Assembly (NCBI GenBank): GCA_016786585.1
Contig: JAEUUI010000005.1
Span: 1 to 41,834 of the forward strand
Direction: 5' to 3'
Source of the DNA: Cyclobacteriaceae bacterium
GTDB taxonomy: Bacteria > Bacteroidota > Bacteroidia > Cytophagales > Cyclobacteriaceae
DNA: 41,834 bases
Below the pieces are notes generated by a model that did not search any database, was not told the origin of the DNA, and was given only the letters and a program-made list of their open reading frames with translations. A program made the position numbers and the translations under genes. This document shows positions 1 to 41,834 of the stretch, piece after piece (the stretch's first letter is position 1; each line of letters opens with the position of its first letter).

Positions 1-73
1 TCTTGTTGTTTGCATGCGAAACGTTATTTCCAACCTGCGGTCTTTTTCCGGTGATTTCACAAACTCTGGCCAT
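1..73 (-). CDS. rpmB: 50S ribosomal protein L28, N-terminal part (runs off the window)
   Basis: The minus strand from the ATG at 73 reads [20 protein letters not shown] followed by ANNK, which is the conserved N-terminus of bacterial ribosomal protein L28, a large-subunit protein. Only the first 24 codons lie in the window, so the gene is partial because of the window edge and not because it is broken. A Bacteroidota-type promoter and a small hairpin lie directly upstream. Confidence 0.93.
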
Positions 74-107
74 ACTCAAATACTGTTTACCCCTTAAAAA
101 GGGACTG

Positions 108-140
108 CAAATATCGGGAAAACGACCCCAATTATCCAAA
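108..140 (-). promoter_or_regulatory. Candidate rpmB promoter
   Basis: On the minus strand there is TTTG (137-140), 21 nt, then GATATTTG (108-115). This is one mismatch from the Bacteroidota -7 consensus TAnnTTTG. It is followed by GCAGTCCC and a CCCTT-AAA-AAGGG hairpin at 91-103, near the expected transcript start. The same arrangement precedes tRNA-Val, rpmH and rrn in this window. Confidence 0.5.
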
Positions 141-189
141 CGCAACCTTAAAATAACCGTAGAGATTTAGGCTCAAATCCCCTTTCTGG

Positions 190-2385
190 TCAGCGAATTA
201 CGATTTTCCGGCTGTAGGTTTTTCCGCGGATACTGAATTTGACCACGTATACACCCTTCAGCTGATCAACTGACACCTGAACAGGCTGCCCGGCTGTGAA
301 TTCCACCGGCTCTCCGGCCGGCTGCCCCAGCACCGTGAAAATCCGGAAACTTCCTGCTGCATCGGCAGACACGGTCAGATTTTGTGAGGCCGGTAACGGG
401 TTTGGATAAACACTGATTACCGGCCCGGCAGTTTCTTCGGGAAGGCCCGTGGTCGGGAACCGGTTTTTTAAAATGTGCAGTCCCCCCAGAATGTTTCCGG
501 TAACAATCTCAGGCTTCGGAAAGCCGTAGAGGTTGGTGATGGTCGGCCAGATTCTTCCACCCAGGTTTTGCGCCATGTATTCATCCAGCGTGCTGTTGTA
601 AACAATGTCGGTAATACTTCCGGATGCATCGGCTACCTCGCGATACTTGCTGATCAGCGTAATTTTTCCGGTTTGGTCGCCATAGATAAGATCATCTTTG
701 CCATCATTATTTAAATCACCGATAGCCACCGAAGGATTTTGACGCAATACACTTGATGTAAGACTAAGATAATTGGCTTGTTCCAGTGTAAATGTCGGTG
801 ACTGTGGTGTGCCGGTGTTCTTCCAGTAATCAAGCGCTCCGTTCAGTCGGCCTACAATCAAATCGGTAAGTCCATCCTGGTTAACATCCGCGGGAGTAAT
901 ATTCTCTTCACGCCACAGCACCGTAAAACCTGTTGCGGTAACGCTTCCCGAAAAATCAGCTTGGGTAGTTCCGGAATTAACGATGTAGTAAAGCTGCGTA
1001 ACAGTTCCGGTTTGTGCCGTGAAGACAAGATCCTTTTTCGCATCACCGTTCATGTCGGCAAACTTCGGTTTGATGTTTACGTGATTGAGCATGCTTAGGG
1101 ATCGATAGTCGTCCGTCACAAATTCAAAGTGGGGTTCCGTTGATGTTCCGGTATTCTCGAAAAAGTAAACCGATGCTGCACCGTAGTCGTGGTTGATGTA
1201 ACACCCGATTAATAAATCCTGATCGCCATCATTATCAATATCAAAAAATGCGGGAACAGCGTTATCCCCGACATCGATCATATCACCCTGTAAAAAAGTC
1301 TTGTTTACGGAAGAGTAAGAAGGCAGAATGTTTGTGCCTGTATTTTTATAAAACCACACCGATTGTTGAAAATCTGTTTCATTGAATTCACGGAAAAATA
1401 AATTTGGTGAAATCACCAGATCACGAACACCATCAAAATCCAAATCTTCGCTGTAGGGTGATGGATAGTTTACCATGCTGAATGTTTCCGGGTAGGCTAC
1501 GGCAGTATTCACCACAGCATTCGCGGGATTACTATCTCCGCTTTCATTTTCAAAAAGAAAAAGCTGGTCACACTCCGCTTCCGCAAACAGCATGTCGGTA
1601 TCGCCATCGTTATCAGCATCCAGCGCGAATAAACTTTTTCCGCCTGCGTGATTTTCCTTTCCGCTTGTCGGGCATGATCCATTATTAAATGCAAATACAC
1701 CACATGCGCATTCACGTACGCCCGCCCAGCTTGTGCTTACCCGTTCAAAGTCCAGGGAGTCGCGCGTTCCGTAGCGCTCTACACTGAAGTTTCTATGATA
1801 TTCTATTCTTGATGCACCCGGAAAATCCATGCTGAAGATGTCGAGGTCGCCATCACCATCCGCGTCAGCGATAGAAGGCAGATCATCATAGGTCATTTGC
1901 AACGGGACCTTCGAAGTTTTTTTGGTGAGCAGTAACGGACCTTTTGAAGTGCCATTGAAAAAAAGAAATGGTTGCCAGGTTAATGTTCCTCCAGCCAGAG
2001 TTTTGTTGACATAAACTTTAACACCCAGCGCATCGCCTGTGAAAATGTCTTTCAGACCATCGTTGTTGAAGTCGCGAAGCAACAGCCAGTTGGTAATACC
2101 TTCCGGGAAAAGAACTTCATATTCAGGGGCGTGAACGTATTCGCCATCCTGCTGCAAAAATGTTAACACCAGATCGCCCATGCGCTCAAAAATCACGAGG
2201 TCTTCTTTGGCATCGTGATTCAGATCCATCGTACTGATTTGCGTAGCATTAAGTCCGCCACTCCACGGGTATTTTAGCGTAAGGTTGCCTGCACCGGTAA
2301 CAGGTATTGACTGATCGAGCTCATAGCGGAACTGTGCGCAGGTCAGGGCGGGGAGAATTAACAAAAATAAAACCAGCGCGCGCAT
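190..2385 (-). CDS. Secreted FG-GAP/VCBS repeat protein with T9SS sorting domain
   Basis: This 731-residue protein is probably exported and released or anchored at the cell surface by the type IX secretion system. I chose the ATG at 2385 because it begins a clean signal peptide (MRALVLFLLILPALTCAQ). The open frame continues upstream only by running antisense into murF. About nine repeats carry the calcium-binding FG-GAP signature D-x-[DN]-x-D-G-x-x-D, for example DADGDGDLD, DADNDGDTD and DLNNDGKDD; such repeats build beta-propellers. The last 80 or so residues resemble a type A T9SS C-terminal domain: YPNPLPASQNL near the start, then GVYVVKFSIRGKTYSRKIVIR at the end, split here as GVYVVKF and KIVIR. 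I see no enzymatic domain, so the ligand and function are unknown. Confidence 0.88.
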   Translation of the reverse strand: MRALVLFLLILPALTCAQFRYELDQSIPVTGAGNLTLKYPWSGGLNATQISTMDLNHDAKEDLVIFERMGDLVLTFLQQDGEYVHAPEYEVLFPEGITNWLLLRDFNNDGLKDIFTGDALGVKVYVNKTLAGGTLTWQPFLFFNGTSKGPLLLTKKTSKVPLQMTYDDLPSIADADGDGDLDIFSMDFPGASRIEYHRNFSVERYGTRDSLDFERVSTSWAGVRECACGVFAFNNGSCPTSGKENHAGGKSLFALDADNDGDTDMLFAEAECDQLFLFENESGDSNPANAVVNTAVAYPETFSMVNYPSPYSEDLDFDGVRDLVISPNLFFREFNETDFQQSVWFYKNTGTNILPSYSSVNKTFLQGDMIDVGDNAVPAFFDIDNDGDQDLLIGCYINHDYGAASVYFFENTGTSTEPHFEFVTDDYRSLSMLNHVNIKPKFADMNGDAKKDLVFTAQTGTVTQLYYIVNSGTTQADFSGSVTATGFTVLWREENITPADVNQDGLTDLIVGRLNGALDYWKNTGTPQSPTFTLEQANYLSLTSSVLRQNPSVAIGDLNNDGKDDLIYGDQTGKITLISKYREVADASGSITDIVYNSTLDEYMAQNLGGRIWPTITNLYGFPKPEIVTGNILGGLHILKNRFPTTGLPEETAGPVISVYPNPLPASQNLTVSADAAGSFRIFTVLGQPAGEPVEFTAGQPVQVSVDQLKGVYVVKFSIRGKTYSRKIVIR

Positions 2386-2449
2386 CAAATTATTTTTACA
2401 AACAGATAACGCTGCCCCGTGTGTAGCTGTTATCTTGGCGGGTAAGATA

Positions 2450-3736
2450 ATGATGGATATCGAGAAATTATATCGGAAATACCGTGAGTCGGGGAAGGTC
2501 TCGACTGATACGCGGCAGATTTTACCGGGTTCGGTTTTCTTTGCACTGAAAGGCGACAAGTTTAACGCAAACGAGTTTGCGGCCGAAGCGCTTGCCAAAG
2601 GAGCAAGTGCAGTTGTGGTTGACGAGGCAAAGTATGCTATTGACGATCGGTACTTTTTGGTTGACAATTCACTTGAAGCATTGCAGAAGTTGGCCCGCCA
2701 CCACCGCGACCAGTTGAAAATTCCGGTTGTGGGTTTAACGGGGTCGAACGGAAAAACCACCAGCAAAGAACTGATTAATGCAGTATTGAGTAAGAAGTTC
2801 AAAACGTTCGCCACGAAAGGAAATCTTAACAACCATATTGGAGTTCCGTTAACGATTCTGTCGATAGATGATTCGATAGAGTTGGCGATTATCGAGATGG
2901 GGGCAAACCATGTCGGGGAAATTGCATTGTTATCGTCTATCGCGAATCCGACACATGGGTTTATTACCAACATCGGCAAAGCCCACATCGGTACGTTTGG
3001 CGGATTTGAAAATATTATCCGCGGGAAGTCAGAGTTGTATCAGCATTTAATCACGACAAACGGTCAGGTATTCATTAACTCCAAAAATGAAATTCTGAGC
3101 AACATGGCGAAGCGCTTCAGCAATCCGTTGTTTTATCCTTCGCAAGGCGACTACTATCACTGCGAACTTTTGGCATCTGATCCGTTTTTGAAAATCAAAG
3201 CAGAAAACGGAGATGAGATAACGATGCAGCTCGTAGGCGGTTACAACTTCGAAAATGCTGCGGTGGCGCTTTGCATAGGCAAATTTTTTGGCGTGGATGA
3301 GAAACTCGCGAACCAGGCTGTTGCTGAATATGTGCCTGGCAATATGCGTTCGCAGATTGTGAAGAAAGGATCGAATACGATTATTCTTGATGCGTACAAT
3401 GCGAACCCGAGTTCAATGACGGCAGCAATCGAAAATCTTGCAGCAATGAATGTGGATAGGAAAGTCGCGATTGTAGGCGACATGTTTGAACTGGAAGAGG
3501 AGGCTGAGGCTGAGCATCGCGCGATTGGAAGATTACTGAAGCAAAAGAATTTCGACCGGGTTTATTTGTGCGGGAAGCTGATGCATTCTGCGCAGCAAGA
3601 GTTTCCAAACGCGATTTTATTCGAAAAGAAAGACGACCTGATTTCAGAATTAAAAAAGAACCCAATTCAGAAGTCAACGGTGTTGGTTAAGGCTTCGAGA
3701 GGCATTGGATTGGAAACTGTAGTTGACTTTTTGTAA
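2450..3736 (+). CDS. murF: UDP-N-acetylmuramoyl-tripeptide--D-alanyl-D-alanine ligase
   Basis: MurF is the cytoplasmic ATP-dependent ligase that adds D-Ala-D-Ala to the UDP-MurNAc-tripeptide in peptidoglycan synthesis. The Mur ligase N-terminal domain covers roughly residues 1-90. The ATP-binding loop GLTGSNGKTT is at 95-104, followed by NLNNHIGVPLT and EMGANHVGEI, both typical of MurF. The C-terminal domain contains DAYNANPSSM near residue 313. The length of 428 residues is normal for the family. I prefer the ATG at 2450 (or 2453); an in-frame TTG at 2435 adds five residues with no support. The gene is divergent from the FG-GAP protein with only 64 bases between starts. TATCTTGG at 2431-2438 is a weak match to a -7 box. 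The gene stands apart from any dcw cluster. Confidence 0.96.
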   Translation: MMDIEKLYRKYRESGKVSTDTRQILPGSVFFALKGDKFNANEFAAEALAKGASAVVVDEAKYAIDDRYFLVDNSLEALQKLARHHRDQLKIPVVGLTGSNGKTTSKELINAVLSKKFKTFATKGNLNNHIGVPLTILSIDDSIELAIIEMGANHVGEIALLSSIANPTHGFITNIGKAHIGTFGGFENIIRGKSELYQHLITTNGQVFINSKNEILSNMAKRFSNPLFYPSQGDYYHCELLASDPFLKIKAENGDEITMQLVGGYNFENAAVALCIGKFFGVDEKLANQAVAEYVPGNMRSQIVKKGSNTIILDAYNANPSSMTAAIENLAAMNVDRKVAIVGDMFELEEEAEAEHRAIGRLLKQKNFDRVYLCGKLMHSAQQEFPNAILFEKKDDLISELKKNPIQKSTVLVKASRGIGLETVVDFL

Positions 3737-3786
3737 TGAGATTGCGAGGGAGGAACTCCGGAAGCAATCTGTTTGCGACCGATCTC

Positions 3787-4815
3787 CTAATTGCGTTTCC
3801 TGATGAACAAATACCCGGTAAGCCCGATAATACCCAGCGATACAATCACCGCCCACCAGTTGAGCCTGCGGCATTCGCCATACATGGTGTAGTCTTTTAA
3901 TAAGAATTTGATCGTTGGAGGACTCCAAATCAACGTATTGCCGGAAACGGAATCAGCATTTGTGTTAACGACATCCCACGGGAGGTTGATGCGGTTTACA
4001 AACTTGCCATCATCCACCGTTGAAATAAAACCGATCTTCTTCCAGAATTTCTTTTGGGCGATTTGAAACTCGGCAACCTTACTTTGGTCGATCGGAATTT
4101 TGAAGCTATCCAGCGCAGCCAGTAACATATTATTTTGATCTACACCTCCTCGATCATTAAGTTTTTCCAAGGCAGCACGCAAATCTGTTTTATGCTTTTT
4201 CAGCGAGTCGCGTGCTGGTTGGGCAGTTACCACAATTCCGGCCAAGGTGAAAAACTCTTCTTGCATGACGTCCTCACCATACTTTGAAAAAATTTTATCG
4301 TGAAGCAGATTTAGGTAAAGTTCATCGGCTTTTGCAATCTTCTGACCTTCGGCCGGCAGGCGATCAATAAAGGCGTAGTCTTCCCGGGTGAAGTAGTCTT
4401 CCGGATCAAGCTTCATCTTGTTCAACTTGTGATAGGTTTCCGAATAGGTGATGTATGTGTAAAACCATCGGAACTTCTTCTCGAATTTACTGGTGACCTG
4501 AAGAATGGTATCACTCACCACCGACAAGTCAGCATTGGCATCTTCTGCGGATGCAAACTTTTTGTGAAAGCTTGTGAAGGCATCATACTGAACAGAGTCA
4601 GTTTTGGCGGTGTCTTCTTGTGCTTTTTTTATGATCGATCTTTCCCAGCTGCTGACGTTAAAAATGAAATTTGCTGAATCTGTTTTCTCTACGGCAATAG
4701 TCTTGTCGAGCGATCCGTCCGGATACACGGTGGTTTCTGTAGCCACATCAAACTCGCACGAAGCAAGGGTGATAATAACCAGCAGACTGAGGATTAACAG
4801 GGGGAGCTTTTTCAT
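3787..4815 (-). CDS. Lipoprotein with C-terminal membrane helix, third gene of a sigma/anti-sigma operon
   Basis: I do not recognise a named family. The 342-residue protein begins with a lipoprotein signal (ITLASC, lipidated Cys at about residue 20), followed by a long, mostly charged extracytoplasmic region containing EFDVATETTVYPDGSLDK. It ends with a hydrophobic helix at about 320-338 and a positive tail RKRN. A lipidated N-terminus plus a C-terminal membrane anchor would tie both ends to the membrane. The start lies one base after the anti-sigma stop codon, so the three genes (sigma, anti-sigma, this one) are almost certainly co-transcribed. From context it may be an envelope sensor or an effector of the sigma system; this is inference. 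Confidence 0.72.
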   Translation of the reverse strand: MKKLPLLILSLLVIITLASCEFDVATETTVYPDGSLDKTIAVEKTDSANFIFNVSSWERSIIKKAQEDTAKTDSVQYDAFTSFHKKFASAEDANADLSVVSDTILQVTSKFEKKFRWFYTYITYSETYHKLNKMKLDPEDYFTREDYAFIDRLPAEGQKIAKADELYLNLLHDKIFSKYGEDVMQEEFFTLAGIVVTAQPARDSLKKHKTDLRAALEKLNDRGGVDQNNMLLAALDSFKIPIDQSKVAEFQIAQKKFWKKIGFISTVDDGKFVNRINLPWDVVNTNADSVSGNTLIWSPPTIKFLLKDYTMYGECRRLNWWAVIVSLGIIGLTGYLFIRKRN

Positions 4816-4816
4816 A

Positions 4817-5326
4817 TCAGAATGATTTCTTTACAAAATTTTTAATGAACATGTTATCGCACGCGCCAGACTTCGCGCACGCGTAAAGCGAGGGCTTATT
4901 CTCGGACTTATCTTTTCTCTTTAAAAAAGTCTCTGAAATAGAGGCCGACTCAAGAACGACAGAACCCGCGACAGGCATTCGTTTAGTAAATCCAGGCTGT
5001 TGCATCTGTTCCGCACCAAATAACACAATCAGTGCAAGCGAAGCCGCCATCATGGCGTATTTAAAAAATGGGACATAGATCCAGGAACTTGCTTTCGCAG
5101 GTTTATTTGCAACCGCCTGCATGATATTGCTGGTCAATCGGCTGTGATTAGCAGGTTCGGGTTTCACAGTGCCAACATGGGTTGTCAGAACTTGCGTTGC
5201 CTTTGCCAACTCAAACAGTTCACGGCAAGTTTTACATTCCTGAACATGCGCATCAACACGCTTCTGTTCAGCACCCGAAAGTTCTGAGTACAAATAAATG
5301 TCTGCTTCTAAATCTTTGCACGTCAT
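4817..5326 (-). CDS. Zinc-finger anti-sigma factor, membrane bound
   Basis: This 169-residue protein has a zf-HC2 (ZAS) domain at the N-terminus, with the metal-binding pattern H27-x3-C31-x2-C34 (HVQECKTC) and C3. A single transmembrane helix follows at about 91-108 (YAMMAASLALIVLFGAEQM), then a short periplasmic tail. Proteins of this type hold an ECF sigma factor at the membrane until a signal arrives. Its ATG overlaps the stop of the sigma gene (ATGA, 5323-5326), indicating translational coupling and a cognate pair. Confidence 0.85.
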   Translation of the reverse strand: MTCKDLEADIYLYSELSGAEQKRVDAHVQECKTCRELFELAKATQVLTTHVGTVKPEPANHSRLTSNIMQAVANKPAKASSWIYVPFFKYAMMAASLALIVLFGAEQMQQPGFTKRMPVAGSVVLESASISETFLKRKDKSENKPSLYACAKSGACDNMFIKNFVKKSF

Positions 5327-5898
5327 AAAAATGATTTATCAGTTGTTTGATATTTGTTCTTCAATTTTTCAGCAATCTTTTGGCGCGCGTGAAACAAATT
5401 ACTTTTTACGTTGCCGGCTGTCATCGATAATGTTTCACAAACCTCATCGGATGTTAATCCTTCCAGATCGCGCAGAATAAATACCGCTTTTTGTTTGGGC
5501 GTCAGCTCATCCGCGGCAGCGTAAACTAACGTGGTTAATTCTTGCCGGTGAAGATCGGTTTCCGGTGTTGAAGTACTGTTCACGTTGAGTTGTAATGAAA
5601 GATCAACTTTATTGTTTCGATGTCGTCCGTGCCGAGACTTCAGAAAATCCAGGCATCGGTTTGTTACTATTTTATACAACCATGTCGTGAGTTTAACTTC
5701 AGCGTTGTATACATGTAAATTCTTCCAGAGCCTAACAAAAACATCCTGCGTGATGTCTTCCGCCTCATGCTGATCATGCACAAACCGGAAAGCCACGGCA
5801 TACACAAATCGTTGATTTGCCTCAACAATGGCCCGAAAAGCCTGCTGGCTGCCGCGGGCAGCTTCCTGGATCAGTTCGGGGGTTATCGGTTCAGGCAT
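5323..5898 (-). CDS. ECF-type RNA polymerase sigma factor
   Basis: This 191-residue sigma-70 family protein has the two-domain ECF layout. Region 2 (about 20-92) contains HDQHEAEDITQDVFVRLW, the core-binding and -10-recognition segment. Region 4 (about 128-182) contains LTPKQKAVFILRDLEGLTSD followed by a helix-turn-helix ending NVKSNLFHARQKI. It redirects RNA polymerase to a small regulon, usually including its own operon. It is followed with a 4-base overlap by its likely anti-sigma factor. I could not place a confident auto-regulated promoter; a divergent DUF2461 gene starts 86 bases away. Confidence 0.93.
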   Translation of the reverse strand: MPEPITPELIQEAARGSQQAFRAIVEANQRFVYAVAFRFVHDQHEAEDITQDVFVRLWKNLHVYNAEVKLTTWLYKIVTNRCLDFLKSRHGRHRNNKVDLSLQLNVNSTSTPETDLHRQELTTLVYAAADELTPKQKAVFILRDLEGLTSDEVCETLSMTAGNVKSNLFHARQKIAEKLKNKYQTTDKSFL

Positions 5899-5983
5899 TT
5901 ACCATGATACGACCAAAGTTTACCCCAGTCAAATGCTGCGTTAAATTTTATTCGCTCGTCTTTTGTTATTTACTTTGAGCGTT

Positions 5984-6652
5984 ATGAGCACGGATTTTAA
6001 CATCATTTTGAAGTTTTTGAAGGACCTGTCGAAGAACAACGACCGGGCATGGTTCGAGAAGAACAAAGGCAAATACCTGGAAGCCAAAGATCAGTTCGAT
6101 CAGTTCGTTTCAAAACTGCTGCACGACCTGACTGACTTTGATCAATCGCTGGCCGGACTTGATCCTAAAAAAATCACGTTTCGCATCTACCGCGATGTAC
6201 GTTTCAGCAAAAACAAGGCTCCATATAAGAGTAATATGAGTGCCGGCATTTCGCCCCGCGGTAAAATGGTTGATGAGCCTGGCGTTTACGTGCACATTCA
6301 ACCCGGTAACAAAAGTTTTGTAGCGGCCGGTCTGTGGATGCCGCAACCCGAGCCGTTGGCAAAAATCCGGCAGGAGATCGATTACAACGGTGACGCGTTG
6401 AAGAAAATCATGAACGATAAAAAGTTCAAAAAAATGTACGGTGCATTTGAAACCGAATACGCATTAAAAAATACTCCGAAAGGTTACGAAAAAGATCACC
6501 CGCTGGCCGACTGGCTTCGCTTAAAGAGTTTTGTGGTGTCGCACAACTTTACGGATGAGGAGGTAAAGAGCAAAAATTTTATGAAGACGGTTATCGATAC
6601 GTACAAAACAGCCAAGCCGCTGAACGATTTCCTCAAAGACGCGATCGCTTAA
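5984..6652 (+). CDS. DUF2461 family protein
   Basis: The 222-residue protein matches the DUF2461 family, widespread in Bacteroidota and of unknown function. Features typical of the family are the N-terminal segment with NNDRAWFEKNKGKYLEAK, FRIYRDVRFSKNKAPYKSN, and a core containing PGVYVHIQPG and GLWMPQPE. It has no signal peptide, so it is probably cytoplasmic. I took the ATG at 5984; a TTG at 5963 adds only MLFTLSV. The gene is convergent with the AsmA-like gene and the two stop codons share the bases TTAA at 6649-6652. Confidence 0.88.
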   Translation: MSTDFNIILKFLKDLSKNNDRAWFEKNKGKYLEAKDQFDQFVSKLLHDLTDFDQSLAGLDPKKITFRIYRDVRFSKNKAPYKSNMSAGISPRGKMVDEPGVYVHIQPGNKSFVAAGLWMPQPEPLAKIRQEIDYNGDALKKIMNDKKFKKMYGAFETEYALKNTPKGYEKDHPLADWLRLKSFVVSHNFTDEEVKSKNFMKTVIDTYKTAKPLNDFLKDAIA

Positions 6653-9132
6653 TTGTCCCAATCGAAGTAATCATCTTTTTCAAGTTCCAGTTCTTTTTGC
6701 TTCTGTTTGCCTTTGGTTTTAAAGGCATCTTTTAGTTCCTGAACTTCTTTTTTCAATTCACTCGCGAGCTTTTTGCGGAAAGCCTCTGTGTCGTACTGGA
6801 CTTTGTAGTTGTCGGTTGTGCCGGTAATCTTCAGGAATAATTTCAACTGGCCATTATTTTCTTCGAGGGCTTGCGCAGCTTCGTTGATATCAATTTTCCG
6901 TTTGGAACGGAGCGGAGTGATTAACCGATAGTCAATATGCTGATCGAACGTGTGCGTACCGCTGATCTGAATGGCCGTTACATTGCTTGCTACCTGCATC
7001 TGCGGAATGTAAATCGTTTTCTTTTCGATATGGATGTCGTTCTTCAGATCGGCAAAACGCAAATGACTTAATCCTTCATCATCAAGGTATTTATTAAGTG
7101 CTTTCAGCGGTTCAAAGTTATTGAGCTCACCATTTTTGATCATCATACTGATATCGGCAATCAACGTTTCCTGGAACAGCTTGAGCTTTTCATTCAATGA
7201 CATCTCTACGCTAACGTCTGCCGTAACCTGACCTTTCAGGTGCCTGTCTTCGATAAAATCCTGGTCGAAATTTTTAAATACGTAGAATGCACTGTCGAGG
7301 TAAATGCCGTTGAGTTTGGCGGACGTGAGTACGTCAATCGCTTTGTGATTTTTGGCGTCTACGATGGCTGAGAAACTAAGATCACCACCCATCGTTTTAA
7401 GTTGAGTATTTCTCGAAACAGCCACTTCATCTTTCACCAGCAGGTCACCTTTCAGTTTATGGGCGGTAAACCGCTGATATCGCAGCGACTTAACTTCACA
7501 ATTGAAATTCAGATTGAGATTAGGTGAAATGCTGAATTGGTAATCATCGTTCTTGCTTTTCTGCGATGTGAAGCCGATTGCAAACAATTGATCGGCATCG
7601 ATAAAATCCGATTTTAAATCCGCTTCGATGCCAATCGGCTGATTCTCGAACAACAGAAACGTGATAATATTTTTAAAGAAGCCATTAACCACAAAATCAC
7701 TGTTACCTGCTTTCAGCGACACGTTGCTTAATGCAAGGTCATTGTTGCTGAACTGCAACGAGCCATTAAGATCGTTCACCGGGAGTTTACTTTCACCGTA
7801 CACAAAATTCAGGTTCTGCAACTCGATCGTTCCGTTTGTTGTAGCCTTTTGTGCGGTGCTCCTGCTTTTGAGCCACGACATCTTTCCTTCGAATGAAAAA
7901 TCAGTCAGCAGTGAACCATGTACATTTTGAATGTTCTCGACCGGATAGAATCCAAGCAATGATGCTGCATCAAGCTTGCCTTTGAATTTCAGGATTACAT
8001 CGGAGTCAATGAAGTTTTGTACCACCAAGTTAGCCTCGAAGTTTTCCCCGTTCAGTGTTCCTGTCATATTTTTCAAACTCAGCGAAGCTTTACTCAAATC
8101 TGCGAGGTTGCTGCTCGCGAATGAACCTTCTACGTTGGCATGATCAATTTGTGCTTTCGTGTCCGGATGAAAGATAGTTGCATCGCGCAAGCCAAACTCA
8201 ACCGATAGCCCGGGATTTTTAGTAGCGGTAATCTGGCCTTTCAGCTCAGCCGTGAAATACGTTTCACCTCTGCTCTGGTACTTTAAAAATTCTTTTGATG
8301 CAGTTTCCGGTAGCAGGGAAAGAAGAGTTTGAATGTTGGTGTCTTTACCCTGGATGGTCAGATCGATCTCGGGCGTTTGTTGCCAGTGGTATGTTCCGTT
8401 GACCGCAAACTCCGATCCTTTCAGAATAATAAAAGAGGGTTCAATTTTCAGTGCATCTTTTTCGTCATCGTATTCCAGCGTTGTGGTAATGTCAAACGAT
8501 TTTCCTTCCAGCAGAGAGGTTCGTTCTATCCGGATTTTTTGCGTGGTGAGCTGCCCTGCTGCTTCAATAATGTATCGGCTTCCGGAAGACTGAATAGACG
8601 CTGATAATTTTTCGGTATGAAAGATCAGGTCTTCATCATTTTTCAGATCGACATACCGAACGAGCGCATTTTTTAACTGAATGTTTTTCAATTCGAACCC
8701 GACGGATTCTCCCGAGCGTTTTTGTTCACCGGTTTCCCGGACAATGGTATAATTATTTTCACCCTTCCGGTTGATCTTGAGATTGGTTTCGCTGTTTTCG
8801 ATTTCAAGACCTTTGATATTGTACTTGCCCCGGTAGACTTCAATCGGGTTGAGCTGAAAAGAAACCTGGTCGGCCGTAAGCAACGGATATTGCCCGGCAT
8901 GACTGTCTTCCACATAAACCTCGGTCAGCACAATCGACAGCTGCGGGAATTTCTGGAACACCGAAACATCGAACTTCCCGACCGTAACCTTCGTGTTGAG
9001 GTCTTTGTTAATCGCCTCGATAAAATTTCGGATGATCTTGTCTTTAAACAGGAATGCGGATAATGCCAGTGAAACAACAATCACCAGCAAGCTCAGCCCG
9101 GTATACAGGAGTATTTTCTTAACGATCCTCAA
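6649..9132 (-). CDS. AsmA-like protein (AsmA/TamB superfamily)
   Basis: An 827-residue protein with one N-terminal transmembrane helix (about 7-27) followed by a very long periplasmic region of alternating beta-strands, as in AsmA-type proteins that span the envelope and are linked to outer-membrane lipid or protein homeostasis. The segment after the helix (KFDVSVFQKFPQLSIVLTEV, then TADQVSFQLNPIE) is characteristic of the Bacteroidota AsmA-like family. The C-terminus (residues about 760-827) is lysine- and glutamate-rich and may form a coiled coil. No ATG is available: the frame begins with TTG at 9132, just before the membrane helix, and a TGA lies a few codons upstream, so TTG is the only plausible start. 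A perfect palindrome lies about 40 bases upstream. Confidence 0.86.
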   Translation of the reverse strand: MRIVKKILLYTGLSLLVIVVSLALSAFLFKDKIIRNFIEAINKDLNTKVTVGKFDVSVFQKFPQLSIVLTEVYVEDSHAGQYPLLTADQVSFQLNPIEVYRGKYNIKGLEIENSETNLKINRKGENNYTIVRETGEQKRSGESVGFELKNIQLKNALVRYVDLKNDEDLIFHTEKLSASIQSSGSRYIIEAAGQLTTQKIRIERTSLLEGKSFDITTTLEYDDEKDALKIEPSFIILKGSEFAVNGTYHWQQTPEIDLTIQGKDTNIQTLLSLLPETASKEFLKYQSRGETYFTAELKGQITATKNPGLSVEFGLRDATIFHPDTKAQIDHANVEGSFASSNLADLSKASLSLKNMTGTLNGENFEANLVVQNFIDSDVILKFKGKLDAASLLGFYPVENIQNVHGSLLTDFSFEGKMSWLKSRSTAQKATTNGTIELQNLNFVYGESKLPVNDLNGSLQFSNNDLALSNVSLKAGNSDFVVNGFFKNIITFLLFENQPIGIEADLKSDFIDADQLFAIGFTSQKSKNDDYQFSISPNLNLNFNCEVKSLRYQRFTAHKLKGDLLVKDEVAVSRNTQLKTMGGDLSFSAIVDAKNHKAIDVLTSAKLNGIYLDSAFYVFKNFDQDFIEDRHLKGQVTADVSVEMSLNEKLKLFQETLIADISMMIKNGELNNFEPLKALNKYLDDEGLSHLRFADLKNDIHIEKKTIYIPQMQVASNVTAIQISGTHTFDQHIDYRLITPLRSKRKIDINEAAQALEENNGQLKLFLKITGTTDNYKVQYDTEAFRKKLASELKKEVQELKDAFKTKGKQKQKELELEKDDYFDWDN

Positions 9133-9171
9133 GTTTAAAAAATGGCTTTGTCAAAGATACGCGACAAAATC

Positions 9172-9191
9172 TGAACCAATCATTTGGTTCA
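9172..9191. repeat. Perfect palindrome upstream of the AsmA-like gene
   Basis: The sequence TGAACCAATCATTTGGTTCA has 8-base arms around TCAT. It lies 40 bases upstream of the TTG start of the AsmA-like gene and 51 bases upstream of the tRNA promoter. It has no T-tract, so it looks more like an operator than a terminator; no regulator can be assigned. Confidence 0.4.
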
Positions 9192-9241
9192 ATATTGTTC
9201 CAGGGACAGTAAACCTTTCCCGGGGCATTTTTTGAAAGATT

Positions 9242-9272
9242 TTTGTATAAAAAGAAATCTCTATTACATTTG
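9242..9272 (+). promoter_or_regulatory. Promoter of tRNA-Val
   Basis: TTTG at 9242-9245 is separated by 19 nt from TACATTTG at 9265-9272, an exact match to the Bacteroidota housekeeping-sigma consensus TTTG-N19-TAnnTTTG. Transcription should begin within the CACTCCC that follows, a few bases before the mature tRNA. Confidence 0.75.
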
Positions 9273-9286
9273 CACTCCCAAAACAT

Positions 9287-9361
9287 GGGAGCTTAGCTCA
9301 GCTGGTTCAGAGCATCTGCCTTACAAGCAGAGGGTCGGGGGTTCGAACCCCTCAGCTCCCA
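9287..9361 (+). tRNA. tRNA-Val (anticodon TAC)
   Basis: A full cloverleaf can be drawn. Acceptor GGGAGCT (9287-9293) pairs with AGCTCCC, D-arm GCTC/GAGC, anticodon stem TCTGC/GCAGA with loop CTTACAA giving anticodon TAC (reads GUA, valine), and T-arm GGGGG-TTCGAAC-CCCTC. The discriminator base is A at 9361 and CCA is not encoded. Five bases just upstream (CTCCC, 9275-9279) can pair with the tRNA 5' end GGGAG, giving a precursor hairpin that competes with the acceptor stem before RNase P cleavage. Confidence 0.95.
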
Positions 9362-9362
9362 C

Positions 9363-9394
9363 AAAACCCCGGAATCTCCGGGGTTTTTTATTTT
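9363..9394 (+). terminator. Intrinsic terminator of tRNA-Val
   Basis: A 10-base-pair stem AAAACCCCGG / CCGGGGTTTT with loop AATCT spans 9363-9387 and is followed directly by a T-rich tail. It begins two bases after the tRNA discriminator base. Confidence 0.85.
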
Positions 9395-9422
9395 CTATAC
9401 CTTTGGCCGGAGATAATCCGGT

Positions 9423-9893
9423 ATGAATCCCATCTTCAAAAAACTAAACTACAAAGCGCAAAAGCAGCTCCATATCATCAACGCTCCTGCAAGTTTTAAA
9501 AAGGACGTGGACGAGATGGCGGGACTGGCAAGTGTCAAGACTTCGTTTTCCGGAGTGAAAGCGTTCGAATTCTTCCTGGCGTTTGTTACGAAACAGAAAG
9601 AAGTAGATGAGTTCGCTAAAAAAATAGCGACACTGGCGGAAGGCGATGCAGTGGTGTGGCTGGCGTATCCGAAAGGCACTTCAAAAAAATATACGTGCGA
9701 GTTTAACCGCGATAACGGCTGGACTGAACTGGGTAAGGCTGGCTACGAACCTGTGCGCATGGTTGCGATTGATGAAGACTGGAGCGCGCTCCGGTTCCGC
9801 AAAGCGGAAAATATAAAAGTCATGAAACGCAGTTCAGCGATTAGCGATACAGGGAAGAAGCGAATTGCCAAAAAAACAAATGCAAAGAAATGA
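9423..9893 (+). CDS. Conserved hypothetical protein, small, Lys-rich C-terminus
   Basis: I do not recognise the family with certainty. The 156-residue protein has no signal peptide or membrane helix. The middle contains VVWLAYPKGTSKKYTCEFNR and then GWTELGKAGYEPVRMVAIDE with a later DWSALRFRKAE, resembling small Bacteroidota proteins often found beside DUF1801 or MmcQ-type genes. The C-terminal 20 residues are very lysine-rich (KKRIAKKTNAKK), as in proteins that contact nucleic acid, though that is only suggestive. Its stop overlaps the ATG of the MmcQ/YjbR gene, so the two are a transcriptional and probably translational unit. Confidence 0.75.
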   Translation: MNPIFKKLNYKAQKQLHIINAPASFKKDVDEMAGLASVKTSFSGVKAFEFFLAFVTKQKEVDEFAKKIATLAEGDAVVWLAYPKGTSKKYTCEFNRDNGWTELGKAGYEPVRMVAIDEDWSALRFRKAENIKVMKRSSAISDTGKKRIAKKTNAKK

Positions 9894-10231
9894 CCCTGGA
9901 CCTCATCCGCGAAATTGCCGGTAAACTTCCGCATGTTACAGAAGACATCAAGTGGGGAAATGACTTGTGTTTTTGCATTGCGGAGAAAATGTTTTGCGTA
10001 ACCGGACTGGATGATGGCTCGAAGGTTTCATTAAAAGTTACCGATGAAGAATTTGATGAGCTGATTGAACGAACCGGATTCACGCCTGCCCCTTACATGG
10101 CCCGAAACAAATGGGTGCTGATCGACTCGTCATCAAAAATTTCTAAAAAAGAACTGACGCATTTCATCCGTCAATCGTACGAGCTGGTGAAAGCCAGGCT
10201 TCCAAAAAAGCTTCAGGAGAAACTTCGCTAA
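9890..10231 (+). CDS. MmcQ/YjbR family protein
   Basis: This 113-residue protein fits the MmcQ/YjbR family (CyaY-like fold, described as DNA-binding, biological role poorly known). Typical features are a short N-terminal helix ending LPHVTEDIKWGNDLCF, the strand CIAEKMFCVTGLD, SLKVTDEEFDELIER, then APYMARNKWVLID and a C-terminal helix with SYELVKARLP. The ATG overlaps the preceding stop codon. It is convergent with the YdeI-like gene and the two stops share CTAA at 10228-10231. Confidence 0.88.
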   Translation: MTLDLIREIAGKLPHVTEDIKWGNDLCFCIAEKMFCVTGLDDGSKVSLKVTDEEFDELIERTGFTPAPYMARNKWVLIDSSSKISKKELTHFIRQSYELVKARLPKKLQEKLR

Positions 10232-10728
10232 CCCTCGAAGTTTTTGTACTCTTTCATCATTTCAGCAAAATGCATCTTGCTATTGAAAGCCTTTAAACAG
10301 AATGCGATGCGTTTTGCTTTTGTGTTCGCAGTCTTGGCACTCTCAATCCATTTGCTGTAATACTTTTGATGGGATCCCGGCAGTGACTTGAAAAATTTCT
10401 TTGCTTCCGGATCGTCTTTCAGGCATTTCAACAGGTCGGCCGACAGGACGATTTTGCGTTCATCGGGTTCCAGCGATACAATAATTTTGTCGCCTGCTTT
10501 TTTCCCGGTGGCTTTACGGATGGATGCATTAATCGGCAACATGAACCTTCCGTCACGCACAGGCAGCAAGGAAGTTTTCTGAATGGGATGCTGATCGAGC
10601 GTTCCTTTCACCCGAAACGAGGTACGCGTGTCTGGCTTTAGCTTTTGGGCGTTTTTCTTGTCAATGATGATGTAACTCCAGCCGCCTTTGTCAGGAGCTT
10701 TCTCGATCCGGCATGTCAGCGTTACCAT
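10228..10728 (-). CDS. YdeI/OmpD-associated family protein with DUF1905 domain
   Basis: A 166-residue cytoplasmic protein. The N-terminal half (about 1-95) is a DUF1905 beta-barrel-like domain, with GGWSYIIID, FRVKGTLD and GRFMLPINASIRKATGKKAG. The C-terminal half (about 105-166) has the YdeI/OmdA pattern: AKKFFKSLPGSHQKYYSKWI then AKTANTKAKRI. YdeI-type proteins in enteric bacteria are associated with peptide-antibiotic and bacteriocin resistance; whether that applies here is unknown. I chose the ATG at 10728; the frame could begin at a TTG two codons upstream. Confidence 0.87.
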   Translation of the reverse strand: MVTLTCRIEKAPDKGGWSYIIIDKKNAQKLKPDTRTSFRVKGTLDQHPIQKTSLLPVRDGRFMLPINASIRKATGKKAGDKIIVSLEPDERKIVLSADLLKCLKDDPEAKKFFKSLPGSHQKYYSKWIESAKTANTKAKRIAFCLKAFNSKMHFAEMMKEYKNFEG

Positions 10729-10761
10729 AATCAAAGATAAGTATGCGCTCTGTTACAAACA

Positions 10762-10791
10762 TTGTATCTACAACTATTGTCGGTACTTTTA
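10762..10791 (+). promoter_or_regulatory. marR promoter with overlapping MarR-type operator
   Basis: The palindrome TTGTA-TC-TACAA (10762-10773) continues as ACAAC-T-ATTGT, and TACAA-ACA-TTGTA lies just before it (10754-10766), giving overlapping TTGTA half-sites. TTGT at 10762-10765 can serve as the -33 element, with 18 nt to TACTTTTA (10784-10791) as a -7 box. These 30 bases align without gaps to 15369-15398 upstream of the pirin operon at 23 of 30 positions. The layout indicates autoregulation plus control of the pirin operon. Confidence 0.65.
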
Positions 10792-10815
10792 CGTTATCCA
10801 AAAAAAGCCGTACGC

Positions 10816-11265
10816 ATGGCGCTCGAAGACGATATCCGCCAGGACAAATTTGAAAACGAACACCATAAGATGGCTGTCAACATTTTGTTTACAGGCAGCT
10901 GGCTGCATAATCTTAATGCGCTGCGGTTTAAGCCGTTTGAGATTACACCCGAGCAATACAATGTTCTCCGCATTTTGCGGGGTAGCCATCCGAAGCCGTT
11001 GATGCTAACGGAAGTCACTTCGCGTATGCTTGATAAGAGCAGTAATGCGACAAGGCTTGTGGAGAAACTTCGTCAGAAAGGTTTAGTGAAACGTGAAATT
11101 TGTGAAACCAATCGCAGGCAGGTCGACATCATCATCACCGATAAGGGTTTATCACTGTTAACAAAAATCGACAAGACAACCGATGACTGGATGAAGACAA
11201 TGAAAAATCTTAGTCGTCAGGATGCGCAGGAACTGAATCGCCTGCTTGATAAACTTCGCGGATAA
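10816..11265 (+). CDS. MarR family transcriptional regulator
   Basis: A 149-residue winged-helix repressor. N-terminal dimerisation helices are followed by TPEQYNVLRILRG, the recognition region LTEVTSRMLDKSSNATRLVE (about 64-83), and the wing VKREICETNRRQVDIIITDKG (split: VKREICETNRR, then QVDIIITDKG). The only cysteine is C96 in the wing, so there is no OhrR-type N-terminal redox cysteine. I chose the ATG at 10816 because the longer frame would begin inside the operator at 10762. The same operator occurs before the pirin-pirin-OsmC-YjdI operon, so this is probably its repressor, released by an electrophile, quinone or oxidant. The target assignment is inference. Confidence 0.9.
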   Translation: MALEDDIRQDKFENEHHKMAVNILFTGSWLHNLNALRFKPFEITPEQYNVLRILRGSHPKPLMLTEVTSRMLDKSSNATRLVEKLRQKGLVKREICETNRRQVDIIITDKGLSLLTKIDKTTDDWMKTMKNLSRQDAQELNRLLDKLRG

Positions 11266-11273
11266 TATGTGTG

Positions 11274-11335
11274 CGTCATTCTGAGCGAAGCGAAGAATCT
11301 CCTTTCGGGGATGTCTCGCTTCGCTCTACATGACG
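11274..11335. repeat. REP-like palindromic intergenic element
   Basis: Nested perfect inverted arms are present: CGTCAT/ATGACG outside and GAGCGAAGCGA/TCGCTTCGCTC inside, separated by a short loop region with CTTTCGGGG. It lies between the convergent marR and amylase genes and can fold on either strand. Elements beginning GTCATTCTGAGCGAAGCGAA are common in Bacteroidota genomes as dispersed intergenic repeats. It may also stop transcription from both sides. Confidence 0.7.
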
Positions 11336-11350
11336 GTGATGAAGTACGTT

Positions 11351-13660
11351 CTATTCCTTGATTACTTTTCGCGTGTGGGTTCTTCCGGCAATCGTAGCCC
11401 GAACAATGTACATGCCGCTTGGATGCGATGTTAAATCAAACTCCAGTGTTTCGTTTGTTCTTGCCTGACGACCGATAATCCGGGCACCGGTAGCGGAAAA
11501 GAATTCGATGCTTACCGGCTGATTAAGCGGTGTACCCACATTCACCTGAACTTTGTCCTTTACCGGGTTGGCAAAAATCTGGAATTCAGGTTCTCCGTAT
11601 TGTTCTTGCAGGTCAATGGTCTCCGCCTGGCCTACCCGAACACCCGGATCACTGAAGGCTACGTATTCGCTTTGTTTAACATACACGGCATATCCGCGGG
11701 CTGGTGCCGAAAGATATACGCGACCATCTGCTTGGACCGTTACTGTTTCTGAAGAATTGAACGCGTTGACAAGTGTAGTACTTGCCCAGCTTGTCCAGCC
11801 GGAAGGCGAAGAATCTACCCAAAGACCTTTGGTTGACGAATCGTGGTTGTTGATCACCACAATTGCTCCGCTCTTTGTTCCGTTGCCGGCTCTCCGGGCG
11901 ATGTAAACGTTATATGCGTCCCCGGAAGGATATGGATTACCCACTTCGCTCAACACCGTAAGCGTTCCGCCCAAATAAGTTTTGCGAACATGAATGAGTT
12001 TCCGGATGTCTGTTCCCAACGTGTTGGAGGGTGTTACCGTTAACGAATTGTTATGCGCATCGGTCATTACATCACCGAAGTAGTGGTTATAAAAAACGCA
12101 AGGCCGGCCCTCGTGTGTAAGGATATAAGCATATCCCATCTTCCAGTCTTTGGTTATCCACTTGTCGTGTTCTTTTCCGGTATCGTGATTTTCCAGCCAA
12201 GTTACAATAGAAGTTCCCGGTAACGAATTGCCCACATTGTTTCGCACCATGCCTGAGTGGTTCAGCCAGCGCATGTCCCACGAACTTCCGTATCCGTTAC
12301 ACATTCCGGTAAGGGTCGACTTCAGCGGGAAGTCAAATCCATCAACATCTGCCCCGTACGAGGCCACGTTATTAACCCAGTTCTTGATGCGGTAATCTGC
12401 ACCCCAGTATTCGCCCACAATGAAACGCTGGCTACCGCTTTTCAACGGAAGGTTGTTAACCCATCCTGCAACGTAACTTTCCTGGAAGCCGCGAACGAAA
12501 TCAAGACGGAAACCATCAAATCCAATCTGGTTACATAACCAGGCACCCCAGTCTTTATAACGTGTTGCTACGGTTGTGCTGAACGTGTTTAAATCATTTC
12601 CGAAAAACTTCGTGTTGGTAATGATCTCGTCAGAGCCCGGGTATCCCAGCCAGTCAGCATTATCAACCGGATGGAAGTCGCTGTACGTCCAGGTATAATT
12701 TGGTTCACCTGTGCCTGTATGGGTTGGATACGTAATGCTGGTGTTGGTATGCGCTTCCAGTTGAGATGTTGTGGCGATGTTGGTAGCACCTTTCCAGATT
12801 GCTTTCGGATAGTATCCGTTGGTTTGATCGGCCCATTCCCACGCCCAAGACGGGCTGGTGATTTCTTTGCGTGCCGTGAGGCGAATGATTACGTCTTTGG
12901 TTCCGGTCACGGTGATTTTGTATTCATCAAAGTCGCTTACTTCAACGTGGCCCCGAACGGTATTTCCGGATGCCGGGAAAACATTAAAGTTTCCGCTGCC
13001 ATTGTTGGGTTCACTTTCCCAGGAGTAGGTGCTGTTGAAGCCGGTATTGTTATAATCGATTTGGAGGTCGTAACCGCGTTCGGCTTTTGCAGTAGAATAC
13101 AAATGATAGCCATGTATCTGGATGTAGTAATCGCCCGCGGTTGCATTTTTGATCACCCATTTTATCTCGTTCGTAGGATAAGGTGAATACTGCGTGCTGC
13201 TGCGATACGCTTCATCAAACACGTATTGTTTTACGGCAGGATTCGATTGATCTTCTGAATCGCCCGTATACAGGTGATTCAACACGATGTCCGCATATAC
13301 ATCGATGCCATCGGTATGCAATTGGCTAATCATCTGCGTAAGCTCGGTGCGCGATCCAAAACGTGTTTCGGTAGAACCTTTCTGATTATAGTTACCAAGA
13401 TCGTATGGATCGAAGATTCCGTAACCCATGTCGTAGATTCCGAAGTTTCCTTTTGACGGAGGCGGAACCCAAAGCCCTTTGAAGCCCGCATTTTTGAGTA
13501 TTGTGGACTTGTTCTTCAGGTTGGTCCACCACGAGCCGTTCAGATTCACAGCATCAACGGGAACATCCCAGTAAAATCCCTGCATCATCACATCATTTTG
13601 TGCTGAAGCAGGCAATGAAAGCCAAAGTGTCAATAGACAAAAGAGTAAAGTTTTTTTCAT
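11351..13660 (-). CDS. Secreted GH13 alpha-amylase with T9SS sorting domain
   Basis: A 769-residue alpha-amylase predicted to hydrolyse internal alpha-1,4 bonds of starch outside the cell. A signal peptide (about 1-20) is followed by VMMQGFYWDVP, as in liquefying-type (GH13_5-like) enzymes. Conserved regions are I DIVLNH (124-129), II GFRLD (nucleophile D387), III VGEYW (acid E417) and IV NHD (491-493), so the catalytic triad is complete. Regions I and II are about 260 residues apart, roughly twice the usual distance. The extra beta-rich segment (about 160-300) contains GDYYIQIHGYHLYS. A beta-domain follows, and the end (FANPVKDKVQV to HTRKVIKE) is a T9SS C-terminal domain. The gene lies downstream of the membrane AraC regulator on the same strand. 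Confidence 0.95.
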   Translation of the reverse strand: MKKTLLFCLLTLWLSLPASAQNDVMMQGFYWDVPVDAVNLNGSWWTNLKNKSTILKNAGFKGLWVPPPSKGNFGIYDMGYGIFDPYDLGNYNQKGSTETRFGSRTELTQMISQLHTDGIDVYADIVLNHLYTGDSEDQSNPAVKQYVFDEAYRSSTQYSPYPTNEIKWVIKNATAGDYYIQIHGYHLYSTAKAERGYDLQIDYNNTGFNSTYSWESEPNNGSGNFNVFPASGNTVRGHVEVSDFDEYKITVTGTKDVIIRLTARKEITSPSWAWEWADQTNGYYPKAIWKGATNIATTSQLEAHTNTSITYPTHTGTGEPNYTWTYSDFHPVDNADWLGYPGSDEIITNTKFFGNDLNTFSTTVATRYKDWGAWLCNQIGFDGFRLDFVRGFQESYVAGWVNNLPLKSGSQRFIVGEYWGADYRIKNWVNNVASYGADVDGFDFPLKSTLTGMCNGYGSSWDMRWLNHSGMVRNNVGNSLPGTSIVTWLENHDTGKEHDKWITKDWKMGYAYILTHEGRPCVFYNHYFGDVMTDAHNNSLTVTPSNTLGTDIRKLIHVRKTYLGGTLTVLSEVGNPYPSGDAYNVYIARRAGNGTKSGAIVVINNHDSSTKGLWVDSSPSGWTSWASTTLVNAFNSSETVTVQADGRVYLSAPARGYAVYVKQSEYVAFSDPGVRVGQAETIDLQEQYGEPEFQIFANPVKDKVQVNVGTPLNQPVSIEFFSATGARIIGRQARTNETLEFDLTSHPSGMYIVRATIAGRTHTRKVIKE

Positions 13661-13768
13661 AGATCAGTCTGCTTGATTTGTAAGACCGAAAATGAAGGAA
13701 AGGGCAACCGCAAACGTCCTATTTTCTTAAAACCACGCCAATTGGAGCGATAAAAATGGCGCGTTTTA

Positions 13769-13795
13769 AAAATTTAGGAGGTTCAGAAACTCCTA
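13769..13795 (-). terminator. Probable terminator of the AraC-type regulator gene
   Basis: On the minus strand, TAGGAGTTTC-TGAACCTCCTA forms a hairpin (13775-13795, one mismatch) that begins at the regulator's own TAG stop codon. It is followed by AAATTTTT. It separates the regulator from the amylase gene, so the amylase probably has its own promoter in the 130-base gap. Confidence 0.55.
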
Positions 13796-15238
13796 GGCAT
13801 GTGTTTTAAAGTATTCGCGCGGGTTTTGGCGGGTGAGCTTTTTAAACGCCAGGTTAAAAGTCGATTTGGAATTAAACCCGACTTCCTGCGCCAGTGCCAA
13901 AAAGGTATAATGCTTGTATTGCTGATCGTTGGCCAGAACAATGAATTCCTCCACGCGATAGGTGTTTACAAAATCGCGGAAATTCTTGCGGTAGTGATCG
14001 TTGATTACGCGTGAAAGCACGTGCGGCCGGGTTCCGAGCATTTCTGCCAGATCAGACACCGAAAGATCAGGGTGACGATACGGTTTTTCTGCTGTCATTA
14101 GTTCGTTCAGCTTGATAAGCCATTCGAGATTGTTTTCAGAACCTGACTGAACAGTTTTTTCTTCGCGGATGATCTCCGGGTATCTCCAGAAGAAATAGGT
14201 TTCGAGAAATATCAACGCGGAAAGGGCAATGCCGATCATCTGAAAATCTTCAAAAAACGGATGTACAAATCCGTTAACGAGCAGGAATGTGTTTACCGGT
14301 ATCAGCAACAACGCAAGAAAGGATAACCAGAAGAAATAGTATCCAAACGAAGTGTGTTCGGTGTGTTGTGTCACCTGGTGGAGTTTTAGTTCAGGATACA
14401 ATGACAGCATCCGCAGAAAGACAAACAGGTTAAACGAAAAACTGATCGCGATGAATAATGTATTCCCCAGCGTAAGCGGAGGATAGAGAATCATTGAGAG
14501 AAAATCGAGCGCGTGAAGGTTGAAAATGCGGAGCATTACTACTAACCCGGCAACGATTACCGGAATAAAATATACGCGCGTGTTTATAAATTTCTTTTGA
14601 CCGGAGAACGCCTTCAAAAATATCATCAGTACAGGTGCCCAGCAGAACGCAGCAACGTGAAATATGAACACGAAATAACTCTGTTGAATCGGGTTGACGA
14701 TTTCATGCAATACAGCAAGCAACAGCAACGCGATCATCAATCCATTGATGAGCAAAAATGATTTGAATTTTTCCGCATCGCGCTTTGTAATTCTGGATAC
14801 CAGGAAACAAAGGCCCATACCCTGAAACGCGCAGGCAAAGAAATAAAAGATCAGGTAGTTTATCTGGCGTGCACCTCCCAGGTCGAGCCAGTTTTCAATC
14901 CGGACGTGTACGGTTTCTCCGTTGCCAAACGAGAACTCCCGGTTCGCGATCATCCGGTTCTCCGCATCGGTTTCAACCTTGTTCCAGCTGCCGCGTGTAA
15001 ACTTATATTCGATTTTACCGTTGGCAGCCGGGAGCGTAACACTTAACTGTCCGTTGAGTTGCTTGTGTACGATGTACCGTTTGTCGTTGGGCACCCAGTC
15101 GTTAAAGGATCCGCATACAAAAAGCGTATCGCTGCTATGCGTGGCACCCGGCAGGGTTTCAACAACAAGCGTTACCTGCGCCTGTGTAAAATACCCCGTC
15201 AAACAAAGCATCACCCCAAGGATTCCGTTCTTCAGCAT
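13793..15238 (-). CDS. Membrane-bound AraC-type regulator with periplasmic starch-binding-like domain and seven TM helices
   Basis: The 481-residue protein has an unusual order of domains. A signal peptide (1-20, FTQAQ cleavage region) is followed by a beta-sandwich (about 37-115) with GSFNDWVPND and IEYKFTRGSWNKVE, the pattern of CBM48/CBM20-like carbohydrate-binding domains, keeping the aromatic residues W48 and W85. Seven hydrophobic helices follow (about 126-148, 160-180, 187-210, 221-240, 250-278, 298-322, 332-352). Residues 390-480 form an AraC-type DNA-binding domain with LSVSDLAEMLGTRPHVLSRV and EVGFNSKSTFNLAFKKLT then NPREYF. I chose the ATG at 15238 because it starts the signal peptide. 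It lies directly upstream of the amylase, so it may sense maltodextrins outside and switch the amylase on. That role is inference. Confidence 0.85.
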   Translation of the reverse strand: MLKNGILGVMLCLTGYFTQAQVTLVVETLPGATHSSDTLFVCGSFNDWVPNDKRYIVHKQLNGQLSVTLPAANGKIEYKFTRGSWNKVETDAENRMIANREFSFGNGETVHVRIENWLDLGGARQINYLIFYFFACAFQGMGLCFLVSRITKRDAEKFKSFLLINGLMIALLLLAVLHEIVNPIQQSYFVFIFHVAAFCWAPVLMIFLKAFSGQKKFINTRVYFIPVIVAGLVVMLRIFNLHALDFLSMILYPPLTLGNTLFIAISFSFNLFVFLRMLSLYPELKLHQVTQHTEHTSFGYYFFWLSFLALLLIPVNTFLLVNGFVHPFFEDFQMIGIALSALIFLETYFFWRYPEIIREEKTVQSGSENNLEWLIKLNELMTAEKPYRHPDLSVSDLAEMLGTRPHVLSRVINDHYRKNFRDFVNTYRVEEFIVLANDQQYKHYTFLALAQEVGFNSKSTFNLAFKKLTRQNPREYFKTHA

Positions 15239-15368
15239 ACAGCGATTGACCCCTTTCAAAGATAGCCACAAGCCTCGGTTGGTGGTCGGGCATTAACCAC
15301 CCGTTATCGGTTGAAAACGCAGAAAAACATACATCTAACCAGCTGTTTCGTCAATTTCGATCAAATAC

Positions 15369-15398
15369 TTGTATATACAATAATTGTTGCAACTTTAA
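15369..15398 (+). promoter_or_regulatory. Pirin operon promoter with MarR-type operator
   Basis: The perfect palindrome TTGTATATACAA (15369-15380) runs on into the second palindrome ACAAT-A-ATTGT (15378-15388). TTGT at 15369 and AACTTTAA at 15391-15398 sit at the same spacing as the marR promoter elements. It lies about 77 bases upstream of the first pirin ATG. Confidence 0.65.
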
Positions 15399-15445
15399 TT
15401 GCTCCGAATGCGTTAACCAGACAAAAGCAATTAACTTACAGTTCT

Positions 15446-16156
15446 ATGAAAACCATACTCCATAAAGCCCAAAGCCGCGGTCATGCAAACCACGGCTGGC
15501 TGGATTCGCATCACACCTTCAGTTTTGCCGGATATTACGATCCATCGCGCGTGAACTTTGGTGCATTGCGCGTACTGAACGATGACATTGTAAAAGGAGG
15601 AGCAGGCTTTGGCCGCCATCCGCACGATAACATGGAGATTATTTCCATACCATTGGCCGGAGCGCTGGAACATGGTGATAACGCAGGTGGCCATGGTGTT
15701 ATCAGGTCGGGTGAGGTGCAGATTATGAGCGCGGGCTCCGGTATTACCCACAGCGAGAAGAATGCATCCGAAACGGAAAGCGTTAACTTTTTACAAATCT
15801 GGGTTTTCCCGAAAATGCGCGACATCCAGCCACGGTATGACCAAAAGTTGTTCCCTGCTGAAGATCGCATCAATAAATTTCAAACCGTGGTTTCACCAGT
15901 GAAAAATGGCAACGCACTTTGGATTAATCAGGACGCGTGGTTCTCGCTCGGAAAACTGAAAGCAGGTAACTCAAGCGATTATACGTTCAACAAAAAAGAC
16001 AGTGGCGTGTATGCATTCGTCATTGACGGAGACGTAACTGTAAATGGCGAGAAGCTGAACAAACGTGACGGCCTGGGTGTTTGGGATACCGACAAGCTTA
16101 TGGTAGTTGCGGGCAGCGATGCAGAAGTTCTGTTAATGGAAGTTCCGATGAGTTAA
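15446..16156 (+). CDS. Pirin family protein (YhhW-like), first gene of stress operon
   Basis: A 236-residue bicupin of the pirin family. The N-terminal cupin contains the metal ligands H58 and H60 (GRHPHDNMEI) and H102 and E104 (ITHSEKN), matching the four-ligand set known for pirins. The N-terminal segment GHANHGWLDSHHTFSFAGYY is typical of bacterial YhhW-type pirins, some of which act as quercetin dioxygenases. The upstream extension of the frame lacks pirin similarity and overlaps the operator, so the ATG at 15446 is preferred. It heads an operon with a second pirin, OsmC and an iron-sulfur protein, probably under the MarR regulator encoded at 10816-11265. Confidence 0.93.
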   Translation: MKTILHKAQSRGHANHGWLDSHHTFSFAGYYDPSRVNFGALRVLNDDIVKGGAGFGRHPHDNMEIISIPLAGALEHGDNAGGHGVIRSGEVQIMSAGSGITHSEKNASETESVNFLQIWVFPKMRDIQPRYDQKLFPAEDRINKFQTVVSPVKNGNALWINQDAWFSLGKLKAGNSSDYTFNKKDSGVYAFVIDGDVTVNGEKLNKRDGLGVWDTDKLMVVAGSDAEVLLMEVPMS

Positions 16157-16162
16157 AAAACA

Positions 16163-16204
16163 AATGGTTCATGGTCAGTGGTGTCGGCTGTGAACCATTG
16201 ACCA
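16163..16204. repeat. Nested inverted repeat between the two pirin genes
   Basis: AATGGTTCA (16163-16171) is matched by TGAACCATT (16191-16199), and the adjacent TGGTCA (16172-16177) by TGACCA (16199-16204). The two pairings overlap and would exclude each other. There is no T-tract, so an mRNA processing or stability element is more likely than a terminator. Confidence 0.5.
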
Positions 16205-16218
16205 AACCATTGAATGTT

Positions 16219-17064
16219 ATGAAAACAAGAACCGTTTCTCATTTATTATATGCTGAAGTTGTAAGTATGGGCGGCATGCCAATCCGGCAACCATTTCCCA
16301 CAAACAATGTTCAGCGAATTGATCCATTTTTATTACTGCATCATCATAAAACCGCTGCAGGCGAACCATTTGAAGGCGTAGGCGCACATCCGCACCGTGG
16401 CTTTTCGCCCGTGTCGTTTATTTTTGAAGGCTCACTTCGCCACCAGGACAGTCGTGGTAACGACAGCATTATTTCTGCCGGAGGCATTCAATGGATGAAT
16501 GCAGGCATGGGAATTATCCATAGCGAACGGCCGGTTAACGTGGATGCTGATCTTGAGCTAATTCAGCTTTGGATCAACACACCCGCTGCATACAAAATGG
16601 ATCAGCCGGTGTACATCCCGGTAACGGCAGAAGAAGCCGGCAAATTTATCAGCGATGATAACCTGGTGAAGGCAAGCGTATTCTCAGGAGAAGTGTTGGG
16701 GATAAAAGGAAAAGTTAACGCGCTTAGCCCGGTCAATGCGGCTACTTTTGAAATTGCCAAAGGTGGTACTGTATCGATTCCGATTCCTGCTGATCATAAT
16801 GCATTCATTTATTTACTTGACGGATCTATTATGCTTGACGGCTATGGATTGGTGGAGGGCAAGAATGCGGTTGTATTTGAACGTAACGGAGATGGCATTA
16901 CGATCACCGGAAAAGAAAACACACGAATCCTTTTTATAACTGGCAAACCGTTGGAAGAAAAGGTGGTATCGTATGGCCCGTTTGTAATGAATACCCAAAC
17001 GCAAATTATGGAAGCGATGCGCGATTATCAGATGGGTAAAATGGGTGTGTTAATTGAATCCTGA
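16219..17064 (+). CDS. Pirin family protein, second copy
   Basis: A 281-residue pirin of the longer subtype, with H57 and H59 (AHPHRGF) and H101 and E103 (IIHSERP), nearly the same numbering as human pirin (H56, H58, H101, E103). The C-terminal cupin (GYGLVEGKNAVVFERNGDG) ends in a helix with MEAMRDYQMGKMG, typical of this subtype. The two pirins differ markedly in length and sequence, so they are separate subfamilies and not a recent duplication. The ATG at 16219 lies after the inverted repeat; an upstream in-frame ATG at 16171 would include part of it. Confidence 0.92.
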   Translation: MKTRTVSHLLYAEVVSMGGMPIRQPFPTNNVQRIDPFLLLHHHKTAAGEPFEGVGAHPHRGFSPVSFIFEGSLRHQDSRGNDSIISAGGIQWMNAGMGIIHSERPVNVDADLELIQLWINTPAAYKMDQPVYIPVTAEEAGKFISDDNLVKASVFSGEVLGIKGKVNALSPVNAATFEIAKGGTVSIPIPADHNAFIYLLDGSIMLDGYGLVEGKNAVVFERNGDGITITGKENTRILFITGKPLEEKVVSYGPFVMNTQTQIMEAMRDYQMGKMGVLIES

Positions 17065-17075
17065 ACAAAAGCTAT

Positions 17076-17462
17076 ATGGTTACAGCAGTCATCGGAACGG
17101 ACCGGTATCGCACCGAGATCACCACAGAAAGCAAAGCATTTGCGGCCGATGAGCCGGGAGAATTGGGAGGAGCCGATACGGCTCCTTCACCACCGGAATA
17201 CCTGATGAGCGCGTTAGCATCGTGCACGGCCATTACGTTGCGCATGTATGCCGATCGCAAAAAACTTGACGTACCCAAAATCACGGTGCGCGTTACGTAT
17301 ACGAAGGAGGAGTTCAAAAGCCTGTTCACGGTTGAAGTTTCCTATGATGGAAAAATGGAAGTGAGCCAGGAAAAGCGCTTTCTCGATATCGCCAAGATGT
17401 GCCCTGTTCATAAAATATTGAACAGCCCTATCCAGATCGAAACCAAATTAGCCATCTATTGA
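17076..17462 (+). CDS. OsmC family peroxiredoxin-like protein
   Basis: A 128-residue OsmC/Ohr-fold protein, expected to reduce organic hydroperoxides in the cytoplasm. Both active-site cysteines are present: C50 in the helix start ALASCTAITLRMYAD and C109 in AKMCPVHKIL. The N-terminal part contains DEPGELGGADTAPSPPEYL, typical of the family. It follows the second pirin by 11 bases and fits an oxidant- or electrophile-response operon. Confidence 0.92.
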   Translation: MVTAVIGTDRYRTEITTESKAFAADEPGELGGADTAPSPPEYLMSALASCTAITLRMYADRKKLDVPKITVRVTYTKEEFKSLFTVEVSYDGKMEVSQEKRFLDIAKMCPVHKILNSPIQIETKLAIY

Positions 17463-17475
17463 TTAACTTTCCTTT

Positions 17476-17688
17476 GTGAAGGACATTACGAAAACATATA
17501 CCAACGGAGAAATTACCATTGTTTGGCAACCAGCTCGCTGCATTCATTCGGGCATTTGCTTCAGGGGATTAGGCGAAGTTTTTGATCCGCGCAGACAACC
17601 CTGGATAACGCCTGAAAAAGCCACTTCCGATAAAATTGTCGAGCAGATCAATAAGTGCCCATCAGGCGCCCTAAGCCTTAAAAAGTAA
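17476..17688 (+). CDS. (4Fe-4S) mono-cluster protein, YjdI-like
   Basis: A 70-residue protein of the Fer4_19/YjdI family of small iron-sulfur proteins. Ligand cysteines are C22 and C28 (ARCIHSGICFRGL) and C61 (NKCPSGAL); the family pattern around PWITPEKAT is also kept. Only three cysteines are present, so a cluster would need another ligand or partner. The start is GTG at 17476, since no ATG precedes the conserved region in frame. It follows osmC by 13 bases and is the last gene of the pirin operon. Confidence 0.87.
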   Translation: MKDITKTYTNGEITIVWQPARCIHSGICFRGLGEVFDPRRQPWITPEKATSDKIVEQINKCPSGALSLKK

Positions 17689-17777
17689 TTTCTGCATCCC
17701 GTGTAGCGGGGTATTTCCAACGCACAAGCGTAAACAGACTGCGTTTAGTCATCTTCTGTTTGTAATATTAATGGACT

Positions 17778-20051
17778 GTGAAAAGAGTTTGGTTGGTTGT
17801 GGGCATGTTGTTTCTATCCCTTATGGGGTACGCACAAACCATTTCCATTCGCGGTATCATAAAAGATCGGGCCGGTGAACAGCTTCCCTTCGCGTCAGTT
17901 TCGTTGCACCCCGACTCCATCCGTGTTCTGACCGACTCCAATGGGAAATTTTCAATTGAATCCATCACAGGTCCTAAAGAATTAAAGATTTCTTACACCG
18001 GATATAAGCCAGTCGTTCTGTTTTTTACGGCTACCCGCGATACGGTTCTTCGGATCATACCGGAACATGAAATTGCGGAGTTGAAAGAGGCTGTTATCAG
18101 CGATCGAAGATATTCTCAATCGGATTGGATTGAAACGTCACGAACCGGAACAACAACCCTCACCCCGGAGGAGGTGAATTCAATTCCCGTTTTAGGGGGC
18201 GAAGCAGATGTGCTTAAGGTGTTACAACTTTTGCCGGGCACGGTAAGAGGCGTGGAGGGAAGCTCTGATTTGTTCGTTCGCGGAGGCGCTGCCGATCAAA
18301 ACCTGGTGTTACTTGATGATGCACCGATTTATAACACCAGTCATTTATTTGGATTTCTATCAGTGTTCAATCCTGATATTCTTCAAAAAGTTGAATCGGT
18401 GAATGGCGGTTTCCCGGCCAACTACGGTGGCCGATTGTCATCGGTGCTGAATGTTGAAACTAAATCAGACGTTGCTGACAAAACACATGCTTCCGGAAAC
18501 ATTGGTTTGATTGCCTCGCGGTTATTTGTCGAGCAACCCATCGTGAAGAACAAGGCCTCCATCTGGATTACCGGCAGACGAACCTACATCGACAAACTTA
18601 TGCAGGCGATAGGCGAAGATGTTCCTTATTTCTTCTATGATTTGAACGGAAAGATCATCCTTACACCGTCCTCGCGCGACAACATCCAGGTGAGTTACTA
18701 TGGCGGAAAAGATGTTCTTTCAATTTTCCGCGACCGCAACAATGACGGAGAAGGGTTTTTAACATCCTACAAATCCGGCAATAACAGCCAGAGTGTACGC
18801 TGGCAACGTAACTGGACTTCCGGCTGGAACAGCAATTTTTCATTATTGCGAACAGCCTACAGTTATAATATTCTCAACGCCTTTCAGGACAATCGTTCTG
18901 TCGCATCATCCGATATCGAAGATCTGGGTGTGAAAATGCTGTTAAGCAAAAAGATTTCCAGTCGTACGTTTGTGATGATTGGTGCTGACTGGACCCGTCA
19001 CGAGGTAAGTCCCAGTATTTTTAATGTACAGGGTACGTTTGCTGAGTTTTTCGAAAGCTCTTCGGCTTCCGGTCGCGTTGCTCACGAAGTTGCCGCCCAT
19101 GCCCAGGTGGAATGGAACCTTACGAAGCATTTACTTGTGAATACGGGATTGCGAACATCCATGGCGTTTACAAAAAGCAGAAATTATTTTATACCCGAGC
19201 CAAGAATTTCTGCACGCTACAAACTGGCCAGAAATGAAAGTGTTAAAATAAGTTACTCGCGCATGGCGCAATACATGCACCGGATTTCCAACTCAGCAAT
19301 TTCATCTCCGACTGATATCTGGTATCCGGTAACGGATAGCATTCGCCCGCAAACATCGCATCAGGTTTCAATTGCATGGCAAAAACTTTTTTCGCGGAAG
19401 ATTTACGTAAGTGTTGAAGGCTATTACAAATACATGAACGACATCATCGGTTTCGAAGAAGGTACAAACCTGTTTTTTACAACCGACTTTCAGTCGAAAC
19501 TTATTCAGGGTAAGGGCTCTGCCTACGGGCTGGAATTTTTAGTTAAAAAAGAAGCCGGCAAGGTAACGGGCTGGATCAGTTACACGCTCTCGTGGGCCTG
19601 GCGGCAGTTCGATGAACTGAACGATGGCTACCGGTTTCCCTCCCGGTACGATCGAAGGCATAACGGAGCTATTGTTGTTCAGTACGCATTTCACAAAAAC
19701 TGGTCGCTGTCGGGAGTGTGGGAGTTCATTTCGGGATCACGGTTTACACCTGTTGTCGGACAATATGCTATTACCTCTCCAACCGGAGTTGGGGTAGATT
19801 TGCTTCCCGTGTATGCGCCACTGAATTCCGTAAGGCTTGCCGACACACACCGGTTAGACCTTGGAATAAAATACCGGAGCAATCCTGAAAGAAAAATTCA
19901 GTCAGAATGGTTTATCGGAGTATATAACGCTTACAACCGTGCAAGCCCGATTGGCATAACAGTAGAACAAAGCGCTAACGGTTCATTAAAATATTCTCAA
20001 CCTGGTTTATTTGGAACGATCCCATTCATTAGTTACGGATTTAAATTCTAG
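17778..20051 (+). CDS. TonB-dependent outer-membrane receptor with carboxypeptidase-like N-terminal domain
   Basis: A 757-residue TonB-dependent receptor. A signal peptide (about 1-19, MGYAQ) precedes a CarboxypepD_reg-like beta-sandwich (about 20-105), then a plug domain (about 115-230) containing VLKVLQLLPGTVRGVEGSSD, LFVRGGAADQNLVLLDDAPI and YGGRLSSVLNV, and a beta-barrel to the C-terminus ending in Phe (FISYGFKF), the usual last residue of outer-membrane barrels. It imports an unknown ligand with TonB energy. The start is GTG at 17778; the nearby ATG at 17771 is in another frame. The DUF4249 lipoprotein two bases downstream is the usual partner of this receptor type. Confidence 0.92.
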   Translation: MKRVWLVVGMLFLSLMGYAQTISIRGIIKDRAGEQLPFASVSLHPDSIRVLTDSNGKFSIESITGPKELKISYTGYKPVVLFFTATRDTVLRIIPEHEIAELKEAVISDRRYSQSDWIETSRTGTTTLTPEEVNSIPVLGGEADVLKVLQLLPGTVRGVEGSSDLFVRGGAADQNLVLLDDAPIYNTSHLFGFLSVFNPDILQKVESVNGGFPANYGGRLSSVLNVETKSDVADKTHASGNIGLIASRLFVEQPIVKNKASIWITGRRTYIDKLMQAIGEDVPYFFYDLNGKIILTPSSRDNIQVSYYGGKDVLSIFRDRNNDGEGFLTSYKSGNNSQSVRWQRNWTSGWNSNFSLLRTAYSYNILNAFQDNRSVASSDIEDLGVKMLLSKKISSRTFVMIGADWTRHEVSPSIFNVQGTFAEFFESSSASGRVAHEVAAHAQVEWNLTKHLLVNTGLRTSMAFTKSRNYFIPEPRISARYKLARNESVKISYSRMAQYMHRISNSAISSPTDIWYPVTDSIRPQTSHQVSIAWQKLFSRKIYVSVEGYYKYMNDIIGFEEGTNLFFTTDFQSKLIQGKGSAYGLEFLVKKEAGKVTGWISYTLSWAWRQFDELNDGYRFPSRYDRRHNGAIVVQYAFHKNWSLSGVWEFISGSRFTPVVGQYAITSPTGVGVDLLPVYAPLNSVRLADTHRLDLGIKYRSNPERKIQSEWFIGVYNAYNRASPIGITVEQSANGSLKYSQPGLFGTIPFISYGFKF

Positions 20052-20053
20052 CA

Positions 20054-20899
20054 ATGCGAGTTAGTAGTGCGATATGTGTTTGTTTGTGTGTGGGGTTGGC
20101 GTTCGCGTGCGTGCCTGAACCGTTGGCGGTGGATGATATTCCACAACTTAAACCAAAGATTGTTGTTTCAACGCAGGTAAGCTCAAATCAATCCGTTGCA
20201 ATTCTATTAACCAAGAGTGTGGGTGCACTGGATGCGAATGAGGATACCGATCCTGAGGAATTGATTCGTCAGATTGCCATTGATGATGCAAGGGTATCCA
20301 TGCAGCACGCGGGTACGAGGTATGATTTTTTTGCGCTGGGTAATGGTGTCTATTCAAGCGGACAAGTTCCGTTAGTGCCGGGCGATGAATACACATTGAC
20401 GGTCGAGAGTTTGTCGATGGGCTTGGTTACATCCACAACAATGGTAAATGAAATTGTTCCATTCGATTTTGTGCAGGCTAATATTTTTGACAGCGGCTAC
20501 GATACCCTGGCGGAAGTCAGTTATGGTTTTAAAGATCCCCCAGGAAAGAACTTTTATATGTTTAATGTTCAGCGCCTCACAGGTGAATTTGATTCAGAAG
20601 ATATTTTGAATCCGGAAATTTTTATCGACTTAATTGACGATAGTGAAATTGTTAATGGCCTTTATCAGAACCGTAAGCGGGTAGAAGCAAGACGCGATTT
20701 TGAACCCGGCGATACTGTGGCTATTGTGCTTTCAAACATCAGCGAAGAATATTTTAAGTTTATGAAGGTACGGGCAGATGCGCGGTTCAATTTTGCCGAA
20801 TTTTTAGGCGAGCCAGCCAATTATCCAACAAATATCAATGGCGGTTTGGGGTTCTTTAATCTTCACATCCCCGATGTTCGTATTTTGCGGCTCGAATAG
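20054..20899 (+). CDS. DUF4249 domain lipoprotein
   Basis: A 281-residue lipoprotein with the lipobox LAFAC (Cys at 19), matching the DUF4249 family, which in Bacteroidota is almost always encoded next to a TonB-dependent receptor and is thought to be a surface accessory of it. Family-like features include the segment PKIVVSTQVSSNQSVAILLT after the lipobox and LVPGDEYTLTVES in the centre. It starts two bases after the receptor stop, so the two are co-expressed. The substrate is unknown. Confidence 0.85.
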   Translation: MRVSSAICVCLCVGLAFACVPEPLAVDDIPQLKPKIVVSTQVSSNQSVAILLTKSVGALDANEDTDPEELIRQIAIDDARVSMQHAGTRYDFFALGNGVYSSGQVPLVPGDEYTLTVESLSMGLVTSTTMVNEIVPFDFVQANIFDSGYDTLAEVSYGFKDPPGKNFYMFNVQRLTGEFDSEDILNPEIFIDLIDDSEIVNGLYQNRKRVEARRDFEPGDTVAIVLSNISEEYFKFMKVRADARFNFAEFLGEPANYPTNINGGLGFFNLHIPDVRILRLE

Positions 20900-20956
20900 A
20901 CTTTTAAACCAATTTGGTCGTTTTTGTGTCTAAGCTCTTGGATTGTGATTATTAGT

Positions 20957-21595
20957 ATGAAAAAATTAACGGGAATACTCATCATAGCAGGCCTGATTGG
21001 ATGCGCGCGTGAGCCGGAAGTAGCTGACCTTGTGAAATATATGGTAGTACAAACCGCCTACAATCAGGAAGAAGTTAACGAAGACGAAAATATTTTTACC
21101 GACTATTCAACCTTTGTGCTTCGCGAGGATACGCTTGGGTTTGTCTCGACCTATGCCGGATCGGACACTATTTTGGTAGATGAGCCTGGTACCCGAATCA
21201 ATTTTGTTAACAGCACGATCGAACGTGTAGCGGAACAAGTTACAGACCGCGGCTTTACACGGGTTGAAGCCGAAGAAAATCCTGACTTTGTTGTAAAAAT
21301 TGTTGTACTGGAAAATTTCAGCTTCTTCCAGACGGTTTCTTATCCAAGTTATTATTCCGGATACTACGGATATTATGGTTATTACGGACCCATTGTCAGT
21401 ACCTACTCTTCGAACTTCGTAACCATGGTGATTGAAGTAGATGATATCAAACACTACGCGGAAAACGGCAACAAGTATAAAGTAATCTGGACGGCCAATA
21501 TTGGAGATCTGCTGACAACGGATGACCGGCAGAATAAAATACTCGTTGCGGTCGATAAAGCTTTTGAACAATCACCGTATTTCTCTAAAAATTAA
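20957..21595 (+). CDS. DUF4136 domain lipoprotein
   Basis: A 212-residue lipoprotein (LIGC, Cys at 16) of the DUF4136 type, extracytoplasmic and of unknown function. The family pattern is a 'tfdl'-like YSTFVLRED region near residue 48, then an ERVAEQVTDRGFTRVEAEEN segment and DFVVKIVV. A Tyr/Gly-rich loop YYSGYYGYYGYYGP near residue 135 is low-complexity. I used the ATG at 20957, which begins the signal sequence; the frame is open 33 bases further up. It is 57 bases after the DUF4249 gene and may be a second transcription unit with the beta-barrel gene that follows. Confidence 0.82.
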   Translation: MKKLTGILIIAGLIGCAREPEVADLVKYMVVQTAYNQEEVNEDENIFTDYSTFVLREDTLGFVSTYAGSDTILVDEPGTRINFVNSTIERVAEQVTDRGFTRVEAEENPDFVVKIVVLENFSFFQTVSYPSYYSGYYGYYGYYGPIVSTYSSNFVTMVIEVDDIKHYAENGNKYKVIWTANIGDLLTTDDRQNKILVAVDKAFEQSPYFSKN

Positions 21596-21600
21596 GGGTC

Positions 21601-22209
21601 ATGATCAGAGTTTACGTTATAATTTTTTTGGTGGGATGTTCACTGGTCGTGAAAGCACAGGAATACAACACTGCGTTCCATTTGGGATGGAATACGATGG
21701 TTCCCTTTTCTGATAAAGATTTTACCGGCAGCACCAGTTCAGCCGGCCTGCGCCTGGGATACACGAAGTTTGTGACCGAAAAATTCGGATTCGGATTTGA
21801 GGCTGGATACTCAACACTGGATGACTATGTTCCGCCAACAACGTACGAATATCCCGGGGGAGCCATCACAACGGACATCTACAATTACCTTTATTATTTT
21901 ACCGTGATGGCGAACGGACAATACTACTTCACCCAAGGCGGACGGTTTATCCCGTATGCGTCTCTCGGCATGGGCGTTGCGTTCAGCGAATACAAGATTT
22001 TTTACAATGTGTACCAGGAAAGCGATAACAATACAGGTTTCGTAATCCGGCCTGAAATCGGCACGTTATTTCGCGTTAAAGAATACTCCAGCTTCGGCCT
22101 GAAGGCAGCACTCGGATTTGATTACGCAACGAACAAGAGCGATTACTTTGAAACAAAAAATCTCGCTGCGCTTAATTTCCAGATCGGAATCGTTTTTCTA
22201 AACCGTTAA
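21601..22209 (+). CDS. Small outer-membrane beta-barrel protein
   Basis: A 202-residue protein with a signal peptide (about 1-19, VVKAQ) and an alternating pattern of amphipathic strands with aromatic girdles (LRLGYTKFVTEKFGFGFEAG, then FIPYASLGMGVAFSEY and LGFDYATNKS), typical of eight-stranded OmpA/opacity-like barrels. The function cannot be told from sequence. It starts five bases after the DUF4136 gene. Its stop codon shares TTAA (22206-22209) with the convergent response regulator. Confidence 0.82.
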   Translation: MIRVYVIIFLVGCSLVVKAQEYNTAFHLGWNTMVPFSDKDFTGSTSSAGLRLGYTKFVTEKFGFGFEAGYSTLDDYVPPTTYEYPGGAITTDIYNYLYYFTVMANGQYYFTQGGRFIPYASLGMGVAFSEYKIFYNVYQESDNNTGFVIRPEIGTLFRVKEYSSFGLKAALGFDYATNKSDYFETKNLAALNFQIGIVFLNR

Positions 22210-22892
22210 CCGGTTACGAAATGATAGCCGATACCTTTAATCGTGATAATCTCGATGGAAGGGTCGTCTTTCAAATAATCACGAAGCTTGGTGATGTAAA
22301 CATCCAGGTTGCGTGAATTAAAAAATGAATCATCACCCCAGAGTTTCATGAGGATGTCTTTGCGCTGTACTGTCGCATTTCTGTTCTCCGTTAACATCTG
22401 AAGCAAACTTGCTTCGCGGTGCGAGAGTTTTTTCACACTGTCGCCATTTTTCAGCTCATACCGTAACGGACTGAATTCAAACTTACCAAGTGTTATATTT
22501 TCCGGAAGCGCTTTTCCTGACTTCTGCGAGAGGTTCAGCAAATTGGTAACCCGAACGATCAGTTCCTCCATGCTAAAAGGCTTGCGCAGGTAGTCGTTGC
22601 CGCCCACTTCAAATCCTTTCAATACATCTTCCGTCTGATTTTTTGCAGTAACAAAGATAATCGGAACGTCAGGGTTTACCTGTTTGATTTCCTTCGCGAT
22701 TGCGTACCCGTCTTTCGAAGGAAGCATCACATCCAGCACGCAGATATCGGGCCGGTCTCGTTCGAACACACTCAGTGCCTGCTGGCCATCGGTAACCATT
22801 GCTACTTCAAAATCGCGGCTCTCCAGGCTTTCTTTTACAATTCGGCCCAGAAACGGTTCGTCTTCAACGTACAGGATTTTTATTTTGCTCAT
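22206..22892 (-). CDS. OmpR-family response regulator
   Basis: A 228-residue two-component response regulator. The receiver domain (1-118) has acidic residues D11/E12 (VEDE), phospho-acceptor D54 (VLDVMLPSKDG), the conserved FVTAK segment and KP (LRKPFS). The C-terminal winged-helix domain (about 132-228) contains LSHREASLLQMLTEN, NSRNLDVYITKLRDYL and IKGIGYHF, typical of OmpR/PhoB DNA binding. Its ATG overlaps the kinase stop, so the two are partners. The divergent GLPGLI/receptor genes are the obvious candidate targets. Confidence 0.94.
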   Translation of the reverse strand: MSKIKILYVEDEPFLGRIVKESLESRDFEVAMVTDGQQALSVFERDRPDICVLDVMLPSKDGYAIAKEIKQVNPDVPIIFVTAKNQTEDVLKGFEVGGNDYLRKPFSMEELIVRVTNLLNLSQKSGKALPENITLGKFEFSPLRYELKNGDSVKKLSHREASLLQMLTENRNATVQRKDILMKLWGDDSFFNSRNLDVYITKLRDYLKDDPSIEIITIKGIGYHFVTG

Positions 22893-24385
22893 GCGTGACG
22901 CTTCGGCCAGTGTATAATAAAGGTACTGCCTTTTCCTGATTCGCTGATAACATCTATTGATCCCTGGTGAGCTTTCACAACTCCCGCTACATAGCTCAGC
23001 CCTAATCCATAACCTTTTATGTTGTGAATGTCGCCTGTGGGCACACGAAAGAACTTTTCGAAAATCTTTTTCTTGTACTCACCAGGGATCCCCAACCCTG
23101 CGTCTTTTACAACGAGTAAAACTTCATTCGTGGTTTCCTTCAGGGTAATATCAATTTCGGGTTGAGCCGGACTGTATTTCAGGGCATTGTCGAGCAAATT
23201 GTAAATCACGTTCGTGATGTGTGCATGCTCACCTTCAACGGTAAAATTTTCCCCTTCCGGGATGAAGGAAACTTTTGCCTGACGCTTTTCAAATATCAGA
23301 CGCATGGAATCAAGGATTTGCGCAGCAGTTTTTTTCAGATCAACAGTCTCCTTCTGAATCGTGATGCCTTTGTTTTCAAATACCGATGCCTTTAGAATTT
23401 TATCGGTCATTAGCGTAAGGCGATTAAGCTCATTACGCGCAATGTCGAGGTATTCGTTCGTAAGCTTCGGATCGTTAAGTGCGTGAAAATTTTTGAGCGC
23501 CTCCAGCGCTACGCTTACGGTAGCAACAGGAGTTTTCAGCTCGTGTGTAACATTGCTGATGAAATCGTTTTTAAGCTCCATCAAACGTTGTTGTGCGCGC
23601 ACATTCCGGTAAAGAATAATGAAAGCAATAACGGTTAAGACGGTGAGGAAAAAAGAAAACAGAATTTGAGGTGCAATCTGCCTCAGGATAACACGTTGGA
23701 TTGGAAAGATAGACGCGTTGTATCTGCTAACCGGATTAAAACGTAGTCCTTCCAGGTGAATGGTATCGCTGTAGATGCGCGGTGAGTTGTCGCTGGGCTC
23801 ATTGTTGTCACGTCCTCTGAACATGTGGAACCGCTCAGGTGATGTAATCTGATGCTGGACCGTAAACTTGACCGGTATGTTAGCCCGTTCGAGTGCCAGG
23901 CTAAAGTTTGCTTTCAGCGAATCAAGACTTACCGTATCGGGAGCAAGGCGTAGTAGAAAGTTCTTCTCACCTGCTTCGATGCTTTGGCGAAGTTGTCGCG
24001 TTACCGGCCGGATCGCGTTAATAATGGAGTCGTTGCTAACCGGTTTCCCGGAAACAACAATCTGAACGGTTGCAGGTTTTGTAGTAACAACCATGCTGTC
24101 TTTAAGCGGCTTGCCTTCAATCTTTTGCTTGAAGATGCTGATGGACTGGATATTATTGGGTGAAATGTTTCGGAGGGTGTCGTTTCCGATAGCCCGGAAG
24201 CTGTTTTGATAGAGCGAATCGCGCATCGCGTAAAGCGTATTCCGGAAAACAAAATTCGTATCTCTGCGCAAGCCGAAAAAAGCGCGCTCGTACGAATCGC
24301 GAAGCCAGAATAATTGAAGCACCAGCAGCAAAGCAATGCTGCTGACCATCAATGCAAGGGCAACGATATTCTTTGACTTATTCAT
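22889..24385 (-). CDS. Sensor histidine kinase
   Basis: A 498-residue inner-membrane kinase with transmembrane helices near 6-28 and 238-259 enclosing a periplasmic sensor of about 210 residues without recognisable family. The HisKA box is FISNVTHELKTPVATVSVAL with the phospho-accepting His at about 281. The ATPase domain shows NVIYNLLDNALKYS (N box), KDAGLGIPGEY (G1) and GYGLGLSYVAG (G2). I chose the ATG at 24385; a GTG lies one codon upstream. TATTTTTG at 24390-24397 on the minus strand is a possible -7 box only a few bases before the start, so the message may be nearly leaderless. Confidence 0.93.
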   Translation of the reverse strand: MNKSKNIVALALMVSSIALLLVLQLFWLRDSYERAFFGLRRDTNFVFRNTLYAMRDSLYQNSFRAIGNDTLRNISPNNIQSISIFKQKIEGKPLKDSMVVTTKPATVQIVVSGKPVSNDSIINAIRPVTRQLRQSIEAGEKNFLLRLAPDTVSLDSLKANFSLALERANIPVKFTVQHQITSPERFHMFRGRDNNEPSDNSPRIYSDTIHLEGLRFNPVSRYNASIFPIQRVILRQIAPQILFSFFLTVLTVIAFIILYRNVRAQQRLMELKNDFISNVTHELKTPVATVSVALEALKNFHALNDPKLTNEYLDIARNELNRLTLMTDKILKASVFENKGITIQKETVDLKKTAAQILDSMRLIFEKRQAKVSFIPEGENFTVEGEHAHITNVIYNLLDNALKYSPAQPEIDITLKETTNEVLLVVKDAGLGIPGEYKKKIFEKFFRVPTGDIHNIKGYGLGLSYVAGVVKAHQGSIDVISESGKGSTFIIHWPKRHA

Positions 24386-24484
24386 CACACAAAAATAACG
24401 TGTTCAAAAGGCCTTAGATCATACCGTTAACGTTATTTAACCTTCCTTTCAGAACTATTAACCGCAGCCTGCCATCCCTTGCCG

Positions 24485-24492
24485 TAGATTTG
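24485..24492 (+). promoter_or_regulatory. Candidate -7 box for the GLPGLI/receptor operon
   Basis: TAGATTTG matches TAnnTTTG exactly and ends 13 bases before the ATG at 24506. No good TTTG lies 19 nt upstream, as expected for a promoter needing an activator. The upstream sequence CCGTTAACGTTATTTAACC (24424-24442) holds repeated GTTAA/TTAAC half-sites that could bind the neighbouring response regulator. Confidence 0.4.
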
Positions 24493-24505
24493 TTCAGGAA
24501 TTTTA

Positions 24506-25306
24506 ATGAAACTATCCAAAAACATGAAGAGAGTTATACTGGTACTGGGAATGCTGGTTTGCATTCTGGCAGCGCACGCAGTTTTTGCCCAACAAACGGG
24601 TGTGATCACATACGAGAACCGGGTTAATCTGCACCGCAACATTCCGGCCGACCGGCAGGAAATGAAGGCGATGGTCCCTGAATTCAGAACCACTAAAATG
24701 CAACTCTTCTTTAATGGTGAAGAATCGCTGTACAAGCCTGTTATCGAAGATGAAGAAGAACAATTTGGTGGGGGCGGTGTAAGAATGTCTTTTCGGATGC
24801 CGAAAACAGAAACCTACACCAACAGTTCAAACGATATGATTCTTTCGTTACAGGAAGTGATGGGAAAGAAATATCTTATAACGGATACGGTTAAAATGTC
24901 GCCATGGAAGCTGGGTACCGAAACAAAAGAGATTATGGGCTATGTCTGCCGCATGGCATACTATACACAAACGCAGGAGATCACCGCTATGCGAGTGGAG
25001 AACGGAGTACCTACTCCCGAAAAAAGAACAATCACGCACGAAATTACAGCGTGGTATACGGATCAGATTCGTCCTTCACTAGGACCTGAGCGCTACAACA
25101 CCTTACCGGGCACTGTGCTCGCGCTTGATGTGAACAATGGTGAACGGGTAATCGTTGCACGCAATATTGAATTGCGTGAATTGAAGAAAGATGAACTTAA
25201 GGCGCCTGACGCCAGCACCAAGGTTACGCAGGCTGAGTTCCGCAAAATCCAGGAAGAACAAATGGAGAAAATGCGGTCGAACGGAAGAACGTTTATGCGC
25301 AATTAA
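24506..25306 (+). CDS. GLPGLI family protein
   Basis: A 266-residue exported protein of the GLPGLI family, named after a motif that here reads NTLPGTVLALDVNNG (about 211-225). The signal peptide covers about 1-28 (AHAVFAQ). The central part includes EIMGYVCRMAYY and EITAWYTDQIRPSLGPERY, also family hallmarks. GLPGLI genes in Bacteroidota commonly sit next to large beta-barrel receptors such as the one 15 bases downstream; the function is unknown. A short GGGG run (about 89-93) is notable because the neighbouring receptor is also glycine-rich. The start is the ATG at 24506, preceded by AGGAA; MKRV six codons later is an alternative. Confidence 0.87.
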   Translation: MKLSKNMKRVILVLGMLVCILAAHAVFAQQTGVITYENRVNLHRNIPADRQEMKAMVPEFRTTKMQLFFNGEESLYKPVIEDEEEQFGGGGVRMSFRMPKTETYTNSSNDMILSLQEVMGKKYLITDTVKMSPWKLGTETKEIMGYVCRMAYYTQTQEITAMRVENGVPTPEKRTITHEITAWYTDQIRPSLGPERYNTLPGTVLALDVNNGERVIVARNIELRELKKDELKAPDASTKVTQAEFRKIQEEQMEKMRSNGRTFMRN

Positions 25307-25321
25307 TCACCCCCAGAAAAT

Positions 25322-28144
25322 ATGAGAATACTTTTACTGCTTACAGCCGTACTCGCGGCTCAGGCATTGTACGCCCAAAAAATTACCGTAAAAGGTAAAC
25401 TAACTGACTCTTCCGGCAGTCCGCTGCCGATGGCAACGATTCTGTTTCTCAATCCGAAAGATTCAACATTGGTCAACTTTGGTTCAACTGACAAAGAAGG
25501 TTTGTTTGAAGTAAAGAACCTGAACCGTGCAGAGTACCTGTTCAAAGTAACATACATCTCACAAGCTCCGTTGTTTGTGAAAATTTCACCGAAACCAGAC
25601 GACCTGGTAATCGACTTGGGTGTTCAAAAGATGGAACCTGCCAGCACAATGCTTGGTGAAGTTGAAATTAAAGGAGAACGTGCGCCGGTAACGATTAAAA
25701 AGGATACCATTGAATTTAATGCAGGATCTTTTAAAACACAGCCTAATGCTGTAGTGGAGGATCTGTTGAAGAAAATGCCAGGCATGGAGGTTGATAATGA
25801 TGGGACTATTCGCGCACAGGGTGAAACGGTTCAGCGTGTAACGGTGGACGGCAAAGAATTTTTTGGTCGCGATCCGAAACTTGCTACCCGCAATCTTCCC
25901 GCGGATGCGGTTGATAAAGTACAGGTATTTGATAAAAAATCCGACCAGGCTGCATTCACAGGAATTGATGATGGGCAGCGAGAGAAGACAATCAACCTCG
26001 AACTGAAAGAAGAGAAACGTAACGGCATGTTTGGGAATGCAACTGCAGGTTACGGTACACCGAACGATCGCTTTACCGGTCGGTTGAGTTTGAACAGATT
26101 TTCAAAAGGCCAGCAATTCTCCATAGTTGGTACCGCCAACAACGTAAACGAACAGGGCTTTTCAATTGACGACTACATGACCTTCACCGGAGGCGCAAGT
26201 GCCTTTGCGGGTGGTGGTGGCGGAGGCGCGCGAACCATTACCGTAACCGGTGGTGGCGGAGGAGGTGGCGGTGGTGGAATGCAGCTTGGAGGCGGCCAAA
26301 CCAATGGTATCATGCAGACCTATGGCGGTGGTTTGAACTTCAACAAAGACATCGGCAAGAAAACAAAGTTCAGCGCTAACTATTTCGTGAACTACCTGGT
26401 TCATGATATCAAACAGGAAACAGAGCGTGAATACTTTGATGAAACAGCTCCGATTGGTTTTTATAATGATGTAAGTAATCAGCACAGCACAAACCTGAAT
26501 CACCGGTTAAATACGATCATTGATCATGAAATTGATTCTGCAAACTCCATCAAATGGACAAACGGAGTAACCCTCAGCAATACAAATTCACTGCAGGAAG
26601 GAATCACGCAAACACTTACTTTCGAAAATGATCCGCTGGTAACGAACGACCGCGTAACACGTGCCGATGGAACATCGCTGTCTTATAATAGCGAACTGTT
26701 GTATCGCCACAAGTTTGGTAAGAAGGGAAGAACATTCTCATCCACACTGAACTTCAGTTTGCAAAACAGCGATCGTGACGGAACGTTAAAGGGAACGTAC
26801 ACGACCCCGGAAATTCCAGATTCAGTTTACAATCAAAGAAATGCTCAGGCAACGGATAACCTGACTTATGGAGCGGCACTCTCGTACACGGAACCATTGG
26901 GAGGCCGGAAGTACCTGGAGGCTAACTACAATGTTCGCCTGACAAAAAATGATGTTGACAGAGCTGTTTACGATATTCAGGATGGCAGTGAAACCGAGAA
27001 CGACCGCTTGAGCAGCAAATACAACAGCGATTATTTGTATCAGCGCGCCGGTCTTAATTTCAAGATCAACCGCGACAACTCGAGTTTAACGGTTGGTGGT
27101 GCATTTCAGCAGACACTCCTGACGGGAGATATTTTGAAGCCCGTTGCTCAGAAAACCAACATCGACAGGACCTTTGCGAACTTTCTGCCTTCTTTGCACT
27201 ACAACTATGACTTTGATAATAATATGCGTTTGAGGGCTGATTATGAAACTTCCATGCAGGCGCCTACCATTCAGCAACTTCAACCCACGATCGATAACAG
27301 TAACCTGCCAAACATTTACGTGGGTAATCCTAACCTGAAGCCTTCCTATCAGCACAGCCTGAGACTTAATTTTTCTAAGTTCGACCCGGTGAGCTTTGTG
27401 AGTTTCTTCGCATTCATTAATGCAACCTATACAACCGATGCGATTACAAACAGCCAGTCGATCAACAATAATGGAGCGATCACTACCATTCCTGTGAACG
27501 TGGATAATAATATGAACCTCTCGGGTAATGTTAACGCGAGTATTCCCCTCTCGAAACTTTTCAGCCGCTTCAACATTGGCCTGAATGCGCGTGATCAGAA
27601 AAGCATCAGTGTTTCAAATGAAACCCAGTTTGATGTTGATCAACTCACGTTAGGCGGAAGCCTTCGTTATACTTTTACTTATAAAGAATTTTTCGACCTG
27701 AGTCTCGCTACAAACCTGAGTCAGCAGCGAACCAACTACGAATCAGGACAACAAGATCAAAAGTATTTTAATAAGACTTACACAGCAGAATCGAATATCA
27801 ATTTCCTGAAAGTTTACCGGTTGTCGGGTAATTTGAATTACATGCAGTATCAGAATCAATCAAACAACAGCACGATTTCGATTCCAATGCTTAACATGTC
27901 ATTTTCTCGGTATATCCTGAAGGCCAATGCGGGTGAGATTAAATTATCGGTGAACAATCTATTAGACAGGAGACTTGGCATCAGTCAATCGGCTAACACG
28001 TTGTATTTCGAGCGCCAGACAATGAACTCATTGGGTCGTTATTTCATGCTCAGCTTCACATACGCCATCAATCGTCATCTTAACCCGATGGGCGGTGGCC
28101 GCAGAGGTGGCGGTGGTCAGCGTATGATTATGATAGGCGGATAG
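25322..28144 (+). CDS. Outer-membrane beta-barrel receptor (TonB-dependent-receptor-like) with Gly-rich insertions
   Basis: A 940-residue outer-membrane protein of the OMP_b-brl_3 type. A signal peptide (1-18, ALYAQ) leads to a CarboxypepD_reg-like domain (about 20-110), then a plug domain (about 115-230; VVEDLLKKMPGMEVDNDGTI, VTVDGKEFFGRDPKLATRNL, KTINLELKEEKRNGMFGNA) and a beta-barrel. A nearly pure glycine segment lies at about 297-330 (AGGGGGGARTITVTGGGGGG), and the last 18 residues are again Gly/Arg-rich (GGGRRGGGG, ending MIMIGG), so the usual terminal aromatic residue is missing. It forms an operon with the GLPGLI gene and is probably controlled by the divergent two-component system. 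Its substrate is unknown. Confidence 0.88.
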   Translation: MRILLLLTAVLAAQALYAQKITVKGKLTDSSGSPLPMATILFLNPKDSTLVNFGSTDKEGLFEVKNLNRAEYLFKVTYISQAPLFVKISPKPDDLVIDLGVQKMEPASTMLGEVEIKGERAPVTIKKDTIEFNAGSFKTQPNAVVEDLLKKMPGMEVDNDGTIRAQGETVQRVTVDGKEFFGRDPKLATRNLPADAVDKVQVFDKKSDQAAFTGIDDGQREKTINLELKEEKRNGMFGNATAGYGTPNDRFTGRLSLNRFSKGQQFSIVGTANNVNEQGFSIDDYMTFTGGASAFAGGGGGGARTITVTGGGGGGGGGGMQLGGGQTNGIMQTYGGGLNFNKDIGKKTKFSANYFVNYLVHDIKQETEREYFDETAPIGFYNDVSNQHSTNLNHRLNTIIDHEIDSANSIKWTNGVTLSNTNSLQEGITQTLTFENDPLVTNDRVTRADGTSLSYNSELLYRHKFGKKGRTFSSTLNFSLQNSDRDGTLKGTYTTPEIPDSVYNQRNAQATDNLTYGAALSYTEPLGGRKYLEANYNVRLTKNDVDRAVYDIQDGSETENDRLSSKYNSDYLYQRAGLNFKINRDNSSLTVGGAFQQTLLTGDILKPVAQKTNIDRTFANFLPSLHYNYDFDNNMRLRADYETSMQAPTIQQLQPTIDNSNLPNIYVGNPNLKPSYQHSLRLNFSKFDPVSFVSFFAFINATYTTDAITNSQSINNNGAITTIPVNVDNNMNLSGNVNASIPLSKLFSRFNIGLNARDQKSISVSNETQFDVDQLTLGGSLRYTFTYKEFFDLSLATNLSQQRTNYESGQQDQKYFNKTYTAESNINFLKVYRLSGNLNYMQYQNQSNNSTISIPMLNMSFSRYILKANAGEIKLSVNNLLDRRLGISQSANTLYFERQTMNSLGRYFMLSFTYAINRHLNPMGGGRRGGGGQRMIMIGG

Positions 28145-28188
28145 TTTTCCGAACCGCGAATCAAGCATAAAGTTTTATCTTTGACCGG

Positions 28189-29127
28189 ATGAGGTTAGGG
28201 ATAAAACTTTTTGTTTTTCTGGTTATGGCTGGCTCGGCAAATGCACAATACATTCCGAAGTTCGATCTTCAGGGCCATCGCGGAGAGCGGGGCCTGATGC
28301 CGGAGAACACAATCCCGGCATTCCTGGAAGCATTAAACTACGGGGTTACAACACTTGAACTCGATGTGGTAATTACCAAAGATGGGGAAGTGCTCGTTTC
28401 GCACGAACCGTATATGTCGCACGAGATCTGCCTGAAGCCAAACGGTGAGCCTGTTACCAAAGAAGAGGAGCTGAAATACAACATTTACAAAATGTCGTAT
28501 GCGGAAACGCAAAAATTCGACTGTGGATTGAAAGTTCATCCCCGCTTTCCGGATCAGAAAAAATTTAAAATGACCAAACCCTTACTCCGCAATGTGATCG
28601 CGGCCGTAGAAGACCATATCAAAAGTTTTACGCTGTACGAAGTCGACTACAACATTGAAATTAAATCAGTGCAGGGCGAGGAGGGAAAATTTCAGCCTTC
28701 CGTTGAAGAGTTCAGTGAAAGGGTTTTCGAAGAGATCAATAAGTATTTGCCGTGGGAGCGTGTTGTGATTCAGTCGTTTGATTTTCGCGTGCTGCAATAC
28801 TGGCACAAGAAATATCCTAAGATCAGGCTTGCGGCGCTGGTGGAAAACAAGAAGTCGGTTGAAATGAATCTTCGCGAACTGGGCTTCAACCCATCTGTAT
28901 ACAGCCCGGAGTTCATACTCCTAAAATCTCAGGCTACCGTGACCGCTCTTAAAAAGAAGAAGATTCGGGTTATTCCATGGACTGTTAACGATCCTGAGCA
29001 AATGAAGCGGATGCGTGCCTGGGGAGTTGACGGAATTATTACAGATTACCCGGACCGTGCTGCTGCGTTGGGCATGGGCATCAGGCGTACAACACCGCTT
29101 CCGCCCGCCGCGATGCCTAAATTATAA
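28189..29127 (+). CDS. Glycerophosphodiester phosphodiesterase
   Basis: A 312-residue exported GDPD that releases glycerol-3-phosphate from glycerophosphodiesters. A signal peptide (about 1-19, SANAQ) precedes a TIM-barrel with GHRG (H30, R31), PENT (E39), ELDV (E57, D59) and SHEP (H72), the catalytic and metal-binding set. Later motifs NIEIKS, VIQSFD, PWTVND and GVDGIITDYPD are also present. TATCTTTG at 28176-28183 is an exact -7 match that ends five bases before the ATG, so this transcript may be leaderless. It is convergent with the CDP-glycerol transferase gene with one base between stops. Confidence 0.94.
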   Translation: MRLGIKLFVFLVMAGSANAQYIPKFDLQGHRGERGLMPENTIPAFLEALNYGVTTLELDVVITKDGEVLVSHEPYMSHEICLKPNGEPVTKEEELKYNIYKMSYAETQKFDCGLKVHPRFPDQKKFKMTKPLLRNVIAAVEDHIKSFTLYEVDYNIEIKSVQGEEGKFQPSVEEFSERVFEEINKYLPWERVVIQSFDFRVLQYWHKKYPKIRLAALVENKKSVEMNLRELGFNPSVYSPEFILLKSQATVTALKKKKIRVIPWTVNDPEQMKRMRAWGVDGIITDYPDRAAALGMGIRRTTPLPPAAMPKL

Positions 29128-29128
29128 A

Positions 29129-30175
29129 TCATTCAGGCCTGCGGCCGAACATCTTGTTTATTTTATACCTGCGGTAAAGGTTGAGCTTTCGCTTATCCGG
29201 CACACCATGTATTTTAATGTAAGATTCAGTAGCCTCAATCATTCGTTCTGACGATTTTCCATCGGTATACGGATGATAAGTCCGAATCGTATTCAGCCGC
29301 GCATCCCGGAAAGCATCATGCACCAGTTCGTGCTTGACCGTTTCAACAAGGGATGTAGCGGACGGAATGTCACGCCAATTAATCGTTTCGGCAGTCGACC
29401 GGATTGTAATAACCGGTTTATTCAGTAAAATAAATTCATACACCACCGATGACGTGTCGCTGATCATCATGTCGGCCATGATCAGATACTTTAAGATGTT
29501 TCTGTCATCGACAATGGATACATTCTTCACGGCCTGTGCAGCGGTTTTGTACTGACGTACAACCTCCGGGTCCATGAGGTCATGGAACTTGATCATCACA
29601 TAAATATTATCCTGTTGCGCAAGGTCAAAAATTTCCAGTTGCGCAGTCGTGGCCGAAGTAAGCGAAGGTGAAAACGTTGGCGCGTAAAGAATCAACTTCT
29701 TTTTGCCGGCTGCTGCCAGAAGCTGATCGCGTTCCTGCCGGTAAGCTTCATGATTCTGGAACAACGTATCAAGCTTGCACCATCCGGTTTCAGTTACAGT
29801 AAAGTCACGGTGTTTTTTGGCCAGCTGCTGAAAGCGTTCTGTAAAATAGGGCCCTTGTGTCAGGTACAAATCGAAATAATTGCGGATTCTGAAATGTCCC
29901 TGCTTTTCTCCCGCCAGGCCATGAAAGATTTGAACTTTCACTCCGCGCAGATAATACGGCACTTCATTGCCGGGAACAAAGATCGCATCACTTTTAAAGG
30001 CATCGATCTCTTTCATTGAACCTGTGATACCGGTAATCCCGCTAAACGGAAATTGAGACGCGATTTTTTGGGGAATGTACCATAGTACGGCATGCTCCAT
30101 TCGTACTAATGCATCATACAAAGGCTTCATGATGCCGAAAGCATAAGGGTTAGCGCAAAAAAGTATAACCCGCAT
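29129..30175 (-). CDS. CDP-glycerol:glycerophosphotransferase family protein (TagB/TagF-like)
   Basis: A 348-residue protein resembling PF04464 enzymes, which transfer glycerol-phosphate or ribitol-phosphate from CDP-alditol to a glycan or lipid acceptor. Family motifs visible are FHGLAGEK (H85), LYAPTFSP, KFHDL (H198) and SDTSSVVYEF (239-248). It lacks the N-terminal glycosyltransferase part of larger TagF proteins. Classical teichoic acids are not expected in Bacteroidota, so a phospho-alditol or related group is more likely added to a surface polysaccharide. It starts nine bases after the LicC-like gene, so both are co-transcribed; a CDP-activated donor from the LicC-like enzyme is possible. 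Confidence 0.83.
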   Translation of the reverse strand: MRVILFCANPYAFGIMKPLYDALVRMEHAVLWYIPQKIASQFPFSGITGITGSMKEIDAFKSDAIFVPGNEVPYYLRGVKVQIFHGLAGEKQGHFRIRNYFDLYLTQGPYFTERFQQLAKKHRDFTVTETGWCKLDTLFQNHEAYRQERDQLLAAAGKKKLILYAPTFSPSLTSATTAQLEIFDLAQQDNIYVMIKFHDLMDPEVVRQYKTAAQAVKNVSIVDDRNILKYLIMADMMISDTSSVVYEFILLNKPVITIRSTAETINWRDIPSATSLVETVKHELVHDAFRDARLNTIRTYHPYTDGKSSERMIEATESYIKIHGVPDKRKLNLYRRYKINKMFGRRPE

Positions 30176-30183
30176 GAGAAGGA

Positions 30184-30867
30184 TCAGAAAAGTTTATTGG
30201 CGTTATCGAGATCTTCCTTGAAGTCGATTTCCATGCACCTGAATTTCGAGATGTCGATGGCCGAAACTTTCATGGAGTCTTTTTCAATGGCCATTTCAAT
30301 GCCGCGTTCGAAGTAGTCGTTGTCGGCACAGTCTTCCAGTCGTGCAATTAACGTATTGATGTCTTTACTGCTGATGAAGTTAATTCCGACCGCTTCACCC
30401 GCTCCGTTCTTCACTTTTTTCGACAACTCATTTATATACCCCTGATTGTCGAGGGTGTACTTCACCTCTTCATCGCCAACCTTTTGGGTGTTCACGCATA
30501 CAAATGATTTGTTGGCTACGATGGTGGGCATTAGTTCTTTGATGATGTCCGAATCGAATACCACGTCACCATTTAACCACAAAACAGGTTCACGGTGATT
30601 TTTCTTCAAAGCCTTCAGCAAACTTTTGGATGTGTTGGTTTGATCGAACAACTGGTTATAAATGTAAGTGATGTCGGGAAAGCTCTCCATGATCAGATCT
30701 TTCTTGAAACCCACCACGATGTTAATATTGTCGATATCGAAATGGCGCGTAAGATTTTCGATCTGCTGCTGCATGATGGTCCGGCCGTCTTTTAATGCAG
30801 TAAGTGGCTTAGGAAGCGGATTGCCAAGGCGTGAACCAATGCCGGCAGCGAGAATAACAATTTTCAT
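30184..30867 (-). CDS. LicC-like nucleotidyltransferase (NTP_transf family), copy 1
   Basis: A 227-residue Rossmann-type nucleotidyltransferase with the N-terminal signature ILAAGIGSRL...PKPL, the segment IYNQLFDQTNTSKSLLKA and LNGDVVF (D101 metal ligand). The arrangement resembles LicC, which makes CDP-choline from phosphocholine and CTP, better than it resembles glucose-1-phosphate enzymes. The true activated group (phosphocholine, phosphoethanolamine, glycerol phosphate or a sugar) cannot be read from sequence. The gene is divergent from a LicD-like gene and followed by the TagB/TagF-like gene. Confidence 0.82.
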   Translation of the reverse strand: MKIVILAAGIGSRLGNPLPKPLTALKDGRTIMQQQIENLTRHFDIDNINIVVGFKKDLIMESFPDITYIYNQLFDQTNTSKSLLKALKKNHREPVLWLNGDVVFDSDIIKELMPTIVANKSFVCVNTQKVGDEEVKYTLDNQGYINELSKKVKNGAGEAVGINFISSKDINTLIARLEDCADNDYFERGIEMAIEKDSMKVSAIDISKFRCMEIDFKEDLDNANKLF

Positions 30868-30886
30868 GAATGATCGTTTTACGAGC

Positions 30887-30914
30887 GGTCTGCCCCGGGC
30901 AGATCTCTTTTTTT
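30887..30914 (+). terminator. Intrinsic terminator-like hairpin in the divergent licC1/licD1 region
   Basis: GGTCTGCC (30887-30894), loop CCG, GGCAGATC (30898-30905) form an 8-base-pair stem with one G-U pair, followed by CTTTTTTT on the plus strand. No gene ends here on the plus strand. It would stop a transcript entering from the left, antisense to licC1, before the LicD-like gene, or act as a leader attenuator. Confidence 0.6.
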
Positions 30915-30964
30915 AGTGTTTTAGACAACAAAAATACTTCTAAAGTTAATATTATCTTAGTGTT

Positions 30965-31579
30965 GTGATCCCTACAGAACCCGCGCTTACTGCTCAAAAC
31001 CTCGCGAGCGCCAGAAAAATGCTGCTGCTTGTTACCAGCATGCTCGACGAAAACAAAATTCCATATTACCTCGAAGGAGGTACGCTGCTCGGCCTCGTGC
31101 GTGACAAGGAGCTTCTTCCGTGGGACCACGATGTTGATTTGGCAGCGCCAATTGAGTACGCTCCGGCTATCCTAAAACTGAGATTTCAACTGTTGCTCCG
31201 CGGTTATAAGCTGTCGGTCCGAAAAAGTACGCAAACCTTCGGGCCCGTTAAAGCGGGTGACTATTCGGTTATTAAGATCAAACCGATTTTCGGGTATTTT
31301 TTACGTTGGTTTTTGCCGAAGTATACATCGTTTATCGTACTGGATCTTTTTTTAAAAACATCTGACGAAACGCATACGTACTGGCAGGCGCAGGGAAAGT
31401 TTATGCGGGTTACAAACCAGTACTACAAAACCTTCGAGGAGATTGAGTATGCCGGGCGTCTATTAAAAGTGCCGAATCGCTATTGTGATTTCCTCACCGA
31501 TAAATATGGTAATTGGAGTGTGCCCGTTAAAAATTGGAACTGCGGGGAGCACGAATTGACAATCGTCAAATCTGCGTGA
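30965..31579 (+). CDS. LicD family phosphotransferase, copy 1
   Basis: A 204-residue LicD-type protein of the nucleotidyltransferase fold, which transfers a phosphodiester-linked group such as phosphocholine from a CDP donor to a surface glycan. The core motif is YYLEGGTLLGLVRDKELLPW followed by DHDVDLA (metal ligands D56 and D58). The C-terminal end keeps VPNRYCDFLTDKYGNW, typical of the family. It starts with GTG at 30965; no ATG is available before the conserved region. TATCTTAG (30953-30960) is a weak -7 box immediately upstream, so the message could be nearly leaderless. Its last 14 bases overlap the convergent sialyltransferase-like gene. It is paralogous to the LicD-like gene at 33946-34542. 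Confidence 0.84.
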   Translation: MIPTEPALTAQNLASARKMLLLVTSMLDENKIPYYLEGGTLLGLVRDKELLPWDHDVDLAAPIEYAPAILKLRFQLLLRGYKLSVRKSTQTFGPVKAGDYSVIKIKPIFGYFLRWFLPKYTSFIVLDLFLKTSDETHTYWQAQGKFMRVTNQYYKTFEEIEYAGRLLKVPNRYCDFLTDKYGNWSVPVKNWNCGEHELTIVKSA

Positions 31580-32582
31580 TTTGTTGCTTGAATTCTTTGA
31601 TAAATTCCCGTCCCAGAAAAATCCGCTCGCGAATGCATTGCAGGTTATAGAGCGAGCTTGAGAAAATAGTGATCCCGCGATCAAACGAAACACCGTTCAT
31701 AAAATCCATCATCTCCAGTGGAAAAGGCCTTGGAATCTCGGTAAATGCATGGTTGAGTTTGCCGGAGTACATCGTCAGTTCACGCGGATGTCCTTTAATA
31801 AAAATGTTATGGCCTTCACCATATTGATTGAGGATACGGTCATACATCTTTATTTTTTCCCCTTCGGTCATTAGTTTATCTTCCGACAGCGGCTGCGTAA
31901 TCAGCAAAAGATTTTTCCCATCTGTTACCGGCACAGTTTGCCCGTTGAGAAAAAGGGAAAGGATTTTATGTTGCTCTTCAGGAGAGAGACTTTCACGCAT
32001 GCGCGAAAGTTCGAGTGTTTTGCCCTTATGCCGAACGCGTGGATTTAGCCTGTGCACATGCTGAACTTCAATTTCTTTTACTTCCGGATCGAAACCCTCA
32101 CCTATGGCTGTGTGCAATAAAAATCTTCTTCGCCAGGCTTTAAACTTTCCAACCTTTGGATGGTAATTATGTTCGCCATCTTCCAGCATACGAATAAAGT
32201 TATGCTTGTACTTGATCAGGAAATAAAATGACGAAAGGCCGAGGTTGTAGAAAAGGTTTATTTCTGCATTTCGGATAAACGAGTCGTATTGAAGAATCGG
32301 TGAGTTTTGATCTACATATTCGATTGCAAATCGGTTTCTGCTCACAATACGTGAAAGGGTACCTTGTTCTTCTTTAATCCTGCGTTTTAGCGTTACGAAG
32401 GGTACGTGAATGATGTGATCAAAGTATCCGCTTTTCTCCAACAGCGGTATAATTTTATCAACCCCGGGTGTATGATCATTTAAAATGAGTAAACTTTTAG
32501 TCGACTTATCCTTACGATCCAATGACTTCAGTATGGCGATATAGATGTGAAAGTACGAGCCGCCTACGTAAACCTGATTCAT
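31566..32582 (-). CDS. Candidate sialyltransferase (GT52-like glycosyltransferase)
   Basis: I cannot assign this 338-residue protein to a named family with certainty. It shows the motif set shared by bacterial sialyltransferases of families GT52/GT80/GT38: an acidic EDG (134-136, MLEDGEHNY), a KGHPRE segment with HP (265-266), and a serine motif FSSSLYN (308-310), in that order and at plausible spacing. It has no signal peptide or membrane helix, as expected of a cytoplasmic or peripheral transferase. Neighbouring genes supply a nonulosonate synthase and a CMP-nonulosonate synthetase, so it is the best local candidate to use the CMP-sugar. I used the ATG at 32582; a TTG is two codons upstream. 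Confidence 0.62.
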   Translation of the reverse strand: MNQVYVGGSYFHIYIAILKSLDRKDKSTKSLLILNDHTPGVDKIIPLLEKSGYFDHIIHVPFVTLKRRIKEEQGTLSRIVSRNRFAIEYVDQNSPILQYDSFIRNAEINLFYNLGLSSFYFLIKYKHNFIRMLEDGEHNYHPKVGKFKAWRRRFLLHTAIGEGFDPEVKEIEVQHVHRLNPRVRHKGKTLELSRMRESLSPEEQHKILSLFLNGQTVPVTDGKNLLLITQPLSEDKLMTEGEKIKMYDRILNQYGEGHNIFIKGHPRELTMYSGKLNHAFTEIPRPFPLEMMDFMNGVSFDRGITIFSSSLYNLQCIRERIFLGREFIKEFKQQITQI

Positions 32583-32706
32583 AGTCAAAATAACTATATT
32601 TTAAGTTGCCGTGCTAAATCCGGACGCGAGGTACCATACGCTTTATGGGAAAGAATTTGAAACTACGCTTAAGAAGCACTAACGTGCAGGATTAACACAC
32701 TCGCTC

Positions 32707-33198
32707 ATGGCCGAAATTTATCGAACCAAAAATTTTATAGTAGAGTCAGTTGACAAGCCGATGATCGCGCGAACCGATGGCGGCCACCTGATAATTACAC
32801 CCCTTGTAAGGATTCCCGACCGAACCTGGCTTGAGCCTTCGCTGGCTATTGAGTTCATCCGGCTAAGCATGCTTGTTGGCGAGGCGATGGAAGCGGCCTT
32901 GAACAAACGGGGTATAGATATTGGCAGAATCAACTATCAGGATAACGGAAACTGGGCGGTATTTACTCCACAGGGGCCGCATTTTCATTTGCACTTGTAT
33001 GGCAGGGCAAAAAGTGCCCGCATTCAAAAGTATGGTGAGGCCGTGAACCTTCCCTTGCCGCACACTGGGTTTTATGAAGGTCTGGAGCCTCTAAACCAAG
33101 AGGATATTCAGGCTATTGGCGAAGAGATCGCCCGGCTGGAAACTTCAGAAAAGTATTCACTAGGCAAGTGGTATGTTAGCGCTACTCAATCTTCTTAA
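32707..33198 (+). CDS. HIT-like family protein
   Basis: A 163-residue protein with the histidine-triad signature GPHFHLHLYGRA (H92, H94, H96), preceded by INYQDNGNWAVFTPQG. HIT proteins hydrolyse or transfer nucleotide phosphoramidates and dinucleoside polyphosphates such as Ap4A. The second half is less like canonical HIT proteins. It sits alone on the plus strand inside the glycan cluster, with its last 17 bases overlapping the convergent LicC-like gene. A role with the CDP- or CMP-activated donors made by its neighbours is possible but unproven. Confidence 0.75.
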   Translation: MAEIYRTKNFIVESVDKPMIARTDGGHLIITPLVRIPDRTWLEPSLAIEFIRLSMLVGEAMEAALNKRGIDIGRINYQDNGNWAVFTPQGPHFHLHLYGRAKSARIQKYGEAVNLPLPHTGFYEGLEPLNQEDIQAIGEEIARLETSEKYSLGKWYVSATQSS

Positions 33199-33940
33199 CT
33201 AACTGATCCAGTACCTTGTTGCGGCTCAGGTAAGTCCGGATCAGTTTCAGGTCGGGATGAAAATCAAGCTCAGCCCAATCCGATTCTTTGCACATGGAGT
33301 AGTGAACTTTAAAACCTTTGTCGATTATGTTCTGGATCGCCTGTAAGTAGAACAGGTTCCGGTTTTGAAGATCGCGAACCATACTGTCGAGCATGTCTAC
33401 AAAAATCTTCGGCCCCTTATTACTGTATTTGATGATTCCGATAGATTCGCCATTCGCTTCTTTCGGATCGATTTTTTTGCTTACGCGAAGTACTTCGCCA
33501 TTTTTATGAATGACTTTCATGTCATCATCATCATACTCTTTCTTCTCGTCAATCACCATGGTGATGTCGTGTGTGCTTTTCAGCAGATTACCAATCACTT
33601 CAGGTGAAAAGATATCGTCACCATTAATAGTTATGAAATCTCCGCTCATGTGATGACGTGCCATCCAAACAGAAAGCAGGTTGTTAGAAATGTCGAAGAA
33701 GGGATTAAACACCGTAGTGATGTTCATATTCTTCTGGTATTCTTTAACCTTCGCCTCAATCTGCTCAGCTTTGAACCCGGTAATGATTACGATGTCTTTA
33801 ATATTATTTTCAGAAAGACTGTGAAGTTGTGTTTCGAGCAGGGTATAGCCATGCCCCACCTCCAGCAGACTCTTGGGTGTGTTTTTAGTGAGCGGGTATA
33901 AACGCTCCCCCTTGCCAGCTGAAATAATGATTGCCTTCAT
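33182..33940 (-). CDS. LicC-like nucleotidyltransferase, copy 2
   Basis: A 252-residue nucleotidyltransferase with IISAGKGERLYPLTKNTPKS at the N-terminus, the LicC-like segment FNPFFDISNNLLSVWMA (about 78-94), and TINGDDIF (D108). The asparagine pair before LLS and the overall length are close to LicC-type CTP:phosphocholine cytidylyltransferases. It differs strongly from copy 1 (30184-30867), so the two may activate different groups. It is the last gene of the neuA-HAD, neuB, licD2, licC2 operon, five bases after the LicD-like gene. Confidence 0.84.
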   Translation of the reverse strand: MKAIIISAGKGERLYPLTKNTPKSLLEVGHGYTLLETQLHSLSENNIKDIVIITGFKAEQIEAKVKEYQKNMNITTVFNPFFDISNNLLSVWMARHHMSGDFITINGDDIFSPEVIGNLLKSTHDITMVIDEKKEYDDDDMKVIHKNGEVLRVSKKIDPKEANGESIGIIKYSNKGPKIFVDMLDSMVRDLQNRNLFYLQAIQNIIDKGFKVHYSMCKESDWAELDFHPDLKLIRTYLSRNKVLDQLVKKIE

Positions 33941-33945
33941 TCGTA

Positions 33946-34542
33946 TTACTTTTTTTCGATGCTTAAATCGTCTTTTTTATAGTCCCAGGTCTGCTTGGGT
34001 GTTCTCCAGTCACCGTAACGAGACTGAAGGTAACTGTCGTAATCTTTCGGGATGGAATAACTGCGGTCTTTAAATTTAAACTGCGAAGTTTCCTCATAAT
34101 ATTTACGCGGTGCTGACTTAAGTACCGGATTCTTTTCCGACACGGTCCAAAAATACCGTTCATTGGATAAATCTTTAATGAAGATATCCATTAATCGGTC
34201 TTTCTTGAAAAACAAAAAACGTCTTGTTTGAATAATCAGTAACCGCGGAGAGTTTTTTTTGAATTGAGGGGTTTCAGTTTTGTTTATCCTAACCCGGGTG
34301 CGATAGCCCTTTAACCAGAATTTCCATCGAATGCGTAAAAGAGCAGCTGCATATTTTCGGGTTATGGTAAGATCCATGTCGGTATCCCACGGCAACAACC
34401 GATTTTCCCGTACAATGCCAAGAAGCGTTCCGCCTTCTAAAACATAAGGAATACCTTCTGCATCCAGAATAGCAGTAACATCAAGCAGCATTTTTTCTGC
34501 TGTTGCAACGTGATTTCCGGTTAACTTCTTAGATCCACCCAT
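33946..34542 (-). CDS. LicD family phosphotransferase, copy 2
   Basis: A 198-residue LicD-like protein with YVLEGGTLLGIVRENRLLPW and DTDMDLT (D55, D57), aligned with the core of copy 1. The C-terminal PKDYDSYLQSRYGDWRTP matches the family ending. It presumably transfers the group activated by the LicC-like enzyme encoded next in the operon to a nonulosonate-containing glycan. It starts five bases after neuB stops and ends five bases before the LicC-like gene starts. Confidence 0.85.
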   Translation of the reverse strand: MGGSKKLTGNHVATAEKMLLDVTAILDAEGIPYVLEGGTLLGIVRENRLLPWDTDMDLTITRKYAAALLRIRWKFWLKGYRTRVRINKTETPQFKKNSPRLLIIQTRRFLFFKKDRLMDIFIKDLSNERYFWTVSEKNPVLKSAPRKYYEETSQFKFKDRSYSIPKDYDSYLQSRYGDWRTPKQTWDYKKDDLSIEKK

Positions 34543-34547
34543 TCGGT

Positions 34548-35411
34548 CTACTTACGGAACTTGAGCTTCTCCCGTTGCACCGCTTCAATATCAAGAATGT
34601 CTTTTTCCTTATGACGAAGTGCCTTATTGACCGCCTTTAAGTCGCGACAAAGTCTGCGCATCCCGTCCGGCTCAAGCGAAGCTGAGTGGTCAGTTCCCTT
34701 CCAGGTACGATCCAATGTAAAATGACGCTCAATATAAACCGCACCAAGCGTGTAAGCAGCGATATCCACAGAAATACCGAGGTGGTGACCGGAGAAACCG
34801 ATTTCCTTAACATCCTTTCCGAACGAATCTTTCATCGTGTTAATGTCCAGCAGGCATATGTCTTCGAATGGAACCGGGTAACCCGATGTGCATTGATACA
34901 TCACAACATCTTTATTTCTTCCGTGCTTTTTGAAGAACGCAACTAGGTCAGCTGCTTCCTGTTTGGTAGTCATCCCGGTTGACACGTGGATTTCACCTTT
35001 GTAATTCTTACAGAGCCACTCCAGCATTTCGTAATGATTGTTACACGCTGAAGGAATTTTTAAAAAGCGCGGATTGATCGAAGCAATTTCTTTTGCGGAA
35101 GTAAGATCCCATACAGAAGTCGAATACTCTATGCCGATTTCTTCACAGATCTTTTTCAGTTTGGCGTGCTGATCAACATCAAATTCCAGGAACTCGCGGT
35201 GTGCACCGTACGTCTCTCCATACGAGTGCATGGGGTTAGGGTGCGGAGCATTATACTGCGCTTCGGTCAGCAATTCACGGTTATTCCTCTTTTGGAATTT
35301 TGCCACATCGGCATGACAGAATTCTTTCGCGGTTTTGATCAGCTCAACAGCAATGTCAAAATCACCTTTATGATTACAGCCAATTTCAGCAATAACTACT
35401 GCTTCTTTCAT
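34548..35411 (-). CDS. neuB: NeuB-type nonulosonate synthase without SAF domain
   Basis: A 287-residue TIM-barrel synthase that condenses PEP with a hexosamine or hexose (phosphate) to make a nine-carbon acid. NeuB motifs visible are IAEIGCNHKGD, AKFQKRNNRELLT, YSTSVWDL, KIPSACNNH, STGMTT, and IERHFTLDRTWKGTDHSASL. Usual NeuB proteins have about 340-350 residues and end with an SAF (antifreeze-like) domain; here the protein ends right after the barrel (KLKFRK) and no SAF is encoded nearby. No NeuC-type epimerase is in the window. With the fused phosphatase next door, a 9-phosphate product such as KDN-9-P or Neu5Ac-9-P is likely. ATG overlaps the upstream stop. Confidence 0.88.
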   Translation of the reverse strand: MKEAVVIAEIGCNHKGDFDIAVELIKTAKEFCHADVAKFQKRNNRELLTEAQYNAPHPNPMHSYGETYGAHREFLEFDVDQHAKLKKICEEIGIEYSTSVWDLTSAKEIASINPRFLKIPSACNNHYEMLEWLCKNYKGEIHVSTGMTTKQEAADLVAFFKKHGRNKDVVMYQCTSGYPVPFEDICLLDINTMKDSFGKDVKEIGFSGHHLGISVDIAAYTLGAVYIERHFTLDRTWKGTDHSASLEPDGMRRLCRDLKAVNKALRHKEKDILDIEAVQREKLKFRK

Positions 35412-36565
35412 ATAATTCGTTTGTTCCAGTTTATGATAAATTCAATGGCCTCGCGGGCCGCGCCTTCACCGCCTCTTTTTTTCAAAATGTGATCAGCCTG
35501 TGCCTTCACAGCTACTACAGCGTTGTCCGGACAGATTCCCCAGCCGCTTGCGCAGATTCCGGCAAGATCATTGATATCGTCACCCATGTAAGCGATCTCG
35601 TTTTTGGTAACGCCCAGGGTTGAGCTTAAATGTGTTAACAAAGCATATTTATCCTTCACACCCAGGTGCACGTTCTCAACTTTTAGTTTTTTCATTCGTT
35701 GCGCAACAATCTCCGATTGCTCGGATGTTATCACAACGGGTATAACACCATGTTCACGCAACAATTCAAATCCCATTCCGTCAACAAAGCTGAATGACTT
35801 TGCATGTTCACCTGTTGCATTGTAGGCTACAGTCGCATCGGTCAGCACTCCGTCAACATCAAATACCATAGCTTTAATGCGGGCAGGCTTTTTGTTTTCT
35901 TTCAGGCGGTTTACGATCAGCGACTCGATAATGGTAAAGTCTGAAAGTGAATCTATCTCAACCAACGTGTCTTCTTCCATTTCAAGAACCCCGATCTTAC
36001 CGCCCAAGCGATTACCTCCGTTTTTGAAGATTTCTTTCTTGGCCGTGTACACCGCACCGTTCTCGATGAACGTTCCATCGAAGTCTTGTCTTCTTGGCCG
36101 TTTAGTATAATCGTAGTTAATGCTCTTGCCGTCTTTCGTCCAGATAAAACGATGCGTCTTCACAACGGATAAAACTGAATCATAGCCCGATTCAATCATG
36201 CGGATAGACTCATTGATATCCGCTTTGGTTGTTAGCGGAGAAGTCGCCTGTAAAAGTGTAATCGAATCAAATTTGTAATTAAGCGACTCAGCAAGTTCCT
36301 TCATGGCCATTTCAGTACTGGCGGTATCAGTGGCACTTTCTTCGCTCCTCTTTACAGCCTTTACTTTGCCCGTCCAGCCATAGTTTATGCTAACATATTC
36401 CCCAATCCAGGCATCGTCTGTAAATACATAAACCACATCCAGACTGCTGAAAATCGCCTCAGCCAAAACCCACGTAAAAAGGGGCCTTCCAAGCAGTTTT
36501 TTGCGGTTTTTTTGAGGAATGCCCTTCGATCCAGCCCGTAATGGAATGATGCCAATTTTATGCAT
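35408..36565 (-). CDS. neuA: Bifunctional CMP-nonulosonate synthetase / KdsC-like HAD phosphatase (NeuA fusion)
   Basis: A 385-residue fusion. Residues 1-225 form a NeuA-type cytidylyltransferase: IIPLRAGSKGIPQKNRKKL with the P-loop-like start, LLQATSPLTT, ENGAVYTAKKE and EIDSLSDF. Residues 230-385 form a KdsC-type HAD phosphatase with nucleophile D236 and acid D238 (FDVDGVLTD), an ITSEQSEIV threonine motif, and YMGDDINDL. Such a pairing fits removal of the 9-phosphate followed by CMP activation in one protein. It is the first gene of the operon with neuB, licD2 and licC2 and has a good promoter upstream. Confidence 0.91.
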   Translation of the reverse strand: MHKIGIIPLRAGSKGIPQKNRKKLLGRPLFTWVLAEAIFSSLDVVYVFTDDAWIGEYVSINYGWTGKVKAVKRSEESATDTASTEMAMKELAESLNYKFDSITLLQATSPLTTKADINESIRMIESGYDSVLSVVKTHRFIWTKDGKSINYDYTKRPRRQDFDGTFIENGAVYTAKKEIFKNGGNRLGGKIGVLEMEEDTLVEIDSLSDFTIIESLIVNRLKENKKPARIKAMVFDVDGVLTDATVAYNATGEHAKSFSFVDGMGFELLREHGVIPVVITSEQSEIVAQRMKKLKVENVHLGVKDKYALLTHLSSTLGVTKNEIAYMGDDINDLAGICASGWGICPDNAVVAVKAQADHILKKRGGEGAAREAIEFIINWNKRII

Positions 36566-36613
36566 GTGGGTAACTATAAAACTATGTTCCGGTGGATTTA
36601 TCAGACTTCAGCC

Positions 36614-36642
36614 CAAAGATAGCTAATTCTTTGTCACCCAAG
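36614..36642 (-). promoter_or_regulatory. Candidate promoter of the neuA-neuB-licD2-licC2 operon
   Basis: On the minus strand CTTG (36639-36642), 17 nt, then TATCTTTG (36614-36621), an exact match to the -7 consensus TAnnTTTG. The expected start leaves a leader of about 40 nt before the ATG at 36565. Confidence 0.5.
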
Positions 36643-36729
36643 GTTGATTAAACGAAGGCGCAGCCTGCCGGACGAATATGAGAATGCGTGAACTAATGCT
36701 TTATTTGCAGAACAATTGTAACCCGCTTC

Positions 36730-37731
36730 ATGAATTTGAAAAAGTATGACGTTTATGGCATCGGAAATGCCATCGTAGATATCGTTACCGAAGTTGAACA
36801 CGACTTCTTCCAGAAAAATGAAATTGAAAAAGGTGTTATGACGCTGGTCGATGAAAAACGTCAGCACCACCTGATGAAAGCCATCGACATGAAACGCAGT
36901 CGCATGTCAGGCGGAGGGTCAGCAGGCAACACCGTAGTTGCCGTTAACCAGTTTGGCGGAAAAAGTTTTTACTCATGTTTGGTGAGTAACGATGAGCTGG
37001 GAAAATTCTTCCTGGAAGATTTGAAACGAAATGGCGTTGAAACCAATCTGAAGTACGAGCATTGCCCTGACGGCATCACCGGAAAGTGTCTGGTTATGAC
37101 AAGTCCGGATGCCGAGCGAACGATGAATACTTTTCTGGGCGTGAGTTCATTCCTTTCACCCGAGCATCTGGATGAAGAAGCTATTAAAAACTCGGCCTAC
37201 GTTTACCTTGAGGGCTATCTGGTAGCGAGTCCAAAAGGTCTGGAGGCGATTAAGCAAGCAAAGAAGATTGCAGAAAAGAATGGCGTACACGTGGCGCTCA
37301 CATTTTCAGACGCCAGCATGGTGAAATACTTCTCAAAACAAATGGAAGAGATTGTAGGCGCGGGTGTTGACCTCTTGTTCTGTAATGAGGAGGAGGCAAT
37401 GATTTTCACGGGTACTAATTCGGTAAATGAAGCCCGTGAAGCTTTGAAAAAAGTTGCCAAACGTTTCGCGGTCACGCTGGGCGCTAATGGCGCATTGATT
37501 TATGATGGAGATACCTTTATCCAGATTGAGCCTTACAAAGTGAAGGCGATCGACACCAACGGTGCAGGCGACATGTTTGCCGGGGCGTTCATGTTCGGAA
37601 TAACCCATGGCCACAGCTATGCAGAGGCAGGAAAACTGGCCTCGCTGGCTTCCTCGCGGATTGTGTCACAGTTCGGGCCACGGATGGAGAAAGAGCAGGC
37701 AAAAAAGGTTTTAGAGGACTTAATCGCGTAA
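36730..37731 (+). CDS. PfkB family carbohydrate/nucleoside kinase, adenosine kinase-like
   Basis: A 333-residue ribokinase-fold kinase. The N-terminal sugar-binding motif GGGSAGNTVVAVNQFGG is about residues 61-77, and the C-terminal signature DTNGAGDMFAGAF (about 275-287) contains the catalytic Asp D281 region. The start GIGNAIVDIVTEV and CNEEEAMIFTG are typical of bacterial adenosine kinase-like PfkB proteins. The substrate cannot be fixed from sequence; adenosine or another nucleoside is most likely. It is divergent from the neuA fusion and has no close operon partner. Confidence 0.9.
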   Translation: MNLKKYDVYGIGNAIVDIVTEVEHDFFQKNEIEKGVMTLVDEKRQHHLMKAIDMKRSRMSGGGSAGNTVVAVNQFGGKSFYSCLVSNDELGKFFLEDLKRNGVETNLKYEHCPDGITGKCLVMTSPDAERTMNTFLGVSSFLSPEHLDEEAIKNSAYVYLEGYLVASPKGLEAIKQAKKIAEKNGVHVALTFSDASMVKYFSKQMEEIVGAGVDLLFCNEEEAMIFTGTNSVNEAREALKKVAKRFAVTLGANGALIYDGDTFIQIEPYKVKAIDTNGAGDMFAGAFMFGITHGHSYAEAGKLASLASSRIVSQFGPRMEKEQAKKVLEDLIA

Positions 37732-37766
37732 AGGGGCTTAAAATCCTAGAAATCAATCCGGTGAAT

Positions 37767-37798
37767 CTTGGAATTCACAAAAATCCTGTTCATTTTTG
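37767..37798 (+). promoter_or_regulatory. rpmH promoter
   Basis: CTTG (37767-37770), 20 nt, then CATTTTTG (37791-37798), one mismatch from TAnnTTTG. The sequence GCACCCC and a CCCTT/AAGGG hairpin (37802-37817) follow at the expected transcript start. Confidence 0.5.
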
Positions 37799-37831
37799 CA
37801 CCCCTTAATTTAAAGGGCAAACGGCAAGATT

Positions 37832-37993
37832 ATGAAACGCACATTTCAACCTTCTAAAAGAAAACGTAAGAATAAGCACGGTTTCCGTGAAAGAATGGCT
37901 TCTGCCAATGGCCGCAGAGTGCTTGCCAACCGCAGAAAGAAGGGCCGCAAGAAACTTACCGTTTCTGACGAGAAAACGTTTAAAAAGAAGTAA
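37832..37993 (+). CDS. rpmH: 50S ribosomal protein L34
   Basis: The 53-codon reading frame starts [20 protein letters not shown] and continues [20 protein letters not shown], the near-universal L34 sequence. The 53-residue length is a little longer than the usual 44-46 because of the Bacteroidota C-terminal extension [13 protein letters not shown]. It is followed after 47 bases by rnpA, as in most bacteria; a small hairpin TTCCC-TTCA-GGGAA (37994-38007) sits immediately after the stop. Confidence 0.97.
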
Positions 37994-38040
37994 TTCCCTT
38001 CAGGGAAGCTAACCCCGGAGGAAACTGATAAATTCACCTC

Positions 38041-38400
38041 ATGGGATCGCTTAGCTTTCCAAAAACCGAAAGACTTTACCGGAATAAAGAAATCCAGGAA
38101 CTCTTTGATAAGGGTTCCTCTTTTTATTTATACCCATTCCGGGTCTTTATTCAGCCGATTCCCGGTCGCAAAACTCACCAGACTCTTTTTTCGGTTTCAA
38201 AGAAGAATTTCAAAAAAGCAGTCGACCGTAACCTGATCAAACGAAGAATGCGGGAAGCGTATCGCCTGAACAAGGCCGCTCTCCCGTCAGCAACCGGATG
38301 GCAAATGGCGTATATTTATACGGCAAAAGATATCCTCGAATTTTCTAAAATTCAGGATAAGATGGTCGCAGCATTCAAACGGATAACGGAGCATGAATAA
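38041..38400 (+). CDS. rnpA: Ribonuclease P protein component
   Basis: A 119-residue RNase P protein that helps the catalytic RNA remove 5' leaders from tRNA precursors. The RNR signature is VSKKNFKKAVDRNLIKRRMR (about 53-72), followed by EAYRLNK. It follows rpmH, a conserved pairing, and its last eight bases overlap the start of the S41 protease gene. A hairpin between rpmH and rnpA may adjust their relative expression. Confidence 0.95.
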   Translation: MGSLSFPKTERLYRNKEIQELFDKGSSFYLYPFRVFIQPIPGRKTHQTLFSVSKKNFKKAVDRNLIKRRMREAYRLNKAALPSATGWQMAYIYTAKDILEFSKIQDKMVAAFKRITEHE

Positions 38401-40033
38401 GCGCAGATGGATTTTGTTGATGGTAGTGGTGGCGGGCGTTTCGTTTGCATTCACCAAGCCGGCTGAACGCTATTTCGAGATAGCCAAGAGCCTCGACATT
38501 TTTGCCACGCTGTTTAAGGAAGTCAACGCGCACTATGTTGACGAAGTCGAGCCGAAAAAGCTTATCAATACGGGTATCGATAACATGCTCCAGTCACTCG
38601 ATCCGTATACAAATTATATTCCGGAAGAAGATCTTGAAAGTTTCCAGATTCTTACAACCGGTCAGTATGCAGGCATCGGTGCATTAATCAATGTGGTTAA
38701 TAATAAAACTGTTGTGACATACCCTTACCGGGATTTTCCGGCTTACAAGGCAGGTATTCGCGTAGGCGATGAGATCATTTCCATCAATGGAAAAAACATG
38801 ATTGGCAAGTTGCCGTCCGACATTACCTCAAGTCTGAAAGGAAAAGCCCGTACGGAAGTCGATTTGAAAGTGAGGCGCGCTGGCGTGGGCGATCTGTCGT
38901 TTAAGATCAAACGCGAAAAGATTTTCATCAACAACATTTCGTATTTCGGAATGATCGGAACTAATGTGGGCTATGTCAAGCTCGATGAATTTACCCCGGG
39001 TGCAGCACGCGAGGTAAGCGATGCCGTGCAAGCACTAAAAGCCCAGGGCGCACAAAAATTAATACTTGATCTCCGCGATAATCTCGGAGGGCTCATGCAT
39101 GAAGGCATCAACATCGTTAACCTGTTTATTCCAAAAAATCAGGAAGTGGTGTCAACAAAAGGAAAGGTTAAAGAGTGGAACAAAACCTATACAACATTAA
39201 ATAATCCGTTGGATACAGAAATTCCCCTGGCCGTGCTGACGAGTGAGGTAAGTGCATCGGCTGCAGAAATTGTTGCCGGTTCGTTACAGGATTATGATCG
39301 CGCAGTGCTGATGGGTAAGAAAACTTTTGGAAAAGGATTGGTTCAAACAACACGCGAGCTTCCCTTCGGAGCAGAACTGAAAGTTACCGTTGCCAAGTAT
39401 TACATCCCCAGCGGAAGATGCATTCAGGCCTTGGACTATGCGCATCGTAATGCTGATGGTTCCGTTAGCAAATTTGCCGATTCGTTGCGCAGCGAATTTC
39501 ATACCCGGGGTGGCCGTAAGGTGTTTGACGGAAACGGTATTGATCCGGATGTTATGGTAGAAGATGCATACCTGGGTACGCTGGCAACAGCACTTATTCA
39601 GCAGGGGTTGATTTTTGAATATGCCTCAAAATACTGCGGGGAGCACCCCACAAAGCCCGATTTGAGAACCTTTCGGCTTTCTGATGCAGAGTACGTGAAA
39701 TTTACGGAGTGGATGAAACGCCAGAAGTTTACCTATCAAACAGAAGTGGAAACAACTGCGCAGGAATTAACTAAAGCAGCCAGGCAGGAACGATATTTCT
39801 CCGAACTTGAAAGCGACCTGAATGAACTTCAGAAAAGAATAGAAGCGAACAAGGCAATGGAGTTATCAAAATCAAAAAAAGAAATTACCGAGGTGCTCGA
39901 ACAGCAAATTGCCTTTCATTATGCATTGGCAGAAGGTGAGGCGGAGGTTTCGCTTCCGCGCGATAAGACTGTTGGAGAAGCGATCAAAATTCTAAGCGAT
40001 GCCAATCGCTATAAAGCGATCCTTGCACCATGA
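38393..40033 (+). CDS. S41 family C-terminal processing protease (CtpA-like)
   Basis: A 546-residue periplasmic serine protease. A signal/membrane segment (about 5-22) is followed by a tail-recognition domain, a PDZ domain (about 85-170, GQYAGIGALI and AYKAGIRVGDEIISINGK), then the catalytic core with Ser289 (SASAAEIVAGSLQD) and Lys314 (TFGKGLVQ), 25 residues apart as in Prc/CtpA enzymes. A C-terminal extension (about 430-546) is helical and charged. It cleaves or degrades periplasmic proteins with exposed C-termini. The start overlaps rnpA by eight bases and tsaB follows with a 4-base overlap, so an rpmH-rnpA-S41-tsaB operon is likely. Confidence 0.94.
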   Translation: MNKRRWILLMVVVAGVSFAFTKPAERYFEIAKSLDIFATLFKEVNAHYVDEVEPKKLINTGIDNMLQSLDPYTNYIPEEDLESFQILTTGQYAGIGALINVVNNKTVVTYPYRDFPAYKAGIRVGDEIISINGKNMIGKLPSDITSSLKGKARTEVDLKVRRAGVGDLSFKIKREKIFINNISYFGMIGTNVGYVKLDEFTPGAAREVSDAVQALKAQGAQKLILDLRDNLGGLMHEGINIVNLFIPKNQEVVSTKGKVKEWNKTYTTLNNPLDTEIPLAVLTSEVSASAAEIVAGSLQDYDRAVLMGKKTFGKGLVQTTRELPFGAELKVTVAKYYIPSGRCIQALDYAHRNADGSVSKFADSLRSEFHTRGGRKVFDGNGIDPDVMVEDAYLGTLATALIQQGLIFEYASKYCGEHPTKPDLRTFRLSDAEYVKFTEWMKRQKFTYQTEVETTAQELTKAARQERYFSELESDLNELQKRIEANKAMELSKSKKEITEVLEQQIAFHYALAEGEAEVSLPRDKTVGEAIKILSDANRYKAILAP

Positions 40034-40719
40034 GCTTAATCCTCAGCATTGAAACTTCAGCAAAAATCTGTTCGGTAGCTATTCACAACCGTGGATCTTT
40101 AGTTGCTACAAAAGAAATTCACATCGAACATTCGCATGCGAGTCAATTGGCTGTATTGATAGATGAAGTAATCCGGGAGTCGCGCATGGAAGCAAAACAG
40201 TTAACGGCTGTGGCAGTTTCAGCAGGACCAGGTTCATACACCGGCCTGAGGATAGGAACGTCTACCGCGAAAGGATTGTGCTATGCGTTAGATGTTCCCC
40301 TGATCGCTGTCGGATCGTTGGAACTGTTGGCGTATCAAATGGATGCGCAGAATGTATCGCGCTCCTATCTCTGTCCGATGATCGATGCACGCAGGATGGA
40401 AGTTTATTGTGAAGTGTTCGATCCGTATTTAAACGTTACTCAACCGATCGAAGCAAAAGTGATTGACTCAACAAGCTTTGCGGAATTACTCGACCGTCAT
40501 AAGATTATCTTTTTTGGCGATGGGTCGGATAAATGCAGAGATCAAATCATTCACCCGAACGCTACATTTGTATCCGGCATTTATGCGGCCGCTTCTGAAA
40601 TGGGCGGATTGGTTTACGGCAAGTTCGAAAAACGACAGTTCGAAAACCTGCAGGAGTTTGAGCCCCGGTATCTGAAAGAATTTATGATCAAGAAACCTGC
40701 TGAGAAAGCAGTGAATTAA
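40030..40719 (+). CDS. tsaB: tRNA threonylcarbamoyladenosine biosynthesis protein TsaB
   Basis: A 229-residue ASKHA-fold protein that works with TsaC, TsaD and TsaE to add threonylcarbamoyl to A37 of ANN-decoding tRNAs. The N-terminus ILSIETSAKICSVAIH and the motif SAGPGSYTGLRIGTSTAKGL are diagnostic of TsaB. The length matches the family. The ATG overlaps the S41 protease stop (ATGA, 40030-40033). Confidence 0.96.
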   Translation: MSLILSIETSAKICSVAIHNRGSLVATKEIHIEHSHASQLAVLIDEVIRESRMEAKQLTAVAVSAGPGSYTGLRIGTSTAKGLCYALDVPLIAVGSLELLAYQMDAQNVSRSYLCPMIDARRMEVYCEVFDPYLNVTQPIEAKVIDSTSFAELLDRHKIIFFGDGSDKCRDQIIHPNATFVSGIYAAASEMGGLVYGKFEKRQFENLQEFEPRYLKEFMIKKPAEKAVN

Positions 40720-40739
40720 TATTTCCTGTTTTTTGTAGT

Positions 40740-41264
40740 ATGCCTATGGCGGAAGAAAAAGAGATCGTAAACAAAGTGGCGGCAAGCTCGCTGATCACAT
40801 TCGACCTGGAGGAATATTACCAGCCGGGCGAACGGGTTTTGATCGATTTGAAGGATCAGCTTTTTCAGGGAATGATTCTTCGCGAAAAAGATCTTCGTGA
40901 TTTTATTAAGGTGAACGATTGGTCTGCTTACCAGGAGAAGTTTGTGGCTATTACATGCACGGCAGATGCTGTCATACCAACGTGGGCATACATGCTCATC
41001 GCGATCGCCCTCAGGCCGTATGCAAAAGCGGTCGAGTTTGGCAGTCTGGAAACACTTGAAGAAAAGCTTTTCGCGGATGCGCTTGATAAGATTGATTGGG
41101 AGCAATTCCGGAATCAGAAAATAGTTGTGAAAGGTTGTAGTAAAGTGAATGTTCCCGCCTCAGCCTATGTTAAAACAGTGGCAAAACTCCAGCCTATTGC
41201 TACAAGTTTGATGTTTGGGGAAGCTTGCAGTACAGTACCTCTCTTCAAGCGGAAAGGTATATAA
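40740..41264 (+). CDS. DUF2480 family protein
   Basis: A 174-residue soluble protein of the DUF2480 family, found mainly in Bacteroidota and of unknown function. Family-like features are ASSLITFDLEEYYQPGERVL, FVAITCTADAVIPTWAYMLI, and VVKGCSKVNVPASAYV near the end with GEACSTVPLFKRK. Two cysteine pairs and the VP..A pattern are conserved in this family. It could start at 40740 or 40746. It lies 20 bases after tsaB and may be part of the same transcript, ending before the rrn promoter. Confidence 0.86.
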   Translation: MPMAEEKEIVNKVAASSLITFDLEEYYQPGERVLIDLKDQLFQGMILREKDLRDFIKVNDWSAYQEKFVAITCTADAVIPTWAYMLIAIALRPYAKAVEFGSLETLEEKLFADALDKIDWEQFRNQKIVVKGCSKVNVPASAYVKTVAKLQPIATSLMFGEACSTVPLFKRKGI

Positions 41265-41746
41265 TCTGGTCATTTTGAAGGTTTTACAACGTCCATACTT
41301 GTATGGGTAGCAAATGATCGTGTCTAAATTCTGCGATTTCGGGCTTTTTTCGGGAAACTATTCCGAAAACTTTTGAGCAGAAACTTGTAAGAAGACTCTG
41401 ATTTACTACCTTTGCAGTCCGTTTTTCACGGGAATAATTAAATCAGGCTAATCGGAAGGATTTTCAGCCTCAGTTGACAGAAAGTTTCGGAGCATTGAAA
41501 CGAAAGTCAAAACGTTCTTTGAATGAATGTGGAATTGATAGCGGACCCCGGATACGATCGCTGCGAAGCGATTGAAATTCGGAAGGCCCCTGTAGGGATC
41601 ACGCGAGTGGTCTAAAGATTACGGGGGATAAGTAAAAATGAATCATAGCCAGGGCAGACAATTATTGGGGTTGTGGCTTGACTTCGTGAAACACGGAGTA
41701 AGTAACACAACCCGGGCTGATCGCGAGATTAGTTTTTAAGATTATT
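41265..41746 (+). other. rrn promoter region and 16S leader
   Basis: This 482-base stretch holds no gene. After about 120 unassigned bases comes the rrn promoter (41384-41414), then a transcribed leader. The leader contains a boxA-like GTTCTTTGAA (41514-41523), a hairpin ATCGCT-GCGA-AGCGAT with a GNRA tetraloop (41557-41572), and a long imperfect hairpin at 41668-41713 formed by GGGTTGTG/CACAACCC outside and ACTTCGTG-AAA-CACGGAGT inside. These fit antitermination and pre-16S processing functions. Confidence 0.7.
41384..41414 (+). promoter_or_regulatory. rrn operon promoter
   Basis: CTTG (41384-41387), 19 nt, then TACCTTTG (41407-41414), an exact -7 match at the ideal spacing. It is followed by GCAGTCC and the hairpin CCGT-TTTTC-ACGG (41419-41431) near the expected transcript start. 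Confidence 0.75.

Positions 41747-41834
<88 letters not shown>

Follow-up and report, generated by a model that had tools for sequence, protein, structure and literature searches.

Is the protein encoded next to an alpha-amylase gene in a Cyclobacteriaceae bacterium a sensor that stays in the membrane while it controls that gene? The two genes lie in a window of 41,834 nucleotides (the whole stretch of DNA analysed, contig JAEUUI010000005.1), and the initial annotation had read the protein as a one-component membrane sensor of starch fragments. The regulator gene (13793..15238, minus strand) has its ATG at 15238 and its stop codon at 13793 and encodes 481 aa; a longer reading from a TTG start at 15271 is possible. 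From the N to the C terminus, sequence and Pfam searches give a signal-peptide-like start (residues 1-20, 15179..15238, minus strand, read from the sequence), a beta-sandwich, seven hydrophobic helices and an AraC domain. The open reading frame, Pfam and the AlphaFold2 model (54-row alignment; pLDDT 81.4, pTM 0.60 at full length) agree with the coordinates and the domain order given initially. The C-terminal AraC/XylS DNA-binding domain (residues 367-480, 13799..14140, minus strand), likewise claimed, is an AraC-type double HTH domain, with HTH_18 scoring 45.4 bits (cut-off 33.6).

The amylase gene (11351..13660, minus strand) follows the regulator gene after a gap of 132 bp. The GH13 identity and position claimed for it hold: it carries PF00128, a T9SS type A C-terminal tail (Por_Secre_tail) and three motifs that we take to be catalytic-site motifs. 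Its best match is a PRK09441-type alpha-amylase, below the curated cut-off of that family, and its start is signal-peptide-like. The enzyme is presumably secreted, and its gene is the presumed target of the regulator.

The sandwich (residues 20-119, 14882..15181, minus strand) forms eight strands in the AlphaFold2 model and, modelled alone, reaches a pLDDT of 92.2; Foldseek and VIA-align comparisons of the domain model place it in the CBM20 fold. The initial annotation had called it CBM48/20-like, with Trp residues at 48 and 85, and had proposed structure prediction and an HMM search as checks. Both tryptophans are present, and the predicted structure is a CBM20 fold that retains the binding-site residues, not an unrelated sandwich. 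The sequence match is less firm: PF16561 (AMPK1_CBM) reaches E 0.057 and 14.1 bits in the window protein, below the curated cut-off of 26.8, and the assignment leans on structure and on the family, 17 of 54 aligned members (the window protein plus 53 from the 80-locus set described below) matching PF16561 at E<=0.01, with a best value of 5.4e-7. The CBM20 profile itself, PF00686, is absent from the Pfam families at E<=1 for the window protein and from the 14 families with a match at E<=0.01 among the 54 members; in a related esterase it scores 21.3 bits, below its cut-off of 23.3. Profile alignment equates the AMPK glycogen contacts W100, K126 and W133 with W48, K79 and W85 of the regulator, and these positions are kept in 66, 65 and 64 of 66 loci in a profile-found set, seven members of which seeded the profile. 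We quote conservation from that set because the 80-locus set was retrieved with peptide patterns of the same domain. Thus, as modelled, the sandwich is a CBM20 fold with its binding-site residues retained, and alpha-glucan binding is predicted. The domain is also found attached to esterases and in free-standing tandems, so it need not signify starch everywhere.

The membrane part (residues 128-352, 14183..14857, minus strand) has the seven hydrophobic helices originally described, the seven hydrophobic segments of the sequence becoming seven helices in the AlphaFold2 model, at residues 128-148, 155-180, 183-212 (broken), 220-239, 257-290, 295-322 and 330-352. With these model boundaries, the presumed cytoplasmic loops and the linker hold 7 K/R residues and the periplasmic loops 1, which fits an N-outside/C-inside topology and would place the N-terminal domain in the periplasm. 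The 7TM-AraC core is real. AraC proteins from the same genomes that lack the sandwich have a homologous bundle (profile probability 98.2%, E 3.9e-14), and their profile matches the domain-bearing proteins across both bundle and HTH. Membership in the 7TMR-DISM group was rejected at an hhalign probability of 0.2 percent against 7 PF07695 bundles, and the 14 families that the 54 members match at E<=0.01 do not include PF07695. The arrangement of the helices is like that of the transmembrane domain of mGlu2, a class C GPCR, at 7% identity and with common ancestry not claimed; unlike in mGlu2, the output of the regulator is a fused DNA-binding domain.

A profile spanning domain and bundle, searched against 390 genomes of the order including the window's own, located the domain, together with the whole bundle or most of it, at no fewer than 63 places in at least 55 of the 390 genomes; 8 of the 63 places listed match the bundle in part (positions 1 to 252-340 of 348). 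These places and three further proteins make up the 66-locus set, in which 16 proteins have one copy of the domain, 49 have two and one has three. The 80-locus set comprises the best 80 of 427 confirmed stretches found through peptide patterns of the domain, and all 80 encode domain and bundle by profile. It covers Spirosoma, Dyadobacter, Runella, Emticicia, Flectobacillus, Chryseolinea, Flammeovirga and Fulvivirga as well as Saprospiraceae, Chitinophaga skermanii, Zobellia, Maribacter, Cellulophaga and others. The two sets overlap, with recurring contigs, and their counts are not summed. HTH_18 was found in 54/54 aligned members at E<=0.01; a simple HTH word missed 3 of the 66 proteins. The layout, first noted as undescribed, is thus not a lone oddity; it belongs to a large family whose members mostly carry two copies of the domain.

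The initial annotation had suggested looking for homologues with an amylase beside them, and such homologues are frequent: a GH13 catalytic region lies within the fetched flank at 49 of 66 loci, directly adjacent at 33, and at 58 of 80 (28 adjacent) in the best 80 of 427. These counts use catalytic parts only. Our first assignment, by phmmer to a six-protein panel that included some carbohydrate-binding parts, gave 50/66, the difference being L125, which is lost when catalytic parts alone are used, while the 58 of 80 stay unchanged; PF00128 was confirmed in 9/9 further panel-hit neighbours checked, besides the panel proteins. At 17 of the 66 loci no GH13 catalytic region lies within the flank fetched. 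SusD is encoded within four genes at 28/66 loci and at 50/80 in the best-80 set, and either GH13 or SusD accompanies 56/66 by the fuller panel (55 without L125), leaving 10/66 with neither within four genes by the same panel. Two of these ten sit on contigs shorter than 8 kb; at L098 and L106, SusC/SusD lie at a distance of five or six genes; and L119, L121, L123 and L124 occupy a position that looks by eye syntenic with that of L114, which has a gene for a 2,002-residue amylase directly upstream, so these loci may differ by loss or gain of an amylase. The GH13 contexts are varied. At one starch locus (L038, genome G033) the regulator is flanked on one side by LacI, GH31 and GH13 genes and, by eye, an MFS-like gene, and on the other by SusC, SusD and a CBM48-GH13 amylase with, again by eye, two SusE/F-like genes. 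At L183 the regulator ORF is overlapped by a GH13 ORF.

As controls, 42 membrane AraC proteins lacking the domain were taken from 17 of these genomes and the window's own (40 matches roughly in E-value order plus two from the window's genome). All are 338-482 aa long and, counted crudely, have 2-7 hydrophobic segments; 35 match the 7TM profile, 13 of which built it, and none of the 42 has a starch-binding-type domain at E<=0.01. GH13 lies near one control (L222), and SusD lies within four genes of none of the 42. PF00128 matches number 5-22 in each of 25 genomes, so chance adjacency should be rare (by our estimate <1 percent per gene). In the window's genus the regulator is found in 2/17 genomes and the amylase in 2/17, the same two. 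The control set and this co-occurrence speak strongly against a chance neighbourhood, which we reject: the pairing of regulator and amylase exceeds chance, and domain-bearing relatives show a strong link with GH13 and Sus-type starch loci, whereas domain-less membrane AraC proteins do not.

Promoters were analysed at the 29 loci of the 80-locus set in which susC lies downstream of the regulator in the same orientation, all of which were used. AAAGTGG is the commonest 7-mer in these gaps (24/29). With at most one mismatch it stands 31 or 32 bp upstream of TAnnTTTG, which we take to be the Bacteroidota promoter box, in 28/29; the exact word has that spacing in 18/29 gaps against 0/300 shuffles. 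The gaps come from related species, with 12 distinct 13-mers among the 28. For AraC activators, the position just before the promoter box is where one in contact with RNA polymerase would be expected, and the AAAGTGG-type element is presumably the regulator's own site. Outside the training set the agreement is partial: five GH13 promoters of one family (f13) have PWM scores of 10.9-18.8 and a Larkinella promoter scores 21.2, with a box at the same spacing in four of the five and in Larkinella. Scores are low at the GH13 genes beside L129-L136 (second-type Flammeovirga regulators) and for most Flavobacteriaceae GH13 promoters, Cellulophaga L205 reaching 14.0, which points to another site or some other difference in those members. 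In many susC gaps a second AAAGTGG copy lies upstream; it resembles by eye one part of a terminator stem and was excluded from the counts.

Before the window's amylase, the candidate operator is AAAATAGGACGTT (13713..13725, minus strand). Its PWM score of 9.8 bits is modest, 3.4% of other upstream regions reaching 10. Its first ten letters, AAAATAGGAC, are common to 4/4 window-type gaps, and in a three-way test (window, L126 and L128) the longest common word in 2,000 shuffles was 9 letters against the shared 10-mer. A hairpin (z -2.99 for 13661-13792) has a 3' arm that overlaps the site, no good TAnnTTTG box was found by it, and the site could be part of a terminator-like structure instead of an operator; since it sits in a hairpin arm, we rate it a candidate only.

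The CBM20 fold with its site residues, the 7TM-AraC core and the GH13/Sus linkage best support a membrane-integrated one-component regulator for alpha-glucan use, as first proposed, to which we assign a probability of about 75%. The computed results are the architecture, the fold, the conservation of the site residues, the linkage of the genes and, in relatives, a promoter element at fixed spacing; from them we infer that the sandwich faces the periplasm and binds ligand, that the helices relay the signal and that the regulator activates rather than represses. Starch fragments released outside the cell would enter the periplasm, where the CBM20-fold domain would bind starch or maltooligosaccharides through W48, K79 and W85. 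Binding would shift the seven-helix bundle, and the cytoplasmic AraC domain, still held in the membrane, would bind an operator just upstream of the amylase promoter and activate the neighbouring amylase or, in relatives, a susC or GH13 gene.

The starch genes could also be under the regulator's control with the sandwich acting as a tether or a partner contact, for example with a Sus protein, and the signal passing through the bundle or another component. Proteins with a homologous 7TM-AraC core exist without the domain, so the core can function alone, and R82, E89, R100 and W117, no less conserved than the site residues, could lie at an interface with another protein. However, the proximal copies keep the W/K/W glycan site, as do nearly all distal copies (W, K and W in 50, 50 and 48 of 51), and GH13 linkage tracks the presence of the domain (49/66 versus 1/42); we hold a non-sensing sandwich to be unlikely. 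A little less likely again is an alpha-glucan sensor whose AraC domain is freed by proteolysis, or one that represses until starch is present: the linker past helix 7 does have a low-confidence stretch at residues 363-366 in the AlphaFold2 model, but an element directly before the promoter box suits an activator.

That an ordinary 7TM-AraC regulator with an unrelated sandwich lies beside an amylase by chance is strongly disfavoured and, in our estimate, highly improbable. In favour of chance are the abundance of membrane AraC genes in these genomes and the weak CBM sequence match of the window protein; against it stand the linkage (50/66 versus 1/42, Fisher p ~2e-15, the related loci being not independent and many loci sharing synteny), the varied GH13 contexts, the starch-domain fold and the co-occurrence of regulator and amylase.

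The preferred one-component sensor has partial counterparts among known regulators. We know of no CBM20-7TM-AraC layout in SusR, nor of a CBM20 fold or seven-helix bundle in TfoS of Vibrio, which has an AraC-type domain and binds DNA directly. The regulator joins a putative outer sensor, membrane segments and a DNA-binding domain in one chain, an organization of the ToxR/CadC/TfoS kind. The initial annotation knew of no equivalent, yet a membrane-bound regulator answering polysaccharide fragments has a precedent in TfoS, described as having a periplasmic, HTCS-like sensor domain tied to chitin oligosaccharides (PMC7564644, partial text); likened by description, both are membrane-bound, TfoS answering chitin fragments where the regulator is predicted to answer those of starch. 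ToxR-family proteins have a single transmembrane helix and carry the DNA-binding domain at the N terminus (PMC5936718, partial text), whereas the regulator has seven helices, carries that domain at the C terminus and falls outside the family as defined. SusR of Bacteroides senses periplasmic maltose and maltooligosaccharides and upregulates sus genes (PMC11633381 and PMC10316084, partial texts), a role like the one predicted here, the two being set apart by description. Hybrid two-component systems join a periplasmic glycan sensor and an AraC-type output in one chain (PMC3878776, partial text); unlike the present family they have kinase and receiver domains, and neither was found in the window protein or in the 54 members at E<=0.01, which rejects that identity. 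Glycan binding regulates a signalling protein through the AMPK beta glycogen-binding domain (PMC2642990, partial text). The AMPK beta/CBM20 domains share the fold and the W/K/W site with the regulator's domain, which differs in its predicted periplasmic location and in its fusion with a transcription factor of the membrane. A 2023 paper names SusR-like, hybrid two-component and sigma/anti-sigma regulators as Bacteroidota-specific locus regulators, and its available text does not describe the present layout for these three types (PMC10316084); nor was a CBM20-7TM-AraC description found in the literature searched, whose coverage was incomplete.

Beside SusR-like proteins, hybrid two-component systems and ECF sigma/anti-sigma pairs, the family probably, though with less assurance than we give the sensor reading itself, forms a fourth class of Bacteroidota polysaccharide-locus regulators, in which a GPCR-like seven-helix receptor with a predicted periplasmic starch-binding domain is itself the transcription factor, many relatives acting at AAAGTGGRACGA sites 31-32 bp before a susC or amylase promoter box. 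The proposed ligand, binding residues and candidate operator are all specified, which makes the proposal directly testable, and the relatives supply named hosts for such work. Starch is the founding case of glycan use in Bacteroidota; if the proposal is true, a widespread direct-acting receptor would be added to its regulation, and a natural class C GPCR-like seven-helix bundle would pass its signal straight to DNA.

The CBM20-fold domain is found on esterase-like proteins in three of the fetched loci (L008:1489-2901, L018:1474-2661 and L016:1399-2568), and is therefore not confined to regulators; the partner in L008 is confirmed as PF00756 and the protein carries a T9SS tail, while those in L018 and L016 are esterase-like as judged by eye. 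Tandem copies of the domain also stand alone in three genomes (L043:9132-12657, L044:9989-12910 and L045:6732-9724), on proteins with signal- or lipoprotein-like starts, and in each case the adjoining genes encode a PF06580 histidine kinase together with a LytTR response regulator. This arrangement looks like a split, two-component version. In L044, TonB-receptor and MFS genes lie close by as well, along with a gene judged by eye to be LacI-like.

A second regulator of this kind, in each case beside a GH13 gene, is encoded in seven genomes of the order (loci L130-L136); these second regulators score lower over the membrane bundle and may constitute a subgroup. Among the control AraC membrane proteins lacking the domain, a single one adjoins a GH13 gene, at a distance of 79 bp (L222:9278-10561), and its genome, G048, holds a domain-bearing regulator at another place.

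In the window, the regulator-amylase pair is flanked by a MarR-family gene (10762-11265) and by pirin genes (15311-17064). By eye, similar-looking MarR genes lie near the regulators of L080 and L083, and the regulator of L088 adjoins a pirin-like gene; the recurrence is possibly coincidental. The PRK09441 alpha-amylase models match the window amylase (11351-13660) at approximately residues 16-279 and 307-662, each in two pieces and with differing breaks; this split match suggests an unassigned insertion after approximately residue 140. Between the window pair (11351-15238) and its counterpart in the congener G011 (locus L035), the amylases share 95% identity over 690 residues, compared with 74% for the sensor and bundle of the regulator, which indicates, at the level of sequence, that the regulator changes faster than the amylase, its presumed target.
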